From Winogradskyella sp. (GTDB lineage Bacteria > Bacteroidota > Bacteroidia > Flavobacteriales > Flavobacteriaceae): a DNA stretch of 64,000 nucleotides. The DNA is taken from positions 62,001-126,000 of the forward strand of contig JAOEWO010000002.1 of assembly GCA_028383925.1 (NCBI GenBank), written 5' to 3'. Positions 1 through 64,000 of this stretch are shown one piece after another. Within the stretch, counting starts at the first letter, position 1; the number at the start of each line of letters is the position of its first letter. The notes beneath the pieces were generated by a model. The model searched no databases, had not been told where the DNA came from, and was given only the letters and a program-made list of their open reading frames with translations. The translations under genes were made by a program, and so were the position numbers.

Positions 1-48
1 AATTACAAGAAAATCTGTATTTACAGCAGAGACGTAATAACGCATTAA

Positions 49-71
49 AAAACAAATAGCTATTTTGTTTT
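49..71 (-). terminator. Possible terminator after the first gene
   Basis: Arms AAACAAATA and TATTTTGTTT can pair with one bulged base around a GC centre. Read on the minus strand, the stem is followed by several T residues, just past the stop of the membrane-protein gene at 79. It is AT-rich and so only a modest hairpin. Confidence 0.4.
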
Positions 72-78
72 AATTTTA

Positions 79-552
79 TCACAACCACTTAGAGTCTGTA
101 GTGGTTGCATCCAAGATATCTATATTTAATTTTGAAGCTATAGACTTAGCTCGGTCAAAGGCAGTATTAGTGTCTTTTGTGATGTAGGCTTCAATCTTTT
201 TGTTGGTATCATAAAATAGATTTACTTGAATTACCGCACTCGACACGTTTGTACTTGCAGTTCTAGCCCAAACAGTAGTCACTTCTGTAGTTTTAAACAC
301 AGAGATATACTCAATATTAGGTAACGTTTTCCATGGTCCTACGGTAATCCCAAAAATAGATCTAAAAGACCTATAGGTTTTGTTATCAAAATTTATGGCG
401 ATGCCATTTTCAACTAATAAATAACCTCCAATAAACAAAGGAACTACCCCTTTGATATCACGAATTAAAGCCAATACTCCAACAATTACAGCAAAAATTC
501 CTAGTACATATTGCCACAGTAAATGTTTTCTTTTAAATATATATACATCCAT
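79..552 (-). CDS. Small two-helix membrane protein, PH-like tail
   Basis: This is a 157-residue protein that I do not recognise as a named family. Two closely spaced hydrophobic segments lie at about residues 12-30 and 36-50. They are followed by a soluble mixed beta/alpha domain of about 100 residues (residues 55-150). That layout, two helices then a small beta-rich cytoplasmic domain, resembles bacterial PH-domain-like membrane proteins, but no diagnostic motif is visible, so this is only a fold-level guess. The gene lies downstream of the flotillin gene on the same strand, separated from it by a strong hairpin, so it probably has its own transcript. The ATG start is directly followed by Asp and a basic stretch, giving a positive-inside N-terminus. 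Confidence 0.6.
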   Translation of the reverse strand: MDVYIFKRKHLLWQYVLGIFAVIVGVLALIRDIKGVVPLFIGGYLLVENGIAINFDNKTYRSFRSIFGITVGPWKTLPNIEYISVFKTTEVTTVWARTASTNVSSAVIQVNLFYDTNKKIEAYITKDTNTAFDRAKSIASKLNIDILDATTTDSKWL

Positions 553-570
553 AGTTAAGGCTTAAATGTA

Positions 571-600
571 AAAAGTCCACTTTTTTAAAAGTGGACTTTT
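571..600 (-). terminator. Perfect 14-bp stem hairpin after the flotillin gene
   Basis: The arms AAAAGTCCACTTTT (571-584) and AAAAGTGGACTTTT (587-600) are perfectly complementary around a two-base centre. It lies 16 bases past the stop of the flotillin gene and before the next minus-strand gene, as expected for an intrinsic terminator. Being symmetrical, it could work in both directions. Confidence 0.75.
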
Positions 601-615
601 AGGGTTGTAACTGTT

Positions 616-2043
616 TTATTTAGCGGTGTCAATCTCAGCGTCTTCTGTGTCAATTACTTTTTTGTCTTTACCTTTTAAGTATTCAGGTAAATCCATACCA
701 GCCATATTGAACATTTCTTGTAAAGGTGGTACAGATTTGTACATACCAGATAAGAAGTTTGCTGTAGACGACTTTCCATCTTCACTGCTTCCGCCATTAT
801 CCCAAACGGTCACTTTATCAATTTTAATGTTCTTAATAGCATCAGCTTGTATTTGTACTAGTTCTGGTAATTTATCTGCAATTAATAATAATACGGCATC
901 TCTACTGTTATTGCCAGCAGCTCTTACAATTTCTTGTAAACCTGCAGCTTGCTTTGTTAATACTTCAAACTGTCCTTGTGCTTCGGCTTGAGCTTTAAAT
1001 AAAATAGCGTCTGCTTCACCTTTTGCTTTTCTTCTAATACGTTCAGCTTCTGCTTCAGCGTCTATTTCTACTTTCTTTTTGTCAATTTCTGCTGGTACAA
1101 TGACATCTGCCATTTGAGACGAACGCTCGCGTTCTGCCCTTGCGGTTTCGGCTTCTTGCTCTGCGGCATAAGACTCTTGTAAGGCTTTTGCGCTTTGTAC
1201 TTTTTCTGATGCAATTGCCACACGTTCTGCCTCTGCTTCACGTTGACGACGTAGTGAGTCTGAATTTGCTACTGATATTTTAGCTGCATTTTCACCCTCT
1301 ACAGCTTGCGCGTTAGCCGCTGCGACTTGGGTACGTTCATCTTGTACAGCGTTAGCTTCACCAATAGAACCATCTCTAGTCTTTTCTGCAACAGATTTAC
1401 GGGCAGCGTTAATTGCATGTGCTGCCGCTTCTTTACCGAGTGCTTCAATGTACCCAGATTCATCAACAATATCCGTAATATTAACGTTGATGAGCTTTAA
1501 ACCTACTTTACGTAATTCGGTTTCTACACTTTCAGAAATATTAGTTAAGAATTTATCACGATCATTATTAATTTCTTCAATATCCATTGAAGCTACTACT
1601 AAACGTAACTGACCAAAAATGATTTCTTGTGCTAAATCTTGTATTTCATTTTGTCCTAAGCCTAATAAACGTTCTGCCGCATTTTGCATAACACCTGGCT
1701 CGGTAGATACACCAATTGTAAAACGCGATGGTACGTTAACACGAATATTTTGTTTTGATAATGCATTTATTAAGTTAACCTCAATTGAAATAGGCGTTAA
1801 TTCTAAAAATTCAAAATCTTGAATTACAGGAATAATAAAAGCAGCTCCACCATGAATACATTTAGCAGATTGGCCTCCACCTACTTTTCCGTAAACCACT
1901 AAAATTCTATCTGATGGACAGCGTTTGTAACGCTTTACTAATATGATGAGTGTTAATATTATAAATAAGACGACAAAGATACCTACCATAGGTATGCCTA
2001 AGCCATCCATATTTACTGTGTTTTGAATACTGAGTAATTTCAT
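616..2043 (-). CDS. Flotillin-family SPFH-domain membrane protein
   Basis: The 475-residue protein begins with a hydrophobic anchor at about residues 18-38. An SPFH/band-7 domain follows (residues 45-200, with the typical stretch ITDIVDESGYIEALG near its end), then a long Ala/Glu/Arg/Lys-rich coiled coil (about 215-365) and a flotillin-type C-terminal region. Flotillins scaffold ordered membrane regions and form large oligomeric rings. The gene lies 29 bp downstream of an NfeD-like gene, the classical SPFH-NfeD pairing seen in many bacteria, which suggests joint action in membrane organisation or stress protection. The start used gives a short N-terminal extension; residue Met12 is an alternative start. 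The C-terminus is acidic and low in complexity. Confidence 0.92.
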   Translation of the reverse strand: MKLLSIQNTVNMDGLGIPMVGIFVVLFIILTLIILVKRYKRCPSDRILVVYGKVGGGQSAKCIHGGAAFIIPVIQDFEFLELTPISIEVNLINALSKQNIRVNVPSRFTIGVSTEPGVMQNAAERLLGLGQNEIQDLAQEIIFGQLRLVVASMDIEEINNDRDKFLTNISESVETELRKVGLKLINVNITDIVDESGYIEALGKEAAAHAINAARKSVAEKTRDGSIGEANAVQDERTQVAAANAQAVEGENAAKISVANSDSLRRQREAEAERVAIASEKVQSAKALQESYAAEQEAETARAERERSSQMADVIVPAEIDKKKVEIDAEAEAERIRRKAKGEADAILFKAQAEAQGQFEVLTKQAAGLQEIVRAAGNNSRDAVLLLIADKLPELVQIQADAIKNIKIDKVTVWDNGGSSEDGKSSTANFLSGMYKSVPPLQEMFNMAGMDLPEYLKGKDKKVIDTEDAEIDTAK

Positions 2044-2072
2044 ATAGTTACGTTTAAGGGTTAGTATTTTTT

Positions 2073-2684
2073 TTAATTATTTAACAAGTTGTTTTTTTCT
2101 GTTTCTATCGCTTTTGTTGATATTTCTATGGGTTGTCGGGTTTGGTCAACGATAAGAATACCATTAGATGTTACGTCGACTACTTTTATAATGGTTCCCG
2201 TTTTTAAAGGAGTTAACGAGTCTGTAAGCGCATCGAGCTCGCGCATTGCTCCTTGAACTCTTAATGTGACTTTACCCATTCTAGAACGATCGGCGCCAAT
2301 GGTTAAATACACCTCGCCAATAGCATCGAGTGCATTTTTATAATTTAAGGTACCGCTGTCTGATAGCTTGCTTATAAAATAAAATAACGCGGCCATAATC
2401 ACCATCATTAGTAAACCAGATATTACGGAAGTAATAAGTATAATTGGTGTTGATAAGCCTGCATCGATACAAGCTATGCCTGTCCATCCAAAAATGGTAA
2501 AAAAGCCAATTAGGTTTTTAAAAGATATAAACTGAAAACCTGCCTCAACATCAGCATCAAAGTCATCAGTATCACCGCCAATAAAGGCCATTAGCATAAC
2601 GACACAAAAAATAAGCGAACCTGTAATGGCAATTATCCAATATATTTTAGGTAAAAATTCTAAACTTGCAAACCATTCTCCCAT
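2073..2684 (-). CDS. NfeD-like membrane protein with OB-fold tail
   Basis: The 203-residue protein has three to four membrane segments in its first 130 residues (about 13-35, 52-70, 75-100, 105-122). A soluble C-terminal domain of about 70 residues follows, with short beta strands and the sequence IGEVYLTIG, as in the NfeD C-terminal OB fold. It lacks the N-terminal serine-protease domain of long NfeD proteins and so belongs to the short, protease-less class. It is the first gene of a two-gene operon with the flotillin gene 29 bp downstream. NfeD-like proteins are known partners of SPFH proteins, and a shared role in membrane microdomains is inferred from this. An Asp-rich loop (GGDTDDFDAD) lies after the first helix. 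Confidence 0.85.
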   Translation of the reverse strand: MGEWFASLEFLPKIYWIIAITGSLIFCVVMLMAFIGGDTDDFDADVEAGFQFISFKNLIGFFTIFGWTGIACIDAGLSTPIILITSVISGLLMMVIMAALFYFISKLSDSGTLNYKNALDAIGEVYLTIGADRSRMGKVTLRVQGAMRELDALTDSLTPLKTGTIIKVVDVTSNGILIVDQTRQPIEISTKAIETEKNNLLNN

Positions 2685-3096
2685 AATTGTAAGATTTAAA
2701 TCGAGTTAATAAATATACGACCATTGTAAGATATATCTATCTTATTTTGAAAGTAAATTAGTCCCAATACCATTACTAACTAAGACGTTATGGTGTCTTT
2801 GTTAATTTTATGTTTCTTTAGGGGTTTTAATAACCTAAAGTGCAAATGTCTCTTGTAATTGTATGGCTATTGTAAGTCGCGCCGTTTTTATACGTCGTAA
2901 TTCGTAAGAGTTTAGATACTGACCTGCTTTCTAAGTATAAGTAGTAAATGAAAGAATTTTGTTACAGGTATTTTTAAAACTATTTTTAGATGATACCCTT
3001 CAGGTCCCCTCAAAGCTGCTTACTATAGTCTGCAGTTAGCAACTTTAAGGGGACCGATTTTAGGGTGCATTAGTTGGGAATGATAACTACATATTT
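2685..3096. other. Intergenic stretch of about 410 bp
   Basis: No plausible gene is seen. It holds the upstream region of the NfeD-flotillin operon on its left side and the palindromic element at 3003-3055 on its right side, just past the end of the TonB receptor gene. I found no tRNA-like or riboswitch-like structure. Confidence 0.6.
3003..3055. repeat. Long imperfect hairpin with CCCCT/AGGGG arms
   Basis: Arms of 17 bases (3003-3019 and 3039-3055) match with two differences. Both differences become G-U pairs in a minus-strand transcript, so that RNA would fold completely. The loop carries ACTATAGT and CTGCAG palindromes. No T-tract follows on either strand, so it looks more like a repetitive extragenic palindrome than an ordinary terminator. 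It shares GTCCCCTTAA with the palindrome at 9950-9987. Confidence 0.65.
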
Positions 3097-4917
3097 TTAT
3101 TTAAAACTGTAACGTAAACCAAATAAAACATTACTTGGTGGCATCGGTGTAAAACCAGTTTCAATATAATCGGAATCAAAAATATTACTTGCTGTAATGG
3201 TTAATTCCATTTGCTTTAATTTATAAACTAAAGAGGCATCCCAAACATTATAAGTTTGGCCTGTAGTGCGCTCTGCATATTTGTAAACTATATTTTGACG
3301 TATATTTTTAAACAGCTGTGTGCTTAATCGTGTTGAGTATTGATGTTTTAACGTATTTAGAGCGTAACGCGATAGGTCTTCGTTCTGCTCAAGAATATTA
3401 TCATCTAAAAAGGCGTAACCAAAGGCTAGTGTTTGGGTAAAACCTTTTGCCTTAAAATTATAGGCAGCATCAAGTTCTAGACCTTGGGTGTTAACCTCGG
3501 TAATGTTAGTTGCTGTAAAAATTTCTTCGGTAATATTTGGTCTTATATAATCAATAAGGTTTTTAGCATCTCTATTAAAAATAGCTAAAGTGGCTCTAAA
3601 TTTTGGTGTAATGTATTTAATACCCAATTCTTGTGCAAAGGCTTCTTCGGGCTCTAAATCAGCATTTCCGTTGGTGCGAGGGTCTGAGTAAAATAAATCT
3701 GTGTATGTTGGTATTCTGTAGGTATAGCCAATGTTTCCATATATTTTTAGGTCGTTAGAAATATCAAAACCAACATCTAACCCTGGGAATGCATTAAATT
3801 TAAAGTCTGAAAAATACGTCATGGCCACACCAGGTGTAATGTCTAATCTGTTATCTAAAAATTTGAATCTGTGCTCTAAAAATGCACTTGCCATAAAACG
3901 ATTACGATTGCCTAAGTTATTACTGCGTAGGTATATTTTAGAGACATCAACTCCAAAACCAGTAACACCAAATTTTGAGGTGTAAGCTGCATTTGCTTCA
4001 ACACCCATTTTATCTGAAATATGTACATTTCTAAAAAAATTAGGTTCAAAACGTCTTAAAAGAAAGATATCTTGGTTGCGTTTCCAATACACACGTGGAC
4101 TAATTTTTAGTTTTTCAGATTGAAATTTTGTGGTAAAAGCAATTAAGCTGTTTTGGGTTTCTTCATATTCGTTAAATGAAGGATTTGTAGTATAAAAATT
4201 TTCTGCACCAAACTTACGCTCTAAGAAAGTCGCTATCATTTCTATAGGTTGTTCCTTTTTATTAAAAACACTTTTTAGAAAGTAGTTGGCATTATCATAA
4301 TCAGAGTTTACCCTATAACCAGAAGATGTAACGCGCCCTATATGCATAATATGAGAAGAGTTATCTAATTCTGCACCCACAGTAACATTACCATTTAGTT
4401 GCCCAAAAGAACCTGTTTCTAAATTAGCAGACACACTAGTGTTTAGGCTTTTTTTAGTTACAATATTTATAGCACCTGTAAATGCATTTTGTCCAAATAC
4501 ACGTGCAGCTGGTCCTTTAATGATTTCTATACGCTCAATAACTTCTAAAGGTAAAGCGGCATTCATGGTATGGTGTCCCGTTTGTGCATCGTCCATTTTT
4601 ATACCATCAATTAATAAAAGTGTTTGGTCAAAACCACCACCTCTAATATGTAAATCGGCTTGGCTACCACCTGTGCCACGACGTCTTACATCTACACCAG
4701 CAACTTGTTGCAATAAATCTGCAACAGTTACTGCAGCACTATTTTTTATGTCTGTTGCTGTAATTATAGTTATGGTTCTAGAGTTTTCTCTAAACGGAAG
4801 GTCTATTCTTGCAGAGGTTAAGGTTATAGAATCTAACTGTTGTTCTTTTTCTAAATCTTGAGCTTGTACAGACATAGAAACCATAAAAAGTAAAACGTAT
4901 AATGGGTGTAATTTCAT
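3097..4917 (-). CDS. TonB-dependent outer-membrane receptor, BtuB-like size
   Basis: The 606-residue protein has a signal peptide (residues 1-19, cleavage after VQA). A plug domain follows (about 30-155, with VADLLQQVAGVDVR, the IRGGGFDQT segment, and a TGAINIVTKK end), then a beta-barrel ending in Phe-Lys. There is no N-terminal carboxypeptidase-like domain and no SusD partner, so it fits small-cofactor or metal transport better than glycan uptake. It is transcribed divergently from a MocR-type regulator 78 bp away; direct repeats in that gap suggest the regulator controls it. Since MocR proteins often govern vitamin B6 or amine metabolism, a vitamin-like substrate is a reasonable but untested inference. 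The exact substrate cannot be read from the sequence. Confidence 0.9.
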   Translation of the reverse strand: MKLHPLYVLLFMVSMSVQAQDLEKEQQLDSITLTSARIDLPFRENSRTITIITATDIKNSAAVTVADLLQQVAGVDVRRRGTGGSQADLHIRGGGFDQTLLLIDGIKMDDAQTGHHTMNAALPLEVIERIEIIKGPAARVFGQNAFTGAINIVTKKSLNTSVSANLETGSFGQLNGNVTVGAELDNSSHIMHIGRVTSSGYRVNSDYDNANYFLKSVFNKKEQPIEMIATFLERKFGAENFYTTNPSFNEYEETQNSLIAFTTKFQSEKLKISPRVYWKRNQDIFLLRRFEPNFFRNVHISDKMGVEANAAYTSKFGVTGFGVDVSKIYLRSNNLGNRNRFMASAFLEHRFKFLDNRLDITPGVAMTYFSDFKFNAFPGLDVGFDISNDLKIYGNIGYTYRIPTYTDLFYSDPRTNGNADLEPEEAFAQELGIKYITPKFRATLAIFNRDAKNLIDYIRPNITEEIFTATNITEVNTQGLELDAAYNFKAKGFTQTLAFGYAFLDDNILEQNEDLSRYALNTLKHQYSTRLSTQLFKNIRQNIVYKYAERTTGQTYNVWDASLVYKLKQMELTITASNIFDSDYIETGFTPMPPSNVLFGLRYSFK

Positions 4918-4975
4918 AACAATATGTTTTTGTGTGCTTTAAGTTTGTAAAATTAGTAACTTTCCGGATCATTAA

Positions 4976-5011
4976 AATAGTCCAGTTTTAAAACAATGAA
5001 TAGTCCGGTTA
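4976..5011. promoter_or_regulatory. Direct repeats AATAGTCCRGTT, candidate MocR operator
   Basis: AATAGTCCAGTT (from 4976) and AATAGTCCGGTT (from 4999) are direct repeats with a 23-bp period. They sit between the divergent TonB receptor and MocR genes; the second copy overlaps the regulator's own first codons. A nearby TCCGGA at about 4963 may be a further half-site. MocR regulators such as GabR bind directly repeated sites, so this is a natural operator candidate for autoregulation and receptor control. Confidence 0.5.
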
Positions 5012-6489
5012 ATGACTTACTAAAATCATTAATATATTTTGAAAAGTCACCAAGCACTTCAATTTATATTCAGATAGCACAACAAATTATAAACGCCATA
5101 CAGCGTGGTTATTTAATAGAGGGTACGGCTTTGCCAGGAACACGTACGTTTAGTACACTACTTTCTGTAAATAGAAATACGGCAGTTGCCGTTTATGATG
5201 AGCTTGCCTCCCAAGGTTGGGTAAATATTGTAGCTAATAAGGGCACATTTGTATTGGTACCCAAAAAGAAAACCGCTGCTATAAAAGGTGCTTCACAAGG
5301 TTTAGAAAAATTAAATTCGTACCCAACAACAGCCGGTTTTCCGTTTCAATCGTCTTTTAATTTAGCTTCTACCGATGAAATTTCAGGAACGAAGTATGTT
5401 ATTAATGATGGGCAACCCGATTTAAGATTACATCCTACCCACCAGTTTTCTCGATGGTATAGTGCTTCTATGAAACGTGCATCTCTAATTTCAAAGTGGA
5501 ACGAAACTCACCAACATTCGTATGATACTTTTAGTAAGCAGCTCTGTAATTATTTAAATGCGACGCGTGGTTTTTATATAAAGGCTAATAATATTTTGAG
5601 TACCCGTAGCACAGAGATGAGTTTGTACATTGTTTCGCGGTTGCTTTTGCAAAAAAATGATATTGTTCTTGTGGGTGAACTGAGTCATTATAAATCTAAT
5701 ATGATTTTTCAGCAGGCTGGTGCTACTATTAAAACTATACCTGTAGATGCTTTTGGTATTAATGTAGATTTTATTGAAAAAAATTTTACAAAGGGCCGTA
5801 TTCGTTGTGTGTATGTTTGCGCACATAGGCAATATCCTACAGCTGTAAAACTATCTGCAGAAAGACGTTTAAGATTATTACATCTTGCCAAAGTTTATGG
5901 TTTTGCTATTATAGAAGATGATTTTGATTACGATTTTCAGTTCGATGGTTCAGCCATGTTACCTATGGCCACAGCAGATACTCATGGTGTTGTTATTTAT
6001 TTAGGTAGATTAGGACAGTCTTTTTTTCCTAGTTTTCAAATAGGTTTTATGGTTGCACCAGAGTCTGTTATTAATGAGGCTAAAAACTATTTACAAATTT
6101 TAGATAAGCAAGGAGATTTAATTCAGAAACAAATACTGGCAGATCTTATTTCTGAAGGAGAAATTCAGCGTTTAATTAAAAAAAATATTACGGTTTATAA
6201 ACAAAGACGCGATTGTTTAGTGGCTTGTTTAGAGGCTTATTTTAGTGCCTATGCAACATGGCAAGTGCCAAAAGGTGGTCTTGCTGTTTGGTTGTGCTTT
6301 AATCCTAAAATATCACTTATTAAATTGGCAGAAAAAGCTAAAATTTATAATTTGTTTCTTCCAAAAACAATACTCTATCAAAATAAAAACATGTGTGCTA
6401 TACGATTAGGATTTGGCCATCTTAATGTGGAAGAAATAGAGGTGGTTGTTAAAATTTTAAAGACATCTTTTGAAGACGTAATACGTTGA
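4996..6489 (+). CDS. MocR-type regulator with degenerate PLP site
   Basis: The 497-residue protein has a GntR winged-helix domain (about residues 15-85, with LPGTRTFSTLLSVNRNTA) and a fold-type-I aminotransferase-like domain (about 125-490). In PLP-binding MocR proteins the segment reads roughly GTFSK(T/S)xxPSxRxG. Here it reads GRLGQSFFPSFQIG, so the Schiff-base lysine is Gln341 and the phosphate-binding arginine is Gln348. The DD pair before the sheet (IIEDDFDYDF) is kept. The regulator may therefore sense a different ligand or bind PLP non-covalently. It is divergent from the TonB receptor. The ATG start is the only one that keeps the N-terminal helix. Confidence 0.88.
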   Translation: MNSPVNDLLKSLIYFEKSPSTSIYIQIAQQIINAIQRGYLIEGTALPGTRTFSTLLSVNRNTAVAVYDELASQGWVNIVANKGTFVLVPKKKTAAIKGASQGLEKLNSYPTTAGFPFQSSFNLASTDEISGTKYVINDGQPDLRLHPTHQFSRWYSASMKRASLISKWNETHQHSYDTFSKQLCNYLNATRGFYIKANNILSTRSTEMSLYIVSRLLLQKNDIVLVGELSHYKSNMIFQQAGATIKTIPVDAFGINVDFIEKNFTKGRIRCVYVCAHRQYPTAVKLSAERRLRLLHLAKVYGFAIIEDDFDYDFQFDGSAMLPMATADTHGVVIYLGRLGQSFFPSFQIGFMVAPESVINEAKNYLQILDKQGDLIQKQILADLISEGEIQRLIKKNITVYKQRRDCLVACLEAYFSAYATWQVPKGGLAVWLCFNPKISLIKLAEKAKIYNLFLPKTILYQNKNMCAIRLGFGHLNVEEIEVVVKILKTSFEDVIR

Positions 6490-6497
6490 TTTAAAAT

Positions 6498-6911
6498 TTA
6501 CTTTATAGGAAACTCTACTTTGCAATCTTCACATTTGTACTGGTAACGTGTACTAAATGGAAGTGTACCAAATACAAAACCAGCTAAAAAAGACATAAAA
6601 GATTTTAAATCGTTTATTGTAGAGTATAAGCCAATGTGCTGCTGGTTGCAATTTGGGCATGTAATAGGGTTGCCATTATCATCTAAAGAATGTACTTGTA
6701 TAGATTCTAATATACTACGCGCTTCATTTTCATCTTTAGCGCGTACTTTAAGTTTTACACCACCAATAGCATTACTTACCAAAGGATCTGTGTCAATAGT
6801 AATATTGTCACTTAAAAAAACAGCAATACTATCTGCCTCTAAACGGCCTTTTATAATTTGGGCTTCAGATGAATATTGATATCTAGCTATGGTGACAAAT
6901 GTATTTTGCAT
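6498..6911 (-). CDS. DUF2007-type signal-transducing domain protein with zinc ribbon
   Basis: The 137-residue protein starts with a DUF2007 domain (about residues 5-70: TIARYQYSSEAQIIKGRLE and later GGVKLKVRAKDENEARSIL), a small ferredoxin-like fold annotated as a putative signal transducer. After it come CPNC at about residue 84 and CEDC near residue 130. Together they could form a zinc ribbon split by a hydrophobic loop (FLAGFVFGTLPF). The gene is convergent with the MocR gene, with only 8 bp between the stops, and is transcribed divergently from the DUF2975 cluster. Its function is unknown; the domain name is the only safe statement. Confidence 0.8.
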   Translation of the reverse strand: MQNTFVTIARYQYSSEAQIIKGRLEADSIAVFLSDNITIDTDPLVSNAIGGVKLKVRAKDENEARSILESIQVHSLDDNGNPITCPNCNQQHIGLYSTINDLKSFMSFLAGFVFGTLPFSTRYQYKCEDCKVEFPIK

Positions 6912-6949
6912 AATGTAAAGATAGCTAAGACTTTTTAAAGTAAAAATTA

Positions 6950-6977
6950 TTGTTTATCAATAATTTTTATATATTTG
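6950..6977 (+). promoter_or_regulatory. Flavobacterial promoter of the DUF2975 cluster
   Basis: TTG at 6950-6952, a 17-bp spacer and TATATTTG at 6970-6977 match the Bacteroidota consensus TTG / TAnnTTTG. It ends 20 bp before the ATG of the first DUF2975 gene, and likely drives the whole four-gene unit. Confidence 0.75.
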
Positions 6978-6997
6978 TTATCGTAAAACAATAAATT

Positions 6998-7501
6998 ATG
7001 AATTCTGCAAAGACACTTTATGCGATACTAAATGTTATTCTTATTTTAATTAGTATTGGTTTAGGAATTTTCGTTTTAGCAATGGTTCTCTTTGGTGTAA
7101 AACAAGATTTTATTGGTTTAAAATACGATGCATTAATTTTTAAAACTGAGGCAATGCTGTATATTTTTACCTTTTTAGAACTTGGGGTTTATGCTGCTTT
7201 TGTCGTTGCACTTTTAAGATTAAGAAAGGCTACAAAATTGTTATTAAAAAATGATTTTTATAATACCGAACTTATAAGTGAAATATTTAATTCGGGAAAA
7301 CTTATGGTTCTTTCTTCAGTAGCTCTATTGTTAATTGATGAGATTGGCAATATGTTTTATAAACGGCAAGTTTTAGTTGGTTTAAGTGAAAAAACATTGG
7401 TCTATTTATTAATAATAGCAGTGGGATTGTTTTTAATGCTAATGAGTACAGTTCTTAGAGACACTAAGGCTATAAAAGAAGAAAATGACTTAACAGTTTA
7501 A
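6998..7501 (+). CDS. DUF2975 membrane protein, copy 1
   Basis: The 167-residue protein has four hydrophobic helices (about residues 10-32, 48-72, 100-118, 128-148) and ends in the tail EENDLTV. This is the DUF2975 layout: a four-helix membrane protein usually encoded beside a small Cro-like regulator of the YozG type. The function of the family is not established. It is the first of three consecutive paralogs sharing the same size, helix positions and C-terminal tail, and a small XRE regulator follows them. A clear promoter lies directly upstream. The three copies are well diverged from one another, so the triplication is not recent. Confidence 0.8.
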   Translation: MNSAKTLYAILNVILILISIGLGIFVLAMVLFGVKQDFIGLKYDALIFKTEAMLYIFTFLELGVYAAFVVALLRLRKATKLLLKNDFYNTELISEIFNSGKLMVLSSVALLLIDEIGNMFYKRQVLVGLSEKTLVYLLIIAVGLFLMLMSTVLRDTKAIKEENDLTV

Positions 7502-7510
7502 TTATATATA

Positions 7511-8011
7511 ATGCGAAAATTAATAATTTTAAAAAGTTTAATAGATTTTATATGGATTGTAACTTGTATTCCTATGATTGCACTATTGCTTTTTTTTAGT
7601 GTGTTTATGTTTATTAACCCAGAATCATTAAAAGCTATATTCGATTTTGAAGTAGATGGTAATTTAATTACAGCACAATTTTTTGCCTTTTTATTGATCA
7701 TTACCTGTTTTTTTGGGATTTATTGTGTGTATCTGTTTAGAAAAACTCTGCGTTATTTTCAGCGAGTAAAACCATTTCATATAGATGTGATTAAAAACTT
7801 TTATAAAATAGGTTATCTATTATCTATAATAGGCATCGGTGGAACGATTTTATTTTTCACTGCGCGACTTGTTTTAAAGAGTGAATTAAAAATTAATTTA
7901 GGCATGAGTCCTTATGTTATGCTCATTTGTTTAGGCTTATTTTTTATGGTTTTGAGTGAAGTGTTTAAAGTGGCAAAACAGGCCAAAGAAGAAAATGACT
8001 TAACAGTATAG
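7511..8011 (+). CDS. DUF2975 membrane protein, copy 2
   Basis: The 166-residue protein has four predicted membrane helices in the same positions as its neighbours, a basic loop after helix 2 (FRKTLRYFQRVKPFH) and the tail EENDLTV, identical to that of copy 1. It starts 9 bp after copy 1 and ends 2 bp before copy 3, so the three are certainly co-transcribed. The conserved tail after the last helix is the best candidate for a functional contact, perhaps with the XRE regulator encoded downstream; this is inference. Confidence 0.8.
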   Translation: MRKLIILKSLIDFIWIVTCIPMIALLLFFSVFMFINPESLKAIFDFEVDGNLITAQFFAFLLIITCFFGIYCVYLFRKTLRYFQRVKPFHIDVIKNFYKIGYLLSIIGIGGTILFFTARLVLKSELKINLGMSPYVMLICLGLFFMVLSEVFKVAKQAKEENDLTV

Positions 8012-8013
8012 TT

Positions 8014-8514
8014 ATGAAAAAGATAAGGTATTCAATAACACTATTATTTCTAATACTTGTAATTTCAATTGTTGGCAATTTAGTTATTTCAGCGTTAGCA
8101 CTATTTTTTGATATTTATATTTTACATCTTCAACAAAACAAGCCTTCATTTTTAACTCAGATTGTATTTTTAGTAAAAGCGTTGGCTTTACTAATTTTTG
8201 TTTGTGGTGTATTTACGCTTATTGTAAACTTAAAATTGTTTGTTACAGGTGATTTTTTTCATTTACGTTTAATATCTACATACCGTAAAGTAGGCTTTCT
8301 TTTTTTGTTTTCAGGAACACTTGGATTGGTAATTTCAGTTATTTCAATATTTTTTATGATGAATTATGGTGATATTGATAACCAAATTTACCTAAATTTA
8401 GATTCAAAAGGTTTGTATATTTTACTCATGATTTTAGGGTTGTTTTTTAGACTCTTTGCTAATGTGCTTAATAAAGGAAATGTAATTCAACAAGAAAACA
8501 ACCTAACCATATAA
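8014..8514 (+). CDS. DUF2975 membrane protein, copy 3
   Basis: The 166-residue protein has four predicted helices and the tail QENNLTI, a variant of the EENDLTV tail of the two genes before it. It follows copy 2 after 2 bp and precedes the XRE gene by 2 bp. It is the most divergent of the three, especially between helices 1 and 2. Three different subunits of one family with one regulator could form a hetero-oligomeric membrane complex, but the sequence does not show this directly. Confidence 0.8.
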   Translation: MKKIRYSITLLFLILVISIVGNLVISALALFFDIYILHLQQNKPSFLTQIVFLVKALALLIFVCGVFTLIVNLKLFVTGDFFHLRLISTYRKVGFLFLFSGTLGLVISVISIFFMMNYGDIDNQIYLNLDSKGLYILLMILGLFFRLFANVLNKGNVIQQENNLTI

Positions 8515-8516
8515 CC

Positions 8517-8723
8517 ATGCCAATAGTAGTTAATTTAGACATAATGTTAGCCAAACGTGGTATGAAGAGTTACGAGCTCGCAGAGTTAATTGGTATAACC
8601 ACCGCAAATCTTTCCATCTTAAAAACAGGCAAGGCAAAAGCGATGCGCTTTTCTACTCTAGAAGCTATTTGTAAAGCTTTAAATTGTCAGCCAAGTGATA
8701 TTTTAGAATATGTAGAAGATTAA
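8517..8723 (+). CDS. Small Cro/XRE-type regulator (YozG-like)
   Basis: The 68-residue protein is a single helix-turn-helix domain (residues 8-63, including LAELIGITTANLSILKTGKAKAMRFSTLEAICKALNCQPSDIL), typical of the HTH_26/YozG class. Such minimal regulators are usually encoded next to DUF2975 proteins, as here: it begins 2 bp after the third DUF2975 gene and ends exactly where the convergent polymerase gene ends. With no sensor domain of its own, it may receive its signal from the membrane proteins encoded upstream; this is inferred from the constant neighbourhood. Confidence 0.88.
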   Translation: MPIVVNLDIMLAKRGMKSYELAELIGITTANLSILKTGKAKAMRFSTLEAICKALNCQPSDILEYVED

Positions 8724-9941
8724 TTACTGATGCCGATTCGCCAACAAAGGAGGCGGTTCTCCATTAAAAGGATTCCAACGGCTAATGGTTTTAGCTTCCA
8801 TACCAGCAGCACTCATTACAGCACGGTCTCCATAACGTTCGCGCATTTTATCCATAGCTTGTGTGAGGTTGAGGTGTATTTCGTTGTCTTCAAATAAATT
8901 GACTTGATGGCCACCTTCCACCAAATGACTAAAGCGCACACCAACAAGTCGTACTAAGAGTCTGCGATGGTACAATTTTTTAAATAAACTCAGTACCACA
9001 GGAATAATATCATGGTCCATTGCACTATAAGGAATCCGTTGCTGTTGCGTATACGTTTGAAAATCTGAATACCGAATTTTAAACGTCACACAAGCCGTGA
9101 GTTTATGACCACGACGTAATTGAAAGGCTAAATTCTCTGCCATTGCAATGACTAAGCCTTTAAGCTTAGCCACATCTGTAGTGTCTTGTCCAAAGGTGCG
9201 CTCTGTAGAAATGGATTTACGCTCGTGATATTGTATTACAGGAGAATTGTCTATACCATTGGCTTTTTTCCAGATACCCAAACCGTTTTTGCCAAGCACT
9301 TTATGCATCAATTCCATAGGCATTTCTTGTATAGTTTTTATGCGTTTCACACCTAAATCGCACAATGCTTTGTAGGTGACATTACCAACTTGTGGTATTT
9401 TTTTAACCGAAAGTGGAGCTAAAAAAGGTTTTTCATCACCATAAATAACCCGAATTTCATTATTCGGTTTGGCTTCTCCAGTGGCAATTTTAGATACGGT
9501 TTTATTCATAGACAAGCCAAACGAAATCGGTAAGCCCGTTTCTATCATAATTTTTTGGCGCAGTTCTGAAGCTAGTTTATGGCAGCCAAAAAATTTGTCC
9601 ATTCCGGTGAGGTCCATATAGAATTCGTCAATAGATGTTTTTTCGTAAAGTGGTACGCTTTCTTTTATAACGTCTGTAACATCATTTGAAAATTTGCTGT
9701 AAATTCCAGAATTTCCTCTAAGCACAATCGCTTCGGGACAGAGTTGTTTTGCCATGCGCATTGGCATGGCGGAATGAATTCCGAAAGTTCGCGCCTCATA
9801 ACTACAAGACGCTACAACACCACGATCGCTTGTGCCGCCAATAAGAATTGGCTTGCCGTTGAGGCGACTATCGAGCAAGCGTTCGCAAGACACGAAAAAC
9901 GTATCTAAATCCATGTGTACTATGCTGCGGTTGTTGTTCAT
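8724..9941 (-). CDS. dinB: Y-family DNA polymerase (Pol IV type)
   Basis: The 405-residue protein has the Y-family hallmarks: HMDLDTFFVSCE near the N-terminus, SCSYEARTFGI, the catalytic SIDEFYMDLTG near residue 105, the helix-hairpin-helix region, and the little-finger domain starting near STERTFGQDT. It extends lesions or mismatches at low fidelity. It is downstream of a short DnaE-like polymerase gene on the same strand, and a LexA-like S24 regulator is divergent from that pair. The unit therefore looks like a damage-inducible mutagenesis module, comparable in logic to ImuB-DnaE2, though the protein itself keeps the full Pol IV active site. A perfect 38-bp palindrome ends 8 bp before its start codon and may limit translation. 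Confidence 0.93.
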   Translation of the reverse strand: MNNNRSIVHMDLDTFFVSCERLLDSRLNGKPILIGGTSDRGVVASCSYEARTFGIHSAMPMRMAKQLCPEAIVLRGNSGIYSKFSNDVTDVIKESVPLYEKTSIDEFYMDLTGMDKFFGCHKLASELRQKIMIETGLPISFGLSMNKTVSKIATGEAKPNNEIRVIYGDEKPFLAPLSVKKIPQVGNVTYKALCDLGVKRIKTIQEMPMELMHKVLGKNGLGIWKKANGIDNSPVIQYHERKSISTERTFGQDTTDVAKLKGLVIAMAENLAFQLRRGHKLTACVTFKIRYSDFQTYTQQQRIPYSAMDHDIIPVVLSLFKKLYHRRLLVRLVGVRFSHLVEGGHQVNLFEDNEIHLNLTQAMDKMRERYGDRAVMSAAGMEAKTISRWNPFNGEPPPLLANRHQ

Positions 9942-9949
9942 GTTGTTTT

Positions 9950-9987
9950 ACACCCCTAAAGTCCCCTTAAGGGGACTTTAGGGGTGT
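9950..9987. repeat. Perfect 38-bp palindrome before dinB
   Basis: The half ACACCCCTAAAGTCCCCTT (9950-9968) is followed directly by its exact reverse complement (9969-9987). It fills nearly the whole gap between the stop of the dnaE-like gene (9997) and the ATG of dinB (9941). In the mRNA it would form a very stable stem 8 nt before the dinB start. The CCCCT/AGGGG arms are related to the hairpin at 3003 and to the ends of the DUF559 cassette in ileS. Confidence 0.9.
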
Positions 9988-9996
9988 TTTTTATTA

Positions 9997-12900
9997 TTAA
10001 TGCATAATTTGCGTACGGATAAGTCGCGACTTGTCCGTACTGCGAGTTGTCCCTACACGATGAACCGAATACCTAGGATCTTCAACAACAGCCAAACGTT
10101 CTAGTGCTGAAACCTCAATATTCACACAATTAAATTCTACCATTACTTTACCAGTGATTTTATAAATACCTTTTCCTCTAAAAGGATATTTTGCTGCAAC
10201 AGGCGGAAAATGAACCGTATCTAAAAAATCACCATCACGATCTAAAAAGGTTCCGAAATGCATCAGTTTTCCTTGTTTCGTTTTTGTCTTTTTCACAGTG
10301 ATTAAGTAACCTTCAATGATAATGAGTTTGCCTTTTAATTTATCGAGATGTTTGGCGCGTAAATTACCTGTGGTTTCTGTGGTTAAAAGTAAAAACGGAT
10401 TACATAAAGCAAAACCTAACAATTCGAGTTCATCAAATGCATTTTCTAAAGCGGTACTTGGTAATTCTGGTGTGTTGTAATTAATCCGTTCGGTTTTAAA
10501 GAGGTTGATAACGTTCTCTTGAATTACGGTTTTATTGATTTTTAAATGTGCTTCCCAAAGCAATTCACGCTTATTAACTTTAGTAAATCGAAAGGCATTT
10601 ATTTTAATTAAAATTGAAATTTGTTCAATAGAAATAGGCACACGTTCTATAAAATCATCAAGTGATTTAAATGTGCCAATGTTATTTCGTTCTTTGAGAA
10701 TACGTTCTATCGTTTTAGATTCAAAAGACTGTAAAAATAGGAACCCTAGAATAATCGTTTTTCCTTTTATAATGGTCTGTATAGAAGATTGATTAATGCA
10801 TGGTGCTTCAATTTTTCCATTATGCATTCTTGCTTCGTGTACATAAAGTTCGGTGCTATAAAAGCCACCAAAATTATTAATGGTGGCAACCATATATTCC
10901 AATGGATAATAGGCTTTTAAAAACAGGCTTTGATAGCTTTCTACGGCATAAGACGCAGAATGGCCTTTGGCAAAAGCGTAGCCTGCAAAACTTTCAATTT
11001 GTCTCCAAACATCGGCAACGACCTCGTAAGTTTCGCTTCGTTTTTCGCAATTATCAAAAAACTTTTGTTTTACTTTTAAAAATTCTTCTCGCGATCTAAA
11101 TTTACCAGACATGCCACGACGCAACATATCAGATTCACCTAAATCTAAACCTCCAAAAATATGCGCCACTTTTATGACATCTTCTTGGTAGACCATAACT
11201 CCGTAAGTTTCGGGCATTACACGTTGCAATACAGGATGTGCTTCTTTTCGTTTTTCAGGATGGCGATGGCGTAAAATATATTCGCGCATCATACCACTAT
11301 TAGAAACACCAGGTCTAATAATAGAGCTTGCAGCCACTAAGCCCAAATAATCGTCGACTTGTAGCTTCTTTAATAGCATACGCATGGCAGGCGATTCCAC
11401 ATAAAAGCATCCAATAGCTTTAGCGTTTCGCAATAAGTCTTTTATACGTTCATCTTGTTTAAATCGTTTAATATCATGGATATCAACTGGTGGTTGCTCT
11501 GTGTAATTAGCATCAATAATTTCTACAGCTTCTTTAATTTTTCCTAAACCGCGCTGACTTAAAATATCAAATTTGTGTAAGCCAATATCTTCTGCAGTTA
11601 CCATATCAAACTGTGTTGTTGCAAACCCTTTTGGAGGCATAAATGTGGCACAATAATTATGAATTGGCTTTTCTGAAATTAAAATACCACCAGCATGAAT
11701 CCCTAAATAATTGGGAAACCCTTGAATATATGCTGCATATTTAATGACGAGTTGCGATAATTTATCGAGTTGGTTTATACTATATTTTCCTCTGGTTAAT
11801 CGATCCATTTCAGATTTTGGCAGTCCAAATACTTTGCCTAATTCGCGTACCGAAGCTTTAAATTTAAAAGTGTTATAAACGGTTATAAGTGCTGTGTGTT
11901 TAAAAGTTTTAAAAATGTAATTGGTAATATCATCTCTATCGCGCCAAGAAAAATCGATATCAAAATCGGGTGGATTTTGACGAAATAGATTGATGAAGCG
12001 TTCAAAATACAAATCGAGTTCAATAGGATCTACATCTGTAATTCTTAGTAAATAAGCGATAATACTATTGGCTCCGCTACCACGACCAACGTAGTAATAG
12101 TCTTTGCTACGTGCGTATTCTAAAATCTTCCAGTTGATTAAAAAGTAGGATACAAAGTTTTTCTGTTTAATCAGTCCGAGTTCTTTTTTAATTCTGTCGT
12201 AGACTTTTTGTGGAATATCCTCTCCGTAGCGATAAGCAATACCATTGTAGGTTAGTTTTTCTAGCAACTGATAATCCGAAGTTTTATTTTCCGTTAGGCA
12301 TTGTAAGTTTTTAGAGGTTTCACTATTAAAATCAAAATGAATGGAGCAGTCGTCTAAAAGTTGTTCTGTATTACTGATGAGGTGTGGAAATTCTTCATAA
12401 GCTTCACAAATTTGGTTGTAGGGCAACATCATATCATTTTCGCAGCCTTCTTCAGATTTCGAAAGTTTGCTTAATAAGGTATTATTATCAATAGCTCTTA
12501 GTAAACGATGTGTGTTAAATCCTTTTTTATTTTGAAAGGATACTGTTTTTAAAACCACCAGTTTTTCTTTGAATTGATTCCATTTCGAAAATTTTAAATG
12601 GTTAAGGTCTTTTGGAGCAATACCTAAAAATTCATTCGACTTTAATTCGAAATGCTGCCCTTTTTGGTAGGGATAAATCACGAAGCAATCTTCTAAAATT
12701 TCATCTGGTCGTTCAGGTATTTTTAAATCGTGATTATGAAGAAATTTAGACAGGTAATCATTAATGTTTTTAAAGCCTTTATTGTTTTTTGCAATGAGAA
12801 TAAATTGCTGTTGTGCGCTGTTTCTAAAATCGACACCAAGTACAGGTTTTACTTTATATTTTTTTGAAAGTCTAACAATATCTAAACATGCTGAGGTGGT

Positions 12901-13017
12901 ATTAATGTCTGTTAATGCTAATGTTTGCACACCATTTTCTGAAGCAATAGCGAGTAATTGCTCGGGCTTTATAGTGCCATAGCGTAGACTGTAATAAGTG
13001 TGACAATTTAAATACAT
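9997..13017 (-). CDS. Short DnaE-type DNA polymerase III alpha, error-prone class
   Basis: The 1006-residue protein has an N-terminal PHP domain (NCHTYYSLRYG, ALTDIN, VLGVDF), the palm with GRGSGANS and PDFDIDF near residue 350, a third acidic residue in the FDIL segment near 490, a helix-hairpin-helix part and a C-terminal OB fold (about 885-970). The length is close to that of ImuC/DnaE2 error-prone polymerases (about 1000-1080) and clearly below replicative DnaE, and no long tau-binding tail follows the OB fold. The first PHP histidine motif looks degenerate (LNCH instead of LHxH). It is followed by dinB on the same strand and is divergent from the S24 regulator, which supports a role in translesion synthesis. 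Confidence 0.88.
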   Translation of the reverse strand: MYLNCHTYYSLRYGTIKPEQLLAIASENGVQTLALTDINTTSACLDIVRLSKKYKVKPVLGVDFRNSAQQQFILIAKNNKGFKNINDYLSKFLHNHDLKIPERPDEILEDCFVIYPYQKGQHFELKSNEFLGIAPKDLNHLKFSKWNQFKEKLVVLKTVSFQNKKGFNTHRLLRAIDNNTLLSKLSKSEEGCENDMMLPYNQICEAYEEFPHLISNTEQLLDDCSIHFDFNSETSKNLQCLTENKTSDYQLLEKLTYNGIAYRYGEDIPQKVYDRIKKELGLIKQKNFVSYFLINWKILEYARSKDYYYVGRGSGANSIIAYLLRITDVDPIELDLYFERFINLFRQNPPDFDIDFSWRDRDDITNYIFKTFKHTALITVYNTFKFKASVRELGKVFGLPKSEMDRLTRGKYSINQLDKLSQLVIKYAAYIQGFPNYLGIHAGGILISEKPIHNYCATFMPPKGFATTQFDMVTAEDIGLHKFDILSQRGLGKIKEAVEIIDANYTEQPPVDIHDIKRFKQDERIKDLLRNAKAIGCFYVESPAMRMLLKKLQVDDYLGLVAASSIIRPGVSNSGMMREYILRHRHPEKRKEAHPVLQRVMPETYGVMVYQEDVIKVAHIFGGLDLGESDMLRRGMSGKFRSREEFLKVKQKFFDNCEKRSETYEVVADVWRQIESFAGYAFAKGHSASYAVESYQSLFLKAYYPLEYMVATINNFGGFYSTELYVHEARMHNGKIEAPCINQSSIQTIIKGKTIILGFLFLQSFESKTIERILKERNNIGTFKSLDDFIERVPISIEQISILIKINAFRFTKVNKRELLWEAHLKINKTVIQENVINLFKTERINYNTPELPSTALENAFDELELLGFALCNPFLLLTTETTGNLRAKHLDKLKGKLIIIEGYLITVKKTKTKQGKLMHFGTFLDRDGDFLDTVHFPPVAAKYPFRGKGIYKITGKVMVEFNCVNIEVSALERLAVVEDPRYSVHRVGTTRSTDKSRLIRTQIMH

Positions 13018-13426
13018 GGTGAATTTATCTTAACTTTTTCTTTTACCTACAAAATTTTTATTTTGCACTCTAATTTTCCTCTTTTTTAGAAACGTAGCGA
13101 TGCTATGTTGATAAAAAACATCTTCATTACAGCACAAAAGCTAAACTTTTCGGTTTAAAACAAAAAGTCAAGATGAATTCAAGAAATAATTGGTTTGTAA
13201 AATTAGCTACTATGTGTAGTTTTTATTGCTTACATTTGTAGTAATATTGAAAAAAGAGATGAGACATGAGAGATGAAGAATTTGATATTAATAGGAATAT
13301 TTATGAATGGTATTACCATATGACTTGATTTTTAAAAGTAAAAGTTAATATATGGTCATGTAAATGTCGTGTTCTTTTCTTTGTGTCTCTGTTCTTTATA
13401 ATTATTGGGATTACGTGAAGATTTCA

Positions 13427-13464
13427 CACAGAGATTTACGGAGTTTGCACTGAGATTCATGGAG
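13427..13464. repeat. Near-tandem CAC(A/T)GAGATT motif pair
   Basis: CACAGAGATTTACGGAG (13427-13443) and CACTGAGATTCATGGAG (13448-13464) agree at 14 of 17 positions with a period of 21 bp. A related TTCACAGAG occurs near 13571. From general knowledge, such strings flank GxxExxY-family genes in flavobacterial genomes; no such gene remains here. Confidence 0.5.
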
Positions 13465-13637
13465 ACATGATTTAAAAGATAGTAATGGATTTAGATTTTG
13501 AAATTGTAAACAAATTAGAAATGGGTACGTATGAACTGAAAACTGCGACTTAAAGACATTATGCGGAAGATTCACAGAGAAAAAAGGAAAAGACACGAAT
13601 TGTCACTAATTGTAACGCATAGCTTGTATTTCTGCTA

Positions 13638-13649
13638 TTTTACGTAAAA
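13638..13649. promoter_or_regulatory. TTTTACGTAAAA palindrome, possible operator
   Basis: A perfect 12-bp palindrome 58 bp before the start of the S24 regulator gene. Its size and place suit the operator of a dimeric helix-turn-helix repressor controlling itself. No second copy was found near the dnaE-like start, which weakens the case for joint control. Confidence 0.35.
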
Positions 13650-13707
13650 AAACCAGTTCTTTAATTACTTATTTTAACCAGTCAATTAAACAAAAAAATA
13701 AATTAAA

Positions 13708-14475
13708 ATGAAACCAATTCAAGCCAATATCAAACATTTGCGCACTCTCAAAAAGATGTCTCAAGAACGTTTTGCAGACGAATTAAGTTGGAGTCGTTCC
13801 ATGGTGGGTTCTTACGAGGAAGGCCGTTCTGAGCCACCTATAGATCGATTAATCGATGTGTCTAATTACTTTGATATTCCTATTGATATTTTGGTAAAGA
13901 ATGATTTACGCAAAGCAAAAGACACCTCATTTATAGAAGTAGGGAATAAGCGGGTTTTGTTTCCGGTAACGGTTAATGAAAACAATGAAGATTTAATTGA
14001 AATTATACCTGCAAAAGCTTCGGCTGGTTATTTGTCTGGTTATGACGATCCAGAATATATAGAACAACTTCAAAAAATTAAATTGCCCTTTTTACCAACA
14101 GGCACACACAGAGCGTTTCCTATAAAAGGCGATTCTATGCTACCTGTAAAAGATGGTGCTTTCGTAGTTGCAAAATTTTTAGAGGCTATTAGTGATATTA
14201 AGAATGGAAGAACGTATATCGTCTTAACTAAAAATGATGGTTTGGTTTATAAACGTGTTTATACAACTGATATTGATAATGCGGACTTGCTTTTAAGTTC
14301 AGATAATAAGTCCTATCAACCCTATTTAGTTTCTAAAGAGAATATTTTAGAACTTTGGGAGTTTACCTGCTGTATCAATACGCAAGAGTATGATGAAAAG
14401 GAGCTGAAATTAAGTAGTATTATGATGATGTTTCAAGAACTTAAAGTAGAATTAGAAGCTATAAAACGGATGTAA
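13708..14475 (+). CDS. XRE-S24 self-cleaving repressor, LexA-like
   Basis: The 255-residue protein has an N-terminal Cro/CI helix-turn-helix (residues 5-60: LRTLKKMSQERFADEL, RSMVGSYEEGRSEP) and a C-terminal S24 peptidase domain. The likely cleavage site is Ala106-Gly107 in KASAGYL. The catalytic serine is Ser143 in KGDSM and the general-base lysine is Lys182 in LVYKRVY. All parts needed for RecA-stimulated autoproteolysis are present. Since it is divergent from the dnaE-like/dinB pair, it most likely represses that module and itself until DNA damage. A Gfo/Idh oxidoreductase gene follows after 3 bp. The C-terminal 30 residues are a helical extension. Confidence 0.9.
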   Translation: MKPIQANIKHLRTLKKMSQERFADELSWSRSMVGSYEEGRSEPPIDRLIDVSNYFDIPIDILVKNDLRKAKDTSFIEVGNKRVLFPVTVNENNEDLIEIIPAKASAGYLSGYDDPEYIEQLQKIKLPFLPTGTHRAFPIKGDSMLPVKDGAFVVAKFLEAISDIKNGRTYIVLTKNDGLVYKRVYTTDIDNADLLLSSDNKSYQPYLVSKENILELWEFTCCINTQEYDEKELKLSSIMMMFQELKVELEAIKRM

Positions 14476-14478
14476 AGT

Positions 14479-15456
14479 ATGACTAAACAAACTATAAAGT
14501 GGGGAATTATTGGTTGTGGAAACGTTACTGAAGTTAAGAGTGGTCCAGCGTACAGTTTAGTTGAGGGTTTTGAAATTATAGCCGTAATGCGTAGGACATT
14601 AGAATTGGCAAAGGATTACGCAAAGCGCCATCATATAAAAACATATTATGATAATGCAGAAGCATTAATTAATAATCCAGAAGTTGATGCCGTTTATATT
14701 GCTACACCACCAGATAGTCATCACTTTTATGCTTTAAAAGTAGCGGAAGCTGGAAAAATATGTTGTATTGAAAAGCCAATGGCTCTAAGTTATTCAGAAT
14801 GTTTAGAGGTTTCTAATACCTTCTCAGGTCTTAATCTCCCATTATTTGTAGCTTATTATAGAAGATCATTACCTCGTTTTAATAAAATAAAGTCATTATT
14901 GGCAGATAAATCTATTGGAGAGGTAAGACTCATTAATTGGTGTTTTAGTAGAACAGCAAGTGCTAATGATCAATCGAATGCATATAATTGGAGGACAGAT
15001 GCTAAAGTTGCACCAGCAGGATATTTTGATGATTTAGCAAGTCATGGTTTAGATTTGTTTATTTATTTACTAGGTGATATAAAGCAGGCTAGTGGTGTAA
15101 GTTTAAATCAGCAAAATTTATACACTGCAAAAGATGCTATCTCTGGATCTTGGTTACATGATACTGGAGTTTTAGGATCGGCATATTGGAATTTTGGAAC
15201 CTATAAGCACGAAGATAAAGTTAGAATTATAGGTAGTAAAGGCGAGATTGCATTTTCAGTTTTTTTAGAAGAGCCTATAGAGTTAATTACTTCTAGTGAA
15301 CATAAGGTGTTTTCAATTAACAATCCAAAACATATTCAGCAATTTCATATTGAAAATATGAAGCAGCATCTGGATGGACGTATTACGCATCCTTCAACAG
15401 GTGTAACTGCTACGCATACAGCTTGGGTTATGGATGCTGTTTTAGGAAAGTTATAA
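14479..15456 (+). CDS. Gfo/Idh/MocA-family NAD(P)-dependent oxidoreductase
   Basis: The 325-residue protein has a Rossmann domain (IIGCGNVTE near residue 11), the family signature EKPMAL near residue 95, and a C-terminal alpha/beta dimerisation domain with ASHGLDLFIYLLGD, where the His is the usual catalytic-site residue. The family oxidises or reduces sugars, inositols and related alcohols; the substrate cannot be assigned. It starts 3 bp after the S24 repressor gene and so shares its transcript, an odd partner for a DNA-damage regulator. A strong bidirectional terminator follows. Confidence 0.9.
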   Translation: MTKQTIKWGIIGCGNVTEVKSGPAYSLVEGFEIIAVMRRTLELAKDYAKRHHIKTYYDNAEALINNPEVDAVYIATPPDSHHFYALKVAEAGKICCIEKPMALSYSECLEVSNTFSGLNLPLFVAYYRRSLPRFNKIKSLLADKSIGEVRLINWCFSRTASANDQSNAYNWRTDAKVAPAGYFDDLASHGLDLFIYLLGDIKQASGVSLNQQNLYTAKDAISGSWLHDTGVLGSAYWNFGTYKHEDKVRIIGSKGEIAFSVFLEEPIELITSSEHKVFSINNPKHIQQFHIENMKQHLDGRITHPSTGVTATHTAWVMDAVLGKL

Positions 15457-15461
15457 AAAGC

Positions 15462-15491
15462 AAAAACGCGAAGCATTAGCTTCGCGTTTTT
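15462..15491. terminator. Bidirectional terminator between convergent genes
   Basis: The arms AAAAACGCGAAG (15462-15473) and CTTCGCGTTTTT (15480-15491) are perfectly paired around a six-base loop. A-tract and T-tract on the two sides suit termination of both the Gfo/Idh gene (plus) and atpC (minus). Confidence 0.9.
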
Positions 15492-15514
15492 AGTATATGA
15501 TAGTTGAAATAAGG

Positions 15515-15808
15515 TTAATCAGCTAAGATAATTAGCTTATTATCCTTCATTTCAATAGTACCAGAATTGATACTTACAGTTAAAATTTTATTATCATCAT
15601 TATGAGGAATAACTTCTGCATGTAATTCATCAAATACCAAATGACTTTGTGTATGTGTATAAATTCTTATAGTACCAGACTTTAAAATTGACACTACAGG
15701 TGCGTGATTATTCAACATTTGAAACTCACCATTAACACCAGGCACAGCTACAGAATCTACTTCTGAACTAAATAACGTGGCTTCTGGTGATACAATTTCT
15801 AAATACAT
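15515..15808 (-). CDS. atpC: ATP synthase F1 epsilon subunit, one-domain form
   Basis: The 97-residue protein matches only the N-terminal beta-sandwich of epsilon (YLEIVSPE, VPGVNGEFQMLNNHAPVVSIL). The C-terminal helical hairpin that inhibits ATP hydrolysis in the usual 130-140-residue epsilon is absent. This short form is usual in Bacteroidota. It works in the central stalk of F1 with gamma. The gene follows atpD on the same strand after about 90 bp containing a terminator-like hairpin. The other atp genes are not nearby; an isolated atpDC pair is typical for the phylum. Confidence 0.95.
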   Translation of the reverse strand: MYLEIVSPEATLFSSEVDSVAVPGVNGEFQMLNNHAPVVSILKSGTIRIYTHTQSHLVFDELHAEVIPHNDDNKILTVSINSGTIEMKDNKLIILAD

Positions 15809-15831
15809 CTTTTTAAATTTTATTTAAAAAG

Positions 15832-15849
15832 CTTCCGAGAAATCGGAAG
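15832..15849 (-). terminator. Terminator-like hairpin between atpD and atpC
   Basis: CTTCCGA and TCGGAAG pair around a four-base loop. On the minus strand the stem is followed by CTTTTTA, as in an intrinsic terminator, yet it lies between two genes of one operon, 50 bp after the atpD stop. It may partly stop transcription and so help lower epsilon relative to beta. Confidence 0.65.
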
Positions 15850-15898
15850 TCTCATTTTTATTAAACAGATACTGAAAACAAGCTCAGCATAGCTTTGG

Positions 15899-17485
<1,587 letters not shown>

Positions 17486-17511
17486 TTAAAAATACGTGTG
17501 TTTTTTCTATA

Positions 17512-17544
17512 AAAAAAGTGCGTTCAGTCTGAACGCACTTTTTT
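17512..17544. terminator. Strong terminator upstream of atpD, after the lipoprotein gene
   Basis: AAAAAAGTGCGTTCA and TGAACGCACTTTTTT pair perfectly around a three-base loop (GTC). It lies between the lipoprotein stop (17565) and the atpD promoter, in line with termination of the lipoprotein unit, which reads on the minus strand toward lower coordinates. Confidence 0.88.
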
Positions 17545-17564
17545 AAATGTAATATATTAGTTTT

Positions 17565-19130
17565 TTACTGTAATAAAGGTGAGTAAAGTACACCAAAATC
17601 ATCTGCTTTAGCTAAGTTACCCGATTCAGCAAAGTTAGACCCATAAGTAGCATCTATTGCTTCTAAAAAACTATTAGCCATTAGAGCATAACCTCTAGCA
17701 GTTAAGTGTACACCATCTAAACTCACTAAACCACCAAATACTAAATCTGTATTTGCAGTATAACCATCAAATACAATACCTGTAGTTGCTGCTTGTTCTA
17801 ATACAGAGTTTAAATCTACTAGCGCTAAGTCATTGGCACTTGCAGCAGCTGAGATACTAGCGTTATATGCAGCAGTAGCTATTGCAATTTCTTGTTGTTC
17901 TGACGGTAACAATACAAAAGTATCTTCTAACGGAAACGTTACTCCGTTAATAGATAACTGACCAGCTGTTGCAGCAGGTACACCACTAGCAACTAAGTTG
18001 TTGAAGTGCGTCTGGTTTAAAGTTGCAATAACTGTAGAGCTCGTTAATGTTAACAAATCATCTGCAGTTGCTTGTCTAGATTGCCCATATTGATTTGCTA
18101 ATAAGCCAGCCGTTAACGGATCTAAACCACCACCTTGTAATACTGGTGCTAATTGTGCAGCAATATTTGGTAATGATTCGTCGTGAATAATTACAGCACT
18201 TGCTTCAGTTTCAGAATATACTATTGAACGCTCAGGAACACCTAAAAATGCATAAGCACCATTTAATGCAGCAAATGTTGCATTTAATGTAGGTATTTGT
18301 GGACCAAACGCTGGGTTAGTAGGGTCAAGCGGATTATGAGGTACAGTAGTAAAGAAAGATAAACTTGTAATGTTTGGTAAATTAGCAATGGCTCCTTTAG
18401 CTCCGTTTGCTGTTAAACCAGCTACTAAAGCATTTAAAGCAGCATCAAATGTTGCCGTATCTGTAATAGGGTTTGTACCGTTGCCTCCAGTTGTTGCATA
18501 ACCTAACACATCATTACCTCCAATCTCTGATAATGTAAAGAATGTTGGATCTTGTGCTATAGCTAATTCTAAAATACTAGCATTAGGAGTACTTCCTGTT
18601 AAACGTATAGCATAAGGGTTTGCTGCTGCAGGAAAGTTTGCAAGGTTTCCATAACCTGGTGCTACCAAATGAAAGCTCTTTGCCCCTGGTACACCAAGAT
18701 TACTAAAAGGGCCTGTTGGATTGTTTAAAACAATATCCGTAGTAACAGTTACAGGGCCAATTATAGACTCTAAAGGTACTGGTCCTGCACCACCAAAAAC
18801 TAATCTTGGGTCAGTGATACGATTACCTCCAACGGCTAAGCCACCAAAGTTATCGCTCATTAAAGGTTGAGTAAAAGTACCACCACCAACATTACTAAAT
18901 GCTTTAGATAGTGTATTTGGAAACGAATTTTCTTGAGCTGCAATAAATAATGCATTGTCACCAAAACCAGCTGTAAAAGATGCCCCTACAGATACGTAAG
19001 CAGAGAAATCTACAGATCCGGATGTTAAATCTGGTAAGGTGGTCAATCCTGTGTTAATTCCGTCGTCGGTTTCACAACCGGTGAATGCTAGCGCAACAAC
19101 AGATAGACCTATATATTTTATTAGTTTCAT
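17565..19130 (-). CDS. SGNH-hydrolase-like surface lipoprotein
   Basis: The 521-residue protein has a lipoprotein signal (VVALAFTGC, Cys19) followed by ETDDG; acidic residues at that place act as surface-export signals in flavobacterial lipoproteins. SGNH-hydrolase blocks can be seen: SVGASFTAGFGD (the nucleophile serine, with Ala in place of the usual Asp of GDS), GVPGAKS (Gly block), SEIGGNDVLGY (GxND) and SLDGVHLTARGY (the DxxH dyad). The active site therefore seems complete. A long insertion between blocks III and V is rich in Ala, Gly and Thr. The gene follows a TonB receptor gene by 17 bp, replacing the usual SusD partner, and probably works on a lipid or ester substrate at the cell surface. 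Confidence 0.85.
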   Translation of the reverse strand: MKLIKYIGLSVVALAFTGCETDDGINTGLTTLPDLTSGSVDFSAYVSVGASFTAGFGDNALFIAAQENSFPNTLSKAFSNVGGGTFTQPLMSDNFGGLAVGGNRITDPRLVFGGAGPVPLESIIGPVTVTTDIVLNNPTGPFSNLGVPGAKSFHLVAPGYGNLANFPAAANPYAIRLTGSTPNASILELAIAQDPTFFTLSEIGGNDVLGYATTGGNGTNPITDTATFDAALNALVAGLTANGAKGAIANLPNITSLSFFTTVPHNPLDPTNPAFGPQIPTLNATFAALNGAYAFLGVPERSIVYSETEASAVIIHDESLPNIAAQLAPVLQGGGLDPLTAGLLANQYGQSRQATADDLLTLTSSTVIATLNQTHFNNLVASGVPAATAGQLSINGVTFPLEDTFVLLPSEQQEIAIATAAYNASISAAASANDLALVDLNSVLEQAATTGIVFDGYTANTDLVFGGLVSLDGVHLTARGYALMANSFLEAIDATYGSNFAESGNLAKADDFGVLYSPLLQ

Positions 19131-19147
19131 ATTATTATTTTTAAGAA

Positions 19148-21976
19148 TTATAGGTTGTTAATTGTCCAAGAAACGTAATACTGTGCACCAATAAAACCTG
19201 TACCAGCTGCAGTAAAATATTCATCATTTAATAAGTTAGCTGCACCTACTTTAAATGTAGATTTTAAACTTGGAACGATATAATTAATTTGCGCATCAAA
19301 TACGTGAAAAGATGGTACTGTTCCATTTACAAAAGAAGATTCCCAAATATAAGTATCAGACCATCTCCAAGCGACATTGAAACCAAAGTTTTTAAGCAAC
19401 TCTGTTTTACCAAATGACGCCTTTACTTTATGTTCCGGTGTGTTAAAGTTAGTTTGAAAGTCAGGATTAGCTGCTCTATCAAAATCTAACTTAGCATACG
19501 TATAATTGGCACTTAAATCAAAACCACCAAATATTTTTGTAGAAACACCTAAAGCGGCACCATAAGAATTTACATCAGCATCTGTGTTTGTGTATGCACG
19601 GTACGCTTGAAATTCTGAACTTGCTAGAGCTGCAACAGCTTCTGGTACGTTTGTGCCAGGAATATTCTGTGTTAATTGTACATCTCCATAAAAAGGTGCA
19701 ACTACGTCTACAGTAGAAAGGAAATCTTGATATTGGTTAAAGTATGCAGATGCATCAATGATAAAGCCTTTTACTTTTCCACGGTATCCTACCTCGTAAG
19801 AACTTACTTGTTCTGGTTTAACAAGAGATGGATTTGCAATTTCTAAATCTCCTGGGTTTTGGGATGCTGCAAAAGCACCAACAGAACTAGCAGTAAAGGA
19901 ATTGTTGTAAGCATTAGCTCCGCTAAATTGTATAGAAGATCCAAATAAACTTTGACCATAAGCACTGTTTATTGGGAAAGCTCTATTTTCTCTTTCTGGG
20001 TTGTCTGATGCACTACCTAATAAAATAACTCTACCAGCATTTAAACCAATATATAGCGCTTGTGTATCTGGATTTCTAAAGCCTGTTTGGAAAGAGGCTC
20101 TTACATTATGGTTTTTGTCTTTTCCTATATTGTAACCTAAAGAAATTCTTGGTGAGAAAAATGCATCAAAAAGTTCTGATTTATCGTAACGTAAAGATGC
20201 TGTTACTTTTAAACGGTCTTCTTCTAAGAAATTCTTTTGAAGTTGTGTGTAGATACCAGATTCAGAATAATCTATTTCGCCATCTTTGTCTGTGTAAACA
20301 GAACCAAATGAGTTTAATACATACTGTCTGTATGATCCACCTACTTGTATATCTGCAAAATCAGTTAAATGGCTAAAGTTATAATTAGCATCTGCATGAT
20401 AAATTTTAGATTCAGATCTAAATTTACTTCCTGTTAATACATCAGTATCACTTGTTACTCTATTAAAAGCATTTTGAAATTCAGTAGTACCAGGCATCAG
20501 ACGACCAGTGTCTGCTGCTTGTCTTGCTTGTGCATGTGCTTCATCACCAGTTGCGCCGGCAAGTGTAGCTCCAATAAAACCAGCTGCATATTCGCCAAAC
20601 CATTGGTTATCACCTTTCCATTGTCTGTTTATGTTAACTCCTGTAAATACTAAATCGTAAGAATCTCCGGCGTTATCTGCTGTTACATAACCACGAACAA
20701 AGAAATTATCATTCTTTATTTCTACTTTGTGCTGTTGTAAAAAGAAATTATTTATTGAGTAACGGTTTGATCCTTGATATATAGTAGAACCAGATCCAAT
20801 TTTACCTACATATTGAATTTCGAAATCATCTTCCCATGGACGGAAATATAATCCCCAATCTGCTTTAAGACTTGTAGCATCGTAATTAGTAAGATCTGCT
20901 TCGTTGTAACCTGTTCTACTTACAACTTGGTCTAATGGTAATAAATCTACAAGTGAAGGGTTTGGAAGTTGACTTAAAAAAGCAGGACTTTCTGCTACGG
21001 CTCTTAAGCTAGAACTTGCTAATTCACCATAAGAATTGACACCATCATAAGCTGGGTCATTTTCTCTAGTGCTAGAGCTATCTATAAAGTTAAGGTCGTT
21101 TTTACCTCTTGTATCATTAGCAGCCCAATCTGTACCTTGTAAATAGGCAAAGTTTACTTTTACAGCAAATTTATCACTGAATTTATGAGCCATTCTTATG
21201 CCGTAATCTTTATATTCATTATCGCCAGCGGCTTCTTGTGATGTTATACCTCCTTTAAAGTAGGCACTTATACCTGTATGATCAAAAGGACTTTTACTTC
21301 GCATAAATAAAATACCGTTAAAGGCATTTGCTCCATATAATGCAGAAGATGCACCAGGTAACAGCTCTACACTTAATATATCTGTCTCAGTCATACCTAA
21401 CAGGTTACCTAATGGAAAGTTAAGAGCTGGTGCAGAGTTGTCCATTCCATCTACTAATTGCATAAAACGCGTGTTAGCAAATGTTGCAAAACCTCTTGTG
21501 TTTATAGACTTAAACGTTAAACTGTTGGTGTTAATATCTACACCTTTAAGATTTTCTAAACCATCATAAAAGTCTGCGGATGCTGTGTTTTTAATTTCTT
21601 TTAAACCAAAACGTTCAATAGTTACAGGTGACTCAAAAATACGCTCTGGTGTACGTGAGGCAGAAATTACAATTTCATCTAATGCATTTCCTTCTACTAA
21701 GGTTACATCTATAGTTTGATTGTTTGCTGTAATCTCTATGGTTTGAGTTTCAAAACCTGTGTAACTTACACGAATAAAAAATGGTGGATTTTGATCTACA
21801 GTTAATGTGTAGTTACCATCAAAATCTGATATAGTACCTGATGAGGTACCTACTACAACAATATTAGACCCAGGTAAGGGTAACCCAGTATTGTCTGTAA
21901 TTTTACCTTTTATTGTGGTCTGGGCAAAGGATACCACGCAAAAAAGCATTGTTAAAAGCTTTAAGGTTGTCTTCAT
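19148..21976 (-). CDS. TonB-dependent receptor with carboxypeptidase-like N-domain
   Basis: The 942-residue protein has a signal peptide (to residue 18, VSFAQ). A carboxypeptidase-D regulatory-like beta domain follows (about 21-105: GKITDNTGLPLPGSNIVVVG), then a plug (about 108-225, with NTRGFATFANTR and LPGASSALYGANAFNGIL) and a 22-strand barrel. It is co-transcribed with the SGNH lipoprotein gene immediately downstream, which suggests that the lipoprotein binds or processes the ligand the barrel imports. Candidate substrates are lipids or esterified compounds, by inference from that partner only. A perfect 18-bp palindrome lies 83 bp before the start codon. Confidence 0.93.
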   Translation of the reverse strand: MKTTLKLLTMLFCVVSFAQTTIKGKITDNTGLPLPGSNIVVVGTSSGTISDFDGNYTLTVDQNPPFFIRVSYTGFETQTIEITANNQTIDVTLVEGNALDEIVISASRTPERIFESPVTIERFGLKEIKNTASADFYDGLENLKGVDINTNSLTFKSINTRGFATFANTRFMQLVDGMDNSAPALNFPLGNLLGMTETDILSVELLPGASSALYGANAFNGILFMRSKSPFDHTGISAYFKGGITSQEAAGDNEYKDYGIRMAHKFSDKFAVKVNFAYLQGTDWAANDTRGKNDLNFIDSSSTRENDPAYDGVNSYGELASSSLRAVAESPAFLSQLPNPSLVDLLPLDQVVSRTGYNEADLTNYDATSLKADWGLYFRPWEDDFEIQYVGKIGSGSTIYQGSNRYSINNFFLQQHKVEIKNDNFFVRGYVTADNAGDSYDLVFTGVNINRQWKGDNQWFGEYAAGFIGATLAGATGDEAHAQARQAADTGRLMPGTTEFQNAFNRVTSDTDVLTGSKFRSESKIYHADANYNFSHLTDFADIQVGGSYRQYVLNSFGSVYTDKDGEIDYSESGIYTQLQKNFLEEDRLKVTASLRYDKSELFDAFFSPRISLGYNIGKDKNHNVRASFQTGFRNPDTQALYIGLNAGRVILLGSASDNPERENRAFPINSAYGQSLFGSSIQFSGANAYNNSFTASSVGAFAASQNPGDLEIANPSLVKPEQVSSYEVGYRGKVKGFIIDASAYFNQYQDFLSTVDVVAPFYGDVQLTQNIPGTNVPEAVAALASSEFQAYRAYTNTDADVNSYGAALGVSTKIFGGFDLSANYTYAKLDFDRAANPDFQTNFNTPEHKVKASFGKTELLKNFGFNVAWRWSDTYIWESSFVNGTVPSFHVFDAQINYIVPSLKSTFKVGAANLLNDEYFTAAGTGFIGAQYYVSWTINNL

Positions 21977-22059
21977 TTTAGAGAATTAGTTAATTATTTG
22001 TTAAGCAATTTAAATAAATATATGAAATATTAGTAAGAATTTCTCATAAAATTATGCGC

Positions 22060-22077
22060 GCATAATTATATTAAATA
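22060..22077. promoter_or_regulatory. Perfect palindrome AATTATGCG/CGCATAATT
   Basis: An 18-bp perfect palindrome 83 bp before the TonB receptor start, between that gene and the glmS terminator. The GCGCGC centre is unusual in such AT-rich intergenic DNA. It could be an operator for the receptor-lipoprotein operon. Confidence 0.4.
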
Positions 22078-22080
22078 AAA

Positions 22081-22122
22081 ACACATCTTAAAATTGTGAT
22101 GTTTTACAACTTTAAGATGTGT
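22081..22122 (-). terminator. Terminator of glmS
   Basis: Arms of 17 bases (22081-22097 and 22106-22122) pair with a single G-U-type difference around an eight-base loop. It lies 28 bp past the glmS stop on the minus strand. Confidence 0.8.
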
Positions 22123-22150
22123 TAAAAAAAGAGTTTATTAACCTGTTTAG

Positions 22151-23998
22151 TTACTCTACTGTAACAGATTTAGCTAAGTTTCTGGGTTGATCTACATTTC
22201 TATTTAGCATAACTGCAATGTGATACGATAATAATTGTAGTGGTATTGTTGTTAATAACGGTGTTAAACATTCTAGAGTTTCTGGCACTTCAATTACATG
22301 ATCGGCGAGTTCTTTTACGCTTGTATCACCTTTTGTAACGATACCTATAATTTTACCTTTTCTAGATTTTATTTCTTGAATATTACTTACAACTTTTTCA
22401 TAATGGCCTTTTTTGGTAGCAATAACTACGATAGGCATGTGCTCATCTATTAGTGCAATTGGGCCATGTTTCATCTCTGCTGCTGGATATCCTTCTGCAT
22501 GTATGTAAGAGATTTCTTTTAATTTTAATGCACCTTCTAGGGCTACAGGAAAATTAAACCCACGTCCTAAATACAAGAAGTTAGTAGCGTCTTTGTATAT
22601 GTCTGCAACTGTACGTACATAAGCATCAGACTTAAGTGCTTCTTCTACCTTACTTGGTATGGTTTCTAGTTCTATTAAATGGTGTCTAAACTCTGAACTA
22701 GACATTGTGCCTTTAGCTCTAGCTAGTCTTAATGCCATTAATGTTAAAACAGTGATCTGCGTTGTAAATGCTTTGGTAGATGCTACGCCAATTTCTGGGC
22801 CAGCATGTGTGTAAGCACCAGCATGGGTTTCTCTTGCTATTGTAGAACCTACAACATTACAAACACCAAAAACAAATGCACCTTTAGATTTTGCTAATTT
22901 TATAGCAGCTAAAGTATCTGCTGTTTCACCAGATTGAGAAATTGCAATTATTACATCTTTCTCTGTAATTACAGGGTTTCTATATCTAAATTCTGAAGCA
23001 TATTCTACTTCTACAGGTATTCTTGCTAAATCTTCAAAGATATATTCTGCAACTAAACCAGCATGCCAAGATGTACCACATGCAACTATAATTATACGGT
23101 CTGCAGCTAAGAATTTCTTCATGTTGTCCTCAACACCAGCTAATTTTATAAGACCTTCATTGCTTAATAAACGACCTCTAAAGGTGTCTAAAATAGCACT
23201 TGGTTGCTCATATATTTCTTTGAGCATAAAATGATCGTAACCTCCTTTTTCGATTTGCTCTAAATTTAGCTGAAGTTCTTGTACATAAGGATCTACTAAA
23301 GCATCATTTTTGATTTTTCTTATTTTTATGTCTTTACCTCTTCTAATAATTGCCATTTCTTCATCTTCAAGATAAATAGCATTTTTAGTGTATTCTATAA
23401 AAGGGGAAGCGTCGCTAGCAATAAAAAATTCATCTTCGCCAACACCAATTGCTAATGGGCTACCAAGTTTAGCAACTATAATTTCGTTAGGTTTATTTTT
23501 ATCAAAAACAGCAATCGCATATGCACCTACAACTTGGTTTAAAGCTATTTGTACTGCTTTACCTAGTTTTATATTTTCGTTTTTTTGAACGTCTTCAATA
23601 AGATTTACTAATACTTCTGTATCTGTATCTGATTTAAAGGTATAACCTCGTTTTATTAATTCTTTTTTTAATGCATCGTAATTTTCAATAATTCCGTTAT
23701 GAATAATAACTAAATTACCAGAATTAGAGTAGTGTGGGTGAGAATTAACGTCGTTTGGTACGCCATGTGTTGCCCAACGTGTGTGACCAATACCTAAAGT
23801 ACCATCTATAGAAACTTCGTTCTCCATTTTGGCTTTTAGGTCAGAAACTTTTCCTTTAGTTTTAGATAGTTTTATGTTTTTACCATCATATAAAGCTATA
23901 CCTGCACTATCGTAACCACGATATTCTAGTCTTTGTAGGCCTTTTATTACTATAGGGTAGGCATCACGATGCCCAATGTATCCAACAATTCCACACAT
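22151..23998 (-). CDS. glmS: Glutamine-fructose-6-phosphate aminotransferase
   Basis: The 615-residue protein has the class II glutaminase domain (MCGIVGYIG with nucleophile Cys2, LEYRGYDSAGIAL, GHTRWATHG) and two SIS sugar-isomerase domains (CGTSWHAGLVAEY; ISQSGETADTLAAI; GRGFNFPVALEGALKLKEIS), ending in SVTVE. It makes glucosamine 6-phosphate from fructose 6-phosphate and glutamine, the first committed step toward UDP-GlcNAc for peptidoglycan and lipopolysaccharide. It lies 12 bp downstream of the DUF4270 lipoprotein gene on the same strand, a conserved flavobacterial arrangement together with the GT5-like gene. No ribozyme-like element was seen. Confidence 0.98.
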   Translation of the reverse strand: MCGIVGYIGHRDAYPIVIKGLQRLEYRGYDSAGIALYDGKNIKLSKTKGKVSDLKAKMENEVSIDGTLGIGHTRWATHGVPNDVNSHPHYSNSGNLVIIHNGIIENYDALKKELIKRGYTFKSDTDTEVLVNLIEDVQKNENIKLGKAVQIALNQVVGAYAIAVFDKNKPNEIIVAKLGSPLAIGVGEDEFFIASDASPFIEYTKNAIYLEDEEMAIIRRGKDIKIRKIKNDALVDPYVQELQLNLEQIEKGGYDHFMLKEIYEQPSAILDTFRGRLLSNEGLIKLAGVEDNMKKFLAADRIIIVACGTSWHAGLVAEYIFEDLARIPVEVEYASEFRYRNPVITEKDVIIAISQSGETADTLAAIKLAKSKGAFVFGVCNVVGSTIARETHAGAYTHAGPEIGVASTKAFTTQITVLTLMALRLARAKGTMSSSEFRHHLIELETIPSKVEEALKSDAYVRTVADIYKDATNFLYLGRGFNFPVALEGALKLKEISYIHAEGYPAAEMKHGPIALIDEHMPIVVIATKKGHYEKVVSNIQEIKSRKGKIIGIVTKGDTSVKELADHVIEVPETLECLTPLLTTIPLQLLSYHIAVMLNRNVDQPRNLAKSVTVE

Positions 23999-24010
23999 GG
24001 GATTAATTTT

Positions 24011-25720
24011 TTAGTTGTTTTGTTCTGTATAATATATTTCTAAATATACTTTTTTACTTTCGTCAGCAGTATTATTACCATGTAATACTGTACTTCTAGG
24101 TGAAATTATAGAACTTACAGGTGTTGTGGCATCTGTACCACTAAATAGTACGCTTCTTTGTGCTAAAAACTCCTCTAAATTCACATTAATAGAAACGGCT
24201 AATCCTAGAGTACTATTAGGTCCATCGGCAATTAGTAAGTTGTTAATGTGTTCTGTAATTTTCATCTTATATTTAATACCTTTTCCATTTGGTTCATCAT
24301 CAACACGTTGAAGAGGACCTAGGTGGTTTGGTATAGAAAACGAAGGTAAACTATTGTTGGTATCATCTAATAAATAATCTATTAACGGTGCTTTATTATC
24401 TACGTTATACAAATACAGACGATTAGGTTCTTCTAAACCTTCTGGATTTATGGTTTCAATAAAATCTTGATCTACATAAAAAACAAGATTTGCTTCATTA
24501 ACTAAACGTTTTAATTTTACAAATTCACCGTTTTCATCTGTTTCTACGTAATCATTTTTCCATGCTTCAAACATATTTACAGTGTCATTATCATCATCTA
24601 AATCTTCACCATTAAATAGTTTAATATTTGCTAATGCGCCTTGGCCACCTTTTAAGAAGATTCTTTCATCACCATTAATAGGGTCTCCTTCGTTTAATGG
24701 TAGTGTAAAATCGTTTTCGAAAAAATTAATTCTATTTTGACCAAAATTTAAGGTGTAAATGGCATTTTCTCTTGCGTCAGCCTCGTCTGTAGTTGCTGCT
24801 GTTAACCTATTGTAGTATATGGTTACGTTTGAGTTTTGCGCTCCTGTATTTAAGATAAGAAAACTACCAGAGTTGTTAATTGGTGCTACTTTAAAGTAAA
24901 GGCCTCTAAAGTATTCAGAAAACGCATTATTACTGCTTAAAGCGGTTGTGCCGCCTTGGTCAATTATGTTTTCTTTCCAAAATGTAGGATCTAGTAATAC
25001 TCTAATACCTGGTGGTTGTCTAAATAATATTTGAGGGTCTTCATCTTCGTCTTCATCGTTATCTGGTTCGGTTAAAATAAAACCAGTGTTGTTTATAGCG
25101 ATAGTATTGTCTCTAGGTATAAAAGTATCTGTTGCTGCGTCGTATTCTACAAAGCTTAATTCCTCTCCCTCTAGTATTCCCTCTGAAATAGTTTCTGTCT
25201 CTGAAGCAGATTTATTAGAATAATAAGATTGTGTGTCACTAAACTGTCCGTTAGGGTCAAAATCTCTAATAAGATAATTGCTTCTAAATACTCTTAAGTT
25301 AATGGGGTCATTGCCAATAATAGAATCTAGTTGGTAAGTAATATTATCATCTTCATCAACTTCTGTAATTCTGTTAAAAAAAGGTAATGTTAAAACAACA
25401 GAATCAATTTCTACATCTTCTCCAAAATCTACATCAAAAGCTGTTGAAGTTAATTGTGTTAATAATTGAGATGTCGTTCTACCATAAATATCATCATATA
25501 TGCCAAGTGTGTTTAAACCTAAGTTATTAGATTGTACTGGGCCAAGAGGTTTTGTATAGGTTATAATGTCAAATTCTTCTGAAGAGATATTAAAATTTGT
25601 TGCATTATCCTCATTAATTATATCAGAATCTAATGTCGCAAAGTCTTTATCGCAAGCAATAAAACTTAATGCAATTACAGTAAAAGATAGTAGCTGTAAA
25701 GTAAATTTATTTTTTTTCAT
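24011..25720 (-). CDS. DUF4270 lipoprotein
   Basis: The 569-residue protein has a lipoprotein signal ending in ALSFIACDKDF (Cys23, followed by acidic residues). A long beta-rich DUF4270-type body follows, with many Asp/Asn repeats and an acidic run around residues 220-232. The family is restricted to Bacteroidota and its function is unknown. It is encoded between a truncated glycogen-synthase-like gene and glmS with gaps of 8 and 12 bp, so the three are one operon. The link to glmS and a glycosyltransferase-like protein suggests cell-envelope polysaccharide or surface work, which is inference. The sequence shows no enzymatic motif. Confidence 0.85.
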   Translation of the reverse strand: MKKNKFTLQLLSFTVIALSFIACDKDFATLDSDIINEDNATNFNISSEEFDIITYTKPLGPVQSNNLGLNTLGIYDDIYGRTTSQLLTQLTSTAFDVDFGEDVEIDSVVLTLPFFNRITEVDEDDNITYQLDSIIGNDPINLRVFRSNYLIRDFDPNGQFSDTQSYYSNKSASETETISEGILEGEELSFVEYDAATDTFIPRDNTIAINNTGFILTEPDNDEDEDEDPQILFRQPPGIRVLLDPTFWKENIIDQGGTTALSSNNAFSEYFRGLYFKVAPINNSGSFLILNTGAQNSNVTIYYNRLTAATTDEADARENAIYTLNFGQNRINFFENDFTLPLNEGDPINGDERIFLKGGQGALANIKLFNGEDLDDDNDTVNMFEAWKNDYVETDENGEFVKLKRLVNEANLVFYVDQDFIETINPEGLEEPNRLYLYNVDNKAPLIDYLLDDTNNSLPSFSIPNHLGPLQRVDDEPNGKGIKYKMKITEHINNLLIADGPNSTLGLAVSINVNLEEFLAQRSVLFSGTDATTPVSSIISPRSTVLHGNNTADESKKVYLEIYYTEQNN

Positions 25721-25728
25721 AGCAAGTA

Positions 25729-26541
25729 TTAACTTTTTAATACAGTATTGGTATAAAACTCTGTGTAAGGATCTGCAAATTCTTCAATAGAATAAAAGTC
25801 TAAAACAGGTTTTGTTAATGTGTTAAGGTAAGTGTCTATTTCTTCTGGTAATACTTCAGAACCTCTAATAATAGCATCAGAATTATCTATAGCAATTTTC
25901 ATTAAATTATTATAGTCTGGTTTTTCTAATAACTTGGTAACATCCGTATCTAAGCCATCAAAAGTTACTTTCTTAATCATGTCTTTATCTAACGTACCTT
26001 CAAAGCTTTGATTGTATACAGAGGTAACTATTTTACTTTCTGTAAATAAAGGTTCGTTTTTATAAAATTCTTTTAAATACATTGGTAATAGTGATGCCAA
26101 CCAACCATTTACATGAATAATATCTGGTGCCCAGTTTAATTTTTTAACAGTTTCTATAACTCCTTTTGCAAAGAAAATAGCACGCTCGTCATTATCTGAG
26201 AATAAGTTACCTTCTTCGTCCGTTAATGTGGCCTTACGCTTAAAGTATTCTTCGTTATCTATAAAGTAAACTTGAATTCTTTCTTTAGGAATAGAAGCAA
26301 CCTTTATAATCAGTGGCATATCTAGATCATTAATAACTAGGTTAATACCAGAAAGTCTAATAACCTCGTGTAACTGGTGTCTTCTTTCGTTAATATTACC
26401 AAACCTTGGCATAAATATACGTATTTGACCCCCTTGTTTGTTTACCATTCGCGGAGCTTCAAATGACATTGAAGAAATCTCAGTTTCTGGTAAATATGGT
26501 ACAACTTCAGAGGACACATACAATATTCGCTTATCTTTCAT
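25729..26541 (-). CDS. GT5 glycogen-synthase-like N-terminal domain protein
   Basis: The 270-residue protein resembles the N-terminal Rossmann half of glycogen/starch synthases (RILYVSSEVVPY; the WAPDIIHVNGWLASLLPMYL stretch). It ends where that domain ends: the C-terminal nucleotide-sugar-binding half of the normal 480-residue enzyme is missing. The KTGGL motif that binds ADP-glucose after the first strand is replaced by an EISSMSFE sequence. It is therefore unlikely to be an active synthase on its own, although annotated as glgA in many flavobacteria. It heads the operon with DUF4270 and glmS and is divergent from panC. A TAATTTTG promoter box lies about 37 bp upstream. Confidence 0.8.
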   Translation of the reverse strand: MKDKRILYVSSEVVPYLPETEISSMSFEAPRMVNKQGGQIRIFMPRFGNINERRHQLHEVIRLSGINLVINDLDMPLIIKVASIPKERIQVYFIDNEEYFKRKATLTDEEGNLFSDNDERAIFFAKGVIETVKKLNWAPDIIHVNGWLASLLPMYLKEFYKNEPLFTESKIVTSVYNQSFEGTLDKDMIKKVTFDGLDTDVTKLLEKPDYNNLMKIAIDNSDAIIRGSEVLPEEIDTYLNTLTKPVLDFYSIEEFADPYTEFYTNTVLKS

Positions 26542-26577
26542 ATAGACTGCTTTTGAAAATTACAAGTAAAAAACATG

Positions 26578-26585
26578 CAAAATTA
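26578..26585 (-). promoter_or_regulatory. TAATTTTG -7 element for the GT5-like/DUF4270/glmS operon
   Basis: On the minus strand TAATTTTG matches TAnnTTTG, 36 bp before the start codon. The -33 element is not clear. Confidence 0.5.
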
Positions 26586-26616
26586 CAAAAATTTATGCAG
26601 ATTGCTGGTATTATAT

Positions 26617-26624
26617 TATGTTTG
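26617..26624 (+). promoter_or_regulatory. TATGTTTG -7 element for panC
   Basis: TATGTTTG matches TAnnTTTG 25 bp before the TTG start of panC. The only nearby TTG is 12 bp upstream, closer than usual, so the call is tentative. Confidence 0.45.
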
Positions 26625-26649
26625 TACTCGTTAATTTTTTGTTATTATA

Positions 26650-27501
26650 TTGAAGACTTTTTACAATAAAATAGAACTATCGGCTTATATTGAGGCCTTA
26701 AAGGCTAAAGGTCATTCGGTTGGGTTTGTGCCAACAATGGGTGCACTTCATAATGGGCATTTGTCTCTAGTTAGAGCGGGCTTTGATAAAAATGACGTTG
26801 TTGTTGTTAGTATCTTTGTTAACCCTACCCAATTTAATAATAGCGAGGACTTACTTAAGTACCCAAGAACCTTAGACGATGATGTTGCTTTATTAAATAG
26901 TGTAAGTAAAACAGCTATTATTGTTTATGCTCCTTCTGTTGAAGATATTTATACTACTAAAATTGAAGCGCAAAAGTTTAAGTTTGATGGTTTAGAGCAC
27001 GAAATGGAAGGTGCTTTTAGAGCAGGTCATTTTGATGGTGTTGGTACCATAGTTAAGCGTTTATTTGAAATCGTAAAACCAGACTATGCTTATTTTGGTG
27101 AGAAAGATTTTCAGCAACTTCAAATTATTAGAAAACTTGTAGCTTTACATCATTTACCAGTTAAAATTATAGGTTGTGAGATTTACAGAACAGATGATGG
27201 CCTTGCAATGAGTTCTAGAAATACAAGGTTAACATCTCAACATAGAGCTATTTCGCCTTTTATTTATAAAACACTAAAAACTGCCAAAATTAAGTTTGGC
27301 ACAAAAAGTGCTCAAAATGTTACGGAATGGGTTATTAAGCAGTTTAAAAATGAATCACTTTTAGAGTTAGAATATTTTATAATTGCAGATATTGAAACCT
27401 TAAAACCAGTAAAACGAAAATCAACAAAAAAGACATACCGAGCATTTATAGCTTTGTATGCGGGTGATATAAGACTTATTGACAATATCGCTTTAAATTA
27501 A
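26650..27501 (+). CDS. panC: Pantothenate synthetase
   Basis: The 283-residue enzyme joins pantoate and beta-alanine with ATP to form pantothenate. Family motifs are [16 protein letters not shown] (the HxGH-type nucleotide site), [11 protein letters not shown], [19 protein letters not shown] and [16 protein letters not shown], with the late DGLAMSSRN motif. The start must be TTG: the next in-frame Met lies inside the ATP-binding motif. panD follows after 13 bp, so beta-alanine supply and use are co-transcribed. It is divergent from the GT5-like gene. Confidence 0.97.
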
Positions 27502-27514
27502 TTATCTTTGTAGC

Positions 27515-27865
27515 ATGCAAATACAAGTTGTAAAATCTAAAATTCACCGTGTAAAAGTTACAGGTGCAGCACTAAATTATATTGGTAGTATAACTATAGA
27601 TGAAGATCTAATGGAGGCTGCAAATATTATTCAGGGTGAGAAAGTTCAGATTGTAAATAATAACAATGGCGAGCGTTTAGAAACCTATTGTATTCCTGGT
27701 CCTCGTAATAGTGGTGAGATAACTTTAAACGGTGCTGCGGCTCGTAAAGTAGCTGTTGGTGATACGCTTATTTTAATTACTTATGCTTACATGAATATTG
27801 AAGAAGCTAAGACTTTTAAGCCTTCATTAGTGTTTCCAAACGAGGAAAATAATTTACTAAAATAG
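27515..27865 (+). CDS. panD: Aspartate 1-decarboxylase proenzyme
   Basis: The 116-residue proenzyme makes beta-alanine from aspartate. The self-cleavage site Gly24-Ser25 (NYIGSITID) is present at the same position as in the E. coli protein and would give the pyruvoyl group. The [19 protein letters not shown] core is conserved. It lies between panC (13 bp) and a polytopic membrane protein gene (4 bp) in one operon. Confidence 0.97.
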
Positions 27866-27869
27866 TGTA

Positions 27870-28823
27870 TTGAGCTCGTCAAAATCTATCCTAAAAGTTG
27901 TATTTCCTTTGCTCTTAGGTGTGGCATTGGTTTGGTACTCCTTATTGCAAATATCTATTCCTGTTTTAATACAGTATTTTAAAGATGCTAATTATTATTG
28001 GGTCTTTTTAGGTGTTAGTATGGGTATTTTAAGTCATATATCTAGAGCTTACAGGTGGCTTTTTATGGCAGAGCCTCTTGGTTATAAGCCAAAATTTGCC
28101 AACAGTTTTATGGCTGTTTATTCTGCTTACTTAATAAATCTTACCATACCTAGAGCTGGTGAAATTGCTAGAGCAACGATATTAACCAACTACGAAAACA
28201 TCCCTTTTGATAAAGGTTTTGGTACCATCGTGGCAGAGCGTGTTGCAGATACAATAATGTTACTTTTAATAGTGCTTTTAGCGCTTTTTTTAGAGTTTGA
28301 GTTTATCTCTGAGTTTTTCTTGAGTAAATTTAATCCATTTGCATTAGGTCTTATTGGGCTTCTACTAACTCTATCTGTAGTTTTGGTTTACTACTTAATA
28401 ATAAAGGGGACTTCTAAATTTGCAATAAAAGTTAAAACATTTTTTAAAGGCTTAATTGAAGGTGCATTAAGCATATTTAAAATGAAAAAGAAATGGGCTT
28501 TTATTGGTCATACAATTTTTATTTGGGTCATGTATGTGGCTATGTTTTATGTAACTACATTTGCTTTACCAGAATTACAAAACATTTCAATTGCTGCCGT
28601 GCTTATTGGTTTTATTTTAGCAAGTTTTAGTATTGCAGCTACTAATGGTGGTATTGGTTCTTTTCCTGAGGCTATAGTAATAGCCTTCTTACTCTTTAGT
28701 ATGCCAGAAGATGCGAGCAGAGCTTTTGGGTGGATAGTTTGGTCTACACAAACACTAGTTATTATTGTTTTAGGTGGTTTATCTCTAATTTACCTTCCAA
28801 TCTTTAATAGAAAGAAAGTATAA
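27870..28823 (+). CDS. Lysylphosphatidylglycerol-synthase-type flippase-like membrane protein
   Basis: The 317-residue protein has about eight membrane helices and matches the UPF0104/LPG_synthase_TM class (SHISRAYRW; NLTIPRAGEIARATILTNYE; VAERVADTIMLLL; ATNGGIGSFPEA). The C-terminal aminoacyl-transfer domain of MprF is absent, leaving only the flippase-like part. The start is TTG, 4 bp after panD; the next ATG would remove the first helix. The substrate is unknown. In flavobacteria it commonly follows panC-panD, without a known metabolic link. Confidence 0.88.
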   Translation: MSSSKSILKVVFPLLLGVALVWYSLLQISIPVLIQYFKDANYYWVFLGVSMGILSHISRAYRWLFMAEPLGYKPKFANSFMAVYSAYLINLTIPRAGEIARATILTNYENIPFDKGFGTIVAERVADTIMLLLIVLLALFLEFEFISEFFLSKFNPFALGLIGLLLTLSVVLVYYLIIKGTSKFAIKVKTFFKGLIEGALSIFKMKKKWAFIGHTIFIWVMYVAMFYVTTFALPELQNISIAAVLIGFILASFSIAATNGGIGSFPEAIVIAFLLFSMPEDASRAFGWIVWSTQTLVIIVLGGLSLIYLPIFNRKKV

Positions 28824-28868
28824 GTACTAAAATATTTTTTACTTTGCTTTAAATTAATAATCATCATA

Positions 28869-30020
28869 ATGAAGACTTCTTTTTCACTAGTTATACTCTT
28901 GTGTGTTGTTTTAAATCTTAATGCTCAAACTATTAATAAGACTATAGAATCAACAGTTTTTGGCACAGAACGCGAATTTAAAATACAACTACCAAGAAAT
29001 TATAACCCTGATGCCAAACGTAGTTATCCTTTGGTTTTAGTGCTAGACGGCGATTATCTTTTTGAGCCTGTTGCTGGTAATGTAGATTACCAAGCTTATT
29101 GGGAAGATATACCAGATTGTATTATAATAGGTGTTAACCAAAATGAGACCCGAAACGAAGATTTCCTTTACGACACAGAGACCTTTTTACCCGCAGATAG
29201 TGGTACAAGTTTTTACGAATTTATAGAACAAGAACTAGTGCCTTATGTAGAAGATAACTATGGTGCTTCAAATTATAAAATGATAGTAGGTCATGATTTA
29301 GGCGCAAATTTTATAAATTATTTTTTATTAAAAGAGCAACCAATCTTTAGAGCTTATGTGGCTTTAAGTCCAAATTATACCACAGAAATGGTAAACAAAT
29401 TGCAAGAACGATTAAGCACTCTAAAGCAAGAAACCTTCTATTATTTAGCTACAGCAGATGCAGATGTAAACGTCTATAAAACAACAATTTTAGAGGCCAA
29501 TAATAGATTTAAAGCTATTAAAAATTTAAAATTGCAATACAAGTTTAATAACTTTAAAGATGCTAACCATTACTCATTAGTGGGTCAAGGTATACCAAAA
29601 GCACTCAATAAAATTTTTGCACTTTATAAACCAATAAATTCAAAAGAGTATAAAGAGAAAATACTCGTTTTTGAAGGTTCGCCTTATGACTATTTGGTAA
29701 AAAAATACGCTGATATAGAGTATTTTTATGGCTTTAAAAAGCCACTAATAGAAAACGATATAAGAGCTATTGCTGCAGCAAGTAATAAAAAAGACGCTAT
29801 AGAATCTTTAGAAAAATTAGCAGAGCTCATAAGAATTGAATTTCCAAACTCTATGCTTGGCGCGTATTATATGGGTATGTTTCATGAAAAAGATGGAGAC
29901 TTAAAAAAAGCATTGTTGCGTTATAAAAGCGGACTTACATTAGAGCCTTCACAGTATATTGATAAAGAGCTGATGCTACAAAAAATGTACGATGTGCAAG
30001 ATGCTATGAAAAACGATTAA
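28869..30020 (+). CDS. Esterase-fold secreted protein, Asp in nucleophile position, copy 1
   Basis: The 383-residue protein has a signal peptide (to about residue 19, LNLNAQ) and an alpha/beta-hydrolase of the esterase D / Fes type (RSYPLVLVLDGDYLF; VPYVEDNYG; YVALSPNY). The nucleophile elbow, normally GHSxGG, reads VGHDLGAN, so Asp143 stands where Ser should be. His234 (NHYSLV) is at the expected catalytic-His place. A C-terminal helical part (about 290-375) looks like a TPR pair. An Asp nucleophile is known in epoxide hydrolases and haloalkane dehalogenases (GHDWG), so activity of a different kind is possible, or the protein may only bind. The next gene is its paralog with the same change. 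Confidence 0.85.
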   Translation: MKTSFSLVILLCVVLNLNAQTINKTIESTVFGTEREFKIQLPRNYNPDAKRSYPLVLVLDGDYLFEPVAGNVDYQAYWEDIPDCIIIGVNQNETRNEDFLYDTETFLPADSGTSFYEFIEQELVPYVEDNYGASNYKMIVGHDLGANFINYFLLKEQPIFRAYVALSPNYTTEMVNKLQERLSTLKQETFYYLATADADVNVYKTTILEANNRFKAIKNLKLQYKFNNFKDANHYSLVGQGIPKALNKIFALYKPINSKEYKEKILVFEGSPYDYLVKKYADIEYFYGFKKPLIENDIRAIAAASNKKDAIESLEKLAELIRIEFPNSMLGAYYMGMFHEKDGDLKKALLRYKSGLTLEPSQYIDKELMLQKMYDVQDAMKND

Positions 30021-30060
30021 TGTATTTTATTAAAAAAATATTTTATTGCAATTTTATCAT

Positions 30061-30080
30061 GTTTAATTATTTAATTAAAC
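30061..30080. repeat. GTTTAATTA inverted repeat before the second esterase-fold gene
   Basis: GTTTAATTA (30061-30069) and TAATTAAAC (30072-30080) are perfectly paired around two bases, 10 bp before the start at 30091. It is very AT-rich; it may be a regulatory site or chance. Confidence 0.3.
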
Positions 30081-30090
30081 CGACTTACAT

Positions 30091-31305
30091 ATGAAAAAAA
30101 ATACTCTAATACTTTTAACATGTTTACTAACTCTACCAGCAATTGCGCAGATTAGGTATAAGGAAATAAACTCGTCTCAGCTTAATGTAGCACGTCAATT
30201 AAAGATTAAACTTCCCAAAAATTACGACCCATCTTCAGATTTAAAGCATCCATTAATCATTGTTTTTGATGGTGATTATTTATTTGAGCCTGTAGCTGGT
30301 CAGGTAGATTTTCAAACTTATTTTGATGATATGCCAGGATCTATAATAGTAGGTGTTGTACAGGGGGAAGATCGTTATTATGATGGGTATTGCGACGAAA
30401 TTACAGGTTTACCAAAAGAAGCAGGCTTGCGTTTTCATAACTTTATTTCGGGCGAGTTAATACCATATTTAGACAATAACTATAATACTAGTAAATTTAG
30501 AGTTGCAGTTGGGCACGATTTAATGGGTAATTTTATAAACTCATACTTGTTTAAAGACAAACCACTCTTTCAGGCTTATGTGTCTATTAGTCCCGATTTG
30601 TCTGGCAACGTTAAAGATTATTTAGGGCAACGTTTAGAGTTTTTTAAAGATGATATTTTTTATTATATGGCCACATCAGATAATGATATGCCAAATATTA
30701 GAAAAGCGGTATTAGAAGCAGACCTTCAAATTTCTGAAGTAAAAAATCAATTTTTAACCTATTATTTTGATGACTTTAAAAACGAAACACATTACACATT
30801 AGTAACCAGTGCAATTTCTAGATCTTTTGATAAAATATTTGAGTTGTACAAGCCGCTTCGCGAAAAAGAACTAGAAGAAAAAGTAGTACCCTACGAAGGT
30901 ACTTTAGATAATTATTTGGTAGAGCGCTACGACAGAATTGAAAAACTATTTGGTATAAAAAAAGGAATACCAAAGGCAGAGTTTCAAAAAGTAATAAAAA
31001 TTGCAGAACAGCGTAAAGATTTAGAATCATTAGAAAAAATAGGCAAGCTTGCAAAGAAGCTATATCCAGAATCCTTATTAGGAACTTATTATTTAGCCCA
31101 ACATGCCGAGAAGATTGGTAAAACTAAAAAGGCTAAAAAATTATACGAAACGGCATTAACCTTAAATGAGTTTGGTGCAATAAATATAGATTTTATCTAT
31201 TCTAAAATAGATGAACTTGACCTAGCAAACTTGGCTGAAGACGGTAAAAATGATGACAAAGATGATAAGGATAAGGATGAGGAAGAGGAAGAAGATGATA
31301 ACTAG
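30091..31305 (+). CDS. Esterase-fold secreted protein, Asp in nucleophile position, copy 2
   Basis: This 404-residue paralog of the gene before it has the same order: signal peptide (to about residue 20, PAIAQ), esterase-D-like domain (HPLIIVFDGDYLFEPVAGQVDFQ) and C-terminal TPR-like helices. The elbow is VGHDLMGN with Asp143 again replacing Ser, and His234 (THYTLV) is kept at the same position as in copy 1. The final residue of the small-residue pair also differs (MG for GA). It ends in a run of more than 20 almost purely acidic and Lys residues from about residue 380. The tandem pair with the same substitution at the same place argues for selection rather than decay. Confidence 0.85.
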   Translation: MKKNTLILLTCLLTLPAIAQIRYKEINSSQLNVARQLKIKLPKNYDPSSDLKHPLIIVFDGDYLFEPVAGQVDFQTYFDDMPGSIIVGVVQGEDRYYDGYCDEITGLPKEAGLRFHNFISGELIPYLDNNYNTSKFRVAVGHDLMGNFINSYLFKDKPLFQAYVSISPDLSGNVKDYLGQRLEFFKDDIFYYMATSDNDMPNIRKAVLEADLQISEVKNQFLTYYFDDFKNETHYTLVTSAISRSFDKIFELYKPLREKELEEKVVPYEGTLDNYLVERYDRIEKLFGIKKGIPKAEFQKVIKIAEQRKDLESLEKIGKLAKKLYPESLLGTYYLAQHAEKIGKTKKAKKLYETALTLNEFGAINIDFIYSKIDELDLANLAEDGKNDDKDDKDKDEEEEEDDN

Positions 31306-31498
31306 TTAAAAAGTAAATTTACAGATTATTATATGGTGGTAATTTAGTAGTTTCTAAAACTGTTTTAATTTCAAAACTCACCCTTATAATTCACCCTCTA
31401 AAAAGGCTTAATAATCTTTAGTTGGTTTAAAGGCATCAGCTAAAATTGTCTTAATTTAGCTGTTCTAATATTACATTTCTGTTTCTTTAAAAATTACT

Positions 31499-32857
31499 AT
31501 GGCTAAAGTAAAAACAACATTTTTTTGTCAAAATTGTGGCAGTCAATATGCTAAATGGCAAGGGCAATGCACATCTTGCAAAGCGTGGAATACAATTACA
31601 GAAGAGGTTATTCAGAAACCAGAAAAGAGCGATTGGAAATTACCTTCGTCAACTGTAAAGCGTGTCTCAAAACCATTAAAAATTAACGAGATAGATATGT
31701 CTCAAGAAGCGCGTTTAGATATGCAAGATGCAGAATTTAATCGCGTGCTTGGTGGTGGTATGGTACATGGTTCGTTAACGTTATTAGGCGGTGAGCCTGG
31801 TATTGGTAAGAGTACGTTATTGCTTCAAATTGCATTAAAATTAGAATATAAAACACTTTATGTTTCTGGTGAAGAGAGTCAGAAACAAATAAAAATGCGA
31901 GCAGAACGTATCAATTCAAATGCAAATAATTGTTACATTTTAACCGAAACAAAAACTCAGAATATCTTTAAGCAAATTGAAGATTTAGAGCCAGATATAG
32001 TAGTTATAGATTCTATACAAACATTGCATAGCGATTATATAGAGTCCTCAGCTGGTAGTATTTCGCAAATAAAAGAATGCACTACAGAGCTTATTAAATT
32101 TGCTAAAGAAACAGCAACACCAGTACTATTAATTGGTCATATAACTAAAGATGGTAACATTGCTGGGCCAAAAATACTAGAGCATATGGTAGATACCGTT
32201 CTTCAATTTGAAGGAGATCGCAATCATGTTTTTAGAATTCTTAGAGCTAATAAAAACAGATTTGGTTCTACTAATGAGTTGGGTATTTACGAAATGCAAG
32301 GCTCTGGCTTAAGAGAAGTGTCTAACCCATCTGAAATATTAATTTCAGAAAAAGATGGAGAATTATCGGGTAATGCTATAGCAGCCACTTTAGAGGGTAT
32401 GCGACCTTTAATGATAGAAGTACAAGCACTTGTAAGTACAGCTGTTTATGGTACACCACAACGATCTGCTACCGGTTTTAATGCTAAAAGATTAAACATG
32501 TTGCTAGCCGTTTTAGAAAAACGCGCAGGGTTTAGATTAGGCGCAAAAGATGTCTTTTTAAATATTACAGGTGGTATTACGGTAGATGATCCGGCTATAG
32601 ATTTAGCCGTAGTAGCAGCCATATTATCTTCTAATGAAGATGTGGCATTACAAAGCGATTATTGTTTTGCAGCAGAAGTAGGTTTGTCTGGCGAAATTAG
32701 ACCAGTTCAGCGTGTAGGGCAACGTATTCTTGAAGCAGAAAAACTAGGCTTTACCACAATCTTTGTTTCTAAATACAATAAAATAGCAGTAAAAAATCCA
32801 AAAATTAAAATTCAACTCATCTCTAAGATAGAAGATTTAGTCGGATTTTTAGTATAA
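31499..32857 (+). CDS. radA: DNA repair / recombination ATPase RadA
   Basis: The 452-residue protein has an N-terminal zinc finger (CQNCGSQYAKWQGQCTSC), a RecA-like ATPase with Walker A GGEPGIGKST near residue 98, the RadA-specific KNRFGSTNELGIYEM motif near residue 255, and a C-terminal Lon-protease-like domain (from about 290). It drives branch migration of recombination intermediates. It is monocistronic, with about 190 bp upstream. The length is normal for the family. Confidence 0.98.
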   Translation: MAKVKTTFFCQNCGSQYAKWQGQCTSCKAWNTITEEVIQKPEKSDWKLPSSTVKRVSKPLKINEIDMSQEARLDMQDAEFNRVLGGGMVHGSLTLLGGEPGIGKSTLLLQIALKLEYKTLYVSGEESQKQIKMRAERINSNANNCYILTETKTQNIFKQIEDLEPDIVVIDSIQTLHSDYIESSAGSISQIKECTTELIKFAKETATPVLLIGHITKDGNIAGPKILEHMVDTVLQFEGDRNHVFRILRANKNRFGSTNELGIYEMQGSGLREVSNPSEILISEKDGELSGNAIAATLEGMRPLMIEVQALVSTAVYGTPQRSATGFNAKRLNMLLAVLEKRAGFRLGAKDVFLNITGGITVDDPAIDLAVVAAILSSNEDVALQSDYCFAAEVGLSGEIRPVQRVGQRILEAEKLGFTTIFVSKYNKIAVKNPKIKIQLISKIEDLVGFLV

Positions 32858-32949
32858 GATAGATTCAATACCTTAACTTTAAGAGTGATTTATAGTATTT
32901 GTTTTTTTATAAAAATTACAACCCCCTAAAAACTAAAAATAACTTATAG

Positions 32950-33522
32950 ATGAGTAACCCGAGTTTTGAATTCCTCAAATCAAAATTTGATGTTTCGTTA
33001 GAAACGTTATTAATCCTTAAAGATTTAGCCTCAAGAAAAAACTTGAAGCAAGGTGAAGCTTTTGTAAAACAAGGCAATAAAAGTAAAAAAATAGCTTTTT
33101 TAACTTCAGGCTTAATGCGCGCGTATTGCACGTTAGAAACAGGTAAAGAGATTACTAAAAATATATTTTCGCCCATTAGTTTTTTCGGTGCATTTTCTTC
33201 AATAGTTAACGATGAGCCTTCTCAACTCAGTTATGTGGCGTTAGTAGACTGTTTTGTTTATGAAGTTGATTTCGACAAATTTCTTCAAATATCAAAAACT
33301 AATATAGCCGTTAGTAATTTGTACAGTAGAATTTTAGAGTATGTTTTTGTTATCTACGAAAATAAACAACTCGAAAACATGTCGCTTAATGCCACAGATA
33401 GATATCTAAATTTAAAACAAAATATTCCTCATATAGATAATCTTATTCCGCAGTATCAAATTGCATCTTATCTCAATATATCACCAGTTCAGTTAAGTAG
33501 AATACGTAAATCTTTGTACTGA
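32950..33522 (+). CDS. Crp/Fnr-family regulator
   Basis: The 190-residue protein has a cyclic-nucleotide-binding-type beta-barrel (about residues 30-115, with EAFVKQGNKSKKIAFLTSGLMRAY) and a short C-terminal helix-turn-helix (PQYQIASYLNISPVQLSRIRKSL). There is no Cys cluster for an iron-sulfur centre and no clear cAMP-binding signature, as in most flavobacterial members, so the signal is unknown. It stands alone between radA and ileS with a terminator after it. Confidence 0.88.
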   Translation: MSNPSFEFLKSKFDVSLETLLILKDLASRKNLKQGEAFVKQGNKSKKIAFLTSGLMRAYCTLETGKEITKNIFSPISFFGAFSSIVNDEPSQLSYVALVDCFVYEVDFDKFLQISKTNIAVSNLYSRILEYVFVIYENKQLENMSLNATDRYLNLKQNIPHIDNLIPQYQIASYLNISPVQLSRIRKSLY

Positions 33523-33612
33523 TTTTAACCTATGTTAATCTCTAAAAAGATTTTTAAAACTAAATTTAACCTTAGATTAATTTTTTAACAAGATTACTAA
33601 TAGCCTTAACAG

Positions 33613-33641
33613 AAAAAGCAAATGTAAACCATTTGCTTTTT
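33613..33641 (+). terminator. Terminator before ileS
   Basis: AAAAAGCAAATG and CATTTGCTTTTT pair perfectly around TAAAC, and more T residues follow. It separates the Crp-like gene from ileS. Confidence 0.88.
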
Positions 33642-33708
33642 TTTATGATATAATCTATCCTTTGCACAGAAATTCTTAAATTCGCGACTCTATAAGAATT
33701 AAGACAAT

Positions 33709-36700
33709 ATGAGTGCAAAGTTCCCTGAATATAAAGGACTTAACTTATCAAAAGTTGCAGATGAAATCGGCAGCTATTGGGAAGTTAATAATATCTTCGA
33801 TAAAAGTGTAACTACAAGAGAAGGGAAGCCACCTTTTGTGTTTTTTGAAGGACCACCTTCTGCCAACGGTTTGCCTGGTGTACATCACGTTTTAGCACGT
33901 GCTATTAAAGACATTTTTCCACGTTATAAAACCATGAAAGGGTTTCAAGTAAAACGTAAAGCAGGTTGGGATACCCACGGTTTGCCTGTTGAGCTTGGTG
34001 TAGAGAAAGAGCTCGGTATTACCAAAGAAGATATTGGCAAAAAAATCACTGTAGAGGAGTATAACGAAGCGTGTAAAAAAGCCGTGATGCGTTACACAGA
34101 TATCTGGAACGACCTTACCCAAAAAATGGGCTACTGGGTAGATATGGAAGATCCGTATGTGACGTATAAGTCTAAATATATGGAGACGGTTTGGTGGCTG
34201 CTCAAGCAGATTTACGATAAAAATTTAATATACAAAGGTTATACAATTCAGCCTTACTCACCAAAAGCTGGTACAGGTTTAAGCTCGCACGAGTTAAACC
34301 AACCAGGTACATACCAAGATGTAACTGACACGACAGTTGTAGCGCAGTTTAAAGCAAACCAAGACTCATTGCCAGATTTTTTACAGAATGAAGGTGATAT
34401 TTATTTCATAGCTTGGACAACAACACCTTGGACGCTTCCAAGTAATACAGCCTTAACTGTTGGGCCTAAAATTGATTATGTTTTAGTAGAAACGTATAAT
34501 CAATATACCTTTAAACCAATGAATGTTATTTTGGCTAAAGCTTTAGTCAACAAACAATTTGATGGTAAATTCAAAAAGGTTGAAACCAAACCAGAATTAA
34601 TCGATTACAAAGAAGGTGATAAGAAGATACCTTTTTATGTGGTTAAAGAATTCAAAGGAAAAGATTTAGTAGGCATCACTTACGAGCAATTGTTAGATTA
34701 CGGTTGCGAATTTGAAAACAAACAAAACGCCTTTAGAGTCATTTCAGGTGACTTTGTTACCACCGAAGATGGAACCGGAATCGTACACACAGCACCAACT
34801 TTTGGCGCAGATGATGCTTTGGTTGCAAAACAAGCCACACCAGAAATTCCACCACTTTTAGTAAAAGATGACAATGGAAATTTAGTACCATTAGTAGATT
34901 TACAAGGTAAGTTTAGACCAGAATTAGGCGAATTTGCAGGCAAGTATGTTAAGAACGAATATTACAATGATGGTGAAGCACCAGAACGTTCAGTAGATGT
35001 TGAGCTTGCCATTAAATTAAAAACAGAAAATAAGGCTTTTAAAGTCGAAAAATATAAGCACAGTTACCCAAATTGCTGGCGTACTGATAAGCCTATTTTA
35101 TACTATCCATTAGATTCGTGGTTTATTAAAATCACAGACGTTAAAGGGAGAATGCACGAGTTAAACACGACGATTAATTGGAAGCCAGAATCGACTGGTA
35201 CTGGTCGTTTTGGAAACTGGTTAGCAAATGCAAACGACTGGAATTTATCACGTTCACGTTTTTGGGGAATCCCATTACCAATCTGGAGAACAGAAGATGG
35301 CAAAGAACAAATTTGTATCGGATCTGTTGCAGAATTAAAATCTGAAATGACGAAGTCTGTTGATGCCGGTATAATGTCTGAAGATATTTTTGCTGAGTTT
35401 GAAGTGGGTAATATGTCTGAAGCAAATTACGATACCATCGATTTACACAAAAATGTAGTCGATAAAATTGTATTAGTATCAGCTAGCGGAAAACCAATGC
35501 AACGCGAAAGTGATTTAATAGACGTTTGGTTTGATTCTGGCTCTATGCCTTACGCACAGTGGCATTATCCATTTGAGAATGCCCCATCTAACTTCCCCAA
35601 AGGGGAAGAAAAAGAACGTTCTTATATTTATGAAACAGCACGTAAGTTATCTTATAAGTTGTTGAATGAATTTAAAAAAGAACGTGTAAAAAATCCAACA
35701 GAAGCAGAAAAGGTACTTTGGGAAGCCTTGAGAAATAAAAATCTTGATGGTTATAAATTTAGAAGAGAACATATCATTGATGAGTTTATAGTCGATTTTG
35801 TATGCTTGTCTAAAAATTTGGTTATCGAAGTTGATGGTGGTTATCACAACCAACCAGAAGTTCAAGATGCAGATAAATTACGAACAGATATTTTAGAAGA
35901 GTTAGGATATCGAGTTGTAAGATTTACAAATGAAGAAGTTATTGGTGATATCGATAAAGTTTTAGAGAAGATAGCTTACGAATTGCGTATGAGTTTTTCC
36001 CCTTTGGGGAAACTAAAAGGGGCCTTTCCAGCTGATTTTATTGCCGAAGGTGTAGACCAAACACGTGGTTGGTTTTATACCCTTCACGCTATTGGCACGA
36101 TGGTTTTCGATTCTGTGGCTTATAAAAACGTGGTTTCAAACGGACTCGTTTTAGATAAAAACGGACAAAAAATGTCTAAGCGTTTAGGTAATGCTGTAGA
36201 TCCTTTTGAAACCTTATCAAAATACGGAGCAGATGCCACACGTTGGTATATGATTAGTAATGCGAATCCTTGGGATAATTTAAAATTTGATAGCGAAGGC
36301 ATTGCTGAGGTGAGTCGTAAATTCTTCGGAACTTTATATAACACCTATTCATTCTTCACATTATATACAAACATTGATGGTTTTAACTATAGTGAAGCAG
36401 ATATTAAATTAGAAGAACGACCAGAAATAGACCGTTGGATATTATCTGAATTAAATTCGCTTATTCAAAAAGTAGACAAATTCTATGAGGAATACGAACC
36501 AACAAGAGCAGCGAGAGCCATTTCAGACTTTACACAAGATTATTTAAGTAACTGGTTTGTACGTTTAAGCAGAAGACGTTTTTGGAAAGGAGATTACCAA
36601 ACCGATAAAATTTCGGCATACCAAACATTGTACACTTGTATGGAAACGATTGCGAAGTTAGGCGCACCAATTGCACCATTCTTTATGGACCGTTTGTACT

Positions 36701-37530
36701 TAGACCTTAATGCCGTAACCAAAAAAGAAACCTTTGAGAGTGTGCATTTAGCAGAATTTCCAAAAGTAGATACTAGCGTTATAGATAAGGTTTTAGAGCG
36801 CAAAATGGAGAGTGCGCAAACCATCTGTTCATTAGTATTATCGTTACGAGCTAAAGAGAAGATTAAAGTACGCCAGCCCTTACAAAAAATTATGATTCCG
36901 GTAGATAATCAGCAACAAAAGGAAGAAATTGAAGCCGTTGCAGATTTAATTAAGCACGAAGTAAACATAAAAGAAATTGAGCTTTTACAAGATGCTTCAG
37001 ATATATTAGTGAAGCAAATAAAACCAAATTTTAAAACCTTAGGGCCAAAATTCGGAAAAGATATGAAGCTGATTGCCAATGTGGTAAGAGAATTCAGTGC
37101 TGTTGACATTAAAAATATAGAGCAAAATGGTAATATTGATGTTGAAATTAACGGAAAAAATATTACTTTAGGTGTAGAAGATGTAGAGATTACGTCTCAA
37201 GATATTGAAGGATGGCTTGTTGCTAATGAAGGTGCGTTAACAGTAGCTTTAGATGTTACAATTAATGATGAATTGCGTAAGGAAGGTATTGCACGTGAGC
37301 TCGTAAACCGTATTCAAAATTTACGTAAAGATTCAGGATTTGAAGTAACTGACAGAATTGACGTACAATTACAAAGTAATCCCCAAATAGCAGAAGCAGT
37401 TGCTTCTAATGAAGCTTACATTAAATCTGAAACATTAACAGAAGATTTAAAAATTATGGACACTGTAAACAATGGTATAGAAATTGTATTTGATGAGGTC
37501 AACACCAAATTGTTTATTAAAAAACACTAA
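33709..37530 (+). CDS. ileS: Isoleucyl-tRNA synthetase with inserted DUF559 nuclease domain
   Basis: The 1273-residue protein charges tRNA-Ile. Synthetase signatures are the HIGH-equivalent GVHHVLA near residue 56, AGWDTHGLPVE, the CP1 editing region (about 180-500), RSRFWGIPLP, DVWFDSGSMPYAQWHY near 605-620, FPADFIAEGVDQTRGWF from about 772, and KMSKRLGN near 820. Homologs of this type are about 1130 residues; the extra 145 (about 627-771) lie between DVWFDSGS and FPADFIAEG, inside the catalytic core. They encode a DUF559/Vsr-like nuclease domain (NPTEAEKVLW, GYKFRREHII, IVDFVC, LVIEVDGGYH, VVRFTNEEV). The DNA insert is bounded by about 30-bp inverted repeats and keeps the frame. All synthetase motifs are intact, so the enzyme probably still works. 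Confidence 0.95.
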   Translation: MSAKFPEYKGLNLSKVADEIGSYWEVNNIFDKSVTTREGKPPFVFFEGPPSANGLPGVHHVLARAIKDIFPRYKTMKGFQVKRKAGWDTHGLPVELGVEKELGITKEDIGKKITVEEYNEACKKAVMRYTDIWNDLTQKMGYWVDMEDPYVTYKSKYMETVWWLLKQIYDKNLIYKGYTIQPYSPKAGTGLSSHELNQPGTYQDVTDTTVVAQFKANQDSLPDFLQNEGDIYFIAWTTTPWTLPSNTALTVGPKIDYVLVETYNQYTFKPMNVILAKALVNKQFDGKFKKVETKPELIDYKEGDKKIPFYVVKEFKGKDLVGITYEQLLDYGCEFENKQNAFRVISGDFVTTEDGTGIVHTAPTFGADDALVAKQATPEIPPLLVKDDNGNLVPLVDLQGKFRPELGEFAGKYVKNEYYNDGEAPERSVDVELAIKLKTENKAFKVEKYKHSYPNCWRTDKPILYYPLDSWFIKITDVKGRMHELNTTINWKPESTGTGRFGNWLANANDWNLSRSRFWGIPLPIWRTEDGKEQICIGSVAELKSEMTKSVDAGIMSEDIFAEFEVGNMSEANYDTIDLHKNVVDKIVLVSASGKPMQRESDLIDVWFDSGSMPYAQWHYPFENAPSNFPKGEEKERSYIYETARKLSYKLLNEFKKERVKNPTEAEKVLWEALRNKNLDGYKFRREHIIDEFIVDFVCLSKNLVIEVDGGYHNQPEVQDADKLRTDILEELGYRVVRFTNEEVIGDIDKVLEKIAYELRMSFSPLGKLKGAFPADFIAEGVDQTRGWFYTLHAIGTMVFDSVAYKNVVSNGLVLDKNGQKMSKRLGNAVDPFETLSKYGADATRWYMISNANPWDNLKFDSEGIAEVSRKFFGTLYNTYSFFTLYTNIDGFNYSEADIKLEERPEIDRWILSELNSLIQKVDKFYEEYEPTRAARAISDFTQDYLSNWFVRLSRRRFWKGDYQTDKISAYQTLYTCMETIAKLGAPIAPFFMDRLYLDLNAVTKKETFESVHLAEFPKVDTSVIDKVLERKMESAQTICSLVLSLRAKEKIKVRQPLQKIMIPVDNQQQKEEIEAVADLIKHEVNIKEIELLQDASDILVKQIKPNFKTLGPKFGKDMKLIANVVREFSAVDIKNIEQNGNIDVEINGKNITLGVEDVEITSQDIEGWLVANEGALTVALDVTINDELRKEGIARELVNRIQNLRKDSGFEVTDRIDVQLQSNPQIAEAVASNEAYIKSETLTEDLKIMDTVNNGIEIVFDEVNTKLFIKKH
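35581..35611. repeat. Left inverted repeat of the DUF559 cassette
   Basis: Starts with GCCCC and contains the palindrome CTTCCCCAAAGGGGAAG (35592-35608). It encodes APSNFPKGEE of the fused protein. Confidence 0.75.
35993..36023. repeat. Right inverted repeat of the DUF559 cassette
   Basis: Contains TTCCCCTTTGGGGAA (35997-36011), then AACTAAAAGGGGC. It is the reverse complement of the left repeat apart from about four positions, and encodes SFSPLGKLKGA. Confidence 0.75.
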
Positions 37531-37536
37531 AATATT

Positions 37537-37911
37537 ATGGCAGAAAACAATAGATATTCTGATAAAGACTTAGAAGAATTTAGAAATTTGCTTCAAGACA
37601 AAATAAAAAAAGCAGAGCACGATTTAGAATTGATAAAAAGTGCTTACATGAACGATCATGATAATGGTACCGATGACACATCACCAACTTTTAAAGCGTT
37701 TGAAGAAGGTAGTGCAACTATGAGTAAAGAAGCTAACTCTGCCCTGGCAATTCGTCAAGAAAAGTTTATAAGAGATTTAAAAAATGCAGTTATACGTATA
37801 GAAAATAAGACCTATGGTATATGCCGTGTTACTGGTAAACTAATTAATAAAGAACGTTTAAAATTAGTGCCGCATGCCACATTAAGCATAGAAGCTAAAA
37901 ATATGCAGTAG
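37537..37911 (+). CDS. DksA/TraR-type protein lacking the zinc cysteines
   Basis: The 124-residue protein has a coiled-coil N-terminal half (residues 5-75) with DDTSPTFKAFEEGSATMSKEA at its turn, then the DksA-like end YGICRVTGKLINKERLKLVPHATLSIEAK. In DksA four cysteines bind zinc (CxxCG...CxxC). Here only the first Cys remains (CRVTG) and the last pair is LSIE. This loss is common in Bacteroidota members of the family. It probably binds the RNA polymerase secondary channel. It starts 6 bp after ileS, so it is co-transcribed with it, and a terminator lies 43 bp after its stop. Confidence 0.85.
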   Translation: MAENNRYSDKDLEEFRNLLQDKIKKAEHDLELIKSAYMNDHDNGTDDTSPTFKAFEEGSATMSKEANSALAIRQEKFIRDLKNAVIRIENKTYGICRVTGKLINKERLKLVPHATLSIEAKNMQ

Positions 37912-37932
37912 CATTTTAATTAAGAATTTATT

Positions 37933-38595
37933 TTGAATAGAAACAAAACTATAAGGCCTTCGATTATTAATCTGAAGGCTTTTTTTATAAGTTTTATTTT
38001 TTTATTCTTTATGGTGAAAATAGGCGCTCAAAATATTTTAGAAAGAAAATTTTTGGCAGATAAAATTGAAACAATTTCAATTGACGGTGACCAAATTTTT
38101 ACCATATCTATTTCAACATCTCAAACAAAATACATTACGGTTACATCTACTTTAGATGGCGAGTACCAACAGCAATTTCAAATTATTACAAAGCAAGAAG
38201 CAAATCAACTGGGTATAAAATTAGAGCCATTTAAGTTTGCAACCATAGCAGATGATAAACGAAATGCACATAAGGTAATTGCAGCGACTTTAGTCTTAGA
38301 AATTCCAGAAGGACTTAATTTAAATATAATTAGCAACATTGGCTCTGTAAATTTAATGGGGAGTTTTAATAAACTAAATATTAATTTGTCTCAAGGTCAT
38401 TTTTATGCTAAAGGAGATGCAAATAGTGCACGCATTAGTACGGTAGAAGGATATATTAAGGTAATAACTACTTATGCTAATGTAGAGGCGATATCTCAAA
38501 ACGGTATGGTTATTTTAGATGTGTTTAAATCTAATAATACATCATGGAAGCTAAACTCTATAAATGGAGATATAACTGTGGCTAAACAAGAATAA
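37933..38595 (+). CDS. Secreted beta-repeat protein, DUF4097-like
   Basis: The 220-residue protein has a TTG start, a short basic N-terminus and a signal-peptide-like segment (LKAFFISFIFLFFMVKIGAQ, cleavage after the Gln). The mature part is beta-rich with repeating units (LNIISNIGSVNLMGSFNKLNINLSQGHFY; ISTVEGYIKVITTYANVEAISQNG) that recall DUF4097-type putative adhesins. The only in-frame ATG (38011) would cut off the signal sequence, so TTG is preferred. Unusually, the terminator hairpin of the preceding DksA-like gene lies inside the first codons, so expression may depend on readthrough or on a promoter within that gene. Confidence 0.7.
   Translation: MNRNKTIRPSIINLKAFFISFIFLFFMVKIGAQNILERKFLADKIETISIDGDQIFTISISTSQTKYITVTSTLDGEYQQQFQIITKQEANQLGIKLEPFKFATIADDKRNAHKVIAATLVLEIPEGLNLNIISNIGSVNLMGSFNKLNINLSQGHFYAKGDANSARISTVEGYIKVITTYANVEAISQNGMVILDVFKSNNTSWKLNSINGDITVAKQE
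37954..37986 (+). terminator. Terminator of the DksA-like gene inside the next reading frame
   Basis: GCCTTCGATTA pairs with TAATC-T-GAAGGC (one bulged T), then seven T residues follow. It is a well-formed intrinsic terminator, but lies within the first 18 codons of the next gene. Confidence 0.75.
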
Positions 38596-38647
38596 TCAAT
38601 TATTTTTACACTATTCTTTATTAGTGTTGTTTGATTAAAAAACAATT

Positions 38648-39313
38648 ATGTCGTTAAAAAAAGCATCAATTCTTATTTTTATTATTTTATTGGTTGATCA
38701 ACTCAGTAAAATTTATATTAAAACCCATTTTCAATTGCATGAAGATGTCTCGGTATTTTCTTGGTTTAAAATTGCTTTTGTAGAAAACGATGGTATGGCT
38801 TGGGGCACTAAGCTAAGTGATGTTTTTACATTTATATCAGACAAATCTGCAAAACTCATTTTAACCTTGTTTAGAATTGTTGCTGTAACTGGTATAGCAT
38901 TTTGGTTGGTTGATGTTACTAAAAAGAAAAAATCTAAAATATTAATTTTCGCTGTAGCTATTATTTTTGCTGGTGCTTTAGGTAATATTTTAGACTCTGT
39001 GTTTTACGGTGTTTTATTTGATGATAGTAACTTGCAGGTTGCTACTTTTTTACCAGAAGGTGGTGGTTATGCTAATGTGTTTCATGGTAAGGTTGTAGAC
39101 ATGTTACATTTTCCTATGTGGCAAGGGGTCTTACCGCAATGGCTGCCAGTAGTTGGTGGCAAGTCTTTTTCTTTTTTCGATCCTGTTTTTAATGTGGCTG
39201 ATGTTGCTATAAGTACAGGTATAGGTATTTTAATTGTGTTTAATAAAAGAGCATTTAATGACAAGCCTAAAATTGAAACACCTGTTTTGGCGTCACACAA
39301 TAATCTAACTTAA
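38648..39313 (+). CDS. lspA: Lipoprotein signal peptidase
   Basis: The 221-residue membrane aspartyl protease removes signal peptides from prolipoproteins, many of which occur in this window. Motifs are VDQLSKIYI near the N-terminus, VENDGMAWG, the first catalytic Asp in GNILDSVFYG and the second in FNVADVAIS. Four membrane helices are seen. It is longer than the E. coli enzyme (about 165) through a loop around residues 125-165 and a basic tail, as is usual in Bacteroidota. Its last 47 bp overlap the convergent 5-FTHF cyclo-ligase gene. Confidence 0.97.
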   Translation: MSLKKASILIFIILLVDQLSKIYIKTHFQLHEDVSVFSWFKIAFVENDGMAWGTKLSDVFTFISDKSAKLILTLFRIVAVTGIAFWLVDVTKKKKSKILIFAVAIIFAGALGNILDSVFYGVLFDDSNLQVATFLPEGGGYANVFHGKVVDMLHFPMWQGVLPQWLPVVGGKSFSFFDPVFNVADVAISTGIGILIVFNKRAFNDKPKIETPVLASHNNLT

Positions 39314-39830
39314 TATCATCCTCAGAGGTTTCAAAAATTTCGGTATCAACTTCAAAAAAAGACAAACCAATTTTTAAAGTTTCAGGTTTACAGTTTGCTA
39401 AAAATCTATCATAAAACCCCTTACCATAACCAACTCTATTTCCCGTGTTATCAAAAGCTAAAAGAGGTATAAATACCACTTCTAATTGCGACGATTTAAT
39501 TTCTATACCTTCTATTGGTTCTGGGATGTTGTAGTGGTTTTTTTTAATGGTGGTGCTGTCGGTTAATAAAAAATGCGTCATACTGTAATCTTCAAAATTA
39601 CTTTTAGAAATGACGGTATGTTTATCCTTGCCGGCTAAAATATTTAAGATGTAATCGGTGTTTATTTCTTTCTGTTCTTCAATAGTTAGAAAAATATGAT
39701 AAAAAGATTTATCCCAAATACTTAGCTTTAGTAACTGATTAGCAATAGCCAGACTAAAATCTTCAACATTATCTAGAGATAGCGTTTGCCGTAATGCTTT
39801 ATATTTTTTGCGTATTTGGGTTTTGGTCAT
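39267..39830 (-). CDS. 5-formyltetrahydrofolate cyclo-ligase
   Basis: The 187-residue enzyme turns 5-formyl-THF into 5,10-methenyl-THF with ATP. It shows the N-terminal basic segment IRKKYKALRQTLS, a phosphate-binding loop with IPLLAFDNTGNRVGYGKGFYDRFL, and the typical C-terminal GLSFFEV part. It overlaps the end of lspA by 47 bp tail to tail. Its start shares one base with the stop of the aspartoacylase-like gene (TAATG), so it is translationally coupled to the RimK operon. Confidence 0.95.
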   Translation of the reverse strand: MTKTQIRKKYKALRQTLSLDNVEDFSLAIANQLLKLSIWDKSFYHIFLTIEEQKEINTDYILNILAGKDKHTVISKSNFEDYSMTHFLLTDSTTIKKNHYNIPEPIEGIEIKSSQLEVVFIPLLAFDNTGNRVGYGKGFYDRFLANCKPETLKIGLSFFEVDTEIFETSEDDIKLDYCVTPKQVFQF

Positions 39831-40795
39831 TAGTCTTCTAACTTAGTAGAAATATGAAAAATAGCATCACCTTGATAAATGATTGGTGATTCGTTTACAT
39901 TAAACACATAACCTGTATTTGGTGCTTTTACAAAGTAATTAAAACTGCCATAAGGGTCTGTAATATTACCTAAAACCTCCCCCTTTTCTACAAGTGTGTT
40001 TATTTTTACAGTGGCTTTAAACATGCCAGAATATTTAGCCCTTAGCCACTTACTATCTTCAATAACAACAGCACTTGTTTTGGGTTGTGATACTTTAAAT
40101 TGGTTGCGCAGCATGCCAAAATGGTGCAGTACACGTTTGGCGCCATTTACACCAGTATTAGTTATATTACTATGTATGTTAAACGATTTTCCACCTTCAA
40201 ACAAAAGCATAGGTACGCCAGCTTTAGCACAAGCATTTCTAAACGATTTATTTAAATTTTGCGAATAATAAATAAAAGGTGCCCCAAAAACATGAGCCAA
40301 TTCTGTAAGTTTAGGGTCGTCTTCTACAATTCTAATTTGTGAGGCATTAAAACGGTCGGAGCCACCTGTATGAAAATCCATCACAAAATCTGCGTGAGGT
40401 ACCAATTCTTTCATTACAAAATGTGCAACGCGGCTAGCTAAAGATCCTTTTTCGCTACCAGGAAATACGCGGTTTAAGTCCCTACCATCAGGAAAAAGAC
40501 GGTCCATGTTTAAAAACCCAAATACATTTATAACTGGGACACAAATGGTGGTACCAATCTTAGGTTTATTAATGCCTTTAGCAATAATTTGCCTTACAAT
40601 TTCAACCCCATTTATTTCGTCACCGTGTATACCAGCTGTAATTAAAACGGTTGGGCCTAGTTTTTTAGAGCGTTCTATAATTATAGGGACATCTAATGTG
40701 TTTCTGGTATGTAGTTTAGCGACTTCAAAGGTTACTGTAGCACTTTTACCTGGTGCAACTTTAACACCCAAAATATTTAAAATATCTTTTAACAT
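39830..40795 (-). CDS. Aspartoacylase / succinylglutamate-desuccinylase-family metalloenzyme
   Basis: The roughly 321-residue protein has an M14-type zinc carboxypeptidase fold. The metal ligands lie in GIHGDEINGVEIV (H, E) and in a later His; MDFHTGG gives a catalytic-site motif, and a C-terminal barrel-sandwich domain follows (about 245-318). An ATG start at 40795 is chosen over a TTG 24 bp upstream because it avoids overlap and lies 4 bp after the rimK stop. It is encoded with a RimK-type ligase and a retropepsin-like protease, so it may trim or remove amino acids that RimK adds, rather than act in arginine breakdown. That role is inferred. Confidence 0.85.
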   Translation of the reverse strand: MLKDILNILGVKVAPGKSATVTFEVAKLHTRNTLDVPIIIERSKKLGPTVLITAGIHGDEINGVEIVRQIIAKGINKPKIGTTICVPVINVFGFLNMDRLFPDGRDLNRVFPGSEKGSLASRVAHFVMKELVPHADFVMDFHTGGSDRFNASQIRIVEDDPKLTELAHVFGAPFIYYSQNLNKSFRNACAKAGVPMLLFEGGKSFNIHSNITNTGVNGAKRVLHHFGMLRNQFKVSQPKTSAVVIEDSKWLRAKYSGMFKATVKINTLVEKGEVLGNITDPYGSFNYFVKAPNTGYVFNVNESPIIYQGDAIFHISTKLED

Positions 40796-40799
40796 GGGT

Positions 40800-41675
40800 T
40801 TAAGTTCTATTGCGCTCAATAAACGTAATTATTGCTTTTGCTATATTTTTTTCAGTAGCGGCTTCAATACCTTCTAGACCTGGTGTAGAATTTACTTCTA
40901 ATAAAAGTGGTCCGCGAGCAGACTGCAACATATCTACACCGCAAACAGGTAGCTTTAAAACTTTGGCTGCATTCATAGCTAATTTTAGTTCGTCTTTATC
41001 TAGTTTTATAATATTAGCAGAACCACCACGGTGTAAGTTAGAACGAAACTCTCCCTCTTTACCTTGGCGTTTCATGGCGCCAACAACCTCACCATCTACA
41101 ACAAGAGCTCTTAAATCTGCTCCTTTTGCTTCTTTTATATATTCTTGTACAATAACTCTTGCTTGCAAACCATTAAAAGCTTCTAAAACAGATTCGGCTG
41201 CATTTTTACTTTCGGCTAAAACCACACCAAGACCTTGTGTGCCTTCTAATAATTTTATAATAACAGGTGTACCGCCAACATGCTCTATTACTTCTTCTAC
41301 ATCTCTAGAGTAATTTGTAAATACAGTTTTTGGCATTCCAATACCTGCTTTACTTAAACGTTGAAGACTTCTTAGTTTGTCTCTAGACCTTAATATAGCA
41401 TCAGAAGAAGCAATGGTAAACACACCCATTTCTTCAAATTGTCTTACAACTGCACAACCATAAAATGTTACCGAAGCTCCTATTCTGGGTATTATAGCAT
41501 CTACATAATCGAGGTAGCGGTCTTTGTAAAAAATAGTAGGTTTCTCTTTTTCTATTATTATATCACACTTTAAAGGGTCTATAATTTCAACCTTATGGCC
41601 TCTTTTTTCAGCCTCATCTACTAAACGTGCAGTAGAGTATAAGTGAGGGTTTCTTGACAAGATTACTATATTCAT
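40800..41675 (-). CDS. rimK: RimK-type alpha-L-glutamate ligase
   Basis: The 291-residue ATP-grasp enzyme matches RimK throughout ([79 protein letters not shown], with the Mg ligands Glu and Asn). In E. coli RimK adds glutamates to the C-terminus of ribosomal protein S6. The gene overlaps the upstream retropepsin-like gene by 4 bp (ATGA) and is followed after 4 bp by the aspartoacylase-like gene, forming a tight three-gene unit. Confidence 0.95.
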
Positions 41676-42100
41676 TTTTTTGTTTGCGTATTAAAAGATT
41701 GATTTTCTAAATCAACATCTATTATAAATTTTTTACTTAAAAACTGACGCCCTATAAGTACAGGAAAACGCATATCGTCTCTTGTGCTTAAAGTTAGGTT
41801 AATCTTATATGTTTTACCAAAAAATACAACGTTTGTTTTTATTTTAAAGCGGTTTTCTCTGTGGCCGTTACTACTCTTTACATCTGTGTAAGTGTAAGTG
41901 TTAAACACAATTTCTTCACTTTTAAAGTTAGGATGCCCTTTGCTTTCAAAAATACAATACAGTTTATTATCTTCTTCTCTAATTTTTGAGCAGTGTATGC
42001 AAGAGGTGTAGGCGCCTGTGTCTATTTTAACATCAATGGTGTTAAGCTTTAATTCAGGAAAATTGACTTTATCAACGCGTCCTAAAACTTTTTTAGTCAT
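41672..42100 (-). CDS. Retropepsin-like protease (RimB / 'ATP-dependent zinc protease' family)
   Basis: The 142-residue protein belongs to the family annotated as ATP-dependent zinc protease (PF05618-type). It holds the retropepsin-like active-site motif [14 protein letters not shown] near residue 25 and the end segment [18 protein letters not shown]. In Pseudomonas the homolog RimB is encoded with RimK and acts on RimK-modified S6. Here too it is directly upstream of rimK with a 4-bp overlap. It is the first gene of the operon, about 90 bp from the divergent uvrC. Confidence 0.88.
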
Positions 42101-42188
42101 ATATGGGTTTTATAAAAAGTGGCGAAAGATAATCATAAAGTTATTTGAAAACATACAATTACTTTTATGAATTATTACCTTTGGTTAC

Positions 42189-43982
42189 ATGCCAGAAACT
42201 TCACTTAATATACAAATAAAAACCCTACCGCACCAGCCTGGTGTTTATCAATATTTTGATGCTGATAACAAGCTCATCTATGTTGGTAAAGCTAAGGATA
42301 TTAAAAAACGTGTGAGTAGTTATTTTAATAAGCATCACGACTATGGTAAAACGCGCGTATTAGTTAAAAATATTGTTTCTGTAAAGCATATTGTTGTTGA
42401 AACCGAAAATGATGCCTTACTTTTAGAAAACAACTTAATAAAAAAATACAAACCTAAGTACAATGTGCTTTTAAAGGATGATAAATCGTATCCGTGGATT
42501 TGTGTTAAGAAAGAACGTTTTCCCAGAGTGTTTCCTACCAGACGTGTTATTAAAGATGGCTCAGAGTATTTTGGACCGTACACAAGTATGAAAACAGTAA
42601 AAACACTTTTGGGCTTAATAAAAGGCTTATACCAGTTGCGTACGTGTAATTATGATTTGTCTCAATCTAAAATAGAAACGGGTAAATATAAAGTCTGTTT
42701 AGAATACCATTTGGGTAATTGCAAAGGTGCTTGCGAAGACTACGAAACAGAAGACCAGTACCAAACAAATATTACAGCTATACGCGAAATTTTAAAAGGA
42801 AATTTTAAAGATTCGTTACAGCAATTTAGAGAGCAAATGAAACAGTATGCTGCACAAATGCAATTTGAAGATGCTCAGAAAATAAAAGAGAAACTTGAGG
42901 TTTTAGAAAACTATCAAGCTAAATCTACCATAGTAAATCCTAAAATTAGTAATGTAGATGTTTTCTCTATTGTTAGCGATGAAACCTATGCTTATGTTAA
43001 TTTTTTACAATTAAGTTATGGCTCTATAATACGGTCGCATACGTTAGAACTTAAAAAGAAATTGCAAGAATCTGATACCGAATTATTAGAGCTAGCAATT
43101 ACAGAAATTAGACAACGTTTTAACTCAATGAGCAGAGAAATTTATGTGCCGTTTGAAGTTAATTTGGGTGGTAATTTAAAAATAACAATTCCGAAACTTG
43201 GTGATAAAAAAAGCATCTTAGATTTATCTATTCGTAATGCAAAGTACTATCGTATGGATAAATTTAAACAAGTAAAACTTATAGATCCAGATAGGCATGC
43301 CAATCGTATTATGGCACAAATGAAAGCAGATTTACTTCTGTCTGAAGAACCAAGACATATTGAATGTTTTGATAACTCTAACATACAAGGCACAAACCCA
43401 GTTGCAGCATGTGTGGTATTTAAAAACGGAAAACCAAGCAAAAAAGACTACCGTAATTTTAATATAAAAACGGTTGTGGGACCAGATGATTTTGCATCTA
43501 TGGAAGAGGTGGTTTACAGACGTTACAAACGTTTAGTTGAAGAAGACCAACCATTACCACAACTTATTATTATAGATGGTGGTAAGGGGCAATTATCATC
43601 AGCGTTAAAAAGTCTAGATATTTTAGGATTAAGAGGAAAAATTGCTATCATTGGTATAGCTAAGCGCTTAGAAGAGTTATTTTACCCAGATGATCCTATA
43701 CCGTTGTACTTAGATAAAAAAAGTGAAACGCTAAAGATTATTCAGCAATTAAGAAACGAAGCACACCGTTTTGGTATAGAGCATCACAGAAACAAAAGAA
43801 GTAAAGGTGCGTTAACAACCGAGTTAGAAAACATACCAGGTGTTGGTGAGCAGACTATTGTAGATTTAATGAAAACTTTTAAAACAGTAAAACGTATTGC
43901 AAATGCAAAATTAGACGAGTTAGAAGCTGTTGTAGGAGTATCGCGCGCCAATAAAATTTATAATTATTACCATAAAGAGTAA
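42189..43982 (+). CDS. uvrC: Excinuclease ABC subunit C
   Basis: The 597-residue nuclease makes both incisions in nucleotide excision repair. It shows the GIY-YIG domain (PGVYQYFD, IYVGKAKDIKKRV, residues 12-95), a Cys-rich strip (CLEYHLGNCKGAC), the UVR motif (about 200-235, MQFEDAQKIKEKLEVL), the RNase-H-like domain (ECFDNSNIQGTNPVA; IIDGGKGQLSSAL) and the C-terminal helix-hairpin-helix (ENIPGVGEQTIVDLMKTF). The patatin gene starts 1 bp after its stop. Confidence 0.98.
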   Translation: MPETSLNIQIKTLPHQPGVYQYFDADNKLIYVGKAKDIKKRVSSYFNKHHDYGKTRVLVKNIVSVKHIVVETENDALLLENNLIKKYKPKYNVLLKDDKSYPWICVKKERFPRVFPTRRVIKDGSEYFGPYTSMKTVKTLLGLIKGLYQLRTCNYDLSQSKIETGKYKVCLEYHLGNCKGACEDYETEDQYQTNITAIREILKGNFKDSLQQFREQMKQYAAQMQFEDAQKIKEKLEVLENYQAKSTIVNPKISNVDVFSIVSDETYAYVNFLQLSYGSIIRSHTLELKKKLQESDTELLELAITEIRQRFNSMSREIYVPFEVNLGGNLKITIPKLGDKKSILDLSIRNAKYYRMDKFKQVKLIDPDRHANRIMAQMKADLLLSEEPRHIECFDNSNIQGTNPVAACVVFKNGKPSKKDYRNFNIKTVVGPDDFASMEEVVYRRYKRLVEEDQPLPQLIIIDGGKGQLSSALKSLDILGLRGKIAIIGIAKRLEELFYPDDPIPLYLDKKSETLKIIQQLRNEAHRFGIEHHRNKRSKGALTTELENIPGVGEQTIVDLMKTFKTVKRIANAKLDELEAVVGVSRANKIYNYYHKE

Positions 43983-43983
43983 A

Positions 43984-46251
43984 TTGAAGTTAAACTTAAC
44001 ATACACGTTAAAAAGTATATCATTAAAGCTTGTTTTTGCTTTAGTGGTGTTAACTATGAGCTTTAGTGTTACAACAGCTCAAGATGTTAAAGCGCCTAAA
44101 ATTGGTTTAGTACTAAGTGGTGGTGGTGCAAAAGGTTTTGCGCATATTGGGGTTTTAAAGGTTATTGATAGTTTAGGGATTAAAGTAGATTATATAGCAG
44201 GTACCAGCATGGGCGCAATAATAGGATCGCTTTACGCGTCTGGTTATTCTGGTAAGCAGTTAGAGGCGATGTTTAATAATATAGATTTTGATGCGCTTAT
44301 TAACGATAAATTTCCGAGAGAGTTTAAACCGTTTTACGAACGAGAAAATGCAGAAAAATATGCGGTAAGTCTCCCTTTTCAGAAATTTAAAATTACATTA
44401 CCATCAGCCTTATCACGTGGTCAAAGCGTTTATAATTTGCTTTATCAATTAATGCTTCCGGTAAATGAAATAAAAGATTTCGAAAAATTACCAATACCAT
44501 TTTTTTGTATTGCGACAGATATGGAGACAGGCGAATCTATTTTGTTAGACAAAGGCAGATTAGCTGAAGCTGTAACGGCTAGTGCTGCGCTTCCGTCTTT
44601 ATTTCAACCTGTAGCTATTGGTAACCGTGTTTTAATAGATGGTGGTGTCACTAATAATTTTCCGGTAGAAAAACTTAGGGCTAAAGGTATGGATGTTATT
44701 ATTGGTGTAGACGTACAAGATGCGCTAAAAGATAGAGACTATTTAAAGTCGGCACCAGATATTTTATTGCAGATTAATAATTTTAGAACTATTAATTTAA
44801 TGAAGGCCAAAGCACCACTAACCGATATTTATATTAAGCCAGATATTACAGATTTTTCGGTTATTTCTTTTAATAAAGGACGTAGTATTATTACCAATGG
44901 TGAAGTAGCAGCAAGAGTTAATCTTCCCGAATTATTAAAATTACAACATAAAACAGAGACCGTAGTTAGTAAACCATTTATACAATTGGTAGATAGCCTT
45001 AAAATTAATTCAATAAGAGTTAAAGGAAAAGAGCGTTATACCCGATCTTTTATTCTCGGTAAATTAAAATTGAAAGCTGAAGGTAAAATTGAATATTCAG
45101 ACTTTACAAAAGGTGTCAATAACTTAATTGCAACCAATAATTTTGACACCTTTAGGTATTATTTAGAGCCTACTAAAGGTGCTGAAGGTTATAATTTAAG
45201 AGGGCAAGTAATAGAGTCTGACGTTACAACATTTCTTAAATTAGGTGTGCATTACGACGGACTGTATAAAAGTGCATTACTTGCAAATCTTACCAAAAAA
45301 CGATTACTTTTTGATAATGATATTGCATCTTTCGATTTTGTATTGGGCGATAACACAAGGTATAATTTTAACTATTTTATAGATAAAGGGTATTATTTAA
45401 GTATAGGTATAAAATCGAGATACAATCAGTTTAATAAAAATGTAAATCCTTTATTAGCACTAGACGAAGACTCGCCGTTGTTAATAGGGTTAAATAAAAT
45501 TGATGCTGAGGTGAGCGATTTTACTAACCAAGTTTATATACAAACTATTTTTAGAAAAGATTTTGCATTACAATTGGGTGGCGAGCACAAACGTCTTAAA
45601 GTAACTTCAGAAACTTTAGTGTCCGACGATCAGCAAGAGGATGATGTTACGTTTGAGAACACAGATTATTATAGTGTTTTTGGTAATTTAAAGTTCGATA
45701 ATTACGACAACGCTTACTTTCCTAAGAGTGGTTTTTACTTTAACGGCGATTTTCATTTGTATTTAGAAGCCTCTGGTTTTAATACCCGTTTTGATGAGTT
45801 TTCAATTACCAAAGTAGATTTGGGCTACGCTTTTAGTTTTACCGATAAGATGGCCTTAAAAACTGAGGCTAATGGTGGTTTTAAACTAGGAGATAACTCT
45901 ACTACGGCTTTAGGTTTTGGATTGGGTGGTTATGGTAATAATTTTATAAATAATTTTTATTCGTTTTATGGTTACGATTATTTAGCGCTTTCTGGTGATA
46001 GTTTTGTAAAAGCAACAATGACCTTAGATTATGAGGTTTTTAAAAAGCATCATATATTACTAGCGGCCAATTATGCCAATATTGAAGATGGTTTATTTAA
46101 GACAGGTAATTTGCTTTCTACACCAGATTATTCAGGTTATGCGCTAGGCTATTCTTTAGAAACATTTTTAGGCCCATTAGAAGCAAAATATACCTACTCA
46201 CCAGAAACAGGAGATAGTTATTGGTTTTTTAATCTTGGTTTTTGGTTTTAA
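43984..46251 (+). CDS. Patatin phospholipase-BamA fusion, type Vd-like outer-membrane protein
   Basis: The 755-residue protein has a signal peptide ending near residue 33 (SVTTAQ). A patatin domain follows (about 40-240: oxyanion loop SGGGAKGFAHIG, nucleophile GTSMG, catalytic Asp in IDGGVTNN), then one POTRA-like segment (about 340-405, SIRVKGKERYTRSFILGKL) and a 16-strand-like barrel ending in the aromatic LGFWF. This is the layout of PlpD/FplA-type proteins, in which a lipase is shown or released at the surface. The TTG start, 1 bp after the uvrC stop, is needed to keep the signal peptide; no ATG occurs until Met25. Confidence 0.93.
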   Translation: MKLNLTYTLKSISLKLVFALVVLTMSFSVTTAQDVKAPKIGLVLSGGGAKGFAHIGVLKVIDSLGIKVDYIAGTSMGAIIGSLYASGYSGKQLEAMFNNIDFDALINDKFPREFKPFYERENAEKYAVSLPFQKFKITLPSALSRGQSVYNLLYQLMLPVNEIKDFEKLPIPFFCIATDMETGESILLDKGRLAEAVTASAALPSLFQPVAIGNRVLIDGGVTNNFPVEKLRAKGMDVIIGVDVQDALKDRDYLKSAPDILLQINNFRTINLMKAKAPLTDIYIKPDITDFSVISFNKGRSIITNGEVAARVNLPELLKLQHKTETVVSKPFIQLVDSLKINSIRVKGKERYTRSFILGKLKLKAEGKIEYSDFTKGVNNLIATNNFDTFRYYLEPTKGAEGYNLRGQVIESDVTTFLKLGVHYDGLYKSALLANLTKKRLLFDNDIASFDFVLGDNTRYNFNYFIDKGYYLSIGIKSRYNQFNKNVNPLLALDEDSPLLIGLNKIDAEVSDFTNQVYIQTIFRKDFALQLGGEHKRLKVTSETLVSDDQQEDDVTFENTDYYSVFGNLKFDNYDNAYFPKSGFYFNGDFHLYLEASGFNTRFDEFSITKVDLGYAFSFTDKMALKTEANGGFKLGDNSTTALGFGLGGYGNNFINNFYSFYGYDYLALSGDSFVKATMTLDYEVFKKHHILLAANYANIEDGLFKTGNLLSTPDYSGYALGYSLETFLGPLEAKYTYSPETGDSYWFFNLGFWF

Positions 46252-46956
46252 CATTATAATGTTTTTTTGAATTTATTTCAGAATCTCGTAGTATTCTAAA
46301 ATAGTCATAGTTCTAGTTCGTAATTGCTTCTGCTAAATTAGTTTCAGTATGTTCTAAAACTTATAACTTAATTTAAACGTTATAATTCTTGGTAAAAAAA
46401 CTTAGTTCTTTAGGTATAAGAGTCTAGTTAAAGGACCTCTACCATCAAAAAGTACATTATTCACAAAATTATCTATAGTCAGAGATAGCATTAAATATAT
46501 GAGTAGTACTGTTTATTAGAGGAGACAAAGTATACGAGCCCTCAGTAATAGTGATATTTGTTATGTCTCTTCGAGATTGAAACATCAGTTTAGGTTCTAG
46601 TTTAAATAGAGAAAAAGAATACTGGTTTTCGTCTAAATCTTGTGAATAGATAAAAGGTATTACTATCAATGTGGCAAGAACAAATAAAGTACTTTTCATA
46701 TCTCTATCTTTTAAGAATAAATTACACCTTTTATAAATGTAATAAAAAAAATAGCGATATTTGTAATACATGAAACCATTCTGGGCAAACATAAAATTAT
46801 ATCTCCATTTCCTTATCAAAAGGAATCCAGAATAAACACGCATCAATTCTAGCGAAAGCGGAAATCTCTTTATTTTTACTTATTTTAGTACAAATGTTTA
46901 AGTTCACAATTAGCCGATTTTGAATTTTAAGCTTTAAACTCAAAACCTTTCACAAG
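46252..46956. other. 705-bp stretch with only a small doubtful gene
   Basis: Between the patatin gene and hmgA there is one minus-strand reading frame with a good signal peptide (46469-46699) and signs of a frameshifted continuation. No RNA gene, repeat or terminator with long arms was recognised. The region upstream of hmgA (46850-46956) has no clear TAnnTTTG box. Confidence 0.5.
46469..46699 (-). pseudogene. Short secreted-protein fragment, possibly a decayed gene
   Basis: From the ATG at 46699 a 76-residue product begins with a convincing signal peptide (MKSTLFVLATLIVIPFIYSQ) and continues with DLDENQYSFSLFKLEPKLMF. It stops after SDYR. In another frame the reading continues in a protein-like way (LSLTIDNFVNNVLFDGRG, ending at about 46406), which suggests a frameshift near 46490. 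No family is recognised. It could equally be a real short secreted protein. The longer frame upstream of the chosen ATG has no sensible start. Confidence 0.4.
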
Positions 46957-48114
46957 ATGCCATTTTACCATAAATTAGGAAAGATTCCACCAAAACGTCA
47001 TACACAATTTAAAAAACCAGATGGGAGCTTTTATTACGAGCAATTATTTGGCACCATTGGTTTTGATGGTATGTCAACCAATAGTTACCACGAGCAAAGA
47101 CCAACACAAGTTAAAGACATAAAAAGACAATATAGTGTTGCGCCAAAAATTGCAAATGAAAACAATATGAAATCGTACCGTTTTCATGGTTTTAAAGTAA
47201 AGCCAGAAAACGATTATTTAGAAAGTAGAAAAATTGTGCTTACTAATAGCGATTGTAACATCATATTAGCAGCGCCAAAACATTCTACAAAAGAGTATTT
47301 TTATAAAAACACAGATGCTGACGAGTTAATTTTTATTCATAAAGGTACTGGGAAGTTAAGAACACATCTGGGAAATTTAGATTTTAAATATGGAGATTAT
47401 CTCTTGGTGCCAAGAGGTATTATTTATAAGCTCGATTTTGATACTGAAGATAATAGATTATTTATAGTAGAATCTACACGACCAATATATACACCAAAAC
47501 GTTATCGTAATTGGTTTGGTCAACTCTTAGAACATTCACCATTTTGTGAGCGCGATTTACGCCAACCACAAGAGTTAGAAACGTATAATGAGTCTGGCGA
47601 GTTTTTAATTAAAATAAAAAAGCAAGGTGATATTTTTGATATGGTCTATGCCTCACACCCTTTTGATGTGGTCGGTTATGATGGTTATAATTATCCGTAT
47701 GCATTTTCAATTCACGATTTTGAGCCTATTACAGGCCGTGTGCATCAACCACCTCCAGTACACCAAACGTTTGAAACAGATGCTTTTGTAATCTGTAGTT
47801 TTGTACCGCGTTTGTACGATTATCACCCTATTGCAGTACCAGCTCCCTACAACCACAGTAATATAGATAGCGATGAGGTGTTGTATTACGTCGATGGTGA
47901 TTTTATGAGTAGAAATGATATTGATACAGGTCATATTTCGTTACATCCTGCTGGTATTCCGCATGGTCCACACCCAGGTGCTATGGAGCGCAGTATTGGT
48001 AAAGTAAAAACAGATGAACTCGCCGTAATGGTAGATACATTTAAACCTTTAAAGGTTACAGAAGAAGCTATGAATATTGCAGACGAAGATTATTTTAAAT
48101 CTTGGTTAGAATGA
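46957..48114 (+). CDS. hmgA: Homogentisate 1,2-dioxygenase
   Basis: The 385-residue cupin-type iron enzyme opens homogentisate to maleylacetoacetate in tyrosine breakdown. Typical stretches are MPFYHKLGKIPPKRHTQF, VGYDGYNYPYAFSIHDFEP, RVHQPPPVHQTFE, and the iron-ligand region HPAGIPHGPHPGAMERS near the C-terminus. It is the compact bacterial form (about 385, against about 430-445 in mammals and Pseudomonas). In related genomes it is directly followed by hppD; here a four-helix-bundle gene lies between them. Confidence 0.95.
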   Translation: MPFYHKLGKIPPKRHTQFKKPDGSFYYEQLFGTIGFDGMSTNSYHEQRPTQVKDIKRQYSVAPKIANENNMKSYRFHGFKVKPENDYLESRKIVLTNSDCNIILAAPKHSTKEYFYKNTDADELIFIHKGTGKLRTHLGNLDFKYGDYLLVPRGIIYKLDFDTEDNRLFIVESTRPIYTPKRYRNWFGQLLEHSPFCERDLRQPQELETYNESGEFLIKIKKQGDIFDMVYASHPFDVVGYDGYNYPYAFSIHDFEPITGRVHQPPPVHQTFETDAFVICSFVPRLYDYHPIAVPAPYNHSNIDSDEVLYYVDGDFMSRNDIDTGHISLHPAGIPHGPHPGAMERSIGKVKTDELAVMVDTFKPLKVTEEAMNIADEDYFKSWLE

Positions 48115-48124
48115 AATAGAAATT

Positions 48125-48565
48125 AAAAAAGAGAGAATGGATACTAGAGAATAGAATTTATAGACTATGAGTATTAGAAAAAGGCATAACTACAAGAATC
48201 TTAAGATTTGGAACTTAGGAATTGAAATTGTAGATAACGTATTTGGTCTCATAAGTCAATTTCCAAACGAAGAAAAATTTGGATTAACGTCTCAATTAAG
48301 TAGGTGCTCAATTTCTATTCCAAGTAATATTGCAGAAGGTTCATCAAGATCAAATAAATCTTTTTCTCATTTTATAGACATTGCTTTAGGCTCATCCTTT
48401 GAGTTAGAAACGCAATTAATTATAGCATTTAGAAGACATTATATAACACAAGAACAACTAACAATAATCGAAGAAAAATTAACAGAATTTCAGAAAATGA
48501 CGATGGGCTTTCAAAACAAGCTCTAACAATCTTTTCTCTTTTTTCTAACTTCTCGATTCTAATTA
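48125..48565 (+). mobile_element. Possible IVS-type cassette between hmgA and hppD
   Basis: The four-helix-bundle gene is flanked by a purine-rich stretch (GAGAGAATGG, TAGAGAATAGAAT, 48130-48157) and a pyrimidine-rich stretch (CTTTTCTCTTTTTTCTAAC, 48531-48549, then TTCTCGATTCTAATT). These form an imperfect inverted repeat (AGAAT-type ends). Similar flanks accompany this gene family elsewhere in flavobacteria, from general knowledge. The borders are approximate. Confidence 0.45.
48167..48526 (+). CDS. 23S rRNA intervening-sequence-type four-helix bundle protein
   Basis: The 119-residue protein belongs to PF05635 (IVS / S23-like). It has the N-terminal HNYKNLKIWNLGIEIVDNVF, the signature IPSNIAEGSSR near residue 53, and ALGSSFELETQL near residue 77. 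The family was first seen inside intervening sequences of 23S rRNA genes and is also scattered as solitary genes; its function is unknown, although it forms pentameric four-helix bundles. It sits between hmgA and hppD, two genes of one pathway, as an apparent insertion with imperfect inverted repeats on its flanks. Confidence 0.9.
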   Translation: MSIRKRHNYKNLKIWNLGIEIVDNVFGLISQFPNEEKFGLTSQLSRCSISIPSNIAEGSSRSNKSFSHFIDIALGSSFELETQLIIAFRRHYITQEQLTIIEEKLTEFQKMTMGFQNKL

Positions 48566-48572
48566 AATTATT

Positions 48573-49733
48573 ATGGCAAAAGAAGTAAAAAATGTAAACT
48601 ACGGTTTAGAAAAAATATTTGAAGGTGCACAAGACTTTCTTCCGCTTATGGGTACAGATTATGTAGAGTTTTACGTAGGTAATGCAAAACAATCTGCACA
48701 TTTTTATAAAACAGCATTTGGTTTTCAGTCGTATGCTTACAAAGGGCTAGAAACTGGCTCTAGAGATGCTGTAAGTTATGTACTTAAGCAAGATAAAATT
48801 AGATTAGTTTTAACGACACCATTAAACAGTCAGTCACCAATTAACGATCACATAGTAAAACACGGAGATGGTGTTAAAGTTATTGCACTTTGGGTAGAAG
48901 ATGCACGTAAATCTTATGAAGAAACTACAAAGCGTGGTGCCAAATCTTATATGGAACCTGTTGTAGAAAAAGATGAATTTGGTGAAGTTGTAAGAGCAGG
49001 TATTTACACGTACGGAGAAACCGTACACATGTTTGTAGAGCGCAAAAATTACAACGGAGTATTTATGCCAGGTTTTGTAGAATGGAAAAGTGATTACAAC
49101 CCAGAGCCAGTAGGTTTAAAGTATATAGATCACATGGTAGGTAATGTAGGTTGGGGACAAATGAATACCTGGGTAAAATGGTACGAAGATGTTATGGGCT
49201 TTGTTAACTTTTTATCGTTTGATGATAAACAGATCCATACCGAATATTCAGCGCTTATGAGTAAAGTAATGAGTAACGGAAACGGTCGTATTAAATTTCC
49301 AATTAACGAGCCGGCAAAAGCCGCAAAAAAATCTCAGATCGAAGAATATTTAGATTTCTACGAAGACTCAGGTGTGCAGCATATTGCCGTAGCAACAGAC
49401 GATGTTATAAAAACAGTAGCACAATTAAAAGCCAGAGGGGTAGAATTTTTACCACCACCACCACAGGCGTATTATGACGATATTCCGAGACGCTTAGGTG
49501 TACACATGGATATGATGAAAGAAGATATAAAAGAGCTTCAAAGGCTTTCTATTCTTGTAGATGCAGACGAAGAAGGGTATCTATTACAAATTTTTACAAA
49601 ACCTATTGAAGACAGACCAACACTATTTTTTGAAATCATACAACGTATGGGTGCACAAGGTTTTGGAGCAGGTAATTTTAAAGCATTGTTTGAATCTATT
49701 GAGCGCGAGCAAGCAAAGCGTGGTACGTTGTAA
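48573..49733 (+). CDS. hppD: 4-hydroxyphenylpyruvate dioxygenase
   Basis: The 386-residue non-heme iron enzyme converts 4-hydroxyphenylpyruvate to homogentisate, the step before HmgA. Two VOC domains are seen (about 20-155 and 185-375). Iron ligands are the His of YIDHMVGNV near residue 187, the His of GVQHIAVATDD near 270 and the Glu of TLFFEIIQR near 351. GAQGFGAGNFKALFESIEREQ closes the active site. It probably shares a transcript with hmgA. Confidence 0.97.
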   Translation: MAKEVKNVNYGLEKIFEGAQDFLPLMGTDYVEFYVGNAKQSAHFYKTAFGFQSYAYKGLETGSRDAVSYVLKQDKIRLVLTTPLNSQSPINDHIVKHGDGVKVIALWVEDARKSYEETTKRGAKSYMEPVVEKDEFGEVVRAGIYTYGETVHMFVERKNYNGVFMPGFVEWKSDYNPEPVGLKYIDHMVGNVGWGQMNTWVKWYEDVMGFVNFLSFDDKQIHTEYSALMSKVMSNGNGRIKFPINEPAKAAKKSQIEEYLDFYEDSGVQHIAVATDDVIKTVAQLKARGVEFLPPPPQAYYDDIPRRLGVHMDMMKEDIKELQRLSILVDADEEGYLLQIFTKPIEDRPTLFFEIIQRMGAQGFGAGNFKALFESIEREQAKRGTL

Positions 49734-49788
49734 AATTTGGTTTTGTAAGAAAAATTCTTTACATTTAAAGATAACTTAACCTACAAAA

Positions 49789-49917
49789 ATGATTAAAAAA
49801 TCAAAAAATACATTAGTAGACGCTAGCTCATGGTGGGAATGGAGAGACAGAATATTTAACATAGACCCTAACAACCCAACACGTAATAATCTTGATGAAC
49901 TGTTTAATAATTGGTAA
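49789..49917 (+). CDS. 42-residue Trp-rich micro-ORF
   Basis: An ATG at 49789 opens a 42-codon frame. The product is hydrophilic and Trp/Asn-rich (SSWWEWRDRIFN, then DPNNPTRNNLDELFNNW). It starts 55 bp after hppD, and its stop lies only 3 bp before the ATG of the next lipoprotein gene, which suggests translational coupling and supports real coding. No family is recognised and it has no signal sequence. It could be a toxin- or effector-like small protein or a leader peptide. Confidence 0.5.
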   Translation: MIKKSKNTLVDASSWWEWRDRIFNIDPNNPTRNNLDELFNNW

Positions 49918-49920
49918 GCT

Positions 49921-50271
49921 ATGAGAAGATTAAAGTTTTTAGGTTTAGTAATTATTTTAATACTATCATTCAGCTGTGTAACAGAAGCGGATATGTGGGA
50001 AAGAACGTATCAGATAAAAAATAATCCTGAAAATGATATACCAACGATATCATTTAGTTATACTAGATTTATTATTGTCTTTAGTAATAGCAGAAAAACA
50101 ACTCATTCTTTTGATGTTGAAGACAACAATGTAATTTTTTCAGAACCAACTGATAGAAACTTATTTAGAGGTGGAAACTATATTGACATAGGAAACGACA
50201 ACTACGAGTTTGTGCTAACCCAAGAAGATTATGATAATGCTATACCTTGTGATGGAGACTGTTTAGATTAA
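49921..50271 (+). CDS. Small lipoprotein, internally shortened paralog
   Basis: The 116-residue protein has a lipoprotein signal with the lipobox Cys in LSFSCVTEAD. The head CVTEADMWERTYQI and the tail AIPCDGDCLD agree almost exactly with the next gene, but about 49 residues of the middle are missing or replaced. This looks like a tandem duplication followed by an internal deletion. The tail has two Cys that could form a disulfide. No known family. It is co-transcribed with the micro-ORF before it and the paralog after it. Confidence 0.65.
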   Translation: MRRLKFLGLVIILILSFSCVTEADMWERTYQIKNNPENDIPTISFSYTRFIIVFSNSRKTTHSFDVEDNNVIFSEPTDRNLFRGGNYIDIGNDNYEFVLTQEDYDNAIPCDGDCLD

Positions 50272-50283
50272 AACCTACAGATT

Positions 50284-50781
50284 ATGAAAACACTAAACAA
50301 ACTATACTTAATTTTTGTAATCATATTTATGTTTTTGAGCAGCTGTGTAACAGAAGCAGATATGTGGGAAAGAACTTATCAAATAAATAATAACTCTGGT
50401 CGTGATATTATAATTAGATTATATAAGAACTTCAGTAATGAGATTTTTGAAGATATTGAAATATCAAATAATCAATCCTACAGAGGTGATAAAATTGAAG
50501 GAAGTAATTATGATGCTTTAAATGATGCAGAGAGTATAAAGCCTGGGCAATCATATTCATCGTTTAAAGTTATTGTTGTTTTCGAAAACATAAAGAGTAT
50601 AGAATACTCACGAATCGATTCTGACGGAGATGATATACCAGACTCTTTTTCAGAGCCTATTAATAGAAATTTACTTAGAGCTGGTAACTACATTACCGCA
50701 GGAAACGAGATCTACGAGTTTGTTCTAACCGAAGAAGATTATAACAATGCCATACCTTGCGATGGTGATTGTTTAGATTAA
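50284..50781 (+). CDS. Small lipoprotein, full-length paralog
   Basis: The 165-residue protein has the lipobox Cys in FLSSCVTEAD, followed by Glu/Asp, so surface export is possible. The body is beta-rich and polar, holds a DSDGDDIPDS acidic loop and ends in the CDGDCLD tail shared with its neighbour. I do not recognise a family. The gene follows its shortened copy after 12 bp. The lipoprotein pair interrupts the usual flavobacterial order of hppD, DUF3108 and tryptophan dioxygenase genes. Confidence 0.75.
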   Translation: MKTLNKLYLIFVIIFMFLSSCVTEADMWERTYQINNNSGRDIIIRLYKNFSNEIFEDIEISNNQSYRGDKIEGSNYDALNDAESIKPGQSYSSFKVIVVFENIKSIEYSRIDSDGDDIPDSFSEPINRNLLRAGNYITAGNEIYEFVLTEEDYNNAIPCDGDCLD

Positions 50782-50791
50782 AAGACTTAAA

Positions 50792-50875
50792 ATGAAAACG
50801 ATAAACCAATTTTGTTTTGTATTAATTGCACTACTATTAACAAGCTTCAATCCAGATGGTAATACCTTAGGCTAA
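50792..50875 (+). pseudogene. 27-codon signal-peptide-like remnant
   Basis: ATG at 50792 codes MKTINQFCFVLIALLLTSF and stops eight residues later. Its start resembles that of the lipoprotein gene before it (MKTLNKLY). It may be what remains of a third copy, or a chance frame. Confidence 0.3.
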
Positions 50876-51165
50876 TATTTAATTAGACCAGTATTAAGTC
50901 TTATAGCAATATAATTAGCCAAAAGCTAGCCTATGCTATAGCACCTCTTAACCAAGAAAAAGTGACCCTTACCCATAGTTTTTAATATTTTTATATATTT
51001 GGAATAGTAATTGTATTTAAGATAATAGTAACACAATAAATGCGTTACATTATCTACATTTACAAACAAGATATTACGAACCGAGTAATTTTAAAAAAAG
51101 AGAACTCTCGATGAAATAATTAATTGCGAATACATGTGATAGTAAACTGTAATTAATAGAAACAC
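50876..51165. other. 290-bp gap before the DUF3108 gene
   Basis: It holds no gene that I can support. It probably carries the promoter of the DUF3108/tryptophan dioxygenase/M23 group, but no clear TAnnTTTG element was found and no structured RNA was recognised. Confidence 0.4.
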
Positions 51166-51960
51166 ATGAAACATTTATTTACTATAATATTATTTTTTGT
51201 AGGCTTTCAAACGGCAAGTATTGAGAAGGTGTCTGCTTTTCAAAAAGGCGAGTGGTTTAAGTTTGAGATGAGTTACAGTGGCTTTTTAAAAGCTGGTAAT
51301 GCAACTTTATCGCTTAAAGAATCTTCGCTAGAGGGTAAAGGTGTTTATCACGTTGTAGGCAAAGGGTGGACAACTGGCCCAGTAAAATGGCTTTTTAAAG
51401 TTAAAGACCGTTACGAAAGCTATTTCGATAAAGACACAGGTGTACCTTATAAGTTTATTAGAAAAATAGATGAAGGTGGCCACACTAAAGATATAGAAAT
51501 AGACTTTAATCACAGTGAGAAGAAAGCCATTGTAAATAACAAAAAACATAAAGAGGTAAAAACTATAATAACCGAGCAAGGGGTGCAAGATATGGTATCT
51601 ATGTATTACCACTTAAGAAATAGTATAGACATAGCGTCTTTAAAACAAGGTGGCGAGATTAAAACAACTATGTTTTTTGATGAAGAAAACTATGGTTTTA
51701 AACTTAGATACTTGGGTAGGGAAACTATAGAAATAGATATAAATGGGGCTAAAGTCGAAGTGAAAACTTTAAAATTTAGACCTTATGTTATGGCAGGTCG
51801 CGTGTTTAAAGAAGAAGAAAGTCTAACCTTATGGGTTAGTGCAGATAAAAATAAAATACCTTTAAAAATTAAAGCAGACCTTGCAGTGGGCTCTTTAAGA
51901 GCAGATTTAGTAGAGTTTAAAGGTTTAAAACATGCCTTTCCAATAGTATTTAAAAATTAA
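51166..51960 (+). CDS. DUF3108 periplasmic protein
   Basis: The 264-residue protein has a signal peptide (to about residue 25) and a beta-rich DUF3108 domain (FQKGEWFKFEMSYSGFLKAGNATLSL; VKDRYESYFDKDTGVPYKFIRKIDEGGH). The family is periplasmic and of unknown function, possibly lipid-binding or envelope-related. It starts the plus-strand group with tryptophan 2,3-dioxygenase (1 bp later) and an M23 protein, an order conserved in many flavobacteria. Confidence 0.88.
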   Translation: MKHLFTIILFFVGFQTASIEKVSAFQKGEWFKFEMSYSGFLKAGNATLSLKESSLEGKGVYHVVGKGWTTGPVKWLFKVKDRYESYFDKDTGVPYKFIRKIDEGGHTKDIEIDFNHSEKKAIVNNKKHKEVKTIITEQGVQDMVSMYYHLRNSIDIASLKQGGEIKTTMFFDEENYGFKLRYLGRETIEIDINGAKVEVKTLKFRPYVMAGRVFKEEESLTLWVSADKNKIPLKIKADLAVGSLRADLVEFKGLKHAFPIVFKN

Positions 51961-51961
51961 T

Positions 51962-52894
51962 ATGCCAGACCAACCAAATTACGACGAGATTATACAAGCG
52001 CTTCAAGAGAAGTACAACAAAATAGACCAAAATACAGATGATCATTTAATTGGCTTACTTCACAGTAAGCCAATTACCTATTGGGATTATATACAAACCG
52101 ATGCGTTATTAAACCTTCAAATTCAGCGCACAACTTTGCCAGACGAGATGGTGTTTATTGCTTACCATCAAATTAATGAGCTATTGTTTAAAATGATTCT
52201 TTGGGAGATTTCTCAAGTGGCAGAAAAAGAAGATTTAGACGTCACCTTTTTTGAAAGTAAACTAATGCGTATTAGTCGCTATTTCGATATGCTTACCACC
52301 TCGTTTAATATTATGAGAGAAGGCATGTCTGTAGAGCAGTACATGAAGTTTAGATATACCCTAACTCCGGCTAGTGGATTTCAAAGTGCGCAGTACCGAT
52401 TTATAGAATTTTCATCAACTGAGTTAATTAATTTAATAGACTATAGATTTAGAAAAAATATAGACAGAGATACTCCGTTTACGCACGCTTTTGAACATTT
52501 ATATTGGCAAGCCGCAGGAAAAGATTATAAAACTGGTAAAAAATCTACACTTTTAGTTAATTTTGAAAAACGATATAAGGATGAGTTTTTAAGGTTTATG
52601 GAGACCTATAATACCAAAAACTTATGGACGCGTTTTAAAGAGTTGCCAGAGCAAGATCAAAAAGATGAAGACTTAGTAAAAGCCATGCGTCATTACGATT
52701 ATACAGTTAATGTTACTTGGGTGATGGCGCATTACAATGCGGCAAAACACTACATAGAAAGTGGTACAGGTGATGGTGAAGCAACCGGAGGTAGCGACTG
52801 GAAAAAGTACATGCATCCAAAATATCAAAAACGTATCTTCTTTCCGGATTTATGGACAGCGGACGAATTAGAAAATTGGGGAAATAACATATAA
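51962..52894 (+). CDS. Tryptophan 2,3-dioxygenase
   Basis: The 310-residue heme enzyme opens the indole ring of tryptophan to N-formylkynurenine. Typical segments are FIAYHQINELLFKMILWE (distal-side His), PASGFQSAQYRFIE, and the loop HYIESGTGDGEATGGSDWKKYM, which closes over the substrate. The proximal heme His is in VMAHYNAAKHYI. It begins 1 bp after the DUF3108 stop and is followed after 13 bp by the M23 gene. Confidence 0.95.
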   Translation: MPDQPNYDEIIQALQEKYNKIDQNTDDHLIGLLHSKPITYWDYIQTDALLNLQIQRTTLPDEMVFIAYHQINELLFKMILWEISQVAEKEDLDVTFFESKLMRISRYFDMLTTSFNIMREGMSVEQYMKFRYTLTPASGFQSAQYRFIEFSSTELINLIDYRFRKNIDRDTPFTHAFEHLYWQAAGKDYKTGKKSTLLVNFEKRYKDEFLRFMETYNTKNLWTRFKELPEQDQKDEDLVKAMRHYDYTVNVTWVMAHYNAAKHYIESGTGDGEATGGSDWKKYMHPKYQKRIFFPDLWTADELENWGNNI

Positions 52895-52907
52895 TTAGCT
52901 AAAATTA

Positions 52908-54215
52908 ATGCAGTTAAAACGATTAGTAGCAGTAGCGATAATTGCAATTTGTATTTATTCTTGTAAAGAAGATGATACGGCAGAACAAGACTATAACAAG
53001 GCATTGGCCGAAGCAGTTGAGGAAGAAAAAATCATTGAATTTGGTTTTGACTTAAAAAAGCATATTGTAAAAAGAGATACCATTAAAAAGGGTGATACGT
53101 TTGGCGAAATACTAGAGCGAAACAATATTGGCTATCCTCAGATTTTTAATATTGCCAATAAAATCAAAGATACTTTCGATATTAGAAAAATTCAGCCCGG
53201 TAAACCATATACATTACTCTATACTAAGGCTAGTGCTAAAGACAGTCTTCCAAAGCCTCAGACGTTTATCTATCAGCCCAACCAAGAAGAGTATGTAGTT
53301 ATTAATTTTAAAGACTCTATTAAAGCATACACAAGTAGAAAACCAATTACCTATGTCGAAAAAACAGCTACGGGAGTTATAGAAAGTAGCATTTCTAAAA
53401 CTCTAGAAGATAATGGATTAAGTCAGAAATTAGCCTATAAAATGGCAGATGATATTTATGCGTGGACTATAGATTTTAGGCGTTTACAAAAAGGAGATAG
53501 GTTTAAAGTTATATATACAGATAAGTATATAGATGATACTATTTATGCAGGTGTACACAATGTAAAAGCAGCTTATTTTGAGCACAACGGCGATTCATTA
53601 TACGCGTTTAGGTTTCAAACAGATTCTATAAAAGGCATCGTAGATTATTTTAATGAAGATGCTAAAAATTTAAGACGTGCCTTTTTAAAAGCACCAGTTC
53701 AGTTTAGTAGAATTTCCTCTAGGTATAATCTAAAACGTAGAATCGCACATTACGGCTATCGCGTAAAGGCACATAAAGGTACAGATTTTGCAGCGGCAAA
53801 CGGTACACCAATTATGGCCACAGCAAATGGTACAGTAACTAAATCGGGCTACGGAAGAGGAAATGGTAAGTTTGTTAAAATAAGACATAATGCTACTTAC
53901 GAAACGCAATATTTACACATGTCTCGACGAAAAGCTAAGGTTGGCGAATTTGTAAAACAAGGTGATGTTATTGGTTATGTTGGTAATACGGGGAGCTCCG
54001 CAGGAAACCATGTGTGTTACCGCTTTTGGAAAAACGGTAAACAAGTAGATCCGTTTAAAGAAAAATTACCCGAAGCAAAACCAATTTCTGATAGTCTTAA
54101 AATTAAATATTTAGAATACATAAAACCTACAAGGCAGCGCCTAGATAATATCTTCTTTTTAGAAGCAGCACCTCTACATCCCGAAAATACAATAACACAA
54201 GATCCAATATCATAA
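52908..54215 (+). CDS. M23-family lipoprotein with altered zinc site
   Basis: The 435-residue protein has a lipoprotein signal (ICIYSCKED). An OapA/LysM-like region follows (about 50-105, IKKGDTFGEILERNNIG), then a middle domain and a C-terminal M23 peptidase-like domain (about 275-390). The first zinc motif is intact (His289 and Asp293 in HKGTDF), and YLHMSRR is present. The final HxH, normally HLHFE, reads HVCY: His368 is kept but the zinc ligand is Cys370. Such HVC variants occur in other flavobacterial homologs, so it may be a non-catalytic activator or a Cys-ligated enzyme. It acts in the periplasm on peptidoglycan. Confidence 0.88.
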   Translation: MQLKRLVAVAIIAICIYSCKEDDTAEQDYNKALAEAVEEEKIIEFGFDLKKHIVKRDTIKKGDTFGEILERNNIGYPQIFNIANKIKDTFDIRKIQPGKPYTLLYTKASAKDSLPKPQTFIYQPNQEEYVVINFKDSIKAYTSRKPITYVEKTATGVIESSISKTLEDNGLSQKLAYKMADDIYAWTIDFRRLQKGDRFKVIYTDKYIDDTIYAGVHNVKAAYFEHNGDSLYAFRFQTDSIKGIVDYFNEDAKNLRRAFLKAPVQFSRISSRYNLKRRIAHYGYRVKAHKGTDFAAANGTPIMATANGTVTKSGYGRGNGKFVKIRHNATYETQYLHMSRRKAKVGEFVKQGDVIGYVGNTGSSAGNHVCYRFWKNGKQVDPFKEKLPEAKPISDSLKIKYLEYIKPTRQRLDNIFFLEAAPLHPENTITQDPIS

Positions 54216-54222
54216 CTATAAT

Positions 54223-55869
54223 ATGGCTTTAAAAGCAACCAATCCTACAACAACCAACGCTTGGAGTAAATTACAATCGCATTTTGAAACTTTAAAATCT
54301 AAACATCTTAAAGAACTGTTTATTGAAGATCAAAACAGGGCTAAAGACCTTACTGTAAAATGGGAGGATTTTTATGCCGATTTTTCAAAAAACAGAATCA
54401 CAAAAGAAACTGTAGAGCTACTAACACAATTGGCTAATGAGGTAGATTTAAAAGATGCTATTTCTAAGTATTTTAATGGTGAAGTTATTAATGAGACAGA
54501 AGGTAGGGCAGTAGCACACACGGCTTTAAGAGCGCCTAAAAATACTGAGGTTTTTGTAGAAGGTGTTAATATTATACCAGGAATACACGACGTAAAAGAG
54601 AAGATAAAAAACTTTACAGCGCAAGTCGTTGGTGGTGTTCATAAAGGGTTTTCTGGTAAGACAATTATAGATGTTGTAAATATTGGTATCGGAGGATCAG
54701 ATTTAGGACCTGCTATGGTTGTAGATGCACTTCAGTTTTATAAAAATCATTTAAACACCCATTTTGTTAGTAATGTAGATGGTGATCATTATAATGAAAT
54801 TATAAAAAAATTAAATCCAGAAACCACACTTTTTGTTATTGTATCTAAAACCTTTACCACACAAGAAACCTTATCTAACGCTAATTCTATACGATCTTGG
54901 TTTTTACAATCGCAACCAAAAGAAGCAGTTTCTAAGCATTTTGTAGCTGTCTCAACAAATATTGAGAGTGTAAAAGCTTTTGGTATAGATGAGGCTAATA
55001 TTTTCCCAATGAAAGATTGGGTTGGTGGGCGTTTCTCATTGTGGAGTGCTGTAGGTTTATCTATTAGCTTAGCTTTAGGTTATGATCATTTTAGTAAACT
55101 TTTAGAAGGTGCTCATAAAATGGACGAACATTTTAGAACCGCTGATTTTAATGAAAACATACCTGTTATATCTGCATTGTTAACCATTTGGTATAATAAT
55201 TTCTTTGCATCAGAAAGTGAAGCTGTAATACCATATACACAATACCTTAATCAGTTTGCAACGTATTTACAACAAGGTATAATGGAGAGTAATGGTAAAA
55301 GTATAGATAGAGCTGGTCATAAAGTAAACTACCAAACTGGCACATTAATTTGGGGTGAGCCTGGTACAAACTCACAACATGCTTTTTTTCAATTAATACA
55401 CCAAGGCACAAAGTTAATACCAACAGATTTTATAGGCTTTATAGAGTCGTTACATGGTAATAAAGACCACCACGATAAACTTATGTCTAATTATTTTGCT
55501 CAAACAGAGGCTTTAATGAACGGTAAAACAAATACCGAAGTACTGACTGAGTTAAAAGCGCAAAAAGCATCTCAAAAAGAAATAGAAGCATTAGTGCCAT
55601 TTAAGGTTTTTGAAGGTAACAAACCAACAACATCTTTATTGGTAAAAAAGTTAACTCCAGAGAGTTTAGGAAAGCTTATAGCTATGTACGAGCACAAAAT
55701 ATTTGTGCAAGGTATAGTTTGGAACATATATAGTTACGACCAATTTGGAGTAGAATTGGGTAAACAATTAGCTAAATCTATCTTAGATGAGCTAAATGAT
55801 GATAAAAAATCTTCAAATCACGATTCTTCGACACAAAATCTAGTTGAGTTTTATAAGAAAAATTGTTAA
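54223..55869 (+). CDS. pgi: Glucose-6-phosphate isomerase
   Basis: The 548-residue enzyme converts glucose 6-phosphate and fructose 6-phosphate. Signatures are NIGIGGSDLGPAMV, DWVGGRFSLWSAVGLS and GIVWNIYSYDQFGVELGK; catalytic Glu, His and Lys lie in the expected segments (MESNGKS; the His in NSQHAF). It starts 7 bp after the M23 gene. The C-terminus has a short extra tail. Confidence 0.98.
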   Translation: MALKATNPTTTNAWSKLQSHFETLKSKHLKELFIEDQNRAKDLTVKWEDFYADFSKNRITKETVELLTQLANEVDLKDAISKYFNGEVINETEGRAVAHTALRAPKNTEVFVEGVNIIPGIHDVKEKIKNFTAQVVGGVHKGFSGKTIIDVVNIGIGGSDLGPAMVVDALQFYKNHLNTHFVSNVDGDHYNEIIKKLNPETTLFVIVSKTFTTQETLSNANSIRSWFLQSQPKEAVSKHFVAVSTNIESVKAFGIDEANIFPMKDWVGGRFSLWSAVGLSISLALGYDHFSKLLEGAHKMDEHFRTADFNENIPVISALLTIWYNNFFASESEAVIPYTQYLNQFATYLQQGIMESNGKSIDRAGHKVNYQTGTLIWGEPGTNSQHAFFQLIHQGTKLIPTDFIGFIESLHGNKDHHDKLMSNYFAQTEALMNGKTNTEVLTELKAQKASQKEIEALVPFKVFEGNKPTTSLLVKKLTPESLGKLIAMYEHKIFVQGIVWNIYSYDQFGVELGKQLAKSILDELNDDKKSSNHDSSTQNLVEFYKKNC

Positions 55870-55988
55870 AATTTGTTTAAAAGTTTCTGATAATTTTATT
55901 GTGCACGCATATATGTTGCGGATTTCGTAATTAACTTTGCGATGTCAAAATATTAACATTAAGTTAATAATATAATTATAGTATTATG

Positions 55989-55996
55989 TACTTTTG
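55989..55996 (+). promoter_or_regulatory. TACTTTTG -7 element for the TonB receptor at 56032
   Basis: TACTTTTG matches TAnnTTTG, 35 bp before the ATG. A second match, TAACTTTG, lies at 55932-55939. Neither has a clear TTG at the normal -33 distance. Confidence 0.5.
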
Positions 55997-56031
55997 CGCG
56001 GAATAATGAAACCAATTAACTTAAATTTTAT

Positions 56032-58647
56032 ATGAAAAAATTTAACCAATTTTTATTAGTAGCTGTACTAATGATTTTTAGTACAGTAGCATTTGCTCAA
56101 ACTACTATTACGGGAAAGGTAATAGATGCAGAGTTAAGATCACCACTTCCTGGTGCTAACATTTTAGTAAAAGGAACAACAAATGGTGTAACGACTGACA
56201 TGGACGGTAAGTTTTCAATCACTGCCGATTCTAACTCAGGTATGATAGTTATTTCTTATGTAGGTTTTTCTACTAAAGAATTAAAATTTAATGGAACAAC
56301 TAAATTAGGTACTGTTGTTTTAGAATTAGACAATTCATTAGAAGAAATCGTAATTGTAGGTTCTGGTGTAATTGATTTAGCGGAAAACAGAAAGACACCG
56401 GTTGCAGTATCTACCATTCAAGGTAAAGATATTCAACTAAAAGCTTCTGGTAACGTAGAGTTTGGTGAGTCAATGAAAAACACACCTTCTGTTTATGTAT
56501 CTAACCAATCTGGCGGATTTGGTGATAGCCAAATATTCTTAAGAGGTTTTGATCAAACAAACACAGCATTCTTATTAAACGGACAACCAATTAATGGTAT
56601 GGAAGATGGTAGAATGTACTGGTCTAACTGGTCTGGTATGTCAGATGTTGCTAATGCAGTACAGATTCAAAGAGGTTTAGGTTCTTCTAAACTTGCTATT
56701 TCTTCAGTAGGTGGTACGGTAAACATCGTATCTAAAACTACAGAGAAACAAGAAGGTGGTTTTGTAAGATTTTTAGGAGGTAACGATAGTTATATAAAAA
56801 GTACAATTAGTTACAATTCTGGTATCAACGATAAAGGTTGGGCATTTTCAGTATTATTAGACCACTGGCAAGCACATAGAAAGTATTCTATTGGTACAGC
56901 AGGTCAAGGTCAAAACTATATGTTTGCCGTTGGTTATAAGCCAAATGAAAAGCATGCATTTAACTTCTTATTAACTGGTGCGCCACAATGGCACGATCAA
57001 AACTTTTCTCAAGACTTAGAGTTCTTTCAAGAGTACGGAGAAAAAGCAAACAGTAACACCGGTTTTTATAATGGTGAGCGTTTTACAGAGCGTCGTAACT
57101 ATTACCACAAACCAGTTATGAACTTAAACTGGGATTTTAATATTAACGAAAAGTTAGACTTATCTACAGTATTATATGCATCATGGGGACGTGGTGGTGG
57201 AACAGGTGGTCTTGGTAGAGGTCGTGTAAGAAACGAAGATATCGGTATTACTGGTCTTAACGAAAGAGAAATTAACTTTGAAGCTATTGAAGCTAATAAC
57301 ATTGCTAGTGCAGATGCAAATGGTAATGGTAACTTTGGTGATTCTTACTTAAGAAGATCTTCTGTAAATAACCATAACTGGTACGGTTTACTTGCTAACT
57401 TAAATATTGAGGCTAACGAAAATTGGTCATTAAATGTAGGTATTGATACACGTTTATATAGAGGTGATCACTTTAGACAATTAAACGAAACATTTGGTTT
57501 AAATGGTTATGTAGATAACTTTAGAACAGACCGTCCGTCTGATTATGTAATTAGTGATACGTTTGAAGCTAATCCATGGTCTGCGTTATTTAGTTATGCA
57601 GATGAAGGACAGAGATACGATAGAGATTATTCTGAAAACATTAACTACTTTGGTGGTTTTGGTCAAGCAGAATATGCTAAAGATGGTTTCTCTGCATTTT
57701 TTCAAGGTGCTTTATCTACACAATCTTACCAAAGAGAAGGCCGTTTAGTAGGTGTTGGTGATGGTTTAGGTAAATCAGAAAAGATATCTAAAGTAGGTTA
57801 CCAAGTAAAAGGTGGTTTAGGTTACGAAATTGATGATAAGCATTCTGTTTTTGGAAATGTAGGTATATTTTCTCGCCAGCCGTTCTTAGATAATGTATTT
57901 GCGAACATACTTTACTCTAATGAATTAGTTTCTCCAGATGTTGAAAATGAAGAGATTGTAGGTTTTGAAGGTGGTTACAGATTTAAAAACAACAACTTTA
58001 GATTTAACTTAGATGTTTACAATACATCATGGGGTAATAGATTCTTAAGTGTTAATGGTCCTGTACAAGTTAATGACGATCCGTCTACTTACAGACTTAC
58101 AGATGTGACACAAGTACATAGAGGTGTAGAATTTGATTTAGAATACCGTCCAGATTCTAGAGCTTGGAGCTTTAGAGGATATGGTTCTGTTGGTAACTGG
58201 AAGTATGATGGTGCTACACCATATACACTTCAAAATGTTGAAACAGGTGACTTTATTGTAACTGATGGTAATGTAGATTTAACAGGTGTAAAAGTTGGTA
58301 ATGCACCACAAACATCATTTGGTGTTGGTTTTAGAGCTGATATCTGTGAAGGTTTAAGTGTAGATATGGACTATAACATCTATACAGATTTATACGAGTT
58401 TGTAGATCCAGAAGATGTTGCTGATGATGCTTTAAACGGCAGACAGTACGAGTCTATTAAGCTTCCTGCTTACACATTAGCTGATGCTGGTTTAACTTAC
58501 AGATTTTCTTTAGGTGACAATCCGTTAACGTTTAGAGCTAACGTTTATAACTTATTTAACGAAGCTTACATTAACCAAAGAGATGCTTTTGGATATTTCT
58601 TAGGTGTAGGTAGAACATTTAACGCAAGTTTACGTTACAATTTCTAA
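56032..58647 (+). CDS. TonB-dependent receptor with carboxypeptidase-like N-domain
   Basis: The 871-residue protein has a signal peptide (STVAFAQ, to residue 23). A carboxypeptidase-D regulatory-like domain follows (about 25-105: GKVIDAELRSPLPGANILVKG), then a plug (about 115-230, FLRGFDQTNTAFLLNGQPIN, VGGTVNIVSK) and a barrel ending in LRYNF. No SusD partner follows, so it is a stand-alone receptor; the substrate is unknown. It has its own promoter region and a strong terminator, and is convergent with gldD. Confidence 0.93.
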   Translation: MKKFNQFLLVAVLMIFSTVAFAQTTITGKVIDAELRSPLPGANILVKGTTNGVTTDMDGKFSITADSNSGMIVISYVGFSTKELKFNGTTKLGTVVLELDNSLEEIVIVGSGVIDLAENRKTPVAVSTIQGKDIQLKASGNVEFGESMKNTPSVYVSNQSGGFGDSQIFLRGFDQTNTAFLLNGQPINGMEDGRMYWSNWSGMSDVANAVQIQRGLGSSKLAISSVGGTVNIVSKTTEKQEGGFVRFLGGNDSYIKSTISYNSGINDKGWAFSVLLDHWQAHRKYSIGTAGQGQNYMFAVGYKPNEKHAFNFLLTGAPQWHDQNFSQDLEFFQEYGEKANSNTGFYNGERFTERRNYYHKPVMNLNWDFNINEKLDLSTVLYASWGRGGGTGGLGRGRVRNEDIGITGLNEREINFEAIEANNIASADANGNGNFGDSYLRRSSVNNHNWYGLLANLNIEANENWSLNVGIDTRLYRGDHFRQLNETFGLNGYVDNFRTDRPSDYVISDTFEANPWSALFSYADEGQRYDRDYSENINYFGGFGQAEYAKDGFSAFFQGALSTQSYQREGRLVGVGDGLGKSEKISKVGYQVKGGLGYEIDDKHSVFGNVGIFSRQPFLDNVFANILYSNELVSPDVENEEIVGFEGGYRFKNNNFRFNLDVYNTSWGNRFLSVNGPVQVNDDPSTYRLTDVTQVHRGVEFDLEYRPDSRAWSFRGYGSVGNWKYDGATPYTLQNVETGDFIVTDGNVDLTGVKVGNAPQTSFGVGFRADICEGLSVDMDYNIYTDLYEFVDPEDVADDALNGRQYESIKLPAYTLADAGLTYRFSLGDNPLTFRANVYNLFNEAYINQRDAFGYFLGVGRTFNASLRYNF

Positions 58648-58670
58648 TCTAGTAAGATTAATAGATATTA

Positions 58671-58696
58671 AAAGAGCAGCCAATTGGCTGCTCTTT
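58671..58696. terminator. Bidirectional terminator between TonB receptor and gldD
   Basis: AAAGAGCAGCC and GGCTGCTCTTT pair perfectly around AATT; A- and T-runs lie on the two sides. It serves the convergent plus- and minus-strand genes. Confidence 0.9.
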
Positions 58697-58727
58697 TTTG
58701 TTTATCTAATATAAAATAACTAATAGG

Positions 58728-59300
58728 TTAGTGTTCCCAACTTACAGTTTCCATAATGCGTTTAATGTCTTTTTTAAGATACTCTGAAGCAGGGTATATT
58801 GAGTCGTAATTAGGTTTTACATAAAAGTATAACGAACCACTTAAAAAATGATTAATACTATCTGTTACATAGAACTGTGACTGTGAAGCTGCGTCACCAC
58901 CAATTTCATAAAACATGCCATATACCTTTTCTGCAGGGTTTTCAAAAAAATCGTAAACAATTTCGTCTGCCTTAATGGTGTGTTTTTGCGTTAGGTTTTG
59001 AGAATCTCTAAGAAGGCTATCTAAATTACCGTCTTTTACGGTTTTATAAGTAAGGTATATTGTAGCTTTTAATGAAGGGTATGTAATATTTATGCCTTTA
59101 CTAGTGCCAGAAGATTTTATAGCTTTTATTTGATTAGAGAGTTCATTCTTTTCAAAAGAAAAGGGCAATGGTGTTTTTACTTTTTTATAGCTAGCAGAAG
59201 GATAATCTAACCGTAAATATGCTTTTGGTTTTGGCAAGGTATCTTCATTATTACAACTTAATATTAGTGCACAAAATAAGGGTAGTATTACTCTTTTCAT
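58728..59300 (-). CDS. gldD: Gliding motility lipoprotein GldD
   Basis: The 190-residue lipoprotein (lipobox Cys in LILSCNNED) matches GldD (PKPKAYLRLDYPSASY; NPAEKVYGMFYEIGGDAASQSQFYVTDS; FLSGSLYFY). GldD is needed for gliding and type IX secretion in Flavobacterium johnsoniae. The gene overlaps gldE by 4 bp (ATGA), the normal arrangement. It is the last gene of the ssb-gldE-gldD group. Confidence 0.96.
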   Translation of the reverse strand: MKRVILPLFCALILSCNNEDTLPKPKAYLRLDYPSASYKKVKTPLPFSFEKNELSNQIKAIKSSGTSKGINITYPSLKATIYLTYKTVKDGNLDSLLRDSQNLTQKHTIKADEIVYDFFENPAEKVYGMFYEIGGDAASQSQFYVTDSINHFLSGSLYFYVKPNYDSIYPASEYLKKDIKRIMETVSWEH

Positions 59301-60643
59301 TCTTTTTGTTTGTCTAAAAGTGTCAATCTAATTTGTTTAAGGCGTTTGCGTTCTAAAGCCTCTACAGTAAAAACGTAATTTTTAAAATTTATTTTACTTC
59401 CTATTCTGGGAAAACCACCAGAAATTTCTAAAACAAAACCAGCTAGTGTTTCTGCCTCACCTTTTCGTGTTTCAAATGCATCTATATCGTCGTTAATTTT
59501 AACAATTTTATACATATCCTTTAAAGGTGTTTTGCCTTCAAAGCTATAATTAAAATCATCAATTTTTGTATAAATTAAATCGTCATCATCATATTCATCA
59601 CTTATATCACCAACAATTTCTTCTATAATGTCTTCTAAAGATACGAGTCCAGATGTTCCGCCATATTCATCAACAACAACAGCTAAGTGTACTTTTTTGG
59701 TCTGAAACTCTACCATTAAGTCATCTAATTTTTTGTTTTCGGGCACAAAAAAGGGTTGACGCAGCAGTGTGGTCCAATTAAAAGTCTTTTTGTTTAAGTG
59801 CGGTAATAAATCTTTAACATAAAGCACGCCCTTTATGGAGTCTATGTTTTCTTCATAAACAGGTATTCTAGAGTACCCATTGTCTATAATTTCTTCTATA
59901 ATTTTTTCGAAAGGTGTATTTAAATTTATGGCAAACAAGTCCATTCTTGGGCGCATTACTTGTTTGGTGTCCGTATTACCAAAAGATACAATACCCTGAA
60001 GTAGTTTTTGTTCTTCTTTAGTGGTGTCTTGGTTATCGGTAAGCTCTAAAGCTTGCGATAGTTGGTCTACGCTAAGGTTAGAGCGTTGTCTGCCTAAAGT
60101 ATTATGAATTTTTAGAGTCACAAAACGCATCGGTAAACTTAAAGGTGAAAATAAAAAGTCTAACACCTTTAAAGGTCTTGCCATTAAAGATGAAAATTTT
60201 ACACTGTTTCTACTCGCATAAATTTTAGGTATAATTTCACCAAAAAGTAAAATTAAGAAGGTGACTGCGATTACTTTAATAAAAAAATCTAATTCAATAT
60301 TAAAAAAGTAAAAATCTATAGAGTAACTAACGTCTTTAAAAACAGTGTCACTAATTAAAGCGAACAAAAGCACAACAGCAATGTTTATAAAATTATTAGC
60401 AATAAGTATGGTTGCTAGTAGTTTTTTAGGGCGTTCTAAAAGTTTTGCAATTATTTTTATAGCGGCAGACTTATTTTCTAAACCTTCATTAATATCTGCT
60501 TTAGTTAAAGAGAATAATGCGACTTCTGCGCCAGATATTAGAGCAGAACAAATAAGAAGTATAATAAGGAGTACACTGCTCGAAATAAGCGACGTATTAA
60601 CAGTTAATACGTTTAAAACTAAAACCGTGGGTTCTGGGTCCAA
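59297..60643 (-). CDS. gldE: Gliding motility-associated protein GldE (CorC/HlyC family)
   Basis: The 448-residue protein has an N-terminal DUF21/CNNM membrane domain (four helices, about 15-180, with LISGAEVALFSLTKADI), two CBS domains (about 215-340, MRPRMDLFAI; VVVDEYGGTSGLVSLEDIIEEIVG) and a C-terminal CorC/HlyC domain. It is linked with gldD in gliding bacteria. The start is TTG: the MDPEP beginning is family-like and no ATG occurs until far inside the membrane domain. ssb lies 21 bp upstream. Confidence 0.95.
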   Translation of the reverse strand: MDPEPTVLVLNVLTVNTSLISSSVLLIILLICSALISGAEVALFSLTKADINEGLENKSAAIKIIAKLLERPKKLLATILIANNFINIAVVLLFALISDTVFKDVSYSIDFYFFNIELDFFIKVIAVTFLILLFGEIIPKIYASRNSVKFSSLMARPLKVLDFLFSPLSLPMRFVTLKIHNTLGRQRSNLSVDQLSQALELTDNQDTTKEEQKLLQGIVSFGNTDTKQVMRPRMDLFAINLNTPFEKIIEEIIDNGYSRIPVYEENIDSIKGVLYVKDLLPHLNKKTFNWTTLLRQPFFVPENKKLDDLMVEFQTKKVHLAVVVDEYGGTSGLVSLEDIIEEIVGDISDEYDDDDLIYTKIDDFNYSFEGKTPLKDMYKIVKINDDIDAFETRKGEAETLAGFVLEISGGFPRIGSKINFKNYVFTVEALERKRLKQIRLTLLDKQKE

Positions 60644-60664
60644 TATAAAATTAAATTAAATTAT

Positions 60665-61108
60665 TTAGAAAGGTAAATCGTCATTACCTTCTTCTGTAGC
60701 ACTAGCTTTTGCCTGTTGTGGTGCTTGCGCTGGTGTACTTGGTTTGTTAGGTGCTGACGTGTTTTGATCACCTTTTGGTGTTAAAAACGTAAAATCCTCG
60801 CACTGTATTTCGGTAGAGTAACGTTCCATACCTTTATCATCTGTCCATTTTCTGGTCTTTATGCGACCTTCTATATAAACTTTGTCACCTTTAGAAAGGT
60901 ATTTTTCGCAAATCTCCGCAGCCTTATTTCTTACCACAATATTGTGCCATTCTGTATTGGTAATACGTTCGTTGGTTTGCTTACTCATATAACTCTCGCT
61001 TGTAGCAATAGGAAAACGACCAACACAATTTTTATCATCAAAGTAATGCATCTTAACATCATCACCTAAATTTCCTATTAACATAACTTTGTTTAATGAT
61101 CCCGACAT
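60665..61108 (-). CDS. ssb: Single-stranded DNA-binding protein
   Basis: The 147-residue protein has an OB fold (residues 1-110: NKVMLIGNLGDDVKMHYF; TEWHNIVVRNKAAEICEKYLSKGDKVYIEGRI), a Pro/Gln/Ala-rich linker and the acidic tip DDLPF, which contacts repair and replication partners. It lies between mutY and gldE on the same strand, the usual order in Flavobacteriaceae. Confidence 0.97.
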   Translation of the reverse strand: MSGSLNKVMLIGNLGDDVKMHYFDDKNCVGRFPIATSESYMSKQTNERITNTEWHNIVVRNKAAEICEKYLSKGDKVYIEGRIKTRKWTDDKGMERYSTEIQCEDFTFLTPKGDQNTSAPNKPSTPAQAPQQAKASATEEGNDDLPF

Positions 61109-61189
61109 AATATTTATATTTAAGCTGTAAAGTTACAGTTTATTTGGTATTAGAATAACTACATTAAAAGTAATAAAAAAATATGATTT

Positions 61190-62239
61190 TTATAAACTTT
61201 CAAAATTGAATTCGTTAATAAAATCACTAATTAATACAGGCGCAGGGTACTTTATAATATCTGTTATAGAGATTGCTTTGTTTGGTAGTTTATGTGTTTG
61301 TACAATCCAAAATTTAGTATGCAAATGTTGGTGAGATAGTTTATGAACTTTATCTACGTCGTTATAAAGGGAATGCTCTACAGTTGTGTCTTTATGTATT
61401 ACCTGGTCTAAATCTAGAAGGTGAAACTCATTTATATCTAAGCTTTTTGAAGATTCTATTAAAGGAAACTGATATAAGTTTTGCCAAATCCCTTTACCAG
61501 TGCGTTTTTCAAAAAGTATATTTTTATCGTTATCTACACAAACTAAAAAGTTAAAAAATTTAGTAGTGACTTTCGTTTTTTTCAATTTTACAGGAAGCTG
61601 GTCAACTAAGTTGTTTTTTAAAGAAGCACAACTTGTATGAAGCGGACAAACCATACATTGTGGGTTTTTAGGCTTGCATTGTAGGGCACCAAATTCCATA
61701 ATAGCCTGATTATAAATTGCAGGATTTTTAGTGTCTATTAAAGCACTAGCCAATACTTTAAAGTCTTTTATACCTTTAGTAGAATTTATAGGCGTATCAA
61801 TACCAAAGTAACGCGATAAGACACGGTAAACATTACCATCTACAACAGCGGCAACCTCGTTAAAAGCAAAAGAAGCGATGGCACTAGCAGTGTAATCACC
61901 AACACCTTTCAATTTAAGTAAGTCTTTATAGGTATTGGGAAATTCACCGTTAAGCTCATTTGTAATATGTTTTGCTGTAAAATGTAGATTACGCGCTCTA
62001 GAGTAATACCCCAAACCTTGCCAAAGTTTTAAAACCGCTTCTTCGTTAGCGTTAGCCAAATCTTGTATTGTAGGATATTTAGAGGTAAAAGCATTGTAAT
62101 ATGGCAGTCCTTGTTTAACTTGAGTTTGCTGTAAGATAATTTCTGAAAGCCAAATATAATATGCATTTTGAGTCCTACGCCACGGGAGTTCTCTCTTGTT
62201 AATTGAATACCAGTTAATTAGTTCTTTTGAAAATTCCAT
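61190..62239 (-). CDS. mutY: A/G-specific adenine glycosylase
   Basis: The 349-residue enzyme removes adenine paired with 8-oxoguanine. It has ELPWRRTQNAYYIWLSEIILQQTQV, the helix-hairpin-helix LKGVGDYTASAIASFAF with the catalytic-Asp segment VVDGNVYRVLSR, the iron-sulfur cysteines CKPKNPQCMVCPLHTSC (C-x6-C-x2-C-x5-C), and a NUDIX-like C-terminal domain for 8-oxoG recognition. The ATG at 62239 is preferred over a TTG 24 bp upstream. It is divergent from the HU gene and first in the group before ssb. Confidence 0.95.
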   Translation of the reverse strand: MEFSKELINWYSINKRELPWRRTQNAYYIWLSEIILQQTQVKQGLPYYNAFTSKYPTIQDLANANEEAVLKLWQGLGYYSRARNLHFTAKHITNELNGEFPNTYKDLLKLKGVGDYTASAIASFAFNEVAAVVDGNVYRVLSRYFGIDTPINSTKGIKDFKVLASALIDTKNPAIYNQAIMEFGALQCKPKNPQCMVCPLHTSCASLKNNLVDQLPVKLKKTKVTTKFFNFLVCVDNDKNILFEKRTGKGIWQNLYQFPLIESSKSLDINEFHLLDLDQVIHKDTTVEHSLYNDVDKVHKLSHQHLHTKFWIVQTHKLPNKAISITDIIKYPAPVLISDFINEFNFESL

Positions 62240-62302
62240 GAACTTTTTTGAAAGTTTAGACAAAATTAAATCTTTATCGCCTTAAATTTTAATTAATTAC
62301 GC

Positions 62303-62334
62303 TTGAAATATTGAAATTAAATTACCTATATTTG
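62303..62334 (+). promoter_or_regulatory. Flavobacterial consensus promoter of the HU gene
   Basis: TTG at 62303-62305, a 21-bp spacer and TATATTTG at 62327-62334 match the Bacteroidota promoter. It lies 38 bp before the ATG. It is one of the clearest promoters in the window, fitting a strongly expressed gene. Confidence 0.8.
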
Positions 62335-62372
62335 CATCCCTTATAATTATAGTAACCCTAAAACTAATAACA

Positions 62373-62663
62373 ATGACAAAAGCCGATTTGGTAGCCAAAA
62401 TATCAGATAAGTTAGGTATTGAGAAAGGCGACGTACAAGCAACAGTAGAAACCTTTATGGAAGAAGTAAAAACATCTTTAGAGAGCGGAGACAACGTTTA
62501 TCTAAGAGGTTTTGGAAGTTTCATTATTAAAACAAGAGCTGAGAAAACAGGTCGTAATATTTCAAAAAATACTACGATTAAGATACCAGCACACAACATT
62601 CCAGCTTTTAAGCCAGCTAAAGTATTTTTAGAAGGTGTAAAAACAAATGTTGAAGTAAACTAA
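62373..62663 (+). CDS. HU-family DNA-binding protein
   Basis: The 96-residue histone-like protein has the HU/IHF fold: TKADLVAKISDKLG, an FGSF hinge (LRGFGSFIIKTRAEKTGRN) and the arm-tip proline in KIPAHNIPAFKPAK. It bends and compacts DNA. It is followed after 40 bp by a 29-residue basic protein gene and then rng, an order seen widely in Bacteroidota. Confidence 0.97.
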   Translation: MTKADLVAKISDKLGIEKGDVQATVETFMEEVKTSLESGDNVYLRGFGSFIIKTRAEKTGRNISKNTTIKIPAHNIPAFKPAKVFLEGVKTNVEVN

Positions 62664-62703
62664 AGCATTAAAACAAAATATTAATTAAAAAGAATTATTT
62701 ATT

Positions 62704-62793
62704 ATGCCAAGTGGTAAGAAAAGAAAGAGACACAAGGTAGCGACGCATAAGCGTAAGAAACGTAGACGCGCTAATCGTCACAAGAAAAAATAA
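62704..62793 (+). CDS. 29-residue highly basic protein, probably ribosome-associated
   Basis: The ATG at 62704 opens a 29-codon frame whose product starts MPSGKKRKRHKVATHKRKK and is almost all Lys, Arg and His. It resembles the AURKAIP1/COX24-type (mS38-like) small basic proteins and the extra small proteins known in Bacteroidota ribosomes. The exact ribosomal name cannot be fixed from sequence alone. Its place between HU and rng, with a terminator right after it, supports a real, highly expressed gene. It is too short for most gene finders. Confidence 0.8.
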   Translation: MPSGKKRKRHKVATHKRKKRRRANRHKKK

Positions 62794-62799
62794 ATTGTT

Positions 62800-62824
62800 A
62801 AAAGTAGTTTTTAAAGCTACTTTT
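62800..62824 (+). terminator. Terminator after the HU / small basic protein unit
   Basis: AAAAGTAG pairs with CTACTTTT around a nine-base loop, with six T residues at the 3' side. It lies 6 bp after the small gene's stop. Confidence 0.75.
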
Positions 62825-62897
62825 TTCAGTTTTTAAAGAAACGTTCTTTGATATAGAACCAGGCGTATTTAATAGAGTATACCTAGGTTTGTTGGAT

Positions 62898-62961
62898 TCC
62901 CGATAGCTGTCGGGACCTGTGTCAAATAATTTAGTAAAAATCCATCCCGATTATTCGGGAT
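62898..62961. repeat. Two TCCCGA/TCGGGA hairpins before rng
   Basis: TCCCGA-TAGCTG-TCGGGA (62898-62915) and ATCCCGA-TTAT-TCGGGAT (62944-62961) share the same stem sequence. They lie in the leader of rng, the second ending 13 bp before its ATG. TCCCGATAGC-type palindromes are dispersed in flavobacterial genomes, from general knowledge; here they may also act on rng mRNA. Confidence 0.7.
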
Positions 62962-62974
62962 ATAAATTAACATT

Positions 62975-64000
62975 ATGAACAAAGAGTTAATCGTAAGATC
63001 GAGTTCAGATATTGTTGATTTTGCCTTATTAAAAGATGGAAAACTTATTGAATTACATAAAGACGATGAGGATAATGACTTTGCTGTAGGCGATATTTTT
63101 ATTGCCAAAATACGCAAGGTTATGCCTGGTTTAAACGCTGCGTTTGTTAACGTAGGGTACGAGAAAGATGGTTTTTTACACTATCACGATCTAGGGCCGC
63201 AAATGCCATCGCTTTTAAAATTCATTAAACGTGTAAGCACAGGAAAATTAAGAGATTACAATCTCAAAGACTTTCCGTTAGAAAAAGAGTTAGACAAGCA
63301 CGGCAAAATTGCCAATGCTATAAAGTCTAATCAATCTATCTTAGTACAAGTAGTAAAAGAACCTATTTCAACAAAAGGACCACGCATTAGTTCAGAATTG
63401 TCTATTGCTGGTAGATACATAGTTTTGGTTCCTTTTTCAAATCGTATTTCAATTTCTCAAAAAATTGAATCGCAAGAAGAAAAAGACCGATTAAAAAGAC
63501 TTGTTAAAAGTATCACACCTAAAGGATTTGGTGTTATTATTCGTACCGTAGCAGAAGGCAAAAAAGTTGCCGAGCTCGATAGTGATTTACAAACGTTGCT
63601 GGGTCGATGGACAGCAATGTGTAAAAAATTGTATAAAGCACATCATCCTACCAAAGTATTAGGAGAAATGAACAAAGCATCCTCTATTCTTAGAGATATC
63701 TTTAATGATTCATTCTCGGGTATTATTGTAGATGATGAAGAAATGTATGTACAAGTAAAAGATTATGTGCAACAAATTGCACCAAAAAAAGAGTCGATTG
63801 TAAAGTACCATAAAAATGGTCCTATTTTCGAAAAGTATGGTATAGAACGCCAAATTAAAACATCTTTTGGTCGCACAGTATCTATGGCAAGAGGAGCGTA
63901 TTTGGTTATTGAACATACCGAAGCGTTACATGTTGTAGATGTTAATAGTGGTAACCGCTCTAATAAAGAGAAAAACCAAGAAGATACGGCTTTAGAAGTT
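62975..64000 (+). CDS. rng: Ribonuclease E/G family protein, cut by the window end
   Basis: The frame is open from the ATG at 62975 to the end of the window (342 codons seen of a normal 500 or so). An N-terminal S1-type domain (about 35-105: VGDIFIAKIRKVMPGLNAAFVNVG, EKDGFLHYHD) with an insertion is followed by the RNase-H-like part. The catalytic-site stretch AYLVIEHTEALHVVDVNSGN near residue 320 holds the metal-binding Asp. It processes rRNA and mRNA. The leader contains two similar hairpins that could be targets for autoregulation, as RNase E regulates its own mRNA in enterobacteria. Confidence 0.95.
   Translation, partial: MNKELIVRSSSDIVDFALLKDGKLIELHKDDEDNDFAVGDIFIAKIRKVMPGLNAAFVNVGYEKDGFLHYHDLGPQMPSLLKFIKRVSTGKLRDYNLKDFPLEKELDKHGKIANAIKSNQSILVQVVKEPISTKGPRISSELSIAGRYIVLVPFSNRISISQKIESQEEKDRLKRLVKSITPKGFGVIIRTVAEGKKVAELDSDLQTLLGRWTAMCKKLYKAHHPTKVLGEMNKASSILRDIFNDSFSGIIVDDEEMYVQVKDYVQQIAPKKESIVKYHKNGPIFEKYGIERQIKTSFGRTVSMARGAYLVIEHTEALHVVDVNSGNRSNKEKNQEDTALEV

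Follow-up and report, generated by a model that had tools for sequence, protein, structure and literature searches.

Inteins with homing endonuclease domains are found in frame in the conserved cores of essential enzymes, form site-specific lineages and show a patchy distribution. In the REP/REPIN-RAYT systems, palindromic repeats flank a gene of nuclease type, and RAYT is a Y1/HUH transposase. The PDB entry of the EDxHD homing endonuclease I-Bth0305I (3r3p) is named 'mobile intron protein'; a passage of PMC3943268 describes long DNA-binding regions in this enzyme and states that homing nucleases owe their freedom to invade highly conserved genes to the self-splicing sequences that carry them. 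A DUF559 gene is assigned to the EDxHD homing endonuclease family in part of a 2022 paper (PMC9403480), and VsrA of Caulobacter is described in a passage of PMC12907096 as containing DUF559. The Rickettsia palindromic elements (RPE), as outlined in a section of PMC10969869, insert in frame into unrelated metabolic genes, are about 150 bp long and contain an ORF for a conserved peptide.

The window (the whole stretch of DNA analysed, 64,000 nucleotides of a Winogradskyella sp. genome) contains an ileS gene with a nuclease-coding insert, which shows the following features:

33709-37530, + strand: ileS, isoleucyl-tRNA synthetase (IleRS) with the insert, 1273 aa (ORF, TIGR00392, Pfam).
35578-35610, + strand: left inverted repeat, palindrome CTTCCCCAAAGGGGAAG; translated within the linker (hairpin z -3.08 against shuffles).
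35581-36023, + strand: mobile unit of about 443 nt, with DUF559 between two inverted repeats, codons 625-771 (empty alleles, repeats).
35686-35985, + strand: DUF559/EDxHD-like nuclease domain, aa 660-759 (Pfam, alignment, profile and Foldseek).
35994-36026, - strand: right inverted repeat, palindrome TTTCCCCTTTGGGGAAA; 82% complementarity with the left repeat (hairpin z -0.24, no stabler than shuffles).

The ORF is stop-free and matches TIGR00392 (ileS) with an E value of 1.3e-293 and 976 bits (cut-off 621). Pfam recognises tRNA-synt_1, Anticodon_1 and DUF5915, and also DUF559 (PF04480), the latter with an E value of 3.1e-33 and 114.3 bits against a gathering score of 20.6. These matches confirm an intact IleRS with a foreign nuclease unit in frame, as an earlier note made from the sequence alone had claimed. 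That note placed the extra segment at residues 627-771; comparison with empty alleles (YPFEN-KNLIDNKE-AFPADF) upholds the position and extends the span slightly, to residues 625-771, with eight host codons (KNLIDNKE in relatives) exchanged for the insert. The insert shows no in-frame stop, and no in-frame ATG before the DUF559 domain. A model of the fused protein (1099 residues, 18 sequences) gave a pLDDT of 69.9 and a pTM of 0.54, with junction stretches below 50, and was set aside.

The earlier note had read the acidic residues and the His of IVDF and LVIEVDGGYH as intact; E667, D696, E707, D709, H713 and D722 are all present and are conserved across 18 aligned occupied IleRS. Among 160 inserts the catalytic columns show D in 160/160, E in 160/160, D in 157/160, H in 158/158 and E in 158/160. 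The E, D, ExD, H and D of the inserts, to which the name motif of the EDxHD family would correspond, are invariant or nearly so. Median dN/dS is 0.09-0.14 in the RecG, MetH, LeuRS and IlvA inserts (33 pairs; the IleRS pairs are all too distant for this measure), and by these ratios, of about 0.1, the inserts are under purifying selection. The nearest structures are NGO0050 (3hrl; TM 0.89, profile E 4.5e-29) and I-Bth0305I (3r3p; TM 0.80, profile E 6e-7, Foldseek E 6.4e-6), with TM scores normalised to the target. The catalytic fold is homologous to that of I-Bth0305I, but the active sites are not identical, because the positions of 3r3p that align with D696 and D709 are occupied by V and N. 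In contrast to that enzyme, no intron, intein or recognised extra DNA-binding domain was found in the insert. The Vsr mismatch endonuclease, NGO0050 and VsrA share its fold class and are free-standing, whereas 77 of the best 80 loci of the present DUF559 clade are inside a larger ORF.

The ileS site shows a patchy occupancy. Among the 67 genomes of the genus Winogradskyella with a readable site, 66 are empty and unbroken, and the 30 of these read as sequence all contain an intact host loop, so the domain is not universal and ancient in IleRS. With the window, 21 loci are occupied at exactly this site, and the other 20 are stop-free across it; they include the named isolates Flavivirga rizhaonensis RZ03 and Galbibacter sp. 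EGI 63066 and one single-contig genome (G694). An assembly artefact is unlikely, because these 20 loci share the exact site.

The ends of the insert are inverted repeats of 33 nt that hold the REP-like palindromes, and they are translated as linkers. These bounding repeats were absent from the earlier description of the locus. One MetH ORF (L495) contains two in-frame copies of an insert at different sites, an ectopic duplicate; the copies share 83% identity over 418 bp, the homology runs from one bounding repeat to the other and stops there, and their ends show an inverted match of 26/27. By likeness to this ORF, the unit in ileS probably ends at its repeats as well. An ungapped inverted-repeat scan gave a score of at least 14 in 19/67 loci against 6/193 and 4/176 in two controls. 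It was replaced by a scan for REP-like hairpins, whose motif was picked after the repeats had been seen; of 183 in-frame loci (duplicates kept, at least three genomes counted twice), 118 have hairpins within 150 nt of the insert on both sides, 50 on one side and 15 on neither, thus 168 on at least one side. Near inserts the hairpin density is 5.66 per kb, and in the remainder of these loci it is 0.20 per kb. As in the REP/REPIN-RAYT systems, palindromic repeats flank a nuclease-type gene, but here this is a DUF559 gene and there a Y1/HUH gene. The RPE are likewise palindromic selfish DNA in frame within unrelated genes; they differ in that they encode a peptide in about 150 bp, while the inserts, in Bacteroidota, encode a whole nuclease domain in about 440 bp.

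In-frame relatives are found in LeuRS, ValRS, MetRS, RecG, MetH, PurL and urocanase, among others, and further hosts include HisD, methylmalonyl-CoA mutase, adenine deaminase, IlvA and restriction-modification subunits. The host enzymes have no function in common. The insert tree clusters by host site, with 32 label changes (minimum 14, shuffled mean 112.9) in a tree without the IlvA, HemD and HemF rows and with only eight of the free-standing rows. The clustering is imperfect, and the IleRS label alone needs seven changes. The Flavivirga and Galbibacter IleRS inserts form a group with that of the window (SH-aLRT 82). One insert tree leaves out the stop-broken copies and four short domains, that of the free-standing copy of this genome among them.

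Inserts and hosts show discordant divergence. In the 12 close pairs (host synonymous divergence below 0.5; RecG, MetH and IlvA), which have genomes in common and are not independent, the insert is less diverged than the host in nine and more diverged in three. The lower cases include RecG (0.04 against 0.29, 0.07 against 0.31 and 0.12 against 0.38) and IlvA (0.16 against 0.48), and in three RecG pairs the insert is far more diverged (0.69-0.76 against 0.33-0.42 in the host). The synonymous sites of the inserts are not inherently conserved, because the medians of 285 distant pairs are 0.75 for the insert and 0.72 for the host. In 191 of these distant pairs the insert has diverged more than the host. 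L264, L298, L258 and L248 were left out of this comparison as duplicates (L248 is probably none). A clear low-divergence tract is present in one RecG pair only (G270/G471), with 0.33-0.35 far to the left, 0.10-0.16 adjoining the insert, 0.04 inside it and 0.31-0.32 further right. Six pooled RecG pairs show a V shape, but in G145/G152 divergence does not dip next to the insert, and little of this pattern is visible in the three MetH pairs. The near/far divergence ratio of RecG is 0.80 in 18 occupied pairs, three of which involve a duplicate genome (L264 kept), and 1.01 in 36 empty pairs, which are more diverged and some of which dip too. The RecG of one genome (G123) keeps the end peptides of the insert without the nuclease, and that of the present genome does so less clearly; this remnant is probably the in-frame scar of a lost insert.

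These observations make it probable that the insert is a REP-bounded, selfish nuclease element of homing type that lives, unspliced, as a domain of its host protein. The way in which the inserts are spread resembles homing in the same-site occupancy in distant hosts (21 ileS loci) and in the discordance of insert and host in the RecG, MetH and IlvA pairs. The earlier note had suggested a selfish element at a tolerated site, and this is favoured by the patchiness, the discordant histories, the discrete ends, the scar, the catalytic conservation and the unrelated hosts. Its alternative, a functional domain acting on tRNA or DNA, is weakened by the range of unrelated hosts, which includes MetH, PurL, urocanase, HisD and methylmalonyl-CoA mutase. 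More broadly, a domain recruited for host benefit, through such action, enzyme regulation or defence, would agree with the strong purifying selection, the intact catalytic residues and the presence of several tRNA synthetases, RecG and restriction-modification subunits among the hosts; but adenine deaminase too is among the hosts, only one of 67 genus genomes is occupied at ileS, RecG has lost an insert, and insert divergence departs from that of the host both ways. As an anti-phage system the insert shows only weak PADLOC matches, and the top one is itself named 'homing endonuclease'. Recruitment of this kind is quite improbable. Passive movement, with the nuclease as cargo and the REP-like ends mobilised by another enzyme (a RAYT transposase, for example) or by homologous recombination, is unlikely. 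The ends are indeed REP-like, a feature shared with RAYT systems, short tracts can be moved by recombination alone, and 14 of the 46 genus genomes without a type-A DUF559 contain at least three type-A repeats; however, all 22 with a type-A DUF559 do so (uncorrected for phylogeny), which ties these repeats to the nuclease, and the catalytic residues are nearly invariant.

An old, vertically inherited insertion with many losses is very improbable, even though several families share this ileS site and seven of the occupied loci form one clade (five labelled Prolixibacteraceae and two folded in the drawing). The empty genus sites, which in the 30 read as sequence have an intact host loop that simple deletion is not expected to restore, stand against it, as do the scar left by the RecG loss and the synonymous discordance. 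The location in conserved cores recalls inteins, and the inserts share with these the in-frame position in essential enzymes, the site-specific lineages and the patchiness; inteins, however, contain a splicing domain. Searches of ORF 33709-37530 against Pfam (E up to 1) and NCBIfam (E up to 0.001) found no intein family, and window positions 35300-36300 gave no RNA family of introns, only one sub-threshold snoRNA match. With repeat-encoded linkers as ends and same-site inserts in named isolates and a one-contig genome, splicing out or an assembly artefact is scarcely credible as an explanation. The intein-like logic without splicing proposed in the earlier note thus agrees with these searches, and the insert should, to judge from the sequence, remain in the protein. 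The insert-bearing IleRS presumably stays active.

The selfish element would thus be a Vsr/EDxHD-type DUF559 coding segment of about 440 bp between inverted REP-like repeats translated as linkers, which may borrow the promoter and ribosome of the host gene and persist, unspliced, as an additional domain of the finished protein in a loop variable among relatives. It would spread chiefly from allele to allele in a homing-like manner, the empty allele being cut and repair copying the insert, now and then jump to a new gene and sometimes be lost, leaving an in-frame scar. We infer that the nuclease acts by cutting either the repeats or the empty site and that such cutting drives the spread. A phage or plasmid vector was rejected: the insert protein matches a single phage record, a distant one (37.6%), and 36 records of plasmids, each below 60% identity; on viral contigs 138 stretches encode a relative, and among the 80 retained the top one reaches 54%, near a contig end, and the rest at most 50%; no vector carrying the insert was found in these phage, plasmid and viral-contig collections.

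We lean towards a class of mobile elements that are 'domain parasites', obligate and never spliced out: nuclease segments with REP boundaries, which home into loops in over 20 kinds of host enzyme across Bacteroidota, become permanent protein domains with intein-like gain, loss and re-gain, and are perhaps also the source of the REP/REPIN repeats in the host genomes. One nuclease lineage appears to invade conserved genes unspliced through tolerant loops, recurrently, in many enzymes of one phylum. If true, this is a second route for selfish DNA into essential genes, provides a natural catalogue of essential-enzyme loops that accept a domain of about 140 residues, explains why DUF559 domains occur within aminoacyl-tRNA synthetases and suggests that REP-like repeats outside RAYT systems have their origin in a nuclease. 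Among the literature titles and abstract openings searched, none deals with DUF559 inserts in synthetases or with DUF559 and REP repeats.

The repeat of the ileS type shows only two further matches in this genome, with two and three mismatches. Dispersed type-A repeats in the same genome number 32, some in close inverted pairs, alongside a type-A DUF559. A free-standing DUF559 copy with a short domain is also present in this genome.

The window contains an isoleucyl-tRNA synthetase (IleRS) gene with an in-frame DUF559 (PF04480) nuclease domain and an open frame, as the earlier note had described:

33709-37530: ileS ORF with the DUF559 insert, 1273 codons open
nt 35581-36023 (aa 625-771): foreign unit in ileS, which takes the place of eight host codons

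The TIGR00392 profile identifies the ORF as IleRS (976 bits), and the DUF559 domain covers aa 660-759 (114 bits vs. a cut-off of 20.6). Of the insert limits proposed earlier, 627-771, the end stands, and comparison with empty Winogradskyella alleles, such as PFEN-KNLIDNKE-AFPADF across the site (30 loci read), moves the start to 625. The unit is delimited by 33-nt inverted repeats (complementarity 82%, spacing 383 nt), each with a palindrome: CTTCCCCAAAGGGGAAG in the left and TTTCCCCTTTGGGGAAA in the right. As single-stranded DNA, the left palindrome folds better than shuffles (z -3.08) and the right one no better (z -0.24). Besides the two unit ends, the genome shows two matches to this ileS-type repeat, with 2 and 3 mismatches.

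With the host flanks joined as query, ileS is matched without a break over the full site in 64 genomes of the genus and over part of it in G169; the copy at a contig end in G164 is likewise empty, no ileS was found in G155 by this search, and the match in the window's genome is split by the insert. Therefore, 66 of the 67 readable genus ileS sites are empty, which argues against a domain universal in IleRS of the phylum. As for which relatives carry the insert, the exact same site, between DVWFD(S/A)G and ADxIxEGVDQTRGW, is filled in twenty further loci, and occupied loci span Flavobacteriaceae, Marinilabiliaceae, Prolixibacteraceae, Flammeovirgaceae and others. When the window insert was searched in 397 family genomes, the best 47 matches (own included) were all in ORFs of at least 840 aa, and ileS occupancy was confirmed in at least three genomes: the window's own (G000), G694 and G837.

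PF04480 is present in 48 of 68 genus, 60 of 120 family and 222 of 395 phylum genomes, weak matches counted in. Frames read around fetched domains show DUF559 within or fused to the synthetases LeuRS (three sites), IleRS (two sites), ValRS and MetRS; to RecG, MetH (three sites), HisD, HisF, RNase HI, PurL, urocanase, MazG, DegT aminotransferases, adenine deaminase, an aldehyde dehydrogenase-MaoC protein, a methylmalonyl-CoA mutase fusion, a RecB-like helicase and threonine dehydratase; and to proteins that we take, from motifs recognised, to be HsdR, HsdM, a PglX-like methylase, HemF, HemD-like and M23 peptidase. Host-family profile searches of twenty ORFs gave a match in nineteen, some below the curated cut-off; the HemD-like ORF had no profile match at E 1e-30. 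A larger ORF holds the domain in 77 of the 80 best named loci of the clade, the exceptions being L291, L293 and L304.

In a tree of 108 domains, a 100/97 branch separates the inserts internal to LeuRS, MetH, RecG, IleRS and two others from 53 free-standing domains and the IlvA and HemD fusions. A quick tree of 168 rows, with few columns and 84 open forks, groups inserts imperfectly by host site across families (32 label changes, minimum 14, shuffled mean 112.9; seven for the IleRS label alone) and places the window insert with Flavivirga and Galbibacter IleRS inserts (SH-aLRT 82). A urocanase insert (L237) is nested in the RecG group and a PurL insert (L263) in the IleRS group, the pattern expected of jumps. 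A contig labelled Limnohabitans (L262, a Pseudomonadota MAG), perhaps misbinned, bears a Flavobacterium-like occupied recG.

REP-like hairpins are concentrated at the insert ends. In 68 family loci they reach 3.77 per kb in the 220-nt flanks vs. 0.19 over the remainder of those loci (both sides in 35, one in 16, none in 17), and in 183 in-frame loci 5.66 vs. 0.20 per kb (118, 50 and 15, respectively). Free-standing DUF559 loci, 72 in number, show 5.11 vs. 0.40 per kb (37, 15 and 20). Lineages differ in repeat sequence, yet the same arrangement recurs.

Synonymous divergence of insert and host gene (host part more than 100 codons away) was compared in 297 pairs. Among 285 distant pairs the medians are 0.75 for the insert and 0.72 for the host, with the insert more diverged in 191. 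Among 12 close pairs, which share genomes, the insert is less diverged in nine (Fisher p 2.6e-6 to 0.04) and far more diverged in three, those of G129 with G128, G138 and G176 (hosts 0.33-0.42, inserts 0.69-0.76). A conversion-like tract surrounds the insert in the G270/G471 pair. Divergence pooled over six RecG pairs is V-shaped, individual pairs varying, and MetH shows little of this. The RecG near/far ratio is 0.80 in occupied pairs (18) vs. 1.01 in empty ones (36 pairs from 30 loci), although the empty pairs are more diverged and some are also low. In G662 (L495), a single MetH carries DUF559 in frame at two separate sites; the two copies share 83% identity across 418 bp, with homology stopping at the repeats.

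Median dN/dS of the inserts is 0.11 for RecG (19 pairs), 0.10 for MetH (5), 0.14 for LeuRS (3) and 0.09 for IlvA (6), IleRS having no qualifying pair, and across 160 inserts the presumed catalytic residues vary hardly or not at all. The domain model (pLDDT 83, pTM 0.77) has a predicted fold closest to NGO0050 and I-Bth0305I, E. coli Vsr ranking 16. The best explanation of the insert is a REP-bounded, homing-type selfish nuclease element, which would cut, home and reside in its host as an unspliced protein domain.

For recG in the genus, 17 genes are occupied, six have longer loops, 41 match without interruption and four were not found. The loop of G123, GSSQSSQNETDPNEVGGAI, keeps both end peptides of RecG inserts, and that of the window's genome, GKTTNSSQSSQSDVDKAFI, resembles the left one:

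G000:C47:106898-109920 (L391): RecG of this genome with a longer in-frame loop

Judged by its sequence, this loop appears to be a scar left behind when a DUF559 insert was lost; those of G144, G171, G160 and G161 are only suggestive of remnants. At the B12-domain site of a MetH (L289), two repeat-encoded peptides stand with no nuclease, possibly a miniature form of the element. The DUF559 of the same ORF sits closer to the N-terminus than this repeat-repeat remnant.

DUF559 occupies three places in the window's genome, ileS and two others:

L002/L085: in-frame N-terminal DUF559 fusion to a threonine-dehydratase-like protein
L003: short free-standing DUF559

By eye, REP-like repeats surround both, and the strict hairpin scan left L003 unflagged. 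The repeat of the dehydratase copy (type A) has 32 genome copies, with several close pairs in inverted orientation; the reversed pattern, used as a control, has none. All 22 of the 22 genus genomes that have a type-A DUF559, in some cases a broken copy, hold at least three type-A repeats, compared with 14 of the 46 that lack one (Mann-Whitney p 9e-8, kinship among genomes ignored). G141, G173 and G130, also of the genus, show 27-41 type-A repeats and no detected type-A DUF559; these may be relic populations or have an undetected source. At window positions 9950-9987, between two minus-strand ORFs, two of the 32 type-A copies overlap in opposite orientation with zero mismatches. Fifteen type-A repeats lie on a single contig (G000:C10:2069-19666), adjoining the DUF559-dehydratase fusion, in surroundings that are, by look, presumably a phenylacetate-type operon.
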